From assembly GCA_026393855.1 (NCBI GenBank), contig JAPKZJ010000014.1:1-47137 (forward strand): DNA of 47,137 nucleotides. The letters run 5' to 3'. The notes beneath the pieces were generated by a model. That model was not told the DNA's origin. It was given only the letters and a program-made list of their open reading frames with translations, and made no database searches. How positions within the stretch are numbered: the stretch's first letter is position 1; every line of letters begins with the position of its first letter. The DNA is from Candidatus Aminicenantes bacterium. GTDB taxonomy: Bacteria; Acidobacteriota; Aminicenantia; Aminicenantales; UBA4085. Shown piece by piece: positions 1-47,137 of this stretch. Made by a program: the position numbers and the translations under genes.

Positions 1-1
1 G

Positions 2-322
2 TTCCCGGCTGACGCCGTCATTGTCGACGGCTACGACTTCACCAAGCCGGCGACAGAGGACCTGGACAAGTTCAAGGTCTTCGCGCAGAAGCTGGGTTTG
101 GAAGTCTGGTTCAGCGCCTCGCTCAAGGAAAACGGCGTCCCCATGTACGGCGAGGAAGGCATGCCCGGCCTGCTCAAGGACGCCGCCGGCTCGATCGACG
201 TCCTGATCACCCTGCACGCCGTGGGCGACCACGTCGAGCTGCGGGTGGTTAAAGACGGCGATCACCCCGCGCCGGGGGTGCTGAAGCTGAAGCTGGATCC
301 CAAGACGCTATTGATCATGTAG
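2..322 (+). CDS. C-terminal fragment of an unidentified protein (cut by window edge)
   Basis: An open frame enters from the left edge and ends with TAG at 320-322, giving the last 106 residues of a longer protein. The visible part contains VDGYDFTKPATEDLDKF, then a segment ending in VDVLITLHAVGDHVELR and a short basic tail. There is no signal peptide or membrane segment in the visible part, so it looks cytoplasmic. I do not recognise the family. The frame is coding-like (GC-rich third positions, charged and hydrophobic residues alternating as in a folded domain). An AGGAGG-like run at 321-328 directly follows the stop. Confidence 0.6.
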   Translation, partial: FPADAVIVDGYDFTKPATEDLDKFKVFAQKLGLEVWFSASLKENGVPMYGEEGMPGLLKDAAGSIDVLITLHAVGDHVELRVVKDGDHPAPGVLKLKLDPKTLLIM

Positions 323-324
323 GA

Positions 325-465
325 GGGGGCTCGGAGTATGCGGAGCCAAACACGCTCACGCCCCCAGCGAGGGCGTTCGCTCCGCCGACTCAGTCGCTCC
401 TCCCGCCAAACGGCGGGAGACCGTGCCCGCTCCTTCGTCGATGGGTTTGGCTCCCCATACCCCTC
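325..465. repeat. Inverted-repeat spacer upstream of the binding-protein gene
   Basis: The arms GTATGCGGAGCCAAAC (336-351) and GTTTGGCTCCCCATAC (445-460) are complementary at 15 of 16 positions. Between them is a smaller hairpin, CCCGCC-AAAC-GGCGGG, near 403-418. The whole unit can fold into a long stem with internal structure. It looks like a dispersed palindromic intergenic element rather than coding DNA, although one frame stays open through it. Confidence 0.5.
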
Positions 466-613
466 GCCCCTATCGACAAAATTCGTTCTTTATAAGCGGC
501 TATTTCCCTGGTCGCTGTATTCCTCAACGCCTTTACTCCAGGGACCAACCCCGTCTCCGATTCAGTCCTCTTCCCAGCCATCGAAACGCCCGCCGGCCGT
601 TCATTCTCGGTCC

Positions 614-1531
614 ATTCGAGTAGCCTCACGTTCGTTGTTGTTCTTCGCGCTTATCCTCGCAGCGACGGCGGTAGCGCAAGCCCAAGCCATCAAGGTTACC
701 GACGATATCGGCACCGTCTTCACATTCCCGGCGCCGCCGAGCCGTATCATCTCGCTGGCCCCCAACATCACCGAAGTCCTGTTCGCCCTCGGCCTGGGCG
801 ATCGCATCATCGCGGTCACCCGCTACTGCGACTACCCCGAGGCGGCCCAGGCCAAAGGCCATATCGGCGGCATGCTCGACCCCGACATTGAGCGGATCAA
901 GGCTCTTTCGCCGGATTTAATCGTCGCCTTCCGCGGCAATCCCCTGAACGCGCTGGCCAAGCTGCGCGAGCTGGGCCTGCCCGTCTTTACCCTGGACATC
1001 CACGGCGGGATCGACGCCGTGCCGGGGATGGTGGCCAAGATCGGTGCCGTCACAGGGCGCACGGCCCAAGCGGACGCCATCCGGGACGGCTTGGCGGCTA
1101 AGGAGCGGGCTGTCGCCACGGCTCTGGCTTCGGTCCGGACGATCCCCCGTGTTTTTCTCAGCCTGCAGGGATCCGGTCTCTGGACATTCGGGCGCGAGAG
1201 CTACTTCAACGACCTCCTGAGCCGGGCTAAAGCCGTCAGTGTCACGGCCGGGCTCGGCAAAGCCTGGCTTGAATATAGCCGGGAGGCCCTCATCAAGGAC
1301 GATCCGGATGCCATTGTCGTCCTGGCCCAGACGGGAGACCAATTCCGGGCTGCCGTCCGCTGGTTCGAAGGCCAGGCCGGATTGAACCGCCTACGCGCCG
1401 TCAGGGAAAAGCGATTTCTCCACCTCGACCAGAACGCCGCCAGTCGCTTCGGCCCGCGGCTTTATGACGCTCTGGCCGCTCTGGCCAGACGGCTCCACCC
1501 CGAGGCCTTTCCCCCGCCCACCCGGCGCTGA
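614..1531 (+). CDS. BtuF-like periplasmic substrate-binding protein (cobalamin/metal-chelate ABC uptake)
   Basis: The mature protein matches the Peripla_BP_2 (BtuF/FepB) family, which delivers cobalamin or ferric chelates to an ABC importer. Seen: PSRIISLAPNITEVLFALG followed by RYCDYPEAAQAKGHIGG, the usual first-lobe signature, and an SPDLIVA strand. A hydrophobic signal peptide ending AQA precedes it. The frame is open from an ATG at 338 with a good Shine-Dalgarno, but the first ~92 residues would be low-complexity sequence running through the inverted repeat. The real start is therefore probably near the signal peptide: ATT 614 gives a charged n-region, TTG 635 or 638 are alternatives. No transporter permease or ATPase genes are adjacent, so the partner is elsewhere. 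Family confident; start and ligand uncertain. Confidence 0.75.
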   Translation: MRVASRSLLFFALILAATAVAQAQAIKVTDDIGTVFTFPAPPSRIISLAPNITEVLFALGLGDRIIAVTRYCDYPEAAQAKGHIGGMLDPDIERIKALSPDLIVAFRGNPLNALAKLRELGLPVFTLDIHGGIDAVPGMVAKIGAVTGRTAQADAIRDGLAAKERAVATALASVRTIPRVFLSLQGSGLWTFGRESYFNDLLSRAKAVSVTAGLGKAWLEYSREALIKDDPDAIVVLAQTGDQFRAAVRWFEGQAGLNRLRAVREKRFLHLDQNAASRFGPRLYDALAALARRLHPEAFPPPTRR

Positions 1532-1575
1532 ACCCGCCGCCCCTCGTTTTCGTACTCACGGATGGGCATGCTACA

Positions 1576-2163
1576 ATGAGCGCACCGATGGTCAACCTCT
1601 TTTACGTCAAGGATTTCCGGCACGAGCACCGGCTGTTCTCGAGCGAACCGCCCGCCGTGCCGGTCAAGCCAACCAAGGCTAGAGCTGCTTGGGATTTAGC
1701 CAAGCGCAAGCTGATGCTCCTGCCCCAGCGCACCATGCGCCAAGAGCAGGCCTTCGACAGAGCCCTGCGGATGACCGAGCCTTCCGTGCGCATCCTGCAC
1801 GGCGCCGCGGACGCCAAGCACCTGAACCTCAAGTTCAAGTTCTTCCTGAACCGCCAGCGGGGCCGGCGCCTGCTGATTCTCATCGGCGAGCTGCTCCTCG
1901 TCCCTATCGCCGGAGTGGCCGCTCTGCTGCCCGGCCCCAACGTCGCTTTCTACGCCCTGGCCCTGCTGATCATCACCCACTGGCAGTCTTTCCGCGGCAT
2001 CCGGCACCTGCTGAAGAAGGAGCTCGTCTACGAGGCTTCGCCGGTCATCGAGGCCTGGGAAGCGGCGGTGGAGGAAAAGCGCGAAGAAGATTATCCCGCT
2101 CTCCTCGAGGCCATCGAGAAGGAGCACGGGCTGGCCGGCTTGCGCAAAGTGCTCTGGAAGTAG
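1576..2163 (+). CDS. Small membrane protein, possibly KHE1-like
   Basis: A 195-residue protein with a basic N-terminal half and one or two membrane segments around residues 97-135 (LLILIGELLLVPIAGVAALL, then FYALALLIITHW). The motif LPGPNVAFY followed by a HWQSFRG stretch resembles the mitochondrial K+/H+ exchange-related family (KHE1), but this is recalled similarity and weak. The C-terminal 50 residues are acidic and helical. The first ATG (1576) overlaps a TACAAT box at 1572-1577, so translation may start at ATG 1588 (MVNLFYVKDF). It is convergent with the LTXXQ gene downstream. Confidence 0.65.
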   Translation: MSAPMVNLFYVKDFRHEHRLFSSEPPAVPVKPTKARAAWDLAKRKLMLLPQRTMRQEQAFDRALRMTEPSVRILHGAADAKHLNLKFKFFLNRQRGRRLLILIGELLLVPIAGVAALLPGPNVAFYALALLIITHWQSFRGIRHLLKKELVYEASPVIEAWEAAVEEKREEDYPALLEAIEKEHGLAGLRKVLWK

Positions 2164-2176
2164 CCCGGACGACAAA

Positions 2177-2206
2177 GGCGGGAGAATCGCCGAGGATCCT
2201 CCCGCC
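2177..2206. terminator. Stem-loop between convergent genes
   Basis: GGCGGGAG (2177-2184) pairs perfectly with CTCCCGCC (2199-2206) across a 14-nt loop, between two convergent genes. There is no clear T-tract on either side, so intrinsic termination is only plausible. Confidence 0.4.
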
Positions 2207-2223
2207 CCTGTCTCGGAAATTCT

Positions 2224-2778
2224 TTACTTTTTGCAGTCCGCTTTGGATCCGCATCCCTCGGCGCTGCATTCCTTGCTCTTTTCCCCGCCCTTCTCCGCCT
2301 TGGCCTTCATGTGGCCGCCGCATTGGCCGCCGCAGCCGCCCTGATGGCCCATTTTGGCTCCGTGGCCCTTGCCCGAGGCGCAGCTCATGCCGCCGCATTT
2401 CTGTTCCTGGGCTTTCTTCTGCTCGTCCGTAAGCAGCCCACCGACCGCGATCTTGTGGGCCAGGCAGCTTTTCTGGATGTCCGCCCCCGCTTTGGCGATC
2501 TCGTCGATCTTGGCGTCGAGCTTCTTCTGGTCGGCCTTTTCGAGCATCAGTTGACGAAGCTCGATCTGCCGGGTCTTGAGGGCCGCCTGCAGCTGAATCT
2601 GGGCTTTCTCGTGTTCGACTTTCAGCTTCGCGATCTTGGCCGTTTGGTCGGGCGTCAAGTTGGGCAGGGCGCACCCTTTTTCGCAGGCCCCTTGTTTGGC
2701 CGTCTGAGCCAGCAAGGGGATCGTCAGGACGAGTGCCAGTCCCGCGATCAGTGCCACCGTCAATCTTGTCCGTTTCAT
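2224..2778 (-). CDS. Exported LTXXQ/Spy-like periplasmic protein with Cys/His-rich tail
   Basis: A 184-residue protein with a signal peptide ending near LLAQ, then a helical domain of the Spy/CpxP/ZraP type: LTPDQTAKIAKL at ~41-52 and a second LTDEQKKAQEQK near residues 115-126. The helices between carry many Lys/Gln/Glu. The last ~60 residues are rich in Cys, His, Gly and Lys (GGMSC, GHGAKMGHQGGCGGQCGGH), a probable metal-binding tail not typical of Spy. It is the last gene of the sigma/anti-sigma operon, 23 bp after its neighbour. Family members are periplasmic chaperones or metal sensors; a role in metal or envelope stress is inferred. Confidence 0.75.
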   Translation of the reverse strand: MKRTRLTVALIAGLALVLTIPLLAQTAKQGACEKGCALPNLTPDQTAKIAKLKVEHEKAQIQLQAALKTRQIELRQLMLEKADQKKLDAKIDEIAKAGADIQKSCLAHKIAVGGLLTDEQKKAQEQKCGGMSCASGKGHGAKMGHQGGCGGQCGGHMKAKAEKGGEKSKECSAEGCGSKADCKK

Positions 2779-2801
2779 ATCACATTCCTCCTAGAAAGAG
2801 T

Positions 2802-3314
2802 TTATCGACCGGTTTCCTTGGGACAATCCGCTTGGCCGGCTGACGCGCCGCTGCGCTTCGCCTCGCCCGCGCGAGGGCAGAGATGATCTTCGAAGAGCCG
2901 GAAGAACGTCGCTTTCTGCTCGTCCGTCAGGATTTCCTTCTCTTTGAGAATATTCACGATCGCTTTCTTCTGGATCTCCGCCTGGAGTCGGCTGATGTCG
3001 TCGATGAGCTTATCGAGCGCCGCCCGGTCAGGCGGCTCCTTTTTCAGCTCTTCGACCATCGCCGATCGCTTTTCCTGCAGCCGCGCCCGGATGTCGCCGA
3101 TCTCGGAATTAAAAGCCAGCCGGAAATCCTTAACGCATTTCTCCTGCTTTCCGCTCAAGCAGAGCTGCCGCGTGAGGTCGTCCGCCAGAACGGGATTCGC
3201 TTGCGCCGGTGCGACGGTCTCCCGAACCCAGCGGTTGTAGGCAAAGGTCAGCAAAGCCGTGACGTTGATGACAACGAGCAGGAGGAGAGCCAGCTTGCCG
3301 AATTTCTTTTTCAT
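2802..3314 (-). CDS. Membrane-anchored periplasmic heavy-metal-sensor-like protein
   Basis: 170 residues with one N-terminal membrane anchor (LALLLLVVINVTALLTFAY, ~7-25). The periplasmic part is a helical hairpin like the CnrX/ZraP heavy-metal resistance family: LQEKRSAMVEELKKEPPD, a second long helix, then ILTDEQKATFFRLFEDH, the LTxxQ-like motif. Two Cys (CLSGKQEKC) lie before the first helix. It overlaps the end of the anti-sigma gene by 4 bp (ATGA), so it is translationally coupled to it. In CnrX-type systems such a protein feeds metal status to the anti-sigma factor; the gene order here fits that model, but the ligand is unknown. Confidence 0.75.
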   Translation of the reverse strand: MKKKFGKLALLLLVVINVTALLTFAYNRWVRETVAPAQANPVLADDLTRQLCLSGKQEKCVKDFRLAFNSEIGDIRARLQEKRSAMVEELKKEPPDRAALDKLIDDISRLQAEIQKKAIVNILKEKEILTDEQKATFFRLFEDHLCPRAGEAKRSGASAGQADCPKETGR

Positions 3315-3808
3315 TTGGGGTCTTCTTTCGTCGACTTCTGTAAGTTGACATAAAAGCCGGCAACCGAACCGGAAGGGATGCTTTGGAAGCTATCGAAGAG
3401 CCCCTCGGCATAAGAGGCTTCGGGAGGCGGGCTTGTATTGTTCCCCCGCCCCATCTCATGGCCGGCGAATATCCCCGCCAGGAAGATCGCCGCGACGGCC
3501 GCCGGCCTGAGGACTCGCCGGGCAATCGCGAACACGCCGGGCCGACCCAGCCGGGATACCTCTCCGGCCTCGATCCTCTCGATAAGCCCGGGCAGGAACG
3601 CCGGGGAAGGCCAAGCCTCCGGGGGGCAGACCGGGTCCTTCCAAGCTTCCGAAAACCGTCGGACGATCGAAGCGCACTCCGGGCAGGCATCCAGATGATC
3701 TTTTATCCGGGAGAACGCCGCCCCGGGTGCTTCGCCTCCGACGACGGAGATCAGATGGCTTCGGATGAAGGCGCAAGCGCCGTTCCGGATCGGCTTTTCT
3801 TTTTTCAT
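3311..3808 (-). CDS. Zinc-finger anti-sigma factor
   Basis: Directly follows the ECF sigma gene. The N-terminal cytoplasmic part holds a zinc-finger anti-sigma motif, HLDACPEC (H-x3-C-x2-C). A single membrane segment follows (VAAIFLAGIFAGHEMG), then a short periplasmic tail. It should sequester the sigma factor at the membrane until a periplasmic signal releases it. Start: ATG at 3808 has an AGAGG Shine-Dalgarno 7 nt upstream; ATG 3814 and GTG 3826 are in-frame alternatives with poorer spacing. The stop overlaps the start of the next gene by 4 bp. Confidence 0.8.
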   Translation of the reverse strand: MKKEKPIRNGACAFIRSHLISVVGGEAPGAAFSRIKDHLDACPECASIVRRFSEAWKDPVCPPEAWPSPAFLPGLIERIEAGEVSRLGRPGVFAIARRVLRPAAVAAIFLAGIFAGHEMGRGNNTSPPPEASYAEGLFDSFQSIPSGSVAGFYVNLQKSTKEDPK

Positions 3809-3818
3809 CTTCATACCT

Positions 3819-3846
3819 CTAGACACGGAATATGGTCAAAACTAGC
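3819..3846 (-). promoter_or_regulatory. Putative ECF-type promoter before the anti-sigma gene
   Basis: On the minus strand the site reads GCTAGTTTTG-N8-CCGTGTCTAG and overlaps the sigma-factor stop codon. It shares 19 of 28 positions, with identical spacing, with the site upstream of the sigma gene at 4560-4587. AGTT and TCTA(A/G), 16 nt apart, sit where ECF -35 and -10 elements would be. Confidence 0.45.
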
Positions 3847-4477
3847 GGCCCGGGCGGAGTTCCGGAAACATGGGAGCGAGCTTTTTTTGGAGATTGCGCT
3901 TGGCCCGGTGAAGGCAGGACTCCACGGAGGCCAGGGAAACCCCCATGATGTCGGCGATCTCCTGATAGGAGCGGCCGTCGAACTTGTGAAGGATGAGCAT
4001 GGTCTTTTGTTTCTCGGGCAGAGAGGCAATCGCCTTCCGGATAAGTCCTCGCGCCTCGCCGGCCGACCAGGCGGATGCGGGATCATCGGCCACGGGCGCC
4101 AGGAAGCCCGGCCCGTTCACATCCCCGTCCTTGAGCCCCCGACTGAACGCGCCCAAGGGCCCGGTTTTCTTGTTGTCGCGGTTGAAGTTACGGCAGCGGT
4201 TGACGGCGATTCGATAGAGCCAGGTGGAGACGCGACAGTCGCCCCGGAATGTCCCGGCCGACTTAAACAGCTGAAAGAAAACGTCCTGAGCGACGTCTTC
4301 GGCGTTCTGAGGGTGGCTCAGCAAGCGGGAGCAAAGGCCGAGGACTTGGCTCTGAAAGCGGTTGACGAGAATTTTGAACGCTTCGAGATCCTTGGCGGCG
4401 GTCCGCCGCAGCAGTCCCTCGGCGTCCATCGATTCCAAGGCTTGGATTTGGCACTCCTCTGGATGAACCCTGTTCAA
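3842..4477 (-). CDS. RNA polymerase ECF sigma factor (sigma-70 family)
   Basis: 211 residues with the usual two ECF domains: region 2 at ~35-100 (NAEDVAQDVFFQLFKSAGTF, then STWLYRIAVNRCRNF) and region 4 at ~145-200 (LPEKQKTMLILHKFDG, then the helix-turn-helix YQEIADIMGVSLASVESCL). A variable linker of ~40 residues joins them. It heads an operon with an anti-sigma factor and two periplasmic LTXXQ/CnrX-like proteins, so it probably answers metal or envelope stress. A putative self-recognised promoter lies at 4560-4587. Confidence 0.9.
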   Translation of the reverse strand: MNRVHPEECQIQALESMDAEGLLRRTAAKDLEAFKILVNRFQSQVLGLCSRLLSHPQNAEDVAQDVFFQLFKSAGTFRGDCRVSTWLYRIAVNRCRNFNRDNKKTGPLGAFSRGLKDGDVNGPGFLAPVADDPASAWSAGEARGLIRKAIASLPEKQKTMLILHKFDGRSYQEIADIMGVSLASVESCLHRAKRNLQKKLAPMFPELRPGR

Positions 4478-4559
4478 ACTGAGCGGCGCTTATAACCCAG
4501 ATTAGAAAATCCGGGTCTGGCGCCGCGAAGATATCAGGCGACAAAACACCGCCTCACTA

Positions 4560-4587
4560 TTAGACACGGCGACCGCCCAAAACTTGC
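4560..4587 (-). promoter_or_regulatory. Putative autoregulated ECF promoter of the sigma operon
   Basis: On the minus strand, GCAAGTTTTG-N8-CCGTGTCTAA. The TCTAA element resembles an ECF -10 and AAGTT a -35, 16 nt apart. The same bipartite motif occurs at 3819-3846 before the anti-sigma gene. A predicted start is ~70 nt before the sigma ATG. Confidence 0.5.
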
Positions 4588-4655
4588 GCGACAAATCCGC
4601 CCCCCCCGGATCGGAGCCCGTTTCACATTAAGACTTGTCGTTCTCACGAATCCGT

Positions 4656-4925
4656 TTAGGCGTCTTCGCGAAGCCTGCGTATGACTTCCGATATGACCTC
4701 AAGATCGGGGAACGAAATCGCCTTCTCGGGACAGCGGTTCTCGCAGTTGTTGCAGCCGACCACGCAGGCATAGGGGTTCCGGACAATGACGACGGGAGAA
4801 TCGACGCCTTTTTCGTAAACGCCGTGCGGGCAGAAGTCCGCGCATATGTCGCAACCCGTGCATTTGTCGGCGTCAACGGCGGGAAACCAGGGGATTTTTT
4901 CGCGGGGAACGTTTTTCGTTTTCAT
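4656..4925 (-). CDS. Two-cluster [4Fe-4S] ferredoxin
   Basis: 89 residues. First cluster motif CTGCDICADFCP, second CVVGCNNCENRCP, so two [4Fe-4S] clusters for low-potential electron transfer. The N-terminal PREKIPWFPAVDAD closely matches the ferredoxin at 17454-18083 (PRKDIPWFPTVDAD), which ends the divergent operon. It is the last gene of the minus operon starting at 9063, 14 bp after the arsenate reductase gene. Electrons for a reductive step in arsenic or sulfur handling is a reasonable inference. Confidence 0.85.
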   Translation of the reverse strand: MKTKNVPREKIPWFPAVDADKCTGCDICADFCPHGVYEKGVDSPVVIVRNPYACVVGCNNCENRCPEKAISFPDLEVISEVIRRLREDA

Positions 4926-4939
4926 GATTATTTTCCCGG

Positions 4940-5377
4940 TTATGAATTCGGAGCCTCAATGTCCGCCCCAAGCAGATATCCTTCCACGGTTTGACGAATT
5001 TCATCGCGGACGCGGCGGAAGACATCCAGAATCTCTTCGGGCGTCCCGGCCGCCCGGGCCGGGTCGGGGAATCCGAGATGCTCCCGGCGGACGCCGCCGA
5101 AAAACAGCGGGCAAGTCTCGTTGGCTCCGTCGCAGAGGGTGATGACAAAGTCGAAAGCCTGATCGGCAAACTCGTCGATCGATTTGCTCCGGGCCCGCGA
5201 GTGATTGATGCCCAGCTCGGCCAGGACGGCGAGCGCCTCCGGACGGGGCGCTGTGGGGGCCGTTCCGGCGGAGAAGACCTCGAATCGATCCCCCAGGTCG
5301 TGATTAACGAGGGCTTCGGCCAACTGCGACCGGGCGCTGTTGGCGGTGCAAACGAAAAGGACTCTTTTTCGGTTCAT
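4940..5377 (-). CDS. arsC: Arsenate reductase, LMW-phosphatase type (thioredoxin-linked)
   Basis: 145 residues of the low-molecular-weight tyrosine phosphatase fold. The nucleophile loop VCTANSARSQLAEAL near residue 10 matches the CxxNSxRS arsenate reductase signature. A redox Cys pair lies in LCDGANETCPLFFGG (~82 and ~89), as in Staphylococcus-type ArsC that uses thioredoxin for turnover. It reduces arsenate to arsenite, which the ACR3 exporter at 11012 would remove. It overlaps the upstream permease by 4 bp, indicating coupled translation. Confidence 0.88.
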   Translation of the reverse strand: MNRKRVLFVCTANSARSQLAEALVNHDLGDRFEVFSAGTAPTAPRPEALAVLAELGINHSRARSKSIDEFADQAFDFVITLCDGANETCPLFFGGVRREHLGFPDPARAAGTPEEILDVFRRVRDEIRQTVEGYLLGADIEAPNS

Positions 5378-5988
5378 TGCTTTTCCTCGCGTTCCCGAGT
5401 CTGATTGATAAGCCGCGCTTTTTCAAGCCCTCGAGGGGCGCTTCCTGCCTGGAGATCCGGCGGCGCCCATCCCGGAACGAGGCGATCCATGAGGATGCCG
5501 ACGAGGATGAACGCAGGCAGCGAAATCAGGACGCGCGCCAAGGAGAAGGGCCAGCCCAGGAATCCCACCTCGAATGTCAGCAACGGGATTTTCAGGGTCG
5601 AGAACGCCCCCAAGTAGATGAAGACGTTTCGGGTCGAACATCCTTTGCGGGCCAGACCGACAGCGACGGGAAACGCGCCGTATAGCGGGCCGGCTTGCAG
5701 CGCGGCCAAGACGACCAGCCAAGGAACGGCCTTCCAGCCGGCCTCCCGGCCGAGAAAACGTTCGATGGAGGCGCGAGGCACCCAGACTTCAAAAAGCCCG
5801 ACCAGAATGAACATGGCCGGGAGGATGCCGGCTATTTCGGCAAGAAAGCCCAGGCTGGAGCGCCCGACCCGTTCGCCGAAGGAAAAGTCCGGCCGGAGCC
5901 GCGATGCGATCCACAGGAGAGCCACCGTGCCGGCGGCCGCCCAAGGCAGTATCGCCTTTATTCTTCGGCCGATCTTTCGCGCCGTCAT
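5374..5988 (-). CDS. Half-size permease, second member of a pair
   Basis: 204 residues with five or six membrane segments (ILPWAAAGTVALLWIA at the N-terminus; FLAEIAGILPAMFILVGLFE; WLVVLAALQAGPLYGAFPVA; LARVLISLPAFILVGILMD). It looks like one half of a DUF318/YraQ-type permease. The start ATG (5988) overlaps the TGA of the preceding half-permease by 4 bp; a longer upstream frame exists but runs over that gene. The two probably form a heteromeric transporter. The substrate is unknown; arsenic operons often carry such permeases. The C-terminal 35 residues are charged and cytoplasmic. Confidence 0.75.
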   Translation of the reverse strand: MTARKIGRRIKAILPWAAAGTVALLWIASRLRPDFSFGERVGRSSLGFLAEIAGILPAMFILVGLFEVWVPRASIERFLGREAGWKAVPWLVVLAALQAGPLYGAFPVAVGLARKGCSTRNVFIYLGAFSTLKIPLLTFEVGFLGWPFSLARVLISLPAFILVGILMDRLVPGWAPPDLQAGSAPRGLEKARLINQTREREEKQ

Positions 5989-6455
5989 TTCAGCACCACG
6001 GCCATACCCAGGGCCACGGCCGCCGCGGCCATGAAGGACAGGAGATTGCGCCAGAGCGCGGCCTTCCGGCCGAAGAACCGGACCTCCATGGGAAGCGTGA
6101 CGACGCCCACCATGAGAAGGCTGGTGACGAATGCGGCCAAGACGGCCGTGGAAACGCCGTGCATCCGAAGGATTCCGGCCATGGGGAAGGCGATAAATCC
6201 GGGGATAAGCGCGATCGACCCGACCACCAATCCGGCGAGGAATGGAAGCGGCCCCTGTCCTCCGAAAAGGGATTCGAGAGCCCCCGGATTTAAGGCCGAC
6301 AGGATCAATCCCACGGCGGCGACCATGGTGACGAGCGTCGGAACAAGCTTGATCAGCATCCGAACGCCGAAACGGATGCCCGCCCAAGTCCGGCGGCGGT
6401 CGATCGCCAGCGACAGCAGGAGCGCTCCCGCGGTGAACAAGAGCAATCCCTTCAT
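5985..6455 (-). CDS. Half-size permease, first member of a pair
   Basis: 156 residues with four or five membrane segments: LLLFTAGALLLSLAIDRR at the start, LVPTLVTMVAAVGLILSAL, a glycine-rich loop LFGGQGPLPFLAGLVVGSIA, and a final LLSFMAAAAVALGMAVVL. It overlaps the cupin gene upstream and the second half-permease downstream, each by 4 bp (ATGA). Together the two ORFs have the size and topology of one DUF318-type permease split into two polypeptides. Substrate unknown. Confidence 0.7.
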   Translation of the reverse strand: MKGLLLFTAGALLLSLAIDRRRTWAGIRFGVRMLIKLVPTLVTMVAAVGLILSALNPGALESLFGGQGPLPFLAGLVVGSIALIPGFIAFPMAGILRMHGVSTAVLAAFVTSLLMVGVVTLPMEVRFFGRKAALWRNLLSFMAAAAVALGMAVVLK

Positions 6456-6784
6456 CCCGCCGGCTCCGTCGCATTATTTTCCCGGCAAAGAACGGCCAGC
6501 ACACGGGCCGGGGATTCGGCCGTCATGCTTCGGACGGCTCCGCGGCCTGGTATATAAACGGCGCCGGGGGCTTCGATAGCCGAAGCGCTTTTTTCGTCGG
6601 CGAAAGTTACCCGGCCCGACAGGACGATGAAGACGACATCCTCCTGCATTCGGCAGGGAGGAATCGAACCACCCGCGGCCAGATCGATGCGACGAACTTT
6701 GGTCCGGCCCTCATCCAGGAGGATTTCGACTCCCGGACCGGCGGGGCCGGGCGCGAATGGGGCATCCAGGCGAAGCGTCTTCAC
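6452..6784 (-). CDS. Cupin-fold protein lacking the metal-binding histidines
   Basis: 110 residues starting at GTG 6784, which overlaps the stop of the YedE gene (GTGA). The pattern GGSIPPCRMQEDVVFIVLSG has the cupin motif-1 spacing, but the usual His-x-His is replaced by Pro/Cys/Arg, so a classical metal site is unlikely. A second motif, GAVYIPGRGAVRSMTA, resembles cupin motif 2. No signal peptide. Sandwiched between a sulfur transporter and permeases, it may sense or bind a ligand. A longer open frame upstream lies over the YedE gene and is not coding. Confidence 0.65.
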   Translation of the reverse strand: MKTLRLDAPFAPGPAGPGVEILLDEGRTKVRRIDLAAGGSIPPCRMQEDVVFIVLSGRVTFADEKSASAIEAPGAVYIPGRGAVRSMTAESPARVLAVLCRENNATEPAG

Positions 6785-7986
6785 GACGGTCCGCCCGAAC
6801 GATGCCGCTTGAAGATCAAGCGAAGCGTCCCCGGCAATTCCCCCAGGGTGCCGTTCATGAGGTAGAAATACGTCACCGCCCAATTCGCCAGAACAACGGC
6901 GAGGCCGAAGAGGAACATCCCGGCGCTCATCAGGGCCCAGCCCGAGAGGATGTTGCCGACTACGCATCCGGTGGCCAGGGAAGCCCCCGCACCGACCAGA
7001 AAGCCGCCCGCGGCCGCCGTTACGACCTGTCCGGGAGGCTTCGGAGCCAGCCGGATGCGACCCGTCAGGGAGGCCGCGGCCCTCGCCGAGGCCGCGGCTG
7101 CCGATGACGCGACGGTCGAGGCCGGCGGGCCGAAGACATGGGCAAGATGGTTGTCGGTGATGAGCTCCTGGATATTGAGGACGCCGTGGGTAACGCCGAT
7201 CGGATAATTGCGGCCCGAAGCCGCCGAAGAAATCAGGGAGAAAGCCACCACGACGCCGACGGCCAAGCCCGCCTGCCAAGGCCGCCACGGCTTCGTCAGC
7301 CAAGAGCTTTTTATGCCCGCATCAGGGCGGCTGGCCGTAGGGGACGCGGCGCGGCGGCGAAGCAGCCCGGCGATCAGCAGAGTCACGACGAAGAGTATTA
7401 AGGCCCAGGCCCAGAAAGGCAGCCCGGTCAACGACGGCAGCGTCACGGGTCCGCCGTTCGAAGCAACCGATTTGATCGACTTGAGAGTGCCGTTGAGCTT
7501 GGCGAGAGGGCCGTGTTCGACGAAAGCGATCCCGGAGGGGATTGTGAGAAGCGCGACGATCGAATTCAGGTTGCCGCCCGCCGCCTTATAAAGGCATCCG
7601 CTGATGCATCCCCCGGCCAGCACCGTCCCGGCGCCGAATATAAGCCCCCCCAGGATGGCATTCGCCCACAGCAGAGGCTTGGGCGCCAGGGTCGCCAGGC
7701 CGGCGGCCTGCATCACGGCGAAGAAGATCATGGCCGTGACGATCGCCGTCCATATGCCGAATGCTTTCCGGCCGTCGCGCATAAGCAGGATCTCGCTGAA
7801 GGCCGATGCCCCGCAGAGATCTCCCTTGGCCAGGAAGAAGCCGAACAATTGGCCGATCGGAACGGCGGTCCAAACCCAATGCCGGGTTAAGGCTGCGGCC
7901 AGAAGGAAGGCCAACGCGGCCAGAATGTTCAGCCAGAAGAGGAGCCAACGCGGACGGCCGTCGTCATTTTTCCCGGATGAAACCAT
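6781..7986 (-). CDS. YeeE/YedE-family sulfur-compound transporter
   Basis: 401 residues, about ten membrane segments. Two internally related glycine/cysteine motifs, LAGGCISGCLYKAAGG near residue 120 and LATGCVVGNILSGW near residue 340, plus GDLCGASAF near residue 55, are the signature of the YeeE/YedE (DUF395, TsuA-like) family, which imports thiosulfate through conserved cysteines. A ~60-residue loop around 290-330 is Ala/Ser-rich. It lies 51 bp after the permease gene and is coupled to the cupin gene by a 4-bp overlap. Thiosulfate is the best-supported substrate class; the real one is not known. Confidence 0.82.
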   Translation of the reverse strand: MVSSGKNDDGRPRWLLFWLNILAALAFLLAAALTRHWVWTAVPIGQLFGFFLAKGDLCGASAFSEILLMRDGRKAFGIWTAIVTAMIFFAVMQAAGLATLAPKPLLWANAILGGLIFGAGTVLAGGCISGCLYKAAGGNLNSIVALLTIPSGIAFVEHGPLAKLNGTLKSIKSVASNGGPVTLPSLTGLPFWAWALILFVVTLLIAGLLRRRAASPTASRPDAGIKSSWLTKPWRPWQAGLAVGVVVAFSLISSAASGRNYPIGVTHGVLNIQELITDNHLAHVFGPPASTVASSAAAASARAAASLTGRIRLAPKPPGQVVTAAAGGFLVGAGASLATGCVVGNILSGWALMSAGMFLFGLAVVLANWAVTYFYLMNGTLGELPGTLRLIFKRHRSGGPS

Positions 7987-8037
7987 TGGAGACCTCCCGT
8001 CATCGAATTGTCCGTACCGCCCGCTCGCGCGGTCGCT

Positions 8038-9063
8038 TTAAAAAACCATGTTGAATATGAACCCGACGATCATGATCCCGACGGCCACGACGCCGAAGAA
8101 GACGGCCAGCAGCTTGGGCCGCAGGACTTTGCGCAGGATGACGGCCTCCGGGAACGACAGCCCGATGACCGACATCATGAAGGCCAGGGCCGTGCCGAGC
8201 GAAGCGCCCTTTTCCAGCAGGGCCTGGACGATGGGGATGATCCCGGCGGCATTGGAATAAAGGGGCACGCCGATCAGGACCGAAACCGGCACCGACCACC
8301 AGGCCGACTTGCCCATGATCGAGGCCATGAAGTTTTGCGGCACATAGCCGTGGACGAAGGCGCCGACGGCGATCCCGGCGACGACATAAGGCCAGACTTT
8401 GCCGACGATCTCCTTGACCGCGGCTCGCCCGGCGGCGACGCGCGCGGCAAAAGAAACCCGACCCTCTTCCAAGGCGGACGGGCCGCCTTTCATTTCATAG
8501 ACCCAGGGTTCGACCCAGCGCTCCAGCCGGAGGCGGCCGATGATCCAGCCGGCCGTGATCGCGATCGCGAGGCCGGTGGCCATATACAGCGCGGCTGTTT
8601 TCCAGCCGAACAGGCCGAACAGAAGCACGACCGCGACTTCGTTGATCATCGGGGCGGCGATGAGGAAGGAAAAGGTGACGCCGAGCGGGATGCCGGCCTC
8701 GACAAAGCCGAGGAACAGCGGCACCGCCGAACAGGAACAGAACGGGGTGACGATGCCGAGGGCCGCAGCCATGACGTTGCCTAGAAGAAGCGACCGCCCT
8801 TCGAGCAAACGGCGCGTTTTTTCCGGAGCGAAAAAAGTCCGGATGATTCCGACCACGAAGACGATCAGGACCAGAAGCAGCATGACCTTGGGGACATCGA
8901 ACAGAAAGAAGCGGACCGTCTCGGCCAAATGGCCGCCGGGCGTCAGTCCGAAAAGGCCGAACGTCAGAGCGTCGGAGATCCGGCCCAAGTTGGCGTAGAG
9001 GGCGGCCCAGGCGCCGACCGAGAGGATGGGGATAAGGAGTCGAAGAGGAGACTGTATTCGCAT
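8038..9063 (-). CDS. DUF318/YraQ-type permease (ArsP-like)
   Basis: 341 residues with about eight membrane segments. The motif TPFCSCSAVPLFLGF (~113-127), with two Cys, is typical of the permease family that includes ArsP, an exporter of trivalent organoarsenicals; a second half-motif is VPLYSNAAGIIPIVQALL near residue 267. It is the first gene of the minus operon and is divergent from arsR across a shared operator at 9078-9106. A GAAGG Shine-Dalgarno precedes the ATG. Export of an arsenical or another thiophilic compound is likely but unproven. Confidence 0.8.
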   Translation of the reverse strand: MRIQSPLRLLIPILSVGAWAALYANLGRISDALTFGLFGLTPGGHLAETVRFFLFDVPKVMLLLVLIVFVVGIIRTFFAPEKTRRLLEGRSLLLGNVMAAALGIVTPFCSCSAVPLFLGFVEAGIPLGVTFSFLIAAPMINEVAVVLLFGLFGWKTAALYMATGLAIAITAGWIIGRLRLERWVEPWVYEMKGGPSALEEGRVSFAARVAAGRAAVKEIVGKVWPYVVAGIAVGAFVHGYVPQNFMASIMGKSAWWSVPVSVLIGVPLYSNAAGIIPIVQALLEKGASLGTALAFMMSVIGLSFPEAVILRKVLRPKLLAVFFGVVAVGIMIVGFIFNMVF

Positions 9064-9077
9064 GGTGAAGAGCCTTC

Positions 9078-9106
9078 TTGATTATATGAAGAAATTATCA
9101 TATACT
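9078..9106 (+). promoter_or_regulatory. ArsR promoter with embedded operator, divergent region
   Basis: TTGATT (9078-9083), a 17-nt spacer and TATACT (9101-9106) form a sigma70-type promoter for arsR. The inverted repeat TATATGA-N8-TCATATA (9083-9089/9098-9104) fills the spacer. On the minus strand a TATAAT (9086-9081) inside the same site serves the divergent permease operon. A repressor bound here would block both directions. Confidence 0.75.
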
Positions 9107-9128
9107 AATATGCCACGAGAGGTCAAGA

Positions 9129-9524
9129 ATGGCGAACGACATGCTGCCCGTCCTGAAAGCCCTTTCCGAGCGGACCCGTTTGCGGATCATACGGCTCCTC
9201 ATGGAGCAGGATCTGTGCGTCTGCGAGATCATGTTCGTCCTGGGCCTGGCCCAATCGCGCCTCTCCCACCAGCTCCGGATCCTCCGGGCGGCCGGACTCG
9301 TCGAAGACATGCGGGACGGACAGTGGATCATTTACCGTATCGCCCCCGGGATGCAGGCCACCATTACCCGGCTTTTCGCGCTCTTCCCGAGAGCGACGGC
9401 CAAGGATATCGAAGACGACCTCAAGGATCGGAAGAAGCTGAAGGCTTGCCTTGAAAAAGATTTCCGCAAGAAAAAGACCGGCGACGGCATAGGCAAAGCG
9501 GCGACGGCCGGCATCTCAATCTGA
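9129..9524 (+). CDS. ArsR/SmtB-family repressor
   Basis: 131 residues with the winged-helix fold: LKALSERTRLRIIRLLMEQ, then DLCVCEIMFVLGLAQSRLSHQLRILRAAG. The CxC in the DLCVCE motif matches the alpha-3 As(III)/Sb(III) sensing site of ArsR proteins. The C-terminal ~40 residues are Lys-rich. It is autoregulated if the operator at 9083-9104 is real, and it heads a run of 14 same-strand genes with short gaps. Start ATG 9129 follows GAGAGG. Confidence 0.9.
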   Translation: MANDMLPVLKALSERTRLRIIRLLMEQDLCVCEIMFVLGLAQSRLSHQLRILRAAGLVEDMRDGQWIIYRIAPGMQATITRLFALFPRATAKDIEDDLKDRKKLKACLEKDFRKKKTGDGIGKAATAGISI

Positions 9525-9538
9525 ACAGGAGCATGAAC

Positions 9539-9781
9539 ATGGACATCAAAGTATTGGGCCCGGGCTGCGCCCGCTGCCACGATCTCGAGAAGCGGGTACG
9601 CACGGCAGTGGCCGAGGCCGGCATCGCGGCCGAGATCGAGAAGATCGAGGATATCCAGAAGATCATGACCTACCACATCATGGCCACCCCCGGGCTGGTC
9701 ATCGACGGCGCGGTGAAATCGGCGGGCCGGCTGCCCTCGGTCGAAGAAATCAAAACATGGATTCAGGAGAAGAAAGGCTAA
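9539..9781 (+). CDS. Small thioredoxin-fold redox-disulfide protein (MTH895 type)
   Basis: 80 residues with the redox motif GPGCARCHDLEKRV at the N-terminus (CxxC) and a thioredoxin-like ending in which TPGLVIDG carries the cis-proline. These small glutaredoxin-like proteins often follow ArsR and DUF318 permeases. The start at ATG 9539 has AGGAG 7 nt upstream; ATG 9533 is too close to it. The stop overlaps the next start by 1 bp. It may supply electrons to arsenate reductase. Confidence 0.85.
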   Translation: MDIKVLGPGCARCHDLEKRVRTAVAEAGIAAEIEKIEDIQKIMTYHIMATPGLVIDGAVKSAGRLPSVEEIKTWIQEKKG

Positions 9782-10269
9782 TGAACAGAAAGACGTCGAC
9801 TTCGCTTCTGGCCGCGACCGCCGCCCTTGCCGTCCTTTTGTCCGGCCCCGCTTGCGCACCCTCGAAATCCTCCGGCGAGCCGGCCCCTCCTCCCTCGACG
9901 GCCCCGGTGTCTACGCCTCCCGTCGCCACGGCCCAATCGGCGGCCGAGGGGACCGTCCTCGTCACCGATAATCTTCATATCGATTTTTCGAAACACCTGG
10001 TCACGTTCATCGAGCTGGGCGCCGACAAATGCATCCCCTGCAAGGCCATGCAGCCGATCATGAAGGAAATCGCCGCGGAGTATAAGGGCCAAGTTCAGGT
10101 CGTCTTCTACGACGTCTGGAAGAACCCCGAGCCGGGCCGCAAATACGGCATCCAGCTCATCCCGACCCAGGTCTTTATGGATAAGAATGGAAAGGAGCTT
10201 TTTCGGCACACAGGGCTTTTCCCCAAGCCGGAGCTGGTCGCGTTCCTGAAGAAGCAAGGGGTTCATTGA
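9781..10269 (+). CDS. Exported thioredoxin-domain protein
   Basis: 162 residues: an N-terminal signal sequence (LLAATAALAVLLSGPACA), a Pro/Ser/Ala-rich linker to about residue 50, then a thioredoxin domain. The active site is DKCIPCKAM (CxxC) and the cis-Pro loop is IQLIPTQVFMD. Cys-25 after SGPA might be lipidated, but the lipobox is not canonical, so simple export is equally likely. It is directly upstream of a CcdA-type membrane reductase, the usual partner that keeps such a periplasmic thioredoxin reduced. Confidence 0.85.
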   Translation: MNRKTSTSLLAATAALAVLLSGPACAPSKSSGEPAPPPSTAPVSTPPVATAQSAAEGTVLVTDNLHIDFSKHLVTFIELGADKCIPCKAMQPIMKEIAAEYKGQVQVVFYDVWKNPEPGRKYGIQLIPTQVFMDKNGKELFRHTGLFPKPELVAFLKKQGVH

Positions 10270-10280
10270 GGAGTCCTCAA
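10266..10280 (+). other. Palindrome over the stop/Shine-Dalgarno between trx and ccdA
   Basis: TTGAGGA-G-TCCTCAA is a perfect 15-nt dyad covering the thioredoxin stop codon and the GAGGAG ahead of ccdA. Folded in RNA (5-bp stem, 5-nt loop) it would hide that ribosome-binding site. Confidence 0.4.
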
Positions 10281-10284
10281 TAAC

Positions 10285-10974
10285 ATGAGCACCCTCTTCG
10301 GCGACGTCGCCCTGCTGCTCCAGAACAACCCCTGGCTGGCGGTCGTCGCCGTTTTCGTCGGCGGGGTGACGACGGCGCTGAATCCCTGCGTCCTGGCCAT
10401 GATCCCGCTTCTGATGGGCGTCGTGGCGGGCAACCGCGAAACGACGACCGTGAAGCGTTCGCTTCTTTTTTCCCTATTCTTTGTTCTGGGCCTGGCGGCG
10501 ACATTCACGGCCTTGGGTCTCATCTCGGCTCTTCTGGGCCGCATGTTCGGGGACATCGGCGCCTTCTGGAAGTACGTTGTCGCCGGAGTCTGCCTGGTCA
10601 TGGGGCTTCATTTGCTGGGCCTTTTCAAATGGAAACTCGGCTTTTCGACCGGCGTCCGGGTTCAAAAGCGAGGCTTTCTGGGCGCCTTCCTGTTGGGCCT
10701 GCTGTTCGGCGTCGTTTCGACCCCTTGCGCCGTTCCCATTCTGGCCGTCTTATTGACCTTCGTGGCCGAGAAAGGCAACGTCGCCTACGGTGGCTTTCTA
10801 CTTTTCGTCTATGCCCTGGGCCATTCGGCCCTCATCCTCGTCGCCGGGACGTCGGTCGGCGCGGCCAAAGCTCTCTTGGAATCGAAAGGGCTGCGGAAAG
10901 CGCACGGCATCATCCAGAAGATCGCCGGCATTTTGATCATCGGCATGGGGCTATACTTCCTCTTCGGCAGATGA
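10285..10974 (+). CDS. CcdA/DsbD-type membrane thiol-disulfide transporter
   Basis: 229 residues, six membrane segments. The first catalytic Cys lies in [15 protein letters not shown] (~27-41) and the second in [19 protein letters not shown] (~145-163), the paired Pro-Cys motifs of CcdA. It passes electrons from cytoplasmic thioredoxin across the membrane to exported thioredoxin-like proteins, here most likely the product of the preceding gene. Start ATG 10285, 15 bp after the previous stop. Confidence 0.88.
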
Positions 10975-11011
10975 CGGATATCAGAGAAATAGATTTGCAA
11001 GGAGGCTCGTG

Positions 11012-12082
11012 ATGACTCCCGGAAACGCACGACTCAAGCTGCTGGACCGCTACTTGACTCTTTGGATATTCGCGGCCATGGCCGCCGGCGTCGCCCTGGG
11101 CTATTTCGTCCCGGCCGTCGTCGGGTTCATCAACAAATTCCAATCGGGGACGACCAACATCCCTATCGCCATAGGCCTGATCCTGATGATGTATCCGCCC
11201 TTGGCCAAAGTGAAGTACGAAGAGCTCGGCGACGTTTTCCGCAACGGCAAAGTTCTGGCCCTGTCGCTTGTCCAGAACTGGGTCATCGGCCCAATCCTCA
11301 TGTTCGCCCTGGCCGTGATCTTCCTGCGCGGCTACCCCCATTACATGTACGGGCTGATCATGATCGGCCTGGCCCGATGCATCGCCATGGTCATCGTCTG
11401 GAACGAATTGGCCCACGGCGACACGGAATACGCGGCCGGCCTGGTCGCCTTCAACTCGATCTTCCAGGTCCTGTTCTTCTCGGTCTACGCCTACGTCTTC
11501 ATCACGGTCCTGCCGGGCTGGTTCGGATTGAAAGGCACGGCCGTAGCCATCACCATCGGTGCGATCGCCAAAAGCGTTTTCATATACCTGGGCATTCCCT
11601 TCCTGGCCGGTATCATTACCCGGTTCACGATGCTCAAGCTCAAGGGCAAAGTCTGGTACGAAACCAAGTTCATCCCCCGCATCAGCCCCATCACCCTGAT
11701 CGCCCTGCTGTTCACCATCGTGGTCATGTTCTCGCTCAAGGGCGAGTTCATCGTCAAGATTCCGCTCGACGTCCTGCGGATCGCCGTGCCGCTCGTCCTC
11801 TACTTCGTCATCATGTTCATGGTCTCGTTCTTTATGAGCCGGAAGATCGGAGCCGGGTATCCGGTCACGGCGACCCTGTCCTTTACCGCGGCCAGCAACA
11901 ACTTCGAGCTGGCCATCGCCGTGGCCGTGGCCGTCTTCGGCATCAACTCGGGCGAGGCCTTCGCCGCCGTCATCGGCCCGCTCATCGAGGTGCCGGTGAT
12001 GATCGGGCTGGTCAACGTGGCCTTGCGACTTCGGAAACGCTATTTCGCCGCCCGGGCCGGGACAGAAAGGACGCCGGCATGA
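11012..12082 (+). CDS. ACR3-family arsenite efflux transporter
   Basis: 356 residues, ten membrane segments. Family signatures include [19 protein letters not shown] (~124-142) with the essential Cys, and [20 protein letters not shown] followed by [13 protein letters not shown] near the C-terminus. ACR3 proteins export arsenite using the proton gradient. ATG 11012 is preferred over GTG 11009 because AGGAGG lies 6 nt upstream. The stop overlaps the methyltransferase start by 4 bp. This gene fixes the arsenic identity of the operon. Confidence 0.92.
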
Positions 12083-12897
12083 TCTCCCTTCGGTCCGCGC
12101 TCCCAAGTCATCGGATCGGAATCACTCTCGTTTTCCTCGCTTTGTGCGGCGCCATGTCGTCCTGCCAAGCCGACAAGGCTCCCCCCGCGTCCAACGGCAT
12201 GAAGTATACGGCTGAGGAGATGGATCGCATCTCCCAGACGCTCTTTAAGCCCATCTACGTTCATCTCGCCCAGCAAATCCAGCGTGATTATCAAATCAAA
12301 AGCGGCGTCTGTATCGAAGCAGGGTCGGGCTCCGCGTCCTGGGCCATCGAGATCGCCAAATCTTCGGATCTAAAAGTGACCGCGGTCGATATCGATCCCG
12401 CGGCCGTCAAGCTGGCCCGCAAAAACATCCGCCGGGCCGGTGTTTCCGCCAAGGTCGAAGCCCTCGAAGCGGATGTCGCAAAAATGCCCTTCCCCGACGA
12501 TTACGCGGACATAGTCGTCAGCCGCGGGTCCTATATGTTCTGGAAGGACAAGGTCAAAGCCTTCGCTGAAATTCGACGCGTGCTTAAACCGGGCGGCCTC
12601 GCCTACATCGGGGGCGGGCTGGGAAACATGCTTCCCCCGGCGGATCGCGAGCACATCCGTGACGTCATGGCCAAGGAGAATATCGGCCCCCCGCCCGAGC
12701 TGGAAGTCGGGTTCGAGGAGATGGGCAAAATCCTTCGGGCCGCGGGCATCAACCTCTTCCGGCTGGCGACCGATGAAAGCTGTCTTTGCGGTCTATGGGT
12801 GGAGTTTCGCAAGCCGACGAAATCGATCGATTCCGGCCGGGGCGACAAAATTGCCGCTTCCACTGACGCCGTTCGGAAGGATACGGAGGGACTTTGA
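12079..12897 (+). CDS. Class I SAM-dependent methyltransferase with lipoprotein-like signal
   Basis: 272 residues. A Rossmann methyltransferase domain starts near residue 80: [14 protein letters not shown] (SAM loop), [14 protein letters not shown] (acidic ribose contact), [18 protein letters not shown], and a [13 protein letters not shown] strand. A CLC pair occurs near residue 235. Oddly, the first 30 residues form a signal peptide ending in MSSC, a lipobox, which would place the enzyme outside the cytoplasm away from SAM. Translation from ATG 12199 would give a cytoplasmic enzyme but has no Shine-Dalgarno. It is coupled to the ACR3 gene by ATGA. Arsenical methylation is tempting, but the classical ArsM cysteine pattern is not seen. 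Confidence 0.78.
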
Positions 12898-12945
12898 AAG
12901 CGCTCCCGACGAATCCGGCGACGCCGGTCCCAATCGGGAGGATCT

Positions 12946-14253
12946 ATGGGTGAGGGCGGACGTAATCGAGAGGAGCCCGCGCCCCGGCCGGCCGCGGCCG
13001 GCGCGGATCATCCCACGCCCCGCCGTTTCTTGAGAGCCGGCGGCGGCCGGATCGTCCTACCGGCCGACTTGGTCAAGAAGCTCGGCACCTCGCTCGGCGC
13101 CCGCCTGGAAGTTCGAGAGCGAGACGGCCGACTCGAAATCCGGCCCAACATCCATAGCCTTTCCCGTCTCTATGTCGAGCCGACGTCCCGCTGCAACCTG
13201 GCCTGCCGCACCTGCATCCGGAATACCTGGAGGGAGCCGCTGGGCGACATGCCCTGGCCGCTCTTCCAGCGCCTCACGGCGCAGCTTGCCGATTTGCCCC
13301 ACCTGGAATCGGTCATGTTCGCGGGCTTCGGCGAGCCGACCGCTCACCCGGACATCCTGCGCATGATCCGGGCCGTCAAGAGCCGCGGCCTACGGGCGGA
13401 GATTACCACCAACGGCACTTTACTCGACGGCCCGATGATCGACGGTCTGCGTCGGGCGGGCCTGGATATGCTCTGGGCCTCTTTCGACTCGGCGGGCGAG
13501 GCTGGATTTGAGGATATCCGGAGAGGAGCGAAGTTCGGGCCGGTCGTCGCCGCTCTGCAAGCGCTGCAAGCGGGGAACATCAAGAGCGAGCACCCGATTA
13601 AGGTCGGGCTGTCCTTCGTCGTCATGCGCCGCAACGTGGCCGATCTCGAGGCCCTGGACGAGCTGGCGCGCAGGGTCGGCGCGGACAGGGTGCTGGTCAG
13701 CAACATCCTCCCTTACTCGGCCGAGATGGAAAAGGAGATGCTCTGCGCCCTGACCCTGACCACGGAGTCGTTCGCCGCCGCCGCGGCCAAGACGGAAGTC
13801 CGCCTGCCGCGCCTGGACATCACGCCCGCTACACGCGAGACGATCCTGCGCCTTCTACGCGGGTACGAAAACTTAAATCTGATGGGCAACCCGATCTTCG
13901 CCGAGACGAACTACTGCCGCTTCGTCGAAGACCGGACTTCGTTCATCCGCTGGGACGGCGCCGTGGCGCCCTGCATGGGCCTGCTGCACGGATACAAGAC
14001 GTTTCTTTACGGATACGAAAGGAATGTCAAACCCCATGGTTTTGGGAATATCGACCGTAATACTCTGAGCTCCGTCTGGAGATCTTCATCTTATCAAAGC
14101 TTCCGGGAGAGGGTTCGCGAATTTGACTTCGCGCCCTGCCATATCTGCGGGGGGTGCAATATGCTCGAAAACAACGAGGAGGACTGCTTGGGGAACGTCT
14201 TTCCCACCTGCGGCGGCTGCCTCTGGGCACAAGGCATCATTCAGTGCCCCTAG
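12946..14253 (+). CDS. Radical SAM/SPASM maturase, tungsten-cofactor-oxidoreductase maturase type
   Basis: 435 residues. An AbrB/SpoVT-like strand-rich domain (LRAGGGRIVLPADLVKKLG) occupies ~26-65. The radical SAM core follows with CNLACRTC (CX3CX2C, ~84-91), FAGFGEPTAHPD and EITTNGTLLDG. The C-terminus is Cys-rich (CHICGGCNM, NNEEDCLG, TCGGCLWAQGIIQCP), an extended SPASM auxiliary-cluster region. The order and ending match my memory of the maturase found beside tungsten aldehyde:ferredoxin oxidoreductases (TIGR04317-like). No such oxidoreductase is in this window. GGGAGG precedes the ATG. Family assignment from recall. Confidence 0.75.
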   Translation: MGEGGRNREEPAPRPAAAGADHPTPRRFLRAGGGRIVLPADLVKKLGTSLGARLEVRERDGRLEIRPNIHSLSRLYVEPTSRCNLACRTCIRNTWREPLGDMPWPLFQRLTAQLADLPHLESVMFAGFGEPTAHPDILRMIRAVKSRGLRAEITTNGTLLDGPMIDGLRRAGLDMLWASFDSAGEAGFEDIRRGAKFGPVVAALQALQAGNIKSEHPIKVGLSFVVMRRNVADLEALDELARRVGADRVLVSNILPYSAEMEKEMLCALTLTTESFAAAAAKTEVRLPRLDITPATRETILRLLRGYENLNLMGNPIFAETNYCRFVEDRTSFIRWDGAVAPCMGLLHGYKTFLYGYERNVKPHGFGNIDRNTLSSVWRSSSYQSFRERVREFDFAPCHICGGCNMLENNEEDCLGNVFPTCGGCLWAQGIIQCP

Positions 14254-14334
14254 AGCAGAGAACCGCTGAGCCGAATGGGAGCCGCCTTCGCGGTAATGTC
14301 CGGTCGGGCTCCTGATTCCGACAAGGAGGAACAC

Positions 14335-14793
14335 ATGGAATTCCTGGCAACAACGGTCGACAAGTTCACTTTTCGGGTTCCGACCGACCGCATCTTCACC
14401 CCGGAGGGGATCTGGTTTCAAGCGACAACCGAAGTCCAGCCGAACCGCTGGCGCATCGGCTTAACGGATTTCCTTCAACAACACAGCGGGGACCTGACGT
14501 TTGCCCTGATCCGCCCGGAAGGGACGCTGCTGACGATCGGCGCCGAGATCGGGACCATTGAGACGGTCAAGGCCAATCTCAGCCTGACATCTCCGGTCGC
14601 CGGAACCATCGTCACCGTCAATCTCGATCTCGAATTGACGCCTGAGCTTATCAATCAGGACCCTTATGAGAAAGGCTGGCTGGCCATGATCGAAGTCGCC
14701 GCGGACGACCCTCTCGCTTCCCGGCTCATGTCGCCCGCCGCTTACTTCGATCACATGAAGGGCCTGGCCGAGGCGGAGGTCCGATCCCGATGA
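14335..14793 (+). CDS. Glycine-cleavage H-like lipoyl carrier protein
   Basis: 152 residues. The core IGTIETVKANLSLTSPVAG aligns with the lipoyl-attachment segment of GcvH, and Lys-79 sits where lipoate is attached. The downstream INQDPYEKGWLAMIEV is the other H-protein hallmark. There are no glycine decarboxylase (P, T, L) genes around, so this is a stand-alone lipoyl carrier, comparable in idea to the lipoate-binding proteins of sulfur oxidation. An AAGGAGG Shine-Dalgarno 5 nt upstream decides ATG 14335; the earlier in-frame ATG has none. It overlaps the next gene by 4 bp. Confidence 0.8.
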   Translation: MEFLATTVDKFTFRVPTDRIFTPEGIWFQATTEVQPNRWRIGLTDFLQQHSGDLTFALIRPEGTLLTIGAEIGTIETVKANLSLTSPVAGTIVTVNLDLELTPELINQDPYEKGWLAMIEVAADDPLASRLMSPAAYFDHMKGLAEAEVRSR

Positions 14794-15221
14794 GCGGCGC
14801 CGGCAAGAAAGTGGTCGTCGTGCCTTGCAGCGGCATCGGCAAGTCGTTCGGGTCGGTCGCCCGTGAGGCAGGATATGACCTGGTCGAGGATCTTCGCCCC
14901 GAAAAGACTCTCCTGGTCGCCCTAGCTAAGTTGGTCATGGGCGATGAGGATGCCCGAAAGGCCGTCGCGGCTTGCCCGGCCGTAACCATCGACGGCTGCA
15001 AGCTGAATTGCGCCGCCAAGACGGTGCGTGAGAACGGCGGTCAAGTCGTCAAGGAAGTCGCGGTTCAGGAGGTTTACAGGCGGCACAAAGCCCTTAAGCC
15101 CGAGGGCGTCGCCGCGCTCAATCCGGCGGGTTGCGCCCTGGCCCGAGCCCTGGCAGATGAGCTTGTTCCCGTCGTGGACGCCATAACGGCGGCGGATGCC
15201 TCGGAGAAACCCCATGCCTAA
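14790..15221 (+). CDS. DGC-domain putative zinc-binding protein (first copy)
   Basis: 143 residues. The family hallmarks are VVPCSGIGKSFG at the N-terminus and CPAVTIDGCKLNCAAKT at ~61-77 (Asp-Gly-Cys with flanking Cys), followed by a C-terminal PAGCALARALADELV. The DGC domain (PF08859) is described as a putative zinc- or metal-binding domain of unknown function. Overlaps its neighbours on both sides (4 and 8 bp), so it is translated together with the lipoyl carrier and a longer DGC paralogue. Clusters of Cys suggest metal or persulfide handling. Confidence 0.8.
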   Translation: MSGAGKKVVVVPCSGIGKSFGSVAREAGYDLVEDLRPEKTLLVALAKLVMGDEDARKAVAACPAVTIDGCKLNCAAKTVRENGGQVVKEVAVQEVYRRHKALKPEGVAALNPAGCALARALADELVPVVDAITAADASEKPHA

Positions 15222-15927
15222 GCTTCCCGAAAAAAAGGCGGGCATTATCGCCTGTTCGGGCGAAGAGCTGGCCGAAGGGACGGTCACCCGGCTGGCGGCC
15301 CTTAAAGTGCTGGACGAGACGCGCCCCAGCGAGACGGTCACGTTGTGCCTCCCTCTCTTTCTGGCGGGCGGCCAAGGAGAGAGGACCTTCGCCCGGTTCT
15401 ATCCCACCATCACCGTGGACGGCTGCGGACTGCGATGCGCGGCCAAGGCCACCGAGCGATATTCGGCCAAGCCTGCCTCAAGCCTCGTCGTAACGGAGAT
15501 CGCTGAAGCCAAGGGCATCACCGGGATCGCCGGCCGCCGGCGATTGAACGAAGCCGGGGAAAAGGCGGTGGAAGCCGTCGCCGAAATCCTGCAAGCCGAA
15601 GTGGATCGAGTTTTGGGCCCTTCTCGGCGCGGTCCCCGCCGGGCCGATCAAAAGCCGGCCGCCGGCACGCCTCCAGTCGTTTGCTCCTGCGGATCCGGCC
15701 TGTCCGTCCTACCTTTGCAGATCGCCGGCCGCCGGGTCGAAGTCTTGGCCCTGCCCGCAATCTTCGAAGAGTTTTTCGGATCCGGCGGCCAGGATGATGA
15801 AACCGGGCTCCGAGACCTTTTAGCACGCGTGGCCGTCTATAACGAGATCCCGGCCGGGGAAGAGGCGGCCTGGCGGGATGCCCTTAGCCTGGAAGTCGAA
15901 GCCCGAACCCGCAAGGAGAAGCCATGA
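15214..15927 (+). CDS. DGC-domain protein with extra C-terminal domain (second copy)
   Basis: 237 residues. The N-terminal half repeats the DGC layout: IIACSGEELAEGT and ITVDGCGLRCAAKATERYS near residues 67-85. The C-terminal ~100 residues, after a Pro/Arg-rich linker, start with VVCSCGSGLSVLPLQIAGR and end in an acidic helical segment; I do not recognise this part. ATG 15214 has GGAG 7 nt upstream; the in-frame ATG at 15196 would overlap more. Coupled to the OsmC gene by ATGA. Probably works with the preceding DGC protein. Confidence 0.75.
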   Translation: MPKLPEKKAGIIACSGEELAEGTVTRLAALKVLDETRPSETVTLCLPLFLAGGQGERTFARFYPTITVDGCGLRCAAKATERYSAKPASSLVVTEIAEAKGITGIAGRRRLNEAGEKAVEAVAEILQAEVDRVLGPSRRGPRRADQKPAAGTPPVVCSCGSGLSVLPLQIAGRRVEVLALPAIFEEFFGSGGQDDETGLRDLLARVAVYNEIPAGEEAAWRDALSLEVEARTRKEKP

Positions 15928-16373
15928 GTCTGACGGCCGTCTATCATGCCGACGTAAAGTGGACGGGTGAGCACTGGGGGCATCTCCGCCTGGGCAACGG
16001 GCCGGAGATGCCGTTTTCGGCTCCGCCGGACGCGCAGGGCCACCCCGGCGTCCTCACCCCCGAGGACGCTTTCGTCGCCGCCGCGAATACTTGCGTCATG
16101 ATGATGTTCCTATGGGCCTGCGAAAGGTTCCGGCTTGACCTCCTGTCCTTTGAGTGCCGGGCGGAAGGGACCAAGCTCATTGAGCTGGACCGCACGGAGA
16201 CCTTCACAACCCTGCGGCTTAAGCCCCGCATCCGGATCGGCCTTAAGGGCGAGCGCCTCGACATCGTTTCCGCCCGCGCGGAGAAGGCTCTGGCCGCGGC
16301 CCGCAAGTACAGCCTGATCGCCAATTCCGTGAAGTCCGAGGTCATCATCGAAACCGAATTCCTCTATGAGTGA
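15924..16373 (+). CDS. OsmC-family protein missing the second catalytic cysteine
   Basis: 149 residues of the OsmC/Ohr fold. The first thiol is in FVAAANTCVMMMFLWACERF, in the central helix. In peroxidases of this family a second Cys follows in the C-terminal helix; here the matching stretch is ARKYSLIANSVKSE with Ser, so a canonical two-Cys peroxidase cycle is not possible. It may bind or carry a thiol ligand instead. Preceded by AAGGAG, coupled to the DGC gene upstream and overlapping the DUF169 gene downstream by 8 bp. Confidence 0.82.
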   Translation: MSLTAVYHADVKWTGEHWGHLRLGNGPEMPFSAPPDAQGHPGVLTPEDAFVAAANTCVMMMFLWACERFRLDLLSFECRAEGTKLIELDRTETFTTLRLKPRIRIGLKGERLDIVSARAEKALAAARKYSLIANSVKSEVIIETEFLYE

Positions 16374-17130
16374 CGCCCCCTGGTCGGCCGCCCTCGGAAA
16401 TGAGCTTCGCATCCTCACGGCCTTGCCGACCAAACCGGTCGCCGTTTATCTCATTCCCTCCCAAACCGAGCAACCGGAAAAGGCCGGATTCCGGCAACTC
16501 GAATCGCACCGTTGGTGCCAAGCCTTGATGCATGCCCGACACGGCAAGTCCGTCCGGCTCGAGGGCCGAGATTGCACCTGTCCGGCGGCCGCGGCTGCCT
16601 TCGGATTCAAGCCCCTTCCGGAAGGCTTGGCCGACGGGACCGGGCTCGTCGGTTTCGGGATCGTTCGATCTGCGGCGACGGGCCGGAATATGTTCCTGGG
16701 CATGCCGCATCTGCCCTCCGGTGCCTTCCAGGCCTTGGAAGCATGCCCGTTGTCGGACGCGCCGTCACCGCCCGACGTTATTGTTTTGGAAGGCCCCCCG
16801 GAATCGCTGATGTGGGTAGCCCTCGCCGATCTCGATCTAGAGGGCGGCGCTCGACGGCGCACGGACACGGCTGTCCTGCAAGCTACATGCGTCGACGTTG
16901 TTGTCATACCATACCTCGAGCGCAGGCTGAACTTTTCCCTCGGCTGTTATGGCTGCCGCGAGGCGACAGACCTGAGGCCCGGGGAAGCGGTCCTGGGATT
17001 CCCGGGCGATCGTTTGCCGGCCATCGTCGCCGCTCTCCGCGCTCTTCAGGAGAAGGCGATCCCCAGATCCCGGGCTAAAGCCGTCTATCAACATCATCAA
17101 GAAAAGGAGAATTCTCATGAAGGAAAATGA
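16366..17130 (+). CDS. DUF169-family protein (intact copy)
   Basis: 254 residues. Recognisable DUF169 landmarks: TKPVAVYLIP near the start, CTCPAAAAAFGFKPLPEGLA, DVIVLEGPPESLMW, TAVLQATCVD and LNFSLGCYGCREATDL. Conserved Cys pairs suggest a metal- or cluster-binding protein of unknown function. A second copy, broken by a frameshift, lies at 23477-24221 in the other ArsR operon. It overlaps OsmC by 8 bp and the CMD-like gene by 14 bp. Confidence 0.85.
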   Translation: MSDAPWSAALGNELRILTALPTKPVAVYLIPSQTEQPEKAGFRQLESHRWCQALMHARHGKSVRLEGRDCTCPAAAAAFGFKPLPEGLADGTGLVGFGIVRSAATGRNMFLGMPHLPSGAFQALEACPLSDAPSPPDVIVLEGPPESLMWVALADLDLEGGARRRTDTAVLQATCVDVVVIPYLERRLNFSLGCYGCREATDLRPGEAVLGFPGDRLPAIVAALRALQEKAIPRSRAKAVYQHHQEKENSHEGK

Positions 17131-17452
17131 CAAGTCCCCGATCGAAATCCTGGCCGAGGTTTCGCCCATCGCGGCTAAAACCTACATGGACCAACGGGCT
17201 GCGGTGATGGATAACCCGGAGGCAGAAGCCCTCTTGGCAAAAACCAAGTTGCTGATCGGTATCGGAGTCGCTTCGGCTCTCCAATCGAGCACGTGCACCC
17301 TCATGTGGGTCAAGCAGGCCCGTCACGCAGGAGCCAGCGAAGCGGAGATCGCCGAAGCCTTGATGACCGCCCGCCTCATGAAATCCGCCACGGTCAACGA
17401 CACCGCAGCCGAGGCCATGCAATGGCTGCTTGATCAGCGGAAGGAGGTTTGA
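17117..17452 (+). CDS. Carboxymuconolactone decarboxylase/AhpD-like protein with altered active site
   Basis: 111 residues, all-helical CMD fold: LLIGIGVASALQSSTCTLMWVKQARHAG followed by EAEIAEALMTARLM. AhpD enzymes use Cys-x2-Cys-x3-His; here the first Cys is Ser and the His is Trp, leaving one Cys, so AhpD-type disulfide chemistry is unlikely. AAGGAG lies 7 nt before the ATG. It sits between DUF169 and a ferredoxin gene and likely shares their pathway. Confidence 0.75.
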   Translation: MKENDKSPIEILAEVSPIAAKTYMDQRAAVMDNPEAEALLAKTKLLIGIGVASALQSSTCTLMWVKQARHAGASEAEIAEALMTARLMKSATVNDTAAEAMQWLLDQRKEV

Positions 17453-17453
17453 A

Positions 17454-18083
17454 ATGGCAAAAGACGAAACGTGGCATGGTATTCCCCGTAAGGACATCCC
17501 CTGGTTTCCAACCGTGGACGCCGACGCCTGCATCGGTTGTTCGTTGTGCTACATGACTTGTGGACGGAGCGTCTATGAAATGAGGGATAACAAAGCCGTA
17601 CCCGTCAAGGCCATGAATTGCATGGTCGGCTGCAGCACCTGCGGTACGGTATGCCCGGTGCAGGCCATCGGCTTCCCGGGCCACGACATGATTTGGAAGC
17701 TGGAACGCGAACACAAGATATTCAAGGTCGTGCACCAAGAAGCCAAAGAGAAGAAGGCGAAGCAAGATGCGGCCAAAGCCCGAGCGGCCGCGGAAGACGC
17801 CGTGGCCAAACTGACGACGCGCGTGCGCTTCGAAGTGGCTGGGGAGTTTGGCGACAAGCGCTTCTTGATTCAACTAGAGGAAATGATTAAGGAAAAGCCC
17901 GTCGACTTCATCAACGTACGCATGGACGTGCCTACTGTGCAAGGCGCGAGACAGAAAACGCCCTCGTTCATGTCCTTCGATGCCACTTCGACCGAACAAG
18001 AAGATATCCAGGACTTCTTACCGGCGGTGCGCGACTTGATCCGCCGCAACGGATTAACTCTGGTCAGCGAGAATAAGCTTTAG
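17454..18083 (+). CDS. Ferredoxin-domain protein with C-terminal extension
   Basis: 209 residues. The N-terminal ~80 residues form a two-[4Fe-4S] ferredoxin: CIGCSLCYMTC and CMVGCSTCGTVCP, preceded by PRKDIPWFPTVDAD, the same signature as the ferredoxin at 4656. A Lys/Ala-rich helix (~90-120) links to a C-terminal domain of ~85 residues that I do not recognise (MKEKP..FINVRMDVPTVQ; QEDIQDFLPAVRDLIRRNG). AAGGAGG 6 nt upstream sets ATG 17454. Last gene of the plus array begun by arsR. Confidence 0.82.
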   Translation: MAKDETWHGIPRKDIPWFPTVDADACIGCSLCYMTCGRSVYEMRDNKAVPVKAMNCMVGCSTCGTVCPVQAIGFPGHDMIWKLEREHKIFKVVHQEAKEKKAKQDAAKARAAAEDAVAKLTTRVRFEVAGEFGDKRFLIQLEEMIKEKPVDFINVRMDVPTVQGARQKTPSFMSFDATSTEQEDIQDFLPAVRDLIRRNGLTLVSENKL

Positions 18084-18160
18084 GAGCCGGGCCGGCATCC
18101 GACCGGACTGCCATACGTTAGAATAGGCGCCCGAACTAAAATCCGCCGGGATAAAATATA

Positions 18161-19093
18161 ATGAATCTACCGAACGGTGAGTCCTTTCCCCCTTCTGAAA
18201 CCCAGAGGCATGCCTCCTGGTTCAAAGAGAGACGTTTTGTCTTTTCCCTTGTTCTCACCGGGCTGATTTTCCTGATCGAATTCATCGGCGGATTTTGGAC
18301 GGGCAGCCTGGCCCTGCTTTCGGATTCGGCCCATGTCTTCCTGGATGCTTTTGCCCTCGGCTTGAGCTACCTCGCCATTCGCGCCGCGGCCCTGCCCCCC
18401 AACGACCGCCACACGTACGGGTACCACCGTTTGCAAGTGCTGGCGGCCCTGGCCAATGGAGCGACGCTGCTCCTCATCGCCGTGGAGATCCTGCGGGAAG
18501 CCTGGAGCCGCTTTCGCCACCCGGCCCCCATATCGGCGGGTCCGATGCTGGTGATCGCCGTCCTGGGACTCGCCGTCAACCTCGTTGTCGCCTTGGCCCT
18601 GCACAAACACGACCGGAACGATTTGAACACCCGCTCGGCCTTCTTGCACGTAATCGGCGACGCCGTCGCATCCATCGGGGTCATCGGGGCCGGCCTGGCC
18701 ATCCTGATCACGGGGGCTTTCTGGCTGGACCCGCTGGTCAGCGTGCTGATCGGACTGCTCATCTTGCTCAGCTCGGGGCGCATACTCAAGCAATCCGTCC
18801 ACGTCTTGGCCGAGGGCATGCCCGAAGGCATGACCGCGTCCGGCATCACTGATGTCCTGCGGCGAATGGCGGGCGTTATCGCAGTCCACGACTTGCACGT
18901 TTGGAGGGTCGCGCCCGGCTACATCGCCCTCAGCGCCCATGTCGTGATCGACGACCAGTTCCTCAGCCGAACCGCCGTGATCATGGACGCGCTTAAAAAA
19001 AGTCTGGATAAAGAATTCAACATCCGGCATGTCACGATTCAGTTTGAATGCGGCGACTGCGGCCAGGGCGGGGCATCCGGCCCGCAGCCGTAA
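18161..19093 (+). CDS. Cation diffusion facilitator (CzcD/ZntB-like metal exporter)
   Basis: 310 residues, six membrane segments and a cytoplasmic ferredoxin-like domain. Metal ligands are visible: SDSAHVFLDAFALG in TM2 and HVIGDAVASIGVI in TM5, the HxxxD pairs of Zn2+/Cd2+/Co2+ exporters. The cytoplasmic domain holds HDLHVWRVAPGYIALSAHV, and the tail ends in CGDCGQGG, a possible extra metal site. It lies 77 bp after the ferredoxin gene and is convergent with the porin. No clear Shine-Dalgarno; TAAAAT (18152-18157) is just upstream of the ATG. Confidence 0.9.
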   Translation: MNLPNGESFPPSETQRHASWFKERRFVFSLVLTGLIFLIEFIGGFWTGSLALLSDSAHVFLDAFALGLSYLAIRAAALPPNDRHTYGYHRLQVLAALANGATLLLIAVEILREAWSRFRHPAPISAGPMLVIAVLGLAVNLVVALALHKHDRNDLNTRSAFLHVIGDAVASIGVIGAGLAILITGAFWLDPLVSVLIGLLILLSSGRILKQSVHVLAEGMPEGMTASGITDVLRRMAGVIAVHDLHVWRVAPGYIALSAHVVIDDQFLSRTAVIMDALKKSLDKEFNIRHVTIQFECGDCGQGGASGPQP

Positions 19094-19125
19094 ACACATT
19101 CCATCGTCAAGGGAAGGGGCCGCTT

Positions 19126-20532
19126 TCACCAGGAATAGGCGGCTTGAATGAAGGGCCAATGGGCCGGTGACGCAGGTCCCGTGTTTCTCACAAAGCGGCC
19201 GGGGAAGAATCGGCCATAACCGCCCATCAATTCGAGGTGGCCGCCAAGCGTCCAGGTCGCGCGAAAGTCGAGCTCGTCGCCGAGTGTCGTTCCCGAGCGA
19301 CCGGAGGGATCCCGCCGCTGCACTTTAAGTCCCGTCGTATACCAAGCATCGGACGCCTGATCGAGGTTGAAATGATGGTACTCGACATTGAACAAGAGAT
19401 GGCGCTCCAGCTCGAGGCTTAAATCAAGCTCGGCGTCTCGCAAATTCGCCCAGAAAAAAAGATTCAAATACCCGTAGAAATAAATGTCGCGCCCTCCATA
19501 CACTCCGTCGAAAGTCCCGTGTACGCCATCCGCAGGGTTCGAGTCGCCCGAGCCCCAAGTGTATTGCCCTCCAAGCCTGGGCTTCCCCGCGACCGGCAGC
19601 GTAACGCCGAGCTTCCCGCTCGCGCCGAACGCGCGGAGGGTGTCTTTCCCATATCGTCCAAGCTGCGCGGTGAAGGTTGCGCTCGCGTCCAGAAAGCCGA
19701 ATGCCTGACCCTCGGCTTGAAGCCCGATCGAGTGCGAAAGGAGGTTGCCGGGGCCCGATTCCCCCGCCACCTTTCCGCTGCTGTCGCGCTTGAAGACATA
19801 GTAGAAATCGAGGCGGAACGGCAGCTCCTTGACGTGCCCATAGCCGACGAACGTCAGGAAGTGGTCGATGCTATGGTTCGGCCAGACATCGGCTTTGTAC
19901 GTCAGATACTTGCCTATCCAGGCGTCGATCCATACCCCCGGGGCGTCGATCTTCAGCATCGCCGCGTCCCAGGCGAAGCGGCCGGTATTCCCCCAATTGC
20001 CAGGCCCAAAGACCCGCTGGTCGCCGTATGAGATCTGCTGCCGTCCGACACGAAATCCGATCGAACTTCCGCCTATGCGCAACCACTCAACATAAAATTG
20101 GCGGATGTCCAGCGTGTCAGTGATCGGATTGCTCTGGGGGAAATCATCATCGGTGAACCGGGTGAGGAACGCGTGGGCATCTTGGAGCTGGAGGAAAAGA
20201 CGAGGTCCCTCTTTGAACCGGGCGGCCAAGTCCAGCCGGACCCGTTCGAGCAGAAGCCGATCGTGCCCTCCCGGCTCGTAGCCCTTAAGAGTGAACCCGT
20301 CGTCGGATTCGTATCTTATCCTCGCCTGCCCGCCGAAATCAAAAATCAAGGGCCCAACTCGCATATTTTTCAGATGAGACCAGAACTGAGCCGGGCTGGG
20401 GAGTGGCTTCGCCGGCCGCTCCTCCTCGGCCCGAGCGAGCATCGGCTGGATGAATAAAACGAACCCGACGGCCCACAGCAGCGCCCGCAGGCGCGCCGAC
20501 GGCGACTTCGGCTCGCGTCTTCGAGCGGTCAT
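19126..20532 (-). CDS. Outer-membrane porin, alginate-export-like
   Basis: 468 residues with a signal peptide (ALLWAVGFVLFIQPMLARA) and a long chain of amphipathic strands ending in Tyr-Ser-Trp, as in outer-membrane beta-barrels. RVGRQQISYGDQRVFGPGNW and the DARQFY-like DIRQFYVEWL are typical of the alginate_exp (AlgE-like) family. Such barrels in metal and degradative operons pass organic anions. It is the last gene of the ArsR2 operon, 7 bp after tauE. Confidence 0.82.
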   Translation of the reverse strand: MTARRREPKSPSARLRALLWAVGFVLFIQPMLARAEEERPAKPLPSPAQFWSHLKNMRVGPLIFDFGGQARIRYESDDGFTLKGYEPGGHDRLLLERVRLDLAARFKEGPRLFLQLQDAHAFLTRFTDDDFPQSNPITDTLDIRQFYVEWLRIGGSSIGFRVGRQQISYGDQRVFGPGNWGNTGRFAWDAAMLKIDAPGVWIDAWIGKYLTYKADVWPNHSIDHFLTFVGYGHVKELPFRLDFYYVFKRDSSGKVAGESGPGNLLSHSIGLQAEGQAFGFLDASATFTAQLGRYGKDTLRAFGASGKLGVTLPVAGKPRLGGQYTWGSGDSNPADGVHGTFDGVYGGRDIYFYGYLNLFFWANLRDAELDLSLELERHLLFNVEYHHFNLDQASDAWYTTGLKVQRRDPSGRSGTTLGDELDFRATWTLGGHLELMGGYGRFFPGRFVRNTGPASPAHWPFIQAAYSW

Positions 20533-20539
20533 GAAACGC

Positions 20540-21316
20540 CTATATGACTTTCAGCAAGTGGAGGATGATTTCGACCGCGAAGAACCACATGATGAAAGCA
20601 AATGCCACCTTCACGAACGACGGACTCGCCTTGACGGTCACGTGAGAACCGACGGCGGATCCAAGGGCGGCCGCGATCGCCGTTACGCCGATCAGCACGT
20701 ATTCGATGTGACCGACGGCCAAATGGCCCGCGCTTCCGACAATGGAACTAATGGTGACAATGAAGGCATTCGCGCCGGCCGCCTTCTGGGCGGAGTATCT
20801 GATGTAAAGAACGAGGAAAGGAAAGATGATGAGGCCGCCGCCGACCCCGATCAGACTGGACAAAACTCCGACCGCGAAGGAGAAGAGGATGATCGTCCCC
20901 CCCAAGCGCAACGACAGGCGCCTCACGGGCTGTTGGGTTTCGCGCTTGGTCGAAAAGATCATCAGGGCGCCCACGCCGAAGAGGAAGACGGAGAAAATGC
21001 CGAGCAGGAGGTTCTTGGGAGCCCGGCTGCTGAGCAGCGCCCCCAGGACGGAACCCGCGACGGTGCCGGGGAGGAAGACCGAGGAGAATTTGAAGTCCAC
21101 GAGCTTGTTCCGCGCAAAGACGATGGTGGCGACCAAGGCGGTCACGAGATTTAAAAAGAGGCTCGTGGAGATGGCCGAGCCAACCCCGTAGCCGAGCAGG
21201 ACAAGAACCGGCGTGTAGAGCGAACCGCCGCCCTTGCCGAACATGGAAAACACGACCGATACGGCCAGCACCGCAAAGAATGCGACGAGATGAGCTGTCG
21301 TCACGGCAAACCCCAA
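20540..21316 (-). CDS. TauE/SafE-family sulfite/sulfonate exporter
   Basis: 258 residues, eight membrane segments. Two repeats carry the family glycines: FSMFGKGGGSLYTPVLVLLG near the N-terminus and LSSLIGVGGGLIIFPFLVLY in the middle. TauE/SafE proteins move sulfite, sulfoacetate or related anions. The start is TTG 21316 or GTG 21304; neither has a strong Shine-Dalgarno, and both give the same first membrane segment. It lies 40 bp after the FmdE gene. Confidence 0.85.
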   Translation of the reverse strand: MGFAVTTAHLVAFFAVLAVSVVFSMFGKGGGSLYTPVLVLLGYGVGSAISTSLFLNLVTALVATIVFARNKLVDFKFSSVFLPGTVAGSVLGALLSSRAPKNLLLGIFSVFLFGVGALMIFSTKRETQQPVRRLSLRLGGTIILFSFAVGVLSSLIGVGGGLIIFPFLVLYIRYSAQKAAGANAFIVTISSIVGSAGHLAVGHIEYVLIGVTAIAAALGSAVGSHVTVKASPSFVKVAFAFIMWFFAVEIILHLLKVI

Positions 21317-21356
21317 AGACTGTGCGCCCCGACTGATGCCACGGCCAACGCGACCA

Positions 21357-21977
21357 TCAGTCCCTGGCTCCGGTCAGTCTTTCCTGACAGGGAATGCAGA
21401 CTTGTTTGCCGCCAATGATGCGGGCATAGCCTTCCACAACCATTTCGCCGCACCCGTCGCAGACCAAGCTCGAGAAGGAGTGCGGCCGATGCGGAATGAT
21501 GTATTTAAAGACCGGCCCCACGGAGAGAAGGGCCGCATCTGAAGCGGCCAGGACCCGCTGGACGAGCGGTTCGACAACCTCGGGCGGAACTTTGGAGGCC
21601 GGGATGCCTTTCTCCCGATATTCCTTGAAGAAATCCGTTTGCTTGTTGGCCAGCATGGCCTCGGCCTTCGGCGTGACGCGGACGGCGCGTCCGGTCGACG
21701 TCTCGACCAACGTGACGCCCCATTTGCCGAAGTGGAGCTTCTTGATGTTGCCCTTGCCGAACGTACACCCCGTAATCGTCTGAACCCCGTCGGCAAAACA
21801 GGTGGCGCAATGGTCCTCGCCGAGCTCGATGAGGGCAAGAAGTTGGCCGTCTTGGGCGCGCTCAACTTCCAGAGCATTCATAGCGGCGGCGCCGACGCGC
21901 AAGCCCATAGGCATGGCCGGGCACTTATGGCCGTGAAGCATGAGCCCTTGTTCGTAGTAATCTTTTGGATTGATCAT
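21357..21977 (-). CDS. FmdE-family protein, copy A
   Basis: 206 residues. The FmdE domain shows LHGHKCPAMPMGLRVG (~14-29), ELGEDHCATCFADGVQ with CxxC (~52-67), and TGCTFGKGN. The C-terminus is a zinc ribbon: CDGCGEMVVEGYAR...CIPCQ. FmdE was named for a subunit associated with formylmethanofuran dehydrogenase, but in bacteria the family is of unknown function and often sits with metal or anaerobic redox genes. AAGGAG precedes the ATG. Copy B is immediately upstream. Confidence 0.85.
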   Translation of the reverse strand: MINPKDYYEQGLMLHGHKCPAMPMGLRVGAAAMNALEVERAQDGQLLALIELGEDHCATCFADGVQTITGCTFGKGNIKKLHFGKWGVTLVETSTGRAVRVTPKAEAMLANKQTDFFKEYREKGIPASKVPPEVVEPLVQRVLAASDAALLSVGPVFKYIIPHRPHSFSSLVCDGCGEMVVEGYARIIGGKQVCIPCQERLTGARD

Positions 21978-22040
21978 GGTTATTCTCCTTGATCTATTTC
22001 GAAAATCTCCACGGATGGATTCGTCCGCAGCCCCCTCGAT

Positions 22041-22655
22041 TCAACGCAGATAGCCCGAGCAGGGGATGCAGACGGGCTTCCCGTCCAGGTAGCGGACATA
22101 GCGCTCGAAGACATACTCCCCACATTTTGAGCAGAGAGACTTGTTGAAGGAACCCTTGGGGGGCTGGTAGCGAAAATCGGGGCGTTGCTCGACCGAGAAG
22201 ATCGTTTCGTCGGCCAGGGACAGCGTCCAATCGATGGCTTCCTGGGTCACGGAGGCGGGAATACCGGACGGCTCGACGCCGCGCTTGCGATAGGCAAAGA
22301 ACTCGTGTTTCCCGAATTCGTCGATGAATCCGGCCTTAAGCGCGTATCTCTCGGAAGTTTTACCGGGGTACCAGAAAGTCGCCGCCAGCTTGCCCCAAGA
22401 GGTCTTTTCGATGAGCGTTTTGCCGAAGGTGGCCCCGGTGGCGGCTTGGATGCCGTCCATCAGGCAGGTTTGGGGATGGCCCTCTCCGAGCTCGCAAATC
22501 ACATGGAGGGTGTGGTCCCTCTCGCGGGCCGTTCCGAGGGCCCTCAAAGCCAGAAGGCCCATCCGATAACCGAGCGGCATAAATGGGCAGCGATGCCCAT
22601 GGAAGGTGAAGGCCCAATCGGGCGGCCCATAGAGCTGATGGATTTCAGTCGACAT
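22041..22655 (-). CDS. FmdE-family protein, copy B
   Basis: 204 residues, paralogue of copy A: FHGHRCPFMPLGYRMG (~18-33), ELGEGHPQTCLMDGIQ, TGATFGKTL, and a C-terminal zinc ribbon CSKCGEYVFERY...CIPCSGYL. Relative to copy A, the CATC segment has become PQTC and TGC has become TGA, so one putative metal-binding Cys is lost in each place. AAAGGAG lies upstream of the ATG. The tandem pair may form a heterodimer. Confidence 0.85.
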   Translation of the reverse strand: MSTEIHQLYGPPDWAFTFHGHRCPFMPLGYRMGLLALRALGTARERDHTLHVICELGEGHPQTCLMDGIQAATGATFGKTLIEKTSWGKLAATFWYPGKTSERYALKAGFIDEFGKHEFFAYRKRGVEPSGIPASVTQEAIDWTLSLADETIFSVEQRPDFRYQPPKGSFNKSLCSKCGEYVFERYVRYLDGKPVCIPCSGYLR

Positions 22656-22689
22656 GCGTGGTTTCTCCTTTCATCTGATTAGTGACCGC

Positions 22690-23484
22690 TTAGATCGCCA
22701 TTTCATAGAGACGCTCCACGAGCGGAGCCAGACGGTCGAGGCTTGACCTGATCTCCGCGCCGTCGCGGGCGGCTTCGGCCAGGGCATCGACGGCGAGAGA
22801 CAGTTGCGGCAACGCTTCTCGGTAGGCATCCCGGCCTGACGTGACCAGCGGGGGCGCCAGCAGAACGCCGTCCCTGGCGGCAAGGATGTCTTTAACCAAA
22901 GCAAGGGCTTTCTGTGGCTGTCCCACGGCCATGAAACTTCGGGCCAAGCCGACCTCCTTGCGCAGGATGGACATGGCATCAATGGCCAGGGTCACCCCGT
23001 TGGCTTCATGCATGGTCGCCAGCAGGCTACAAGCATGGGCGCAGGAAAGGAAGGCGGGCCGCCATTGGGCCGTTGAGATTTCTTTTCCCATCCGGGCGAT
23101 GTTAAGCCGAATGTCATCCAGCCGCTGGACCCAGGCCGGGTCCCCGGTGTAGCCTTCAGGCACGGACGCAGCATATTCCTTGGCCAGCTCAGCCCATAAC
23201 CTTTCGGCTTCGGATGCCTCCCCGGCCGCGGTTTCCTTGATCCCGGACCGCTCGGCCGCGTCCGCTTTGGCGATCTTCTGGACCGCTTGGCAAGCCGCCC
23301 GCATGTGCCGCCGAGCCTCTGACACACGCTGGTCAAATGATAGGCCGGAGGCGACCACGGTGCTGGTCAAAACAAAAGCTACGGCAAGAATGATTGCCGC
23401 CCGTCGTTTCAAATAGATCTTGGCCCCAGACGGAAAAACGGCCTTCAGCCATTCCCTGGGGGTCGGTTTCACGGCGTTATCCAT
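22690..23484 (-). CDS. Membrane-anchored helical protein of unknown function
   Basis: 264 residues. A membrane segment (AAIILAVAFVLTSTVVASGL, ~29-48) follows a basic cytoplasmic tail. The rest is predicted helical and likely periplasmic, with a CAHAC motif (~147-151) and repeated Ala/Leu heptads. I do not recognise the family. It overlaps the end of the broken DUF169 gene by 8 bp and has an AAGGAG ahead of its ATG. Confidence 0.65.
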   Translation of the reverse strand: MDNAVKPTPREWLKAVFPSGAKIYLKRRAAIILAVAFVLTSTVVASGLSFDQRVSEARRHMRAACQAVQKIAKADAAERSGIKETAAGEASEAERLWAELAKEYAASVPEGYTGDPAWVQRLDDIRLNIARMGKEISTAQWRPAFLSCAHACSLLATMHEANGVTLAIDAMSILRKEVGLARSFMAVGQPQKALALVKDILAARDGVLLAPPLVTSGRDAYREALPQLSLAVDALAEAARDGAEIRSSLDRLAPLVERLYEMAI

Positions 23485-24221
23485 GCGGATTCTCCTTTTT
23501 ATTAAAATTCTGGAAAACCGCTTTCGCTCGGGAGCGCCCGACGGCCTTGTTCGCTAGACACTCGAGTGCGGCAAGCAGCAGGCCGAGCCGCGCCCCCGGA
23601 AAGCCAAGAACGGATTCGTGAAGCCCGAGGTCGGTCGCTTCGCGGCAGCCGTAGCATCCCAAAGAAAAATTGAGACGTTGTTCAAGAAAGGGGATGATGG
23701 TCGCATCCACGCAGGTCGCCTGGAGAACTGCGGTGTCGCCGCGGCGGCGCTCGCCACACGCCACGTTAAGGTCGGCGAGCGTGAGCCACATGAGAGCTTC
23801 CGGCGGACCTTCGACTACAATCACGTCGGGGATGATTTGGACCGCGCTGAGGGGGCGCCGCCGCAATCAGCCTCACGCGCCCGGCCTCAAGACGCGGCAT
23901 GCCTTCGAACATCTTCTTGCCCGTGCCCGGATCATCAACGATGCCGAATCCGACGAGCCCCTTGCCGGTAGCGAGCCCCTCCGGGAGCGGTCGAAAACCG
24001 AAAGCCGCGGCAGCCGCCGGACAAGCGAGTTCGTCCGGGACGAGAAAGACGGATTCGCCATGCCGGGCACGCATAAGAAGCTGGCAATAGCGAAGGCCCG
24101 TGAGACTCTTGAACGAAGCGGCCGGGAGCGGCCCTGCAGGGCCCAGCAGAAAAACAGCGACGGGTTTGGTGTCGATTCTCAGAATCTCCCCCAAGCGCTT
24201 CGCCGCGGCTGGGTTATCCAT
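23477..24221 (-). pseudogene. DUF169-family gene split by a +1 frameshift
   Basis: The first ~120 residues read in one frame from ATG 24221 (DTKPVAVFLLG, LACPAAAAAFGFRPLPEGLA), and the rest in another frame to 23477 (PDVIVVEGPPEALMW, TAVLQATCVDATI, LNFSLGCYGCREATDL). Both halves match the intact DUF169 protein at 16366 along their lengths. The break is in a run of five G (23851-23855, plus strand). Removing one G restores a continuous frame reading IAAAPLSAVQIIPDV. A homopolymer sequencing error and a real mutation cannot be told apart here. Confidence 0.8.
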
Positions 24222-24263
24222 GAGGATTCTCCGCGAGCGTTCGAGCGACCTCCCTCAAAGCCC

Positions 24264-24560
24264 TCACAGCTCCGCACGTTCCTCTAAGACACGGGTGGCG
24301 CAGGCGAAGAAGTTTAAAACGCAAGGCGTGAGCAGTCTATAATAAACGACATTTCCGTCCCGCCGATCACGCACGATTCCGTGGGCCTTGAGCAGCGCCA
24401 GATGCTTGGAAACAGTCGACTGGTCCAAGGCGACAATTTCTGTGAGTTGTCCCGCGGAGCACTCGCCACGGGCCAGGCGATCCACGATCTTCAGCCGCGC
24501 CTCATTGGCTAGGGCTCTCAGCAGTTGGGCCTGAATGCGGAAGATGGTGTTTTCTCTCAT
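24264..24560 (-). CDS. ArsR-family repressor (second copy)
   Basis: 98 residues: LLRALANEARLKIVDRLARGECSAGQL, then the recognition helix region LDQSTVSKHLALLKAHG and the wing RRDGNVVYYRL. Cysteines are in GECSAG and the C-terminal TPCVLNFFACATRV, a possible metal site different from the CxC of the first ArsR. The GAGGAG Shine-Dalgarno is very close to the ATG. It heads the minus operon that includes DUF169, two FmdE proteins, TauE and the porin. Confidence 0.9.
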   Translation of the reverse strand: MRENTIFRIQAQLLRALANEARLKIVDRLARGECSAGQLTEIVALDQSTVSKHLALLKAHGIVRDRRDGNVVYYRLLTPCVLNFFACATRVLEERAEL

Positions 24561-24585
24561 GGGCTCCTCTAATTTGCCTGGAGAT

Positions 24586-24614
24586 AATATATGGCATTAT
24601 GGCCATATTGTCAA
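24586..24614 (-). promoter_or_regulatory. ArsR2 promoter with operator in the spacer
   Basis: On the minus strand: TTGACA (24614-24609), 17-nt spacer, TATATT (24591-24586). The spacer holds the inverted repeat ATATGGC-N6-GCCATAT (24589-24595/24602-24608). This is a strong promoter whose core is covered by a likely ArsR2 operator, implying autorepression. Confidence 0.8.
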
Positions 24615-24809
24615 CTGTCAGGAATCAATCGTTGGGCAAGCTTTCCCGAAGGCGAGGGAATGGCCTTGGCTGCCAACGACGACGAGCGGCCCCATGCTGC
24701 GGATCTTCACTCGAAGCGAGGCCCTCCGAGATGTCTCGCCGAAGACCGAAGGCTTATACGGTTCGCTGAGAAGAAATGCGCGAAAGAGCGTCTCCTGACT
24801 TGGGGCCGA
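24615..24809. other. Divergent spacer without a supported gene
   Basis: Between the ArsR2 and MarR promoters. A 78-codon minus-strand frame crosses it but has no Shine-Dalgarno, no recognisable domain, and would run through both regulatory sites. I see no other structure. Confidence 0.4.
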
Positions 24810-24858
24810 TTGACTCACGGATGTTTCCTCATATAATATAGTTGCTAATGTCAACTAT
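24810..24858 (+). promoter_or_regulatory. MarR promoter followed by operator
   Basis: TTGACT (24810-24815), 16-nt spacer, TATAAT (24832-24837). The inverted repeat ATAGTTG-N7-CAACTAT (24838-24844/24852-24858) begins right after the -10 and covers the expected transcription start, an ideal place for repression. Confidence 0.75.
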
Positions 24859-24882
24859 TGTGGCGGCCGGGAGCGCGGGACG

Positions 24883-25311
24883 ATGCACCATAAAATAGCC
24901 GATATTTACGACGCCGCGCAGGAAATCGCCTTGCTTTTCGGCAGCCGCGAGATCAACGGAGCGTGCTGCGACGATCTTTCGTTCGTTGAGTTTATGGCTT
25001 TAAAAAAAATCCACGAGCACCGCACTTTCACCATTCAAGAAATTGGGAGGGCTTTAAAATTCACGAAAAGCGGAGCGACACGGATCATCGACCGTTTGGA
25101 AGACAGGGGGTATGTCACTCGCCAAACGTCTCCTCGCGATGGGCGCGTCTGCTGCGTCACATGCTCGGCCCGAGGGACGAAAGCGATATCGAAAGCGGCC
25201 GCGAAGTACACGCGATTTTTTAAAGCCATCCTCCAAGAGATGGAGTCCGAACAAGTGGAGCAGATCCGACGGGCATTGAAGACGCTGGCCTTGGCCGTCC
25301 GAAAGAGGTAA
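24883..25311 (+). CDS. MarR-family regulator with cysteine motifs
   Basis: 142 residues, winged helix: FTIQEIGRALKFTKSGATRIIDRLEDRGYV, then the wing SPRDGRVCCVTCSARG. Three Cys sit in the wing and a CC pair is near residue 28, unusual for MarR and suggestive of metal or thiol sensing. GGGAG precedes the ATG. Its operator-like dyad overlaps its own promoter, and the DUF318 permease follows 12 bp later. Confidence 0.85.
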   Translation: MHHKIADIYDAAQEIALLFGSREINGACCDDLSFVEFMALKKIHEHRTFTIQEIGRALKFTKSGATRIIDRLEDRGYVTRQTSPRDGRVCCVTCSARGTKAISKAAAKYTRFFKAILQEMESEQVEQIRRALKTLALAVRKR

Positions 25312-25323
25312 AGGGGAGAATTC

Positions 25324-26217
25324 TTGAACACGTTGATTTCAACGATCAAATACTTTCTGACCATCATGGGCGAGCTTGTAGTTCTGTTCATCGGCATCAG
25401 CACGCTCATCGCTTTGTTATTCTCGTACATCTCGCAGAACAAGCTCAAAAAATGGATGTCCGGCAAAGGCCTTTGGGGAAATATTTTGGGTGTGCTTTTT
25501 GGGGCCGTGACGCCTTTCTGCGCCTGTTCAACCGTCCCGATGACCCTCGGTTTCATCCAGGCCGGAGTCCCTTTCGGCACGGTGATGTCTTTCGTCATTT
25601 CTTCGCCGCTGATGGATCCCCTCGTTTTCGCGTTGCTAATCACTTTTATGGGCTGGAAAGTCGCCGTCGGATTCCTTATCTTGACATCCGTTTTTGCGAT
25701 CGTTTTTGGCGTCGTCGTTGATAAATTGGGGTGGTCCGATCAAATCAAAAACGTTCGATTGAAGAAGGTCGGCCGGGAACAAAACGAGGATGCCCCTAGG
25801 CGATTTACGATCCGCCTAAAAATCGCCTTCCTCAAAGCCTGGCGCGATTTTAAGTCGGTCTTGATCTTCATGATCGTTGGCGTCGGGGTCGGGGCGGCCA
25901 TATACGGGTATCTCCCTGAAGCTCTTCTGGCCAAAGTCGCCGGGGCCGATAAGCCGTTTGCCGTAATCATCGTGGCCTTGATCGGCATGCCGCTATACAT
26001 CCGTGTCGAATCAGCCATCCCCATCGGACTCGCCATGATGGATAAAGGCGCGAGTATCGGCGCCGTCATCGCCTTGATCATCAGCGGAGCGGGGATCGCC
26101 ATTCCCGAGCTGACGATGCTGGGAAGCATATTCAAAAAGAAAATCATTATCGCTTTCATAGTCAGCGTGTTCATCATGGCCGTGCTTTCGGGCTTGGCTT
26201 TCAATATACTGATATAA
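25324..26217 (+). CDS. DUF318/ArsP-type permease (second full-length copy)
   Basis: 297 residues, eight membrane segments. TPFCACSTVPMTLGFIQAGV near residue 62 and a second half VALIGMPLYIRVESAIPIGL match the ArsP/YraQ family and the permease at 8038. The start is TTG 25324, decided by GGGGAG 6 nt upstream; the first ATG is 14 codons later. Between the halves is a charged cytoplasmic linker (~135-170). Controlled by the adjacent MarR protein; it probably exports an arsenical or similar thiophile. Confidence 0.82.
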   Translation: MNTLISTIKYFLTIMGELVVLFIGISTLIALLFSYISQNKLKKWMSGKGLWGNILGVLFGAVTPFCACSTVPMTLGFIQAGVPFGTVMSFVISSPLMDPLVFALLITFMGWKVAVGFLILTSVFAIVFGVVVDKLGWSDQIKNVRLKKVGREQNEDAPRRFTIRLKIAFLKAWRDFKSVLIFMIVGVGVGAAIYGYLPEALLAKVAGADKPFAVIIVALIGMPLYIRVESAIPIGLAMMDKGASIGAVIALIISGAGIAIPELTMLGSIFKKKIIIAFIVSVFIMAVLSGLAFNILI

Positions 26218-26222
26218 AGTCG

Positions 26223-26438
26223 ATGGCAACGATAGAGATTTTTCCGAGAAGGAGCAACAAGATCGTGAGAAATTCCGACAAGAAGAATGGCCTGCTGGCT
26301 CGTTTGACCGGCCGCTCAAAGCCCAAGAAAAGCCCGTGCTGCGGCGGCATGGTGATCGAAGAAGTGCCCGAGGAGAAAAAAGAAGATAAGAATAACGAGC
26401 AGGCCCCGAAAGACAAAAAGCCCTGCTGCTGCGGGTAA
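26223..26438 (+). CDS. Small Lys/Glu-rich protein with CC and CCC motifs
   Basis: 71 residues, highly charged. SPCCGGMVIEEVPEE lies in the middle and the protein ends in KKPCCCG. The paired cysteines look like a soft-metal or metalloid binding site. It starts 6 bp after the permease gene. GTG 26265, with AAGGAG upstream, is an alternative start that keeps both Cys motifs. It may deliver the ligand to the permease. Confidence 0.65.
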   Translation: MATIEIFPRRSNKIVRNSDKKNGLLARLTGRSKPKKSPCCGGMVIEEVPEEKKEDKNNEQAPKDKKPCCCG

Positions 26439-26554
26439 GATCGGGATTCTTCCTCGACACGGCCGCGCGGATTAACTCTCTTTTTTCTGTTCACTGAGAA
26501 AACTCCGGCTATTGGACGTCTATCAAGTGATGCCTTAAAGCAAGGAGGTTTTCC

Positions 26555-26848
26555 ATGCCAGATCCGCGCCTGATGGGCGATCCGCGCCTGCCCTTCCCCA
26601 CCCGTAAGGTCGCCGTGCCGGACGGCTCAGTGGAAGTCTACATCATCCCCGACGACCAGAGAGAGGCCGTGTTCAAGAAGCTCTACCCGTTCCGACCGAT
26701 CCCACCCTTGAACAGGACCGTGGAGGATATTCACGCCGAGAAGAAATTCAAGATCAAGGATTTCATGGTTGTTCGCGAAGGCAGCATGAATATGCTGGTA
26801 AGCCCTTACTATTTCGAGAGCGGCGGATCGGTGATCGATTGGTGGTAG
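26555..26848 (+). CDS. Small hypothetical protein
   Basis: 97 residues, soluble, with AAGGAGG well placed before the ATG. Contains VEVYIIPDDQREAVFKKLYP and ends SVIDWW. I do not recognise a family. The strong Shine-Dalgarno and even amino-acid use support a real gene. It follows the permease block by ~116 bp and precedes vapBC. Confidence 0.6.
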   Translation: MPDPRLMGDPRLPFPTRKVAVPDGSVEVYIIPDDQREAVFKKLYPFRPIPPLNRTVEDIHAEKKFKIKDFMVVREGSMNMLVSPYYFESGGSVIDWW

Positions 26849-26865
26849 GTGCGGCGCCAAAGCTC

Positions 26866-26894
26866 TTGACATATTAACATATCGCGCATATGCT
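26866..26894 (+). promoter_or_regulatory. vapBC promoter with operator-like dyad
   Basis: TTGACA (26866-26871), 17-nt spacer, TATGCT (26889-26894), and the vapB ATG only 7 nt later. The dyad CATAT-CGCGC-ATATG overlaps the spacer and the -10, as expected for VapB autoregulation. Confidence 0.7.
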
Positions 26895-26901
26895 TATATG
26901 C

Positions 26902-27129
26902 ATGAGAACCACTTTGAACATCGACGACTCCGTCATGAAACGCTTGAAACAAGAAGCTGCACGCCGGGGGACGACGATGTCCGAAATGGTGGAATCCGCC
27001 ATTCGACTCCTATTGCGCAGACAACCCGCTCGAATCGAGCTCCCTCCACTCCCGACTTTTCAAGGCGGCGACGCACTCGTGGATATCGCCGACCGCAACG
27101 CCCTCTATGACGCCATGGAAGACCTCTGA
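26902..27129 (+). CDS. Ribbon-helix-helix antitoxin (VapB-like)
   Basis: 75 residues. The N-terminal MRTTLNIDDSVMKRLKQEA followed by GTTMSEMVESAIRLLL is a ribbon-helix-helix DNA-binding domain; the C-terminal tail is toxin-binding and ends in a short helix (YDAMEDL). The start is ATG 26902, probably translated from a leaderless mRNA because no Shine-Dalgarno is present. It overlaps the toxin start by 1 bp. Confidence 0.85.
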   Translation: MRTTLNIDDSVMKRLKQEAARRGTTMSEMVESAIRLLLRRQPARIELPPLPTFQGGDALVDIADRNALYDAMEDL

Positions 27130-27563
27130 TGTTCGTCGTCGACACGAACATCCTCGTTTACGCCTCCGATACGGATTCGCCGTTTCACGGGGCCTGCAAG
27201 GAGCGGATCGCGGAATGGAGAACGCAGGCCTCGGTTTGGTATCTGACATGGGGGGTTGTCTACGAATTTCTCCGGGTCGTGACCCATCCAAGGATTTTAC
27301 GGCATCCTTTTTCGGCAGACCAGGCTTGGAGTTTTATCGAAGCGCTCCTGGTCACCCCCTCTCTCGGGCTGCTCACGCCGACGGATAGGCACGCCACGGT
27401 CTTGGCTCAGGTTCTGGCTCAAGCGCCGCTCTTAAGCGGAAATATTATTCACGACGCGCATACAGCCGTCCTTATGCGCGAGCATGGGATCCGCCGTATT
27501 TACACCCGCGATACGGACTTCCACCGCTTCGCCTTCCTCGAGCCCGTCGATCCGACCGCCTGA
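27129..27563 (+). CDS. PIN-domain toxin ribonuclease (VapC-like)
   Basis: 144 residues with the PIN acidic residues: VVDTNILVYASD (first Asp), VVYEFLRV (Glu), IIHDAHTAVLM (Asp) and TRDTDFHRF (last Asp). VapC toxins cleave tRNA or rRNA when the antitoxin is degraded. All four acidic positions are present, so it should be active. It lies at the right border of the metal island. Confidence 0.88.
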   Translation: MFVVDTNILVYASDTDSPFHGACKERIAEWRTQASVWYLTWGVVYEFLRVVTHPRILRHPFSADQAWSFIEALLVTPSLGLLTPTDRHATVLAQVLAQAPLLSGNIIHDAHTAVLMREHGIRRIYTRDTDFHRFAFLEPVDPTA

Positions 27564-27583
27564 ACCGGCCGCTCCGGGCCGAA

Positions 27584-27612
27584 TTGACAAATCCCCCGTT
27601 TTCCACTAAATT
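27584..27612 (+). promoter_or_regulatory. Promoter of the DUF948-ytxH genes
   Basis: TTGACA (27584-27589), 17-nt spacer, TAAATT (27607-27612), and ATG 27622 only 9 nt after the -10; no Shine-Dalgarno is present. Confidence 0.7.
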
Positions 27613-27621
27613 TAATGTACT

Positions 27622-27993
27622 ATGTCCCTCACTTTGAACCAGATCTTGTTCATTATCCTGACGATCGCCGCCGTGGTGGCCGTCGTATTCCTCGTCCAGC
27701 TTTTCATCCAGCTTCGTCGGACCGCCGTCGAGGCCGAGAAAACCATGGTCGAAGTCCGGGCTTTGACCAAGAACCTGAGCGAGCTGGAGCTCGTCGTCAA
27801 GAACCGGGTCGACGAGATGGGCGACACGATCAAGGTCGCCCGCAAGGCCGCCTTGGGCCTGTCCGAGGCTTCCCTGCGGCTCACCTCCAAGATGTTGCCG
27901 TTTCCGGGCAAGTACTTACCGTTCATCTTCCCCGCGGCCCGCTTCATCATCAAATCATTAAAGAAGAGCAAGGAGACTACTGATGTCGCATGA
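27622..27993 (+). CDS. DUF948-like membrane-anchored protein
   Basis: 123 residues. One N-terminal membrane helix (FIILTIAAVVAVVFLVQLFI) is followed by a long coiled coil (TMVEVRALTKNLSELELVVKNRVDEMGD). This is the layout of DUF948 proteins that often accompany YtxH. Function unknown, probably envelope-associated. It overlaps ytxH by 11 bp. Confidence 0.75.
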   Translation: MSLTLNQILFIILTIAAVVAVVFLVQLFIQLRRTAVEAEKTMVEVRALTKNLSELELVVKNRVDEMGDTIKVARKAALGLSEASLRLTSKMLPFPGKYLPFIFPAARFIIKSLKKSKETTDVA

Positions 27994-28309
27994 CAAAGGA
28001 TCCGGACTCGAAGTCCTGTTCGCGTTCGTCGTCGGCGCCGCCGCCGGGTATCTGGCGGGCATCCTGATGGCCCCGGCCAGCGGGAAGGAAACCCGCCTGA
28101 AGATTCATGGCGAAGTCGGGAAGACGGGCGACAAGGCCAAGGATAATTTCGAAAAGATCGCCAAAGAAGCCGAGAAGGGCATCAAGGTTGTCCGGGAGAA
28201 GACCCAGGAAGGCCTGGACGCCATCCGCGAATTCATCGATAAGAAGAAAGAAGAGTATCTCAAGCGCGGGCCCGAGAACCTGACCGACGACGGGGCCGAC
28301 AAAGTCTGA
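27983..28309 (+). CDS. YtxH-domain protein
   Basis: 108 residues. The hydrophobic hairpin FVVGAAAGYLAGILMAPASGKETR is diagnostic of YtxH; the rest is a charged amphipathic helix (EKIAKEAEKGIKVVREKTQ). YtxH proteins are small membrane-associated stress-type proteins. It overlaps the DUF948 gene; enolase follows 48 bp later. Confidence 0.82.
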   Translation: MSHDKGSGLEVLFAFVVGAAAGYLAGILMAPASGKETRLKIHGEVGKTGDKAKDNFEKIAKEAEKGIKVVREKTQEGLDAIREFIDKKKEEYLKRGPENLTDDGADKV

Positions 28310-28357
28310 CCCGCTCCCTGCTTCTCGTCGACTCATTTCCAAGAAAGGTGTAAAGCC

Positions 28358-29653
28358 ATGACTGACACGACTGTTCTGGACGTCAAAGCCCGCGAGATCC
28401 TCGATTCCCGCGGCAACCCGACCGTCGCCGCCAAGGTCGTCCTCAAGGGCGGGGCCGTGGGCAAGGCCCTGGTTCCCTCCGGGGCTTCGACCGGCACCCA
28501 CGAGGCTCTCGAGCTTCGCGACGAAGACCCGGCTCGCTACATGGGCAAAGGCGTGCGCAAGGCCGTCGGCCACGTCAACGACATCATCGCCCCCAAGCTC
28601 CGCGGGATGGACGCCGCCAAGCAGGGCGAGATCGATGCCCTCCTGCTGGCCCTGGACGGGACCCCGCTCAAGACGAAGCTGGGCGCCAACGCGATCCTAT
28701 CCGTATCGATGGCCGCGGCCGATGCCGCCGCCAAAGCGGCCGGCAAGCCCCTCTACGCCTCCCTGCGGGAGCAGCCGGTCTACACCCTGCCCGTCCCTCT
28801 GATCAACATCCTCAACGGCGGAGCCCACGCGGACAACAGCGTCGACATCCAGGAATTCATGATCGCACCGGCCGGTATGCCCACCTTCGCCGAGGCCATC
28901 CGGGCCGCGACCGAGGTTTTCCACAATCTCAAGAAGATTCTAAAAAAGAAGGGCTACGGCACGTCGGTCGGCGACGAGGGCGGCTTTGCTCCCAACCTGA
29001 AGTCGAACGAGGAAGCGCTCGACTGCATCGTCGAGAGCATCCAGAAAGCAGGCTACACGCCCGGCAAGCACATCTTCTTGGCGCTCGACACCGCCGCTTC
29101 GGAATTGTTCGCCGACGGCAAGTACATCTTCAAAAGGTCCGACAAATCCGTCCGGACCTCGGCCGAGATGATCGCCTTCTACGCCGGGTTGATCGAGAAA
29201 TATCCGATCGTCTCCATTGAAGACGGCTTGGCCGAGGACGACTGGGACGGCTGGAAGGCCATGACCGAGGCCCTCGGCCGCAAGATCCAGATCGTCGGCG
29301 ACGACATCTATGTCACCAACATGACCCGCTTCCGGGACGGCGTCGCGCGCGGCATCGCCAACTCCATCCTGATCAAGCTTAACCAGATCGGCAGCCTCAG
29401 TGAGACGATCGAGGCGGTCGATTACGCCCACGCCAACGATTACACTGCGGTGATCTCCCATCGTTCGGGCGAGACCGAGGATACCTTCATCGCCGACCTG
29501 GTCGTCGCGCTGAGCACGGGCCAGATCAAGACCGGCTCGGTCTGCCGCAGCGAGCGGGTGGCCAAGTATAATCGCCTCCTCGAAATCGAGGACGAGCTTG
29601 GCGCCAAGGCCGTCTACGCCGGCACCAAGCCCTTCGCCAAGTACCTGCGCTGA
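28358..29653 (+). CDS. eno: Enolase
   Basis: 431 residues, full length. It converts 2-phosphoglycerate to phosphoenolpyruvate. Seen: the N-terminal [13 protein letters not shown], the catalytic loop [23 protein letters not shown], the metal-site [11 protein letters not shown] and [22 protein letters not shown], and the active-site [18 protein letters not shown]. All key residues are present. A strong terminator follows at 29675. Confidence 0.97.
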
Positions 29654-29674
29654 TTTCGCGAACCCGAGTAATTT

Positions 29675-29708
29675 AAAAAGCCCCGGCCCCGCGGCCGGGG
29701 CTTTTTTT
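29675..29708 (+). terminator. Intrinsic terminator of eno
   Basis: AAAAAGCCCCGGCC-CCGC-GGCCGGGGCTTTTTTT: a long perfect GC stem, 4-nt loop and T-run 20 bp after the eno stop. Confidence 0.93.
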
Positions 29709-29835
29709 GGCTCTTCGCCAAATTCCGGGGAGATTAGACGGTTCGGGGTGTCGGCCGACGGCGAAATCGCGAGGATAAAGCTATTTATTCCGAAGGCGCA
29801 CAACACTTTTATTCTCATTGATATCACCACCCCTA

Positions 29836-29855
29836 CCCCGCCTTCGAAGGCGGGG
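29836..29855. repeat. Perfect 20-nt palindrome
   Basis: CCCCGCCTTCGAAGGCGGGG, self-complementary over its whole length, inside the MITE-like element. Confidence 0.8.
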
Positions 29856-30071
29856 ATTGGATAGCGCCTTCGGCTGCATGTGCCGAGGGCTGTTTGAGCA
29901 CGCGACCATCTGACGGAATCGAAACGGAGAGGGTGATCTCCAAGACCGGGAGATCTCGAATGCGGAGTTCCGCCCTCGCGGGGATTGTCGAAGCGACGTC
30001 CCTACGAGGACTGCGAAGCGCTGGAGGCGCCGAGAAGAGTAACGTAAAAAAGCGTGAAAAACCCGAGCCGC

Positions 30072-30108
30072 CCTCGCGACGACGAGCGAAGCGCCGGTCG
30101 TAACGAGG
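30072..30108. repeat. 37-nt dispersed palindromic repeat, copy 1
   Basis: Begins CCTCG and ends CGAGG, with the central GCGCCGGTCGT shared with copy 2 at 34615-34651. The two copies match at 30 of 37 positions and each is an imperfect palindrome. Confidence 0.6.
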
Positions 30109-30174
30109 ACGACCAAAGCGTTGCCGGGACGACACCCCGAACGGTCCTCCCCGGAATTGGGCAAAGATCCCTTT

Positions 30175-30654
30175 TTACCCGAACAGCGGCCGGCCGCCTC
30201 GCTCATGGCGCAGCAACCACTCTTTGCGCCACAGGCCGCCGCCGTAACCGGTCAGGCGGCCGTCTGCGCCGAGCACGCGATGGCAGGGGATGAGGAGAGA
30301 GATGGGGTTGGCGCCGTTGGCCGCTCCGACGGCCCGCGCGGCCGCGGGCCGGCCGACGGCCGCAGCAATATCTTTGTAAGATGCGGTTTGGCCATAGGGA
30401 ATCCGGACCAAGGCTTTCCAGACGTCCCGCTGGAATGGCGTGCCCGCGGGCCGCAGGGCCAGCGTGAACTTGGTCCTTCGGCCCAGGAAGTACTCTTCTA
30501 TCTGGCGTAACGCGTCGCGCAGGACGCCGGGCAGGCGAGCGGAGGTCGGCGATTCCTGATCCATGAAATCAAGTCCAGTCACGGCTTCGTCTACGGCCTC
30601 GATCCGGATCAGCCCGATGGGCGAATGATAAAAAGCCTGTTTCGGAGCGTCCAT
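30175..30654 (-). CDS. ogt: Methylated-DNA-protein-cysteine methyltransferase (MGMT/Ogt)
   Basis: 159 residues. It repairs O6-alkylguanine by suicidal transfer to Cys. The active site [15 protein letters not shown] contains the PCHR motif; upstream are [19 protein letters not shown] and the helix-turn-helix arginine finger region [13 protein letters not shown]. The start is ATG 30654, because the preceding in-frame codons have no homology to the domain. It is divergent from the M20 gene. Confidence 0.92.
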
Positions 30655-30760
30655 CCCAGTAGTCCTCGCATCCCGCTCCCGGGCTTCCGGCCCGGGAAGA
30701 GGGTCCAAGGTTACACCAGCGGCAGCTTGTTTGCCAGGGTTTGCGCGACGGGGGACGAAT

Positions 30761-30789
30761 TTGACAAAAACGCCGCCAGACTTTAATAT
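30761..30789 (+). promoter_or_regulatory. Promoter of the M20-like gene
   Basis: TTGACA (30761-30766), 17-nt spacer, TAATAT (30784-30789), ATG 30798 8 nt later and no Shine-Dalgarno. Confidence 0.8.
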
Positions 30790-30797
30790 ATGCGGTC

Positions 30798-32096
30798 ATG
30801 AGCATCAAGGGCAAACAACTGATATTCCTACTGTTATCAGTCTGTTTTCTATATCGTCCCGGTCTTCCCGTGGACAAGAAAACGGCCGGCGACATTGACA
30901 GGGAAATCGAGAAGATCCGGGCCGATCTGATCAAGATCCGGCGGTTCATCCACATGAATCCCCGACTCCCCGGCGACGAAAGCGAGACCGCCAAGCTGAT
31001 CAGCGGCCGGCTGCAATCGCTGGGCCTGGAAGTCCGCAACGGCTCGGGCCGGGCCGGTGTGGTCGGCCTCCTGCGCGGCAACCTTCCCGGCGCCTGGATC
31101 GCCCTGCGGGCGGGACTGGAAGCCGATCCGGTCCAGGAGACAGCCGACGTTCCCTTCAAATCTCTCAATCCTGGCATCATGCACGCCTCCGGCCGCGACA
31201 TCCAAGCGACCATCGCCTTAGGCGCCGCCCTCGTCCTTTCGTCCTTCAAGGATCAGCTCCGCGGCGGCGTGAAGTTCATCTTCCAGCCGGGCACGCCCGA
31301 GTCCGCCGGGACCGATGAGGGCGGGGCCGCGCTAATGATCAAGGAAGGCGTCCTCGACAACCCGCCCGTCGTGGCCGTCTTCGGCCTGGGGCTGTCCACC
31401 GACGTCCAGGGACAGGCCTTCCTGGCGCCGGGCCCTTTCCTGGCCTCCTCGGACTCGTTCCATGTCCTGGTCCGCGGCCGCCCGGCGGCGTCTTCATCCC
31501 CCGAAGGCGCCGACGCGGTGGTCTTGGCCGCCCATATCATCACCGCCCTGCAGACCCTTGTCGATCGGATAACCGACCCGGCCGATCCGGCCCTGGTCTC
31601 GATCGGCCGCATCGAGGGCGGAAATCGCCCCGACACGGTGGCCGATCGGGTGGCCTTCGACGGCGTCCTGCGGACTTTGAACGAAAGCAGCCGCAAGCGT
31701 CTGCCGCGGGCGATGGAGACCCTGGCCAAGGGCATCGCCCAGGCGCTCGGCGGCGACGCAACGTTTTCCTTCGAACCGGAGATCCCTGCCGTTTACAACC
31801 ACCCCGAGCTCCTGGCCATGATGCGTCCGACCTTCGACGAGGCCCTGGGCGAGAATAAGCTGGTCGAGATCAAGCCCCAGATGGCCTCGGACGATTTCGG
31901 CCGCTATGCCCAACGCGCTTCTTCCCTCTATTTCCTGCTGGGGAGCCGCAATCCCCGCTTGGGGCCTTTGGCTCCGCTCCATTCTCCGGGCTTCAACCCG
32001 GACGAACGAACCATCACGATCGGCATCAAGCTGATGGTCCATATGCTGCTCGACTGCCTGGAACGGCAGGGGCAGAACGCCGCCGTTCCGCGCTGA
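30798..32096 (+). CDS. M20D-like amidohydrolase with degenerate metal site
   Basis: 432 residues with an N-terminal hydrophobic segment (LIFLLLSVCFLY). The fold matches M20D amidohydrolases (RRFIHMNPRLPGDESET; a late LHSPGFNPDE). The metal-binding motif MHACGHDxH is here MHASGRDIQ, the Glu-Glu pair is altered (FQPGTPESAGTDEGG), and the dimerisation-domain GxHA is RPAASSSPEG. Several ligands are therefore gone while the frame is intact. It is probably a non-catalytic or repurposed member. comEC follows 19 bp later. Confidence 0.82.
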   Translation: MSIKGKQLIFLLLSVCFLYRPGLPVDKKTAGDIDREIEKIRADLIKIRRFIHMNPRLPGDESETAKLISGRLQSLGLEVRNGSGRAGVVGLLRGNLPGAWIALRAGLEADPVQETADVPFKSLNPGIMHASGRDIQATIALGAALVLSSFKDQLRGGVKFIFQPGTPESAGTDEGGAALMIKEGVLDNPPVVAVFGLGLSTDVQGQAFLAPGPFLASSDSFHVLVRGRPAASSSPEGADAVVLAAHIITALQTLVDRITDPADPALVSIGRIEGGNRPDTVADRVAFDGVLRTLNESSRKRLPRAMETLAKGIAQALGGDATFSFEPEIPAVYNHPELLAMMRPTFDEALGENKLVEIKPQMASDDFGRYAQRASSLYFLLGSRNPRLGPLAPLHSPGFNPDERTITIGIKLMVHMLLDCLERQGQNAAVPR

Positions 32097-32115
32097 CCGG
32101 CGGCCCGCCGTCACC

Positions 32116-34494
32116 ATGTCCTCCCCCTTCCTGCCGATGGCCTCCGCCTTTTTGGCGGGCGTCTGGATCGGGGAGGCGACTCATGGCCCGGCCGTCATCT
32201 TCCTCGCCCTCGCGGTCGCAGCCCTGGGGCTCGCGTGGCGGGAATACCGAAGGCGGCGCGAGATCCGGGCCGCAGTCTGGGCGCTTGTGGTTTGCACCAC
32301 GCTTGGCGCGGCCATCCTGGCAGAGACGGAAGCCCGCTTCGCCGGCCACCCTTTGCGGGCACTCCCGGCCGGGTCGGCCATTGAGCTGACCGGCGTCCTC
32401 GCCGAGACCCCTTCGCTCGGGATCGATCGCGACCAGCTCATCTTGCGCGCGGAGCGGGCCGTCTCCGCCGGCCGGGTCGTGTCCGTTGTCGGCCTGGCCC
32501 GCATTTCGGTGCCGCGGACTCCGTTCTCGGGCCGCCTCCGCATCTATCGCGTCGGCGACCGCCTGCGTCTCGCGGCGACCGTCCTGCCGCCGCGGGAGTT
32601 CGCGAACTTCAGCCCGCCGTTCTCGGAGCGGTATCTAAGGACCCAAGGTCTCAATCTGTTGGCCGCCGTCAAGAGCGGGCTGCTCATCGAAAGAACGTCC
32701 TCGGCTCCGGGCTGGTCGCCGCGCCGGCTGATCTCCTCCCTGCGGCGAGCCTTCCTGGACGTCATCGGAACCGGCTTCTCCGACCCGGCGTTGCCGGGCG
32801 GCATTCGTCCGGAAGGCGCGGTCCTTGAGGCCCTGCTGCTGGGCGAACGCGGCCGCATGAGCGAGGAGCTGACGCGATCCCTTCAGAAAACCGGCCTGTT
32901 CCATCTGATCGCCATCTCGGGCGCCCACATCGGCATCATCGCCGTCTTCCTCTTCGCCGTTCTGCGGGCCTGTCGGGTATCCGACCGGGCCGCGTCCATG
33001 GTCCTGATCGGGTTGCTCGTCTTTTATGCCTTCCTGGTCGAAGGCCGGGCCTCGGTTGTGCGGGCCGTCGTCATGGCCGTTCTCTATCTGGGCGGCCGCC
33101 TACTATGGAAGGACGTCAGCCTGCTCAACACCTTGGCGCTGAGCGCCCTGCTCATCCTGATCGCGGATCCGTTCCAGCTCTTCGATCAAGGCTTCACCCT
33201 GACCTACGCCGCGACCTTGGCCATCCTGCTCTTTTACGGGCCGATCCTGAAACGCCTGCCCCGGCTGCCGCTCAAGCTCTCCGAAGCCGCGGCCCTCTCT
33301 TTTTCCGCCCAGATCGGCGTCCTCCCCCTGACGGTCGCCGCGTTTCATCGGGTGGCGCTCTCCGGGATCCCGCTCAACTTCATCGCCGTCCCGCTCGTCA
33401 GCGTCATCATGGCCGCAGGCTATGTCTTTCTGCCTCTCGGTCTTCTGGGAGCGGGTGTCGCCAGGCTCGGTGCGGCCGTACTGAAGCCCCTCGTGGCCGC
33501 TTTCATTCGGTCCCTCGGCCTTTTGGACGGCGTCCCATTCTTGTCCTATCGGGTCCCGACGCTTTCCGGCTGGTTCATGGCCGCCTACGCGGCGGCGTTT
33601 TTGGCCTTGTTGGTGCCGGCGCGCTCCCGCTTCCACCGCCGCATTGTCGCGGCCGCCGCCGCCTGCGCGACGGCCCTCGTCGTGCTCGTCCCGTTCCCGA
33701 TCCGCTCGTCCGGATTTCGAGTCACGATTCTCGACGTCGGGCAAGGCGACTCAATCCTGATCGAGGCGCCCGGGACCGAACCGATGCTCATCGACGGCGG
33801 CGGCTCGGCCTTCGGAACCTTCGATATCGGGGAAAACGTCGTCTCGCCGGCTCTCTGGGATCGACATATCCGCCGCCTCGGCCTAGTCGTGCTCACGCAC
33901 GACCACCCCGATCATCGTCGGGGGCTCCTGACGGTGGCCCGCAATTTCAAGGTCCGCGAATTCTGGGAGCCGCCGGGCGGAGCCCGCGACGAGGAGGCGG
34001 AGACGCTCGACGCTGCGTTGGCCGGCGCCGCCCGGTGGAAGCTCGCGGCCGGGACGATCCGCCGGTTCGGGAGAGCCGAGATCGAAGTCCTCTCGCCCGA
34101 GGGAGGCCCGGCGCCGCCCCGCGGCGACGAGAACGACCGTTCGCTCGTCATCCGCCTGACTTACGGCAAAACTTCGTTCCTGCTGCCGGGGGACATCGGC
34201 TCCGGTGTCGAATCCCGCCTGGTCCGCACGGGAAAAAGCCTCCGCTCGGATGTGCTCAAGGTTCCCCACCACGGCAGCCGCACCTCGAGCTCGGAGGAAT
34301 TCCTGGCCGCGGTTTCGCCCCGCCTCGCCGTCGTCACGGCCGGCCGGGGCAACCGCTACGGGCTGCCGCACCCCGACGCCTTGGGCCGGCTGGGGCGGAC
34401 GGGGGCCCGACTCCTTCGGACCGACTTTCAGGGAGCCGTGGAATTTAGCTTAAATGGCGAGACGATCTCGGTTAAAACGGCGCGGCCGCCATAG
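32116..34494 (+). CDS. comEC: ComEC/Rec2 DNA-uptake channel protein
   Basis: 792 residues, full length. N-terminal membrane segments and OB-like domain, then the competence core HLIAISGAHIGIIAVFLFAVL and many helices, then a C-terminal metallo-beta-lactamase domain: ILDVGQGDSILIEAPG, LTHDHPDHRRGLL, KVPHHGSRTSSSEEFLA. ComEC forms the inner-membrane channel for single-stranded DNA during natural transformation; the beta-lactamase part is thought to degrade the other strand. Confidence 0.93.
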   Translation: MSSPFLPMASAFLAGVWIGEATHGPAVIFLALAVAALGLAWREYRRRREIRAAVWALVVCTTLGAAILAETEARFAGHPLRALPAGSAIELTGVLAETPSLGIDRDQLILRAERAVSAGRVVSVVGLARISVPRTPFSGRLRIYRVGDRLRLAATVLPPREFANFSPPFSERYLRTQGLNLLAAVKSGLLIERTSSAPGWSPRRLISSLRRAFLDVIGTGFSDPALPGGIRPEGAVLEALLLGERGRMSEELTRSLQKTGLFHLIAISGAHIGIIAVFLFAVLRACRVSDRAASMVLIGLLVFYAFLVEGRASVVRAVVMAVLYLGGRLLWKDVSLLNTLALSALLILIADPFQLFDQGFTLTYAATLAILLFYGPILKRLPRLPLKLSEAAALSFSAQIGVLPLTVAAFHRVALSGIPLNFIAVPLVSVIMAAGYVFLPLGLLGAGVARLGAAVLKPLVAAFIRSLGLLDGVPFLSYRVPTLSGWFMAAYAAAFLALLVPARSRFHRRIVAAAAACATALVVLVPFPIRSSGFRVTILDVGQGDSILIEAPGTEPMLIDGGGSAFGTFDIGENVVSPALWDRHIRRLGLVVLTHDHPDHRRGLLTVARNFKVREFWEPPGGARDEEAETLDAALAGAARWKLAAGTIRRFGRAEIEVLSPEGGPAPPRGDENDRSLVIRLTYGKTSFLLPGDIGSGVESRLVRTGKSLRSDVLKVPHHGSRTSSSEEFLAAVSPRLAVVTAGRGNRYGLPHPDALGRLGRTGARLLRTDFQGAVEFSLNGETISVKTARPP

Positions 34495-34652
34495 AAGCAC
34501 GACCCTTGTTATCGCGAATGACGGCGCTTCGCCTATCGTCGCGAGGTGACAGCGCTTCGCAGTCCTCGACGTGACTTCGCTTCGACGGTCACCGCGAGGA
34601 CAGAGCCTTGCAGTCCTCGTAACGACTAGCGCCGCGCCGGTCGTCGCGAGGA
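34495..34652. repeat. Spacer of degenerate palindromic repeats
   Basis: The stretch carries several variants of a TCGTCGCGAGG/CGCTTCGC-type unit (for example near 34504-34549 and 34570-34600), ending with the 37-nt repeat at 34615-34651. No gene is supported here; the open frames across it are repeat-derived. Confidence 0.5.
34615..34651. repeat. 37-nt dispersed palindromic repeat, copy 2
   Basis: Matches copy 1 (30072-30108) at 30 of 37 positions with no gaps, with the same CCTCG and CGAGG ends. It abuts the TTGACA promoter at 34653. Confidence 0.6.
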
Positions 34653-34681
34653 TTGACAAGCCAACCTGCGGGGACTATCCT
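34653..34681 (+). promoter_or_regulatory. Promoter of the coiled-coil exported protein
   Basis: TTGACA (34653-34658), 17-nt spacer, TATCCT (34676-34681), and ATG 34688 after 6 nt. Confidence 0.65.
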
Positions 34682-34687
34682 CGATTT

Positions 34688-35293
34688 ATGCTCCCGACCC
34701 GCAAGGCGACGACCTGGCTTCTGGCGGTCCTATTGGCCGCGGGAAGCGTTTTCGGGCAAAGCATGGTCGAGACCGCGAAGAAGGAAAAAGAACGGCGGGA
34801 AGCCGCCAAAAAGGGCACGACGACCGTCGTCACCAACGCCGACCTCGGCCGGACCAAAAAGAAGGCGGCCATGGTCGTGGTCCGGGAAGGGGCGCCCGCC
34901 GCCGACGCGGAAGAAAGAATCGCGCCGGGGGACAAGCCCCGCCCGTCGGCAGTCGCCGCGCCGAGCGCCGTCCCGGACCCCAAGGCCGGGGCCGAAGTCC
35001 TATCGGAGGCCGCCGTCGATTTCAACCAAAAAAAATCGGAATTGCAGACGGCCAATGATAAGGCCCAGGAGCGGGCCGAGCTGCTGGACCTCAAGATGAG
35101 GGCGCTCAATCAGCAGTTTTTCACCTTCAACAGCATGGCCAGCAAAGACCAGATCCAGAAGGCGATCGCGGAAACCTATCAGAAGCTGCAGGACGCCCAG
35201 GCCGAGGCGACCAAGGCCAAGGCGGCGCTGGAACAGTTCCTCAACCAGGCCGCCTCGGCCAAACAGGCTCCGATCTGGATCAAGAAGCCCTAG
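34688..35293 (+). CDS. Exported coiled-coil protein of unknown function
   Basis: 201 residues. Signal peptide (WLLAVLLAAGSVFGQ), then charged low-complexity sequence rich in Lys/Glu/Ala (EKERREAAKKG) and a long C-terminal coiled coil (AQERAELLDLKMRALNQQFF ... EATKAKAALEQFLNQ). Likely periplasmic. ATG 34688 is chosen because the signal peptide starts there and the promoter is just upstream. It is convergent with the lipoprotein gene, overlapping it by 4 bp. Confidence 0.75.
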   Translation: MLPTRKATTWLLAVLLAAGSVFGQSMVETAKKEKERREAAKKGTTTVVTNADLGRTKKKAAMVVVREGAPAADAEERIAPGDKPRPSAVAAPSAVPDPKAGAEVLSEAAVDFNQKKSELQTANDKAQERAELLDLKMRALNQQFFTFNSMASKDQIQKAIAETYQKLQDAQAEATKAKAALEQFLNQAASAKQAPIWIKKP

Positions 35294-36156
35294 CGATAAT
35301 AGATCAGCCCAACCATAACTCCCAATTCGCGGCCGTCCTTGGAATTGGGGATAACCTTGGCCGGAACGAACGGCTTATCGACGGCGATCGTCAGGATGAA
35401 CTCGTCCTTGTCCCCGACCATCTCCTTCTTGATGGTATAGGTCTTCTCGAAGATCGCTTCCTGGGGGATGAACTCGTCGAACGGCAGGCCGTTGATCCGG
35501 AAGGAGATCTTCTGGTCCTTGACGATCTCCTTGTTGGTCCCGCCTCGGATCACCAGCAAAGCGTCCCGCTTGGGGTTGTCGACGACGCAAGCCGCTTCCT
35601 TGGCCGTCCAGCGCCATTGCTTCAGGGGGGAGTTCTGATCGGATTCCAGGTCGTACCAGCCGCTCTCATAGATGACTTCCGGCGTCCCGAGGGGCGGCGG
35701 GGTGACCTTGAGCTTCTTGGACAGGACTTCGCGCTGGGCGTTCCCGGTCCGATCGAAGGGGTTATAGAACCCGACCGACAGGCGGAGGGTCTCCTCGCCT
35801 TTGAAGGAGGGATCGAACTCGTCGATGAACTTGGGCAGGAAGACCCGCCGACGGATGATGTATTCCTTGCCCTTCTCCCATTTCGAAGTGGGCACGTCGG
35901 GGACGTAATCGTCCTGGACGATGAGATTGGCGTTGTGCCAGAAATGGACGAAGACGCTGTAATCCCTATCCAGGGGCTTGAAATCGCCCGAAGTCTTCCA
36001 GGTGTAGACCACGTCGGTGATCAGGTTGTCGGAGAGCTTCGCCTCGCCGAAGGAGACGCCGAGCCCGACCCCCTGGACTTGAGTCTTCTTCTGGCAGGCG
36101 AACGCGGCCAGGGCGACGAGGCCGACCGCGACGAATAGGCGCAGATGACGCTTCAT
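35290..36156 (-). CDS. Lipoprotein with a C-terminal beta-domain shared with the radical SAM protein
   Basis: 288 residues. The signal peptide ends in LAAFAC (lipobox, Cys-21). The first domain (~30-155) is strand-rich. The second starts with YESGWYDLESDQ and ends with SKDGRELGVMVGLIYYR; the same start and end motifs occur twice in the radical SAM protein at 38947. Function unknown. AGGAGG precedes the ATG, with a good promoter at 36187-36215. Confidence 0.78.
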   Translation of the reverse strand: MKRHLRLFVAVGLVALAAFACQKKTQVQGVGLGVSFGEAKLSDNLITDVVYTWKTSGDFKPLDRDYSVFVHFWHNANLIVQDDYVPDVPTSKWEKGKEYIIRRRVFLPKFIDEFDPSFKGEETLRLSVGFYNPFDRTGNAQREVLSKKLKVTPPPLGTPEVIYESGWYDLESDQNSPLKQWRWTAKEAACVVDNPKRDALLVIRGGTNKEIVKDQKISFRINGLPFDEFIPQEAIFEKTYTIKKEMVGDKDEFILTIAVDKPFVPAKVIPNSKDGRELGVMVGLIYYR

Positions 36157-36186
36157 TTTCGTACCTCCTGGGCTGGAACAAGCCGA

Positions 36187-36215
36187 ATTATATGGGAACC
36201 CGGGGAGGGAGTAAA
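36187..36215 (-). promoter_or_regulatory. Promoter of the lipoprotein gene
   Basis: On the minus strand: TTTACT (36215-36210), 17-nt spacer, TATAAT (36192-36187), ~30 nt before the ATG, leaving room for the AGGAGG. Confidence 0.7.
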
Positions 36216-36241
36216 GCGGGCCCCGGCCGGAGGAAAACCTG

Positions 36242-36270
36242 TTAAAAAACGCCTGCTCGTGTTATATCAT
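36242..36270 (+). promoter_or_regulatory. Putative promoter of the lpxK operon
   Basis: TTAAAA (36242-36247), 17-nt spacer, TATCAT (36265-36270), ATG 36279 8 nt later; no Shine-Dalgarno precedes lpxK. Confidence 0.5.
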
Positions 36271-36278
36271 GAAGCCTG

Positions 36279-37277
36279 ATGAGAGCGCTTCTTTTCCTCT
36301 ATTCCATGGGCTCCCGCCTGGTCTGTCGGGCTAAGCGCTCGCTCTACGCCGGAGGCATCCGGCGGGCCGCCGCGGCCCCGCTCCCCGTCATCAGCGTCGG
36401 CAACATCGCCCTGGGCGGATCGGGGAAAACCCCTCTGGTCCTGGATCTGCTGCGCTTTTTACTCGAAGAAGGCTTCCGCCCCGCGCTGGTCAGCCGCGGC
36501 TACAAAGGCGGATGGGAGAAGATAGGCGGGGTCGTTTCCGACGGGAAATCGCTCCTGGCCGGTCTCGAGGAAGCCGGGGACGAGCCCTTCATGGCCGCCC
36601 TGAATACGCCGCGGGCCGGGGTCTATGTGGGCCGCGACCGCTTGGCCTCCTGCCGCCGGGCGGCGGCGGCCGGCTTTAACGTCGCCGTTCTCGACGACGG
36701 GTTCCAGCATCTACGGCTGGCCCGCGACTTCGACATCGTCCTGCAGGATGCAAGCCGGGGCCGAATTCTCCGGGAAGGGTCCTCCGCGCTCCGCCGGGCC
36801 GATATCGTGCTCCATGCCGGGGCGCCTCCCCGCCTGCGGACCGTCCGGGGAGCGGCGACACCCCTGCTTTTCCCCTGCGCGACCTCGGCCAAGGGGTTGG
36901 TGCCGCTGGGCGGTGGAACGCCGGCCGTCCCGTCCTCGGCCGCCGGAGAGCGGTTTCTCGCTTTCAGCGGGATCGCCCGGCCGGAGAGATTTTTCGATCT
37001 TCTCGAAGCCCTGGGCCTGCCCCCGGCGGCCCGGATCAGCTTCCCCGACCATTACGCCTATCCCGACCGGGCCCTGGCCCGGATCGCCTCCGAAGCCGGG
37101 GCCGCGGGTTGTCGACGGCTGATCACGACGGAGAAGGACGCGGCCAAGCTGCGGGGCCGGCTTGAGGCAGCGACAAGCCTTCCGGCCTTCTACCTAAAAA
37201 TCGGCTTGGACCTGCCGACGGCCTTTTACGACGCCGTCCGGGCGAGGCTCGGCCAGGCCCGGAGTGCGGCCCGATGA
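36279..37277 (+). CDS. lpxK: Tetraacyldisaccharide 4'-kinase
   Basis: 332 residues. It phosphorylates the lipid A disaccharide precursor at the inner membrane. SVGNIALGGSGKTPLVLDLL near residue 40 is the LpxK P-loop; ALVSRGYKGG and VLDDGFQHLRLARDFDIVL are further hallmarks, and LITTEKDAAKL is the C-terminal motif. First gene of an operon with the acyltransferase, rph and radical SAM genes; it overlaps the next gene by 4 bp. Confidence 0.95.
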   Translation: MRALLFLYSMGSRLVCRAKRSLYAGGIRRAAAAPLPVISVGNIALGGSGKTPLVLDLLRFLLEEGFRPALVSRGYKGGWEKIGGVVSDGKSLLAGLEEAGDEPFMAALNTPRAGVYVGRDRLASCRRAAAAGFNVAVLDDGFQHLRLARDFDIVLQDASRGRILREGSSALRRADIVLHAGAPPRLRTVRGAATPLLFPCATSAKGLVPLGGGTPAVPSSAAGERFLAFSGIARPERFFDLLEALGLPPAARISFPDHYAYPDRALARIASEAGAAGCRRLITTEKDAAKLRGRLEAATSLPAFYLKIGLDLPTAFYDAVRARLGQARSAAR

Positions 37278-38176
37278 GCCGGGCCGGGGATGCGGCCGGA
37301 TTCGCCGCCTACAAGTCCTTCGCTCTCCTCGTCCGGCTCCTGCCCCGCCCCTTCACCCTGGCTCTCGGCCGCGGCCTGGGACGCCTGGCCTACCGGCTTG
37401 ATAAACGGCATCGGGAGATCGCCCTCGCCAACCTGGCGGTCGCCTTCGGGAGCGAGAAGAGCCCGGCCGAACGGGAAGCGATCGCCCGCACCGCCTTCGC
37501 CAACGCGGGACGCACGGCCCTGGACACGATCAAGTTCACCGGCTATTCCGCGGACCGGATCCGCCGTCTGGTCGACGTCGAAGGCGGCGACCACCTGCGA
37601 ACGGCCCTGGCTACGGGCCGGGGCGTGCTGGTCTTCACGGCCCATTTCGGCAACTGGGAGGCGTCGCCGTCCCGATTGTCCGAGTTCGGGGCATTTCACG
37701 CCATCGCCCGGACTCTCGACAACCGCCTGATCGACCGCGACCTCCTCCGCCTGCGCCGCCGGATGGGGGCCGCGGTCATCGACAAGATGGGGGCCGGGCG
37801 CCCCATCCTGAAGGCCCTGGCCAAAGGCGGGATCGTGGCCCTTGTCGTCGACCAGAACGTCCTGCGCAGCCAAGCCGTGTTCGTCGATTTCTTCGGCAAG
37901 ACTGCGGCCACGACACCCGGCCTGGCCGCGTTCCATCTCAAGACCGGGGCCCCGATGGTGCCCTTCTTCTGCGTCCCGCGCGGCCGCCGCTATCTCCTGC
38001 GCATCCTGCCGCCGCTCACCGTTCCGCGCTCGGACCGCCGGGACGCGGACGTGTTGAAAACAACCCAAATCTACACTAAGATGATCGAGCAGGAAATCCG
38101 CCGCGAGCCCGGTTTCTGGCTCTGGATCCACAAGCGCTGGAACACCAGGCCCGCGGATGAAACGAAGGACGCATGA
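37274..38176 (+). CDS. LpxL/HtrB-like lipid A acyltransferase
   Basis: 300 residues. Members add acyl chains to lipid A precursors or other lipids. The catalytic motif VFTAHFGNWEAS (H-x4-E) is present, followed by GRPILKALAKGGIVALVVDQ and FFGKTAATTPGLAAFHLKTG. An N-terminal hydrophobic stretch fits membrane association. ATGA overlap with lpxK and a 4-bp overlap with rph. Confidence 0.9.
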   Translation: MSRAGDAAGFAAYKSFALLVRLLPRPFTLALGRGLGRLAYRLDKRHREIALANLAVAFGSEKSPAEREAIARTAFANAGRTALDTIKFTGYSADRIRRLVDVEGGDHLRTALATGRGVLVFTAHFGNWEASPSRLSEFGAFHAIARTLDNRLIDRDLLRLRRRMGAAVIDKMGAGRPILKALAKGGIVALVVDQNVLRSQAVFVDFFGKTAATTPGLAAFHLKTGAPMVPFFCVPRGRRYLLRILPPLTVPRSDRRDADVLKTTQIYTKMIEQEIRREPGFWLWIHKRWNTRPADETKDA

Positions 38177-38922
38177 GAGCCAACGACCGCCCGAACGACG
38201 AGACCCGCCCGATCCGCTTCCAGCTCGACTACCTCGATTTCGCCGACGGCTCGGCCCTCATCGAGTGCGGCAGGACCCGGGTCCTAGCCACCGCCACGAT
38301 CGAGGAGAAGGTGCCGCCGTTCATCAAGGGGACTGGCTCGGGCTGGGTGACGGCGGAGTACGCCATGCTGCCCCGGGCCACCGAAAAGCGAACGGTTCGC
38401 GAGCGCGTCCAGGGCTGCCCCTCCGGCCGCAGCCAGGAGATCCAGCGCCTGATCGGACGGGCCCTGCGGGCCGTGACCGACCTGCGGGCTTTGGGCGAGC
38501 GGCAGATCATCCTGGACTGCGACGTCCTGCAGGCGGACGGCGGCACGCGGGTGGCCTCGATCAACGCCGCCTGCGTCGCCCTGGCCTTGGCCCTCAAAAA
38601 GCTGATGGATGAGAGGGACCTGGATCAGATGCCCCTGCGCAGCCTCGTCGGAGCCGTCAGCGTGGGCCTGGTCAAGGAGACGCCGCTGCTCGACCTCGAT
38701 TACCCTGAAGACTCCACGGCCGAGGTCGACATGAACGTAGTCCAAACCGACCGCGGCCAGCTCTTGGAAGTCCAGGCCACGGCCGAGCGCAGCCCCTTCT
38801 CGCGCCACCAGCTCGGCGAGCTCCTCAAGCTGGCCGACAAGGGCATCCGGGAGATCATCCAGGCCCAGAAGGACGCCCTCAAGCACAAGAGCCTTCTCTT
38901 TATGGCCTACGGCGAGCGTTAA
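38173..38922 (+). CDS. rph: Ribonuclease PH
   Basis: 249 residues. It trims tRNA 3' ends phosphorolytically. Seen: RPIRFQLDYLDFADGSALIE, TGSGWVTAEYAMLPRAT, SGRSQEIQRLIGRALRAVTD (phosphate-binding), DCDVLQADGGTRVASINAA and AVSVGLV, all standard. It overlaps the acyltransferase gene by 4 bp; the radical SAM gene follows 24 bp later. Confidence 0.95.
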   Translation: MRANDRPNDETRPIRFQLDYLDFADGSALIECGRTRVLATATIEEKVPPFIKGTGSGWVTAEYAMLPRATEKRTVRERVQGCPSGRSQEIQRLIGRALRAVTDLRALGERQIILDCDVLQADGGTRVASINAACVALALALKKLMDERDLDQMPLRSLVGAVSVGLVKETPLLDLDYPEDSTAEVDMNVVQTDRGQLLEVQATAERSPFSRHQLGELLKLADKGIREIIQAQKDALKHKSLLFMAYGER

Positions 38923-38946
38923 GGCGTCATTCGGAGCGGGACGCCG

Positions 38947-40611
38947 TTGACTCTTCCCGACGATCGGCCGGACGACAAGCCCGTCGCGACGCCGACGGTT
39001 CGATACGGCCGCGGTTTCTATGGCTGGGAAAATCAGGACATCATCCCTTTCCGCTGGATGAGCCGCGAAGCGGAGATTTTCGTCGCCGGCCCCGGCTCGC
39101 CCGACACCCGCTGCCTGACCCTGGCCGTCAAGCATCTATTCGCCGATCAGCAGGCGCCTAGGCTGGAAGTCTTTCTCGACGGCCGATCCCTCGGGCAAGC
39201 CGTCGTCCCGACGCAATTCACGACGCTGTTCTTCCCTTTCTCGTTTCCGGCCGGCGGGGAGATCCCCTTCACCCTCCGGCTGGACCGGACCCATTCCGTG
39301 CCCGGCGACGGGAGGATCCTGGGCATCATGGTCCAGGCCGCCGCCGTGATCGCGGCCGGGACGCAGGACGATCCGGTCTACGGCGCCGGATGGCACGGCT
39401 GGGAGACGGAGGGCTATTCGACGTTCCGCTGGATGGGCCGCCGCGGCGAAATCCTGCTGCCTTGGAAACAGGTTCGAGCGCACCACTATCTGACCATCCC
39501 CGTGTTTCTGGACTTTCCCGACATCGATCAGAAGCTGACTTTGTCATACCGGGGCAGTCCCGCGGCGGAATGGCCGGTCATCCAAGGCTGGGGCTATGGC
39601 AGCTACGATCTGGCCTTGCTGCGGCAGCAGGATCGGGGCGAATCCGATATCCCTCCCGTCATCGAGCTGAGTGTCGACAGGCTTCACCCGGTTCAGCGCC
39701 ATGCCGGAGACGGACGCGAGCTGGGCGTTCGAATCGGCCCCCTGGAATTCCACGACGACGACGCCTGGCACGCCGATTCCGCCTTTTTCCGGGAGAACGC
39801 CCGCAAGAACTATGAAGAGATGAAGGCCGGGAAGACCGTGTTGAGCTCGTACCCCCTGAGCCTGGGCGTCGATCTCTTCGGTCGCTGCAACATCAGTCCG
39901 CCCTGCGTCTACTGCCTCTGGGACGGGATGAAGGAGATGGAGGGCGACCGCGTCGACGCGATCGTCGACGACGCGACACTGAAAGGCTACGGCCCCTTCT
40001 TCCGGTCGGCCCGATACCTGGTCAACTGTTCTTTCGGCGAGCCCTTGCTCCATCCCCGGCTGGCCGAAATCCTGAACGCCTGCGCCGAGCGGAAGAAGAT
40101 CATCGAGCTGTCGTCCAACGGGCAGGCCTTCACCGACCGGACGATCAAGGCCCTGGTCGGCAAGCCGGTCAATCTCTATATCTCGCTGGACGCAGCGACG
40201 CGGGAGACCTACGCCAAGATCCGCAACGACCGCTGGGACGACATCGTCCCCTCGCTTGTCCGGCTGAACGAAGAGCGGCAAAAGGCCGGCCGTCTCCCGC
40301 GCATTTATCTGGTTTTCATCCCGATGCGGGTCAACGCCGGCGACCTCGAGGAGTATTTCCGCCTGGCCCGGCGGATCGAGGCCGACAAGCTCGTCCTGCG
40401 GCCGCTGCTTCACCCGGCCAAGCCGAAGGCGCCGATCGATCGGGGCGGGTATCGCTTCGACTTCGCCCGGGAGCCGCTCGGCCGCAAGGAGCTCGAAGCG
40501 CTCTTCCGGGACGCCCAGCGGTTCGCTCAGCAGTATGGCGTCCCCCTGGCCAGCCAGTTCGACTTCGGCAAGCCGGCCCCCTCTCCATCCGGTAAGGAGG
40601 CCGCCTCATGA
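38947..40611 (+). CDS. Radical SAM protein with two N-terminal beta-domains
   Basis: 554 residues, TTG start. Two tandem domains come first: YGRGFYGWENQD to DGRILGIMVQAA (~19-135), then YGAGWHGWETEGY to DGRELGVRIGPL (~145-268). The radical SAM core begins GVDLFGRCNISPPCVYC, with Cys 314, 320 and 323, an unusual CX5CX2C spacing rather than CX3CX2C. SFGEPLLHPRLAEIL and SSNGQAF follow. The core ends at the barrel; a SPASM-like domain is the next ORF, coupled by ATGA. Sugar or peptide modification on the envelope side is a guess from the operon. Confidence 0.8.
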   Translation: MTLPDDRPDDKPVATPTVRYGRGFYGWENQDIIPFRWMSREAEIFVAGPGSPDTRCLTLAVKHLFADQQAPRLEVFLDGRSLGQAVVPTQFTTLFFPFSFPAGGEIPFTLRLDRTHSVPGDGRILGIMVQAAAVIAAGTQDDPVYGAGWHGWETEGYSTFRWMGRRGEILLPWKQVRAHHYLTIPVFLDFPDIDQKLTLSYRGSPAAEWPVIQGWGYGSYDLALLRQQDRGESDIPPVIELSVDRLHPVQRHAGDGRELGVRIGPLEFHDDDAWHADSAFFRENARKNYEEMKAGKTVLSSYPLSLGVDLFGRCNISPPCVYCLWDGMKEMEGDRVDAIVDDATLKGYGPFFRSARYLVNCSFGEPLLHPRLAEILNACAERKKIIELSSNGQAFTDRTIKALVGKPVNLYISLDAATRETYAKIRNDRWDDIVPSLVRLNEERQKAGRLPRIYLVFIPMRVNAGDLEEYFRLARRIEADKLVLRPLLHPAKPKAPIDRGGYRFDFAREPLGRKELEALFRDAQRFAQQYGVPLASQFDFGKPAPSPSGKEAAS

Positions 40612-40958
40612 GCGCGGAAAACGCGGCCCCTCCCGGACTCCCTCTCTGCCGCGAGCCTTGGGAGAATTTCTATATTCTGAGGCGCGGCATCCTGCCCTGC
40701 TGTTACGGGGGCGCCGTCATCGGCGAGATGGAGGATTACGCCGAGGTCTGGAACTCGCCCGAAATCCAGGAGATCAGGCGCTATCTGAGCCAAGGCAAGC
40801 TGGCTCCGTACTGCCTGGAAAACCCGGGCTGCCCCATCGTCCAGCGGGTCCTGGCACAAGGGGCGCAGGCTACGGAGAGCGCTCCGCCGGCCTCCTCACC
40901 CGCCCGCGGGCTCGGCGCGTCTCTCCGGCGCCTTTTTCCCCGAAAAACCGGCCGCTAG
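40608..40958 (+). CDS. Stand-alone SPASM-like domain protein
   Basis: 116 residues. LCREPWENFYILRRGILPCC (Cys 14, 31, 32), EVWNSPEIQEIRRYL and YCLENPGCP (Cys 69, 75) reproduce a SPASM auxiliary-cluster domain that normally sits at the C-terminus of the radical SAM chain. It overlaps that gene by 4 bp, so the two are likely made together and act as a two-subunit enzyme. The last 40 residues are Pro/Ala/Arg-rich. Confidence 0.75.
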   Translation: MSAENAAPPGLPLCREPWENFYILRRGILPCCYGGAVIGEMEDYAEVWNSPEIQEIRRYLSQGKLAPYCLENPGCPIVQRVLAQGAQATESAPPASSPARGLGASLRRLFPRKTGR

Positions 40959-41004
40959 CGCCGGGCCGGTATGCCCAACCGCTTTTCCCGGAATCGCGTC
41001 TGGC

Positions 41005-41032
41005 TTGACTTGGCCCGCCTGGACAATAATAA
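41005..41032 (+). promoter_or_regulatory. Promoter of the flotillin gene
   Basis: TTGACT (41005-41010), 16-nt spacer, TAATAA (41027-41032), ~65 nt before the ATG, which has an AAGGAGG Shine-Dalgarno. Confidence 0.6.
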
Positions 41033-41097
41033 TTGGCTTTTCAACGCCCTAGGTCCGCGGAGCCCCCGATGACCGATCATCCGCCAAGGAGGCCCTC

Positions 41098-42501
41098 ATG
41101 ACTCTTCCCAGCATCCTGATCACTGCCGGTATCATCCTCGTCATACTGGCCCTGTTCGCCCTTCTCGTCGCCAAGCAATACAAGAAGGTCGGGCCCAACG
41201 AAGCCCTGATCATCTCCGGGCGCAAGAAGACGGTGACCGGCCCCGACGGCGCCAAGGTCAAGGTCGGATACCGCTACCGGCTGGGCGGCGGAACTTTCGT
41301 CATGCCCTTCCTGGAAACCGTCGACACTCTTCCCATGGAGGTCGTGTCCCTGTCGATCCGGACGCCGGAGGTCCTGACCCACGGCGGCGTGCCGATCCTG
41401 GCCGACGCCACGGCCCAGGTCAAGATCGATTCGAGCGAGAGCGCCATCATGGTCGCCGCGGAGCAGTTCCTGGGCATCGGCAAGGACGGCATCCGCGAAG
41501 TCGCCGTCAACGTCCTGGAAGGCCGGATGCGCGAGGTCATCGGCACGATGACCGTGGAAGAGATCTACCGCGGCCGGGCCGAGTTCAACGAGAAGGTCGT
41601 GGCCGCGGCCAAGGCCGATCTCTCCAAGATGGGGCTGGTCCTGCTGGCCTTCGCCCTCAAGGAGTTCTCCGACCCCCAAGGCTACATCAACTCCCTCAGC
41701 AAACCGCTGATCATGGCCGCCAAGCGCGACGCCGCCATTTCCGAGGCCGAGGGCGAGAAAGAAGCCGTCATCAAGTCTTCCCAGGCCCGCAAGGAAGCCG
41801 AAGTCGCCCGGCTCCAGGCCGATGCCCAGATCGCCAAGGCCCAGTGGGAGAATGAGACCAAGAAATCCGACTCGCTGACCCTGGTCAACCAGAAGAAGGC
41901 CCAGGCCGACTTCGCCTACGAGTTGGAGCGCCATCGCCTCAATCAGGATATCAAGCGCGAGGAAGCCAAGGTCCGCCAGGTGGAGAAGGAGCAGGCCATT
42001 AAGATCGAGGAGCTGGAAATCCTGCGGCGGGAGAAGGAGCTGGAGGCCAACGTCATCAAGCCGTCCGACGCCCGCAAATACCAGATCAAGTCCGAAGCCG
42101 AAGCGGAAGAATACCGGATCCAAGCCGAAGCCCACGGCAAGGCCGAGGCCGTCAAGATGGAGGGCTTGGCCGAGGCTTCCCGGATCAAGGAGAAGGGTAC
42201 TGCCGAGGCCGAGGCCATGCTCAAGAAGGCCCAGTCGATGGACAAGTACGGCGACGCCGCCATCCTGGAAATGTATATGAAGGTCCTGCCCGAGGTCGTC
42301 CGGGGGATGTCGGAGCCGCTGTCCAAGGTGGACAAGATCGTCGTCGTCGGCGGCGACAAATCCCTGGGCACGACCAAGATAACGGCCCAGATGGCCGAGA
42401 TTCTGGCCCAGGTGCCGGACGTGCTCCAATCGCTGACCGGCGCGGACATCAAGAAATTCCTGAAGGACAAGCTTACCTCCGAAGGCAAGCCCGTCAAGTA
42501 A
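41098..42501 (+). CDS. Flotillin-like SPFH/band-7 membrane protein
   Basis: 467 residues. One N-terminal membrane segment (ILITAGIILVILALFALLVA) is followed by an SPFH domain (KVGPNEALIISGRKK to ~190), then a long coiled coil rich in Glu-Ala repeats (EAEAEEYRIQAEAHGKAEAV) and a C-terminal assembly region (GDKSLGTTKITAQMAEILAQ). This is flotillin architecture, a scaffold for membrane microdomains. The aminotransferase fusion gene follows 27 bp later. Confidence 0.9.
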   Translation: MTLPSILITAGIILVILALFALLVAKQYKKVGPNEALIISGRKKTVTGPDGAKVKVGYRYRLGGGTFVMPFLETVDTLPMEVVSLSIRTPEVLTHGGVPILADATAQVKIDSSESAIMVAAEQFLGIGKDGIREVAVNVLEGRMREVIGTMTVEEIYRGRAEFNEKVVAAAKADLSKMGLVLLAFALKEFSDPQGYINSLSKPLIMAAKRDAAISEAEGEKEAVIKSSQARKEAEVARLQADAQIAKAQWENETKKSDSLTLVNQKKAQADFAYELERHRLNQDIKREEAKVRQVEKEQAIKIEELEILRREKELEANVIKPSDARKYQIKSEAEAEEYRIQAEAHGKAEAVKMEGLAEASRIKEKGTAEAEAMLKKAQSMDKYGDAAILEMYMKVLPEVVRGMSEPLSKVDKIVVVGGDKSLGTTKITAQMAEILAQVPDVLQSLTGADIKKFLKDKLTSEGKPVK

Positions 42502-42528
42502 GCCCGGTTCGGAAAGGGCAACGCGATC

Positions 42529-44853
42529 ATGGTTTCCGAACGAGTCAAGCAAATCGGCGCCTCCCCGACGCTGCGCATCGCGGCCAAGGCCAAGGCGCTC
42601 AAGGCCGAGGGCATCGATGTCGTCGACCTGAGCATCGGGGAGCCGGACTTTCCGACCCCGGCCAACATCAAGGCGGCCGGGATCAAGGCCATCCAGGACA
42701 ACTTCACCAAGTACACCGAGAACGACGGCACGCCGGCCTTGAAGAAGGCCGTCCTGGCCCGCTTCAAGGAGGACTTCGGGCTGACCTACGCGCCCAACGA
42801 AATCATCGTCTCCTCGGGCGCCAAGAGCTCGCTGTACCATTTGATGCTGGCCTTGCTCGACCCCGGCGACGAAGTCATCATCCCGGTTCCCTACTGGGTC
42901 ACCTACCCCCACCAGGTCAAGCTGGCCAAGGGCAAGTCCGTCTATGTGGAGACCCGGGAGGAGGAGGGCTTCGTCCTGACCGCCGAAGCTCTCAAGGCCC
43001 ACATCACGCCCGCCACCAAGGCCGTCATCCTGAACTCGCCCTCCAACCCGACGGGAGCGGCTTACACCAAAGCCCAGCTCCAGGCGCTGGCCGACGTCGT
43101 CCGCGGCGAGGATCTCTATGTTGTGGCCGATGAGATCTATGCCTCGCTCGTCTACGACGATTTTCCGTTCACCAGCTTCGCCGCCCTGGGCGAAGACATC
43201 AAGAAGAAGACGGTTATCGTCAACGGCCCCTCCAAGTCGTATTCTATGACCGGCTGGCGCATCGGATACACCCTGGGCCCGGCCGACATCATCGCCGGCA
43301 TGGCCAAGATCCAGAGCCACACTACATCCAACGCGGCCTCGATGTCCCAGCGGGCCACCCAGGAGGCCGTCGCCGGGCCGCAGTTCGAAGTAGCCAAGAT
43401 GGTTCAAGAGTTCGGCCGCCGCCGCAACTACGCCCTGATGAAAATGCAGGCCATGCCCGGCGTCTCCTGCTTTAAGCCGCAGGGGGCCTTCTACCTCTTC
43501 CCAAACGTCAAGACCCATTACGACAAGGAATTCAACGGCACGCCGATCCGGAATTCCAACGGGATGGCCTATTACCTGCTGCGCGAAGCCGGCGTCGCCG
43601 TCGTCCCGGGGGATTCCTTCGGCGCCGACGACTACATCCGGCTGTCTTACGCCACCTCCATGGAGAACTTGGAGAAGGGGTTGGACCGCATCGGGCGAGC
43701 CCTGGCCCGGCTGCAGCCGGCCCGCCAGGCCAAGCGCATCGCTCTATCCAACTACGCGGCCCGGGTCCGCAGGCCGGTTCCCGTCGACGCCGGGCTGACG
43801 GTCGCCGTCCGCGACGGCCTGGTGGCCGAGGCCGAATCGCGCCTCGGCCTGGAAAACGCCTTCGAATGGAACGCGGTCATTAACGGGGTCGTCGTCCAGC
43901 TTCGGACCAACGTCGCCCACCTGAACGACTTCTGGGTCGATAACTGGTATCCGGCCCAGCTCGAGGCCGGCCTGGAGCCGCACGGGATCATCTACGCCGT
44001 GGACGGCATCCCAGGGCGCGAGCCGCGGGCCCTTTACAACACCGAGACCAAGACCGGCGTCCTGGTCAACTGCGACGCCTACGGCCCCCTGCGGAGCCTG
44101 GCCCTGGGGTTGGCGGCCGACGTCGGCGAGCGATCGTTCGGCGTCCACCCGGTCCGAGGGATGTCGGTCGACGCGGCGGGAGAAGGTTTGGCCCTGATCG
44201 GCCCTCCGGGAACGAAAAAAACCGATCTTTTCTTCGGGCTGCTGCGCGATCCGCGCTACCGGTTCCATGCCGGCGAGATTTTCTTCGTCCGTTACGCGGG
44301 CAAAGCCGCCCTGGCGGACGCAGTGGAGCGCAAGGCCTTTCTGCCCACCTCCGCGGTCGAGGTTTTCGGCCGCCTGGCGCCTTTATTCGACGGCAGCAAG
44401 TGCGAGAACGTCGTCCTTCACAAGGACGATTGCAAAGACGCCGTCTGCTTGCGGGGCGAGGACTGCCGGCTGGACCGGGGCGCCCCGTTCTGCTACAAGG
44501 CCGCCAAGGACGCGCACGGCCTGATCGATCCCAATTGGATCGCCGGCGCCCAAGCCGTCGTTAGGCGAACAACTCTGAAAAAGATCATCATCCTGCGCAA
44601 CGACAGCGTTTCTCCGGCGGTCGTCGAGCTGTCGCCCGAGGAGGCCCTGCACATTCTCGCCGCGGGCGAATGCCCGGGGATGAAAGCAGGCCTGACCGCC
44701 AAGCCGGCGCCGTTTTTCAACCCCCATCTCCTGGTCGCCGGGGCAGAACGCCTGGAGCTGCAACGGGCGGCTTTTCAGAGGCTTCTGCAGAGCGCTCGGG
44801 CCTGGTTGTTTAATAGCGGAGCCGCAGGGGTCGAAGCTCTCAAAGAACTCTAG
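42529..44853 (+). CDS. Class I aminotransferase fused to a P-loop (HprK-like) domain
   Basis: 774 residues, about twice the length of an aspartate/aromatic aminotransferase. Residues 1-396 form a complete class I enzyme: DLSIGEPDFPTP, NSPSNPTGAAYT, ADEIYASLVYD and the PLP-lysine segment SKSYSMTGWRIGY. Residues ~400-774 are a separate domain with LALIGPPGTKKTDLFFGLL (P-loop-like, ~553-571, with Lys-Lys-Thr) and two close Cys clusters (CENVV...DDCKDAVCLRGEDC). This part resembles HprK/PEPCK-type P-loop proteins only loosely. No frameshift is evident at the junction. Confidence 0.85.
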   Translation: MVSERVKQIGASPTLRIAAKAKALKAEGIDVVDLSIGEPDFPTPANIKAAGIKAIQDNFTKYTENDGTPALKKAVLARFKEDFGLTYAPNEIIVSSGAKSSLYHLMLALLDPGDEVIIPVPYWVTYPHQVKLAKGKSVYVETREEEGFVLTAEALKAHITPATKAVILNSPSNPTGAAYTKAQLQALADVVRGEDLYVVADEIYASLVYDDFPFTSFAALGEDIKKKTVIVNGPSKSYSMTGWRIGYTLGPADIIAGMAKIQSHTTSNAASMSQRATQEAVAGPQFEVAKMVQEFGRRRNYALMKMQAMPGVSCFKPQGAFYLFPNVKTHYDKEFNGTPIRNSNGMAYYLLREAGVAVVPGDSFGADDYIRLSYATSMENLEKGLDRIGRALARLQPARQAKRIALSNYAARVRRPVPVDAGLTVAVRDGLVAEAESRLGLENAFEWNAVINGVVVQLRTNVAHLNDFWVDNWYPAQLEAGLEPHGIIYAVDGIPGREPRALYNTETKTGVLVNCDAYGPLRSLALGLAADVGERSFGVHPVRGMSVDAAGEGLALIGPPGTKKTDLFFGLLRDPRYRFHAGEIFFVRYAGKAALADAVERKAFLPTSAVEVFGRLAPLFDGSKCENVVLHKDDCKDAVCLRGEDCRLDRGAPFCYKAAKDAHGLIDPNWIAGAQAVVRRTTLKKIIILRNDSVSPAVVELSPEEALHILAAGECPGMKAGLTAKPAPFFNPHLLVAGAERLELQRAAFQRLLQSARAWLFNSGAAGVEALKEL

Positions 44854-45377
44854 GTCCCCGAGGTGCCGGCCCGGGGACCTCGGATGAACTGGCCGTTCAA
44901 CGAGATCAGATCCTTGAAGAAGTCCGCCGACGATGAGATCGTGTACAGCCCGGCCTCCGGCGTCGCCGCGACATAGGTGAAGCCCTCCAGCGTGCCGCTG
45001 CGGCCATAGGATGCGATTAGAAAGTCATCCGGCCCCGAGCCTGTCAGGCCGTAATTCCCATCTACCGCCGTTCCGCAGTAGACTTTGAAGCCGTTGCCCC
45101 ACTGATCGTTCAGCGGGAGGACCTTGATGTACATCGGCGACAGGGCGCTCTTCAGCGTGGTGCTGATGTCGCCGCTGTTGACCGGCGGGACGGACTTGTC
45201 GCCGATGTAGTTGATCAGGGTCGTGGCGATGGTGCTGATGTCCTTCTGGGTGCCGCGTATCTTCGCCCTCTGCAGGGCGGACATGGCGTTGGGAACCAGC
45301 AGCGCAGCCAGAATGCCGATAATCGCCACGACGACCAGAAGCTCGATCAGGGTGAAGCCGCTCTTCCGATTGGGCAT
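44850..45377 (-). CDS. Type IV pilin-like/GspG-type pseudopilin
   Basis: 175 residues. The prepilin motif SGFTLIELLVVVAIIGILAA follows the short leader MPNRK, with the Gly cleavage site and Glu-5. Then a long helix (ALQRAKIRGTQKDISTIATTL) and a GspG-like C-terminal strand region. ATG 45377 with AAGGAG is chosen because the class III leader starts there; the frame extends further upstream. A sigma54-type promoter is at 45427-45442. It overlaps the aminotransferase gene tail to tail by 4 bp. Confidence 0.9.
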   Translation of the reverse strand: MPNRKSGFTLIELLVVVAIIGILAALLVPNAMSALQRAKIRGTQKDISTIATTLINYIGDKSVPPVNSGDISTTLKSALSPMYIKVLPLNDQWGNGFKVYCGTAVDGNYGLTGSGPDDFLIASYGRSGTLEGFTYVAATPEAGLYTISSSADFFKDLISLNGQFIRGPRAGTSGT

Positions 45378-45426
45378 GGCTCGCTCCTTGCCGCGTTTTT
45401 CGCGGCTGAATTCCCGGCAAATAGGA

Positions 45427-45442
45427 TGCAAGCCGCGTGCCA
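45427..45442 (-). promoter_or_regulatory. Sigma54 (RpoN) promoter of the pseudopilin gene
   Basis: On the minus strand, TGGCACGCGGCTTGCA: the -24 TGGCAC and -12 TTGCA with the GG/GC doublets at the required spacing. The expected start is ~40 nt before the ATG. Confidence 0.8.
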
Positions 45443-45491
45443 TTCAAGGCGGGGCGTATCTTGTTGTATTTAATAAGCTATTTTTTACGAG

Positions 45492-45505
45492 CGAATCCAG
45501 ATTCG
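45492..45505. promoter_or_regulatory. Palindrome upstream of the sigma54 promoter
   Basis: CGAATC-CA-GATTCG lies in an AT-rich stretch ~75-90 nt upstream of the predicted start, the usual place for an activator (enhancer-binding protein) site. The rest of 45443-45642 shows nothing recognisable. Confidence 0.4.
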
Positions 45506-45642
45506 TTAAAAAAGCCGCAATTTGTCCATAACTTGCCACTTTTCGCCAAGCAATTAGGGGTCGCGTCTTGCGTTCGGCTGCCGCCCCGGAGCACCCTCAT
45601 TGCGGTGGGGTTGCGGTTTGTCGCCGTGTATTGATGATCCAA

Positions 45643-46206
45643 TCAAAATCCTAAGCCGGCTTCAATATCGGCCACTAGCGTATGAATAATCACGAGGTGG
45701 ATTTCCTGGACCCTGGGCGTCTCCCTGGAAGCGACATCCAGGAGGATATCGGGCAGGCCCGAGATCTGGCCTCCGCCCATTCCGGTCAAAGCGATTGATT
45801 TCATGCCCTTCTCTCGGGCCGCCCGCAGGGCTCGCAGGATATTGGGCGAATTGCCGCTGGTCGTCAAGGCCAGCGCCACATCGCCCGGATCGCCCAAAGC
45901 CTCCACTTGCCGGCTAAAAACGGCATCGTAGGACATATCGTTGGCGATCGAGGTCAGAACAGAGGTGTCGGCGGACAGGGTGACGGCGCGCAAACCGGGC
46001 CGGGGACGCGAAAACTTATTGATCAGCTCGGCCGTGAAATGCTGGGCTTCGGCCGCACTGCCGCCGTTGCCCATGACTAGGATCTTGCCGCCGCCGCGAA
46101 GCGCCGCAACACAGGCCGCGACCGCAGCCTGGTAGGCTTCGGCCCGAGTCGCATAGAACTCATCCGTCAGGCGCCCCAGCTCGCTGCCGATCGAAGCTTC
46201 GGTCAT
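45643..46206 (-). CDS. gmhA: Sedoheptulose-7-phosphate isomerase (SIS domain)
   Basis: 187 residues. The first step of ADP-heptose synthesis for the LPS core. SIS fold: GKILVMGNGGSAAEAQHFTAEL, LTSIANDMSYDAVFSRQVEALG and LALTTSGNSPNILRALRAAREKG are GmhA landmarks. AAAGGAG precedes the ATG; it overlaps the upstream plsC gene by 4 bp. Confidence 0.93.
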   Translation of the reverse strand: MTEASIGSELGRLTDEFYATRAEAYQAAVAACVAALRGGGKILVMGNGGSAAEAQHFTAELINKFSRPRPGLRAVTLSADTSVLTSIANDMSYDAVFSRQVEALGDPGDVALALTTSGNSPNILRALRAAREKGMKSIALTGMGGGQISGLPDILLDVASRETPRVQEIHLVIIHTLVADIEAGLGF

Positions 46207-46916
46207 GGCACATCTCCTTTAAAGCCCGAGACAATCGTGCCCCGGACTTGATTCATCAGCCCGGCCATCAAGTCCTGCGTAGTCCCCGCCGTCTCCACCG
46301 CGGGATGGAAGGCCACTCGGATCGTCCCCCGCCGGGGCACCCAGCGGCCCCGGGGCATCAGCCGGAAAGTTCCCTCGACGGTCACGGGGACGATCGGGGC
46401 GCCCGCGGCTATGGCCAGAAAGAACCCCCCCCGGCGGAATGGCTGGATCCGGCTATCGCGGCTTCGCGTCCCTTCCGGAAATATCAGAAACGAGTATTTC
46501 CGGTCCCGCATAAGGGCGGCGGCCTTTTCGATGCCGGCCCGACCGCCGCGCGCCCCCCGGCGATCAACGGGGACAAACCCGACATAGCGCATCCCCAGGC
46601 CGAAGATCGGGATGCGGAACACCGAAGCCTTGATGATGATCCTGGGGGAGCTCGGAACGAGCAGGAAGAGCAGAGGGCCGTCCAGGAAGCTTTGATGATC
46701 GGCCATATAGACGACGGGGTGCGAGGCGTCGACTTCCGGCAGGCCTTCGACGATGACCTTCAGGCCAAGAACCGCGCGGTTAAGACGCATTAGGAAGCGG
46801 CTGAAAGCGAGCAGGGGCTCCCGGGCCCGGATCAGCGCGCAAATGATGATCAGAGGAATCAGCGACAGGACATAAAGGAAGAAGAGCAGGCCGACGACGA
46901 ACGTCCTGGCGATCAT
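46203..46916 (-). CDS. plsC: 1-acyl-glycerol-3-phosphate acyltransferase (PlsC type)
   Basis: 237 residues from ATG 46916. An N-terminal membrane segment (FVVGLLFFLYVLSLIPLIII) precedes the catalytic MADHQSFLDGPLL (H-x4-D), FVPVDRRGARGG, and FPEGTRSRDSRIQPFRRGG. It makes phosphatidic acid. An in-frame ATG at 46925 overlaps a TATAAT box (46929-46924), so the second ATG is more likely the true start. Confidence 0.9.
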   Translation of the reverse strand: MIARTFVVGLLFFLYVLSLIPLIIICALIRAREPLLAFSRFLMRLNRAVLGLKVIVEGLPEVDASHPVVYMADHQSFLDGPLLFLLVPSSPRIIIKASVFRIPIFGLGMRYVGFVPVDRRGARGGRAGIEKAAALMRDRKYSFLIFPEGTRSRDSRIQPFRRGGFFLAIAAGAPIVPVTVEGTFRLMPRGRWVPRRGTIRVAFHPAVETAGTTQDLMAGLMNQVRGTIVSGFKGDVP

Positions 46917-46932
46917 CGGCCCCATTATACAA

Positions 46933-46964
46933 TAAAAAAAGGACCGGCTCTTTCGAGCCGGCCC
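46933..46964 (-). terminator. Intrinsic terminator after the partial pseudopilin gene
   Basis: On the minus strand: GGGCCGGCTC-GAAA-GAGCCGGTCC followed by TTTTTTT. It lies between the upstream pseudopilin gene and plsC. Confidence 0.9.
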
Positions 46965-46997
46965 TCGGTAGATCGGTGTTGTTCAGCTCAGGCTGAA

Positions 46998-47137
46998 TCA
47001 GGTTCCGGAAACGCCGGCCCGGGGACCACGGATGAACGAGCCGTTCAAACAGATCAAGTCCTTGTCGAAGTCGGCCGTGGACGAGATCGTGTACAGGCCC
47101 GCTTCGGGGGTGGTCGTCGTGTAGGTGAAGCTCTCCA
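46998..47137 (-). CDS. 3' end of a second pseudopilin gene (cut by window edge)
   Basis: The last 45 codons of a gene entering from the right: SFTYTTTTPEAGLYTISSTA and NGSFIRGPRAGVSGT before TGA. It is nearly identical in layout to the C-terminus of the pseudopilin at 44850 (TPEAGLYTISSSADF, RGPRAGTSGT), so it is a paralogue. Confidence 0.85.
   Translation of the reverse strand, partial: ESFTYTTTTPEAGLYTISSTADFDKDLICLNGSFIRGPRAGVSGT

Follow-up and report, generated by a model that had tools for sequence, protein, structure and literature searches.

A probable two-subunit radical SAM/twitch enzyme with a CX5CX2C motif and N-terminal beta modules in a Candidatus Aminicenantes bacterium

The stretch of DNA analysed here, in the following called the window, comprises 47,137 nucleotides of a contig from Candidatus Aminicenantes bacterium and carries two overlapping open reading frames. 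ORF1 (38947..40611, +; 554 aa) starts with a TTG codon 24 nt past the rph gene, and TTG also stands at the aligned position in genome G002. It encodes, in a single chain, two beta modules followed by a radical SAM core. ORF2 (40608..40958, +; 116 aa) is a separate SPASM/twitch ORF that overlaps ORF1 in an ATGA. Its residues 14-69 match the SPASM profile PF13186 above the Pfam cut-off (E 3e-5), and together with the coordinates and reading frames this bears out the proposal of a first-pass annotation that a SPASM-type domain is encoded here as its own, ATGA-coupled ORF. Because a Shine-Dalgarno-like AAGGAGG (40594..40600, +) lies inside the end of ORF1, 7 nt ahead of the ORF2 ATG, ORF2 has an initiation signal of its own.

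Residues 312-447 of ORF1 (39880..40287, +) match the Radical_SAM profile PF04055 above the Pfam cut-off (E 9.3e-9), and Foldseek hits to SuiB, TYW1 and viperin likewise place the barrel in this superfamily. The cluster motif CNISPPCVYC (39886..39915, +; residues 314-323, C314-NISPP-C320-VY-C323) departs from the canonical CX3CX2C and reads CX5CX2C. The five residues between the first two cysteines, to which the first-pass annotation had drawn attention, proved invariant in spacing across 17 aligned homologues, as did C314, C320 and C323 themselves, P318 and V321-Y322 ('PxCVYC'). Close relatives were also searched for a CX3CX2C motif, which had been named as evidence to the contrary, and none carries it: CX5CX2C is fixed in 20 of 20 family members and in seven more distant relatives, the close family having the form CN[IMV]xP[PH]CVYC and the distant seven the form CNxxPxCxxC, and CX3CX2C was seen only in a far relative (G275) and in an Azospirillum protein. 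Members of the superfamily that deviate from CX3CX2C are recognised (PMC4389238). The stretch NCSFGEP (40024..40044, +; residues 360-366) is a variant of the GGEP SAM-binding motif, and an extra cysteine within NCS[FI]GEP, Cys361 (40027-40029), just ahead of GEP, is invariant in the 17 aligned homologues. Cys361 is invariant also in DUF4214 relatives. In the AlphaFold2 model of ORF1, the cluster loop has low confidence. Among NCBIfam models, the core is best matched by TIGR04317 (W_rSAM_matur; E 9.5e-18), at 64.4 bits where the cut-off is 380.

SPASM enzymes with two auxiliary clusters carry a seven-cysteine motif. The ORF2 family does not display this motif, since five cysteines (C14, C31, C32, C69 and C75) are invariant among 12 aligned sequences. 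With five rather than seven cysteines, at most one auxiliary cluster is to be expected; judged by its sequence, ORF2 would have room for a single four-cysteine cluster at most, not two, and appears to stand nearer to twitch, a truncated SPASM domain that binds one auxiliary cluster (PMC9012708). We also considered a membrane-bound amphipathic tail of ORF2, which looked suggestive in genomes G093, G001 and G069 (shuffle p 0.004-0.015), and rejected it for the window's genus, where p was 0.097 and 0.74.

How widespread is this arrangement? A first homologue search covered 198 genomes of the phylum, about 142 of them from the window's class, and its class figures are a tally of strong matches. 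Close homologues were found in 17 of these roughly 142 genomes and in one genome outside the class, a patchy distribution to which a second search over 396 genomes of the phylum added two further homologues; no relatives were found among viral contigs. The split form is present in 15 genomes of the window's order, and in all 15 the SPASM ORF lies directly 3′ of ORF1. The junction varies from an overlap of about 20 nt to a gap of 83 nt, several having tens of intergenic bases and stops; G000, G002 and G042 have the ATGA overlap, and G076 has one similar to it. In the window, the barrel chain lacks an auxiliary domain, whereas four homologues (G098, G154, G340 and G483) are fused, with the same domain order and a hydrophilic linker of about 40-120 aa. 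G098 belongs to a sister family within the window's class, and the other three are found elsewhere in the phylum, including other classes. An AlphaFold2 model of the fused G098 protein reached a pTM of 0.82, with the linker (residues 427-451) disordered at a pLDDT below 50, and a fused homologue model was aligned by Foldseek with the SPASM/twitch enzymes SuiB, SkfB, BlsE, MoaA and anSME.

The first-pass annotation had foreseen that fused homologues might expose the split as a sequencing error. Such homologues do exist, and they are what would be expected if a single gene had been broken in the assembly or were decaying; however, the split recurs in 15 genomes with varied junctions, ORF2 is preceded by a ribosome-binding site, and purifying selection acts on both ORFs, with dN/dS between the two closest genomes of about 0.33 for ORF1 and 0.29 for ORF2. 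The split homologues and the purifying selection rule out sequencing error, and the chance that error or decay explains the split is negligible. ORF1 and ORF2 very probably constitute a split SPASM/twitch enzyme.

Our main tree combined the radical SAM core with the SPASM domain and the last beta module. In it, every split form falls into a single clade (support 98/99); G098 is sister to this clade, and the remaining fused forms branch outside it. Because all split forms share this clade, they probably derive from a single fission of a fused ancestor gene, at the disordered linker. In a tree of the core alone, the fused G098 fell among the split forms, without support and leaving the question unresolved; it was the addition of the beta module and SPASM domain that moved it outside, and the one-clade test, with a p-AU of 0.053, was not relied on. 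Splits of SPASM have occurred more than once, since a group of distant relatives (G004, G081 and G145) and a plasmid of Azospirillum brasilense also have separate SPASM genes, and separate genes of this kind have already been machine-annotated elsewhere. By eye, the G397 protein (L076:5064-6536, -) shows yet another order, in which a radical SAM domain (CNIDPPCLFC) is followed by SPASM and then by a C-terminal beta-module-like domain.

The N-terminal half of ORF1 had been described from the sequence as two beta-domains, and AlphaFold2 indeed predicts confident beta-sandwiches at residues ~17-136 and 147-270. Module 1 (39004..39345, +; GFYGWE...FRWM ... DGRILG) and module 2 (39379..39750, +; GWHGWE...FRWM ... 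DGRELG) match the module profile with E 9.8e-34 and E 6.6e-37, respectively, and are homologous repeats whose copy number ranges from one to three among genomes. Foldseek places them, with low TM scores, close to glycosidase jelly-roll domains (GH2 and others) and to carbohydrate-binding modules; a sequence search of the PDB with the module profile found nothing. The same module forms the C-terminus (35293-35670; hhalign E 1.9e-15) of an envelope lipoprotein whose gene lies 2.8 kb upstream of the pair (35290..36156, -). Only three copies of the module were found in the window's genome, two in ORF1 and one in the lipoprotein, all inside the window. In G168, the module ends a PMT_2-like membrane glycosyltransferase, though the mannosyltransferase match is weak (E 2e-4, below the cut-off).

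These modules could be read as protein-docking domains, perhaps able to pair with the module of the lipoprotein, in a maturase that modifies an amino-acid side chain of a protein or of a RiPP precursor. This would agree with the peptide-modifying enzymes SuiB and SkfB being the nearest folds in Foldseek, with the confinement of the genome's three module copies to ORF1 and the nearby lipoprotein, and with the position of the fused G098 gene, which shares its strand with the lipoprotein gene and lies 51 nt away from it. However, the likeness to SuiB reflects general SPASM architecture, similar scores being obtained for DesII and BlsE, which act on sugars, and profile searches of Pfam and NCBIfam returned no RRE or PqqD-like match in ORF1 or ORF2, nor was a precursor gene recognised in the neighbourhood. 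Moreover, nearly all genomes of the class encode the lipoprotein (134 of the 198 genomes searched), as against an enzyme present in about 17 of 142 genomes, and most class genomes without the radical SAM pair still have the beta-module lipoprotein, which weakens the case for a specific partnership between the two. We regard a peptide or protein maturase as rather unlikely.

With respect to gene neighbourhood, the genes lpxK, lpxL (a lipid A acyltransferase gene) and rph precede the pair in the window's genus, and in this genus only, and a flotillin-like gene follows. No neighbour was found to be constant across the family. In nine loci from several families, a dihydrolipoyl dehydrogenase gene (lpd) lies directly upstream on the same strand, overlapping ORF1 by 4 nt in G042 and G076, which would fit a redox or lipoyl-linked enzyme that uses this dehydrogenase as electron donor or substrate partner. 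However, lpd is a housekeeping gene, its orthologue in the window's genome (57% identical) lies on another contig, and the link may concern electron supply only and names no substrate, such that we consider this role improbable.

Another association, with convergent sulfatase-superfamily genes adjoining the pair downstream in seven genomes, brings to mind anSME, itself a SPASM enzyme, and hence an enzyme that would convert a cysteine or serine of neighbouring sulfatase-fold proteins to formylglycine. This role is very unlikely, because the sulfatases sit in a long conserved block, whose synteny extends into the nuo genes and makes adjacency weak evidence, and because the three neighbouring sulfatases that we read carry threonine at the nucleophile position (TLPSH, TVSSH) instead of cysteine or serine, and thus do not conform to the C/S-x-P/A-x-R pattern of anSME substrates. 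On these two grounds we rejected an anSME-like function. In addition, the window's genus lacks this adjacency, and CX5CX2C and only five SPASM cysteines are found here.

We therefore favor, at a probability of about 0.6, a cytoplasmic two-subunit radical SAM/twitch enzyme that most likely modifies a glycan or a glycan-bearing envelope precursor. After the split of a single-chain ancestor into two subunits, ORF1 and ORF2 would form a physical complex in which ORF2 would occupy the place on the barrel that its counterpart has in the fused enzymes, providing one auxiliary cluster in trans. As family precedent suggests, C314, C320 and C323 of ORF1 would bind the SAM-cleaving [4Fe-4S] cluster, and the 5′-deoxyadenosyl radical would take a hydrogen from the substrate. 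The auxiliary cluster may accept an electron or hold the substrate, by analogy with what has been proposed for BtrN and MoaA. More speculatively, the one to three jelly-roll modules would most likely hold the glycan or glycan-bearing envelope precursor, be it free, lipid-linked or protein-linked, and because they would hold that molecule, the chemistry would probably be its radical oxidation, epimerisation or rearrangement.

The substrate is the more tentative part of this proposal: a glycan-type molecule is a plausible candidate, though we would put it at somewhat less than even odds. It is proposed mainly because the modules resemble jelly-roll domains and recur in the lipoprotein and the PMT_2-like protein. 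Indirect evidence in its favor comes from lpxK and the lipid A acyltransferase gene just upstream, and from glycosyltransferase or sugar-isomerase-like genes that adjoin distant relatives; the link is indirect because none of the adjoining genes is kept throughout the family. Against it, jelly rolls bind many things, and the Foldseek TM scores of the beta modules are low. A further and doubtful extension would be an obligately two-subunit class of enzymes, in which the auxiliary cluster comes in trans and an envelope precursor, either a glycan or a glycolipid, is held in place for radical modification by lectin-like repeats.

With characterized SPASM/twitch enzymes (BtrN, MoaA, anSME, PqqE, SuiB), the pair shares the radical SAM barrel and a cysteine-rich auxiliary-cluster domain, as judged by fold and Pfam matches. 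It differs from them in its separate auxiliary gene, in CX5CX2C replacing CX3CX2C, in its five SPASM cysteines and in the N-terminal jelly-roll repeats. The CX5CX2C motif is common to ORF1 and the [Fe]-hydrogenase cofactor enzymes HmdB/HcgA (PMC4389238, PMC10100467). HcgA is said to resemble HydE, HydG and biotin synthase (PMC10100467); the 23 NCBIfam matches of the core at E up to 1 include no HmdB/HcgA-type family, and the shared motif may be convergent, because no HydE/HydG/biotin synthase-like model was matched. Within the literature searched, only four papers mention both CX5CX2C and radical SAM. A precedent for the gene arrangement is plasmid p5 of Azospirillum brasilense, where adjacent genes at L137:4926-6447 (+) encode a radical SAM and a separate SPASM protein (WP_137143739.1, WP_137143740.1), with a glycosyltransferase gene near. 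That pair has CX3CX2C, lacks N-terminal beta modules and is about 25% identical, and thus represents an independent split. The C-terminal domain of its SPASM protein resembles a beta module by eye, a likeness that hhalign did not confirm (E 0.09).

A literature search of titles and abstracts returned no paper describing SPASM as a separate polypeptide, and we found no earlier description of the combination of split SPASM, CX5CX2C and beta modules, though a separate SPASM gene and CX5CX2C each have precedent; our in-depth homologue search covered one phylum. The role that auxiliary clusters play in SPASM/twitch enzymes continues to be debated (PMC9012708). A natural separate auxiliary-cluster polypeptide could be omitted, re-added, swapped or mutated with the catalytic subunit still folded. 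Furthermore, the non-canonical CX5CX2C motif together with sugar-binding-like repeats may be a sign that an uncultured lineage carries out radical chemistry on glycans of a kind not yet described.

The tungsten-enzyme radical SAM maturase model TIGR04317, though the closest NCBIfam model to the ORF1 core, has a nearer counterpart in the window, a second radical SAM/SPASM protein (12946-14250, +) that is fused, carries CX3CX2C and matches the model with E 6.6e-87, below the cut-off. It comes after a methyltransferase ORF (11062-12897) and has DsbD, DGC-domain and Sulf_transp genes near, and the region may be a distinct gene cluster concerned with metals or sulfur. Lastly, a 774-aa ORF (42529-44853, +) encodes an aminotransferase in its first half, whereas its other 380 aa, without a Pfam match, contain a GPPGTKKTD stretch that is a P-loop look-alike.
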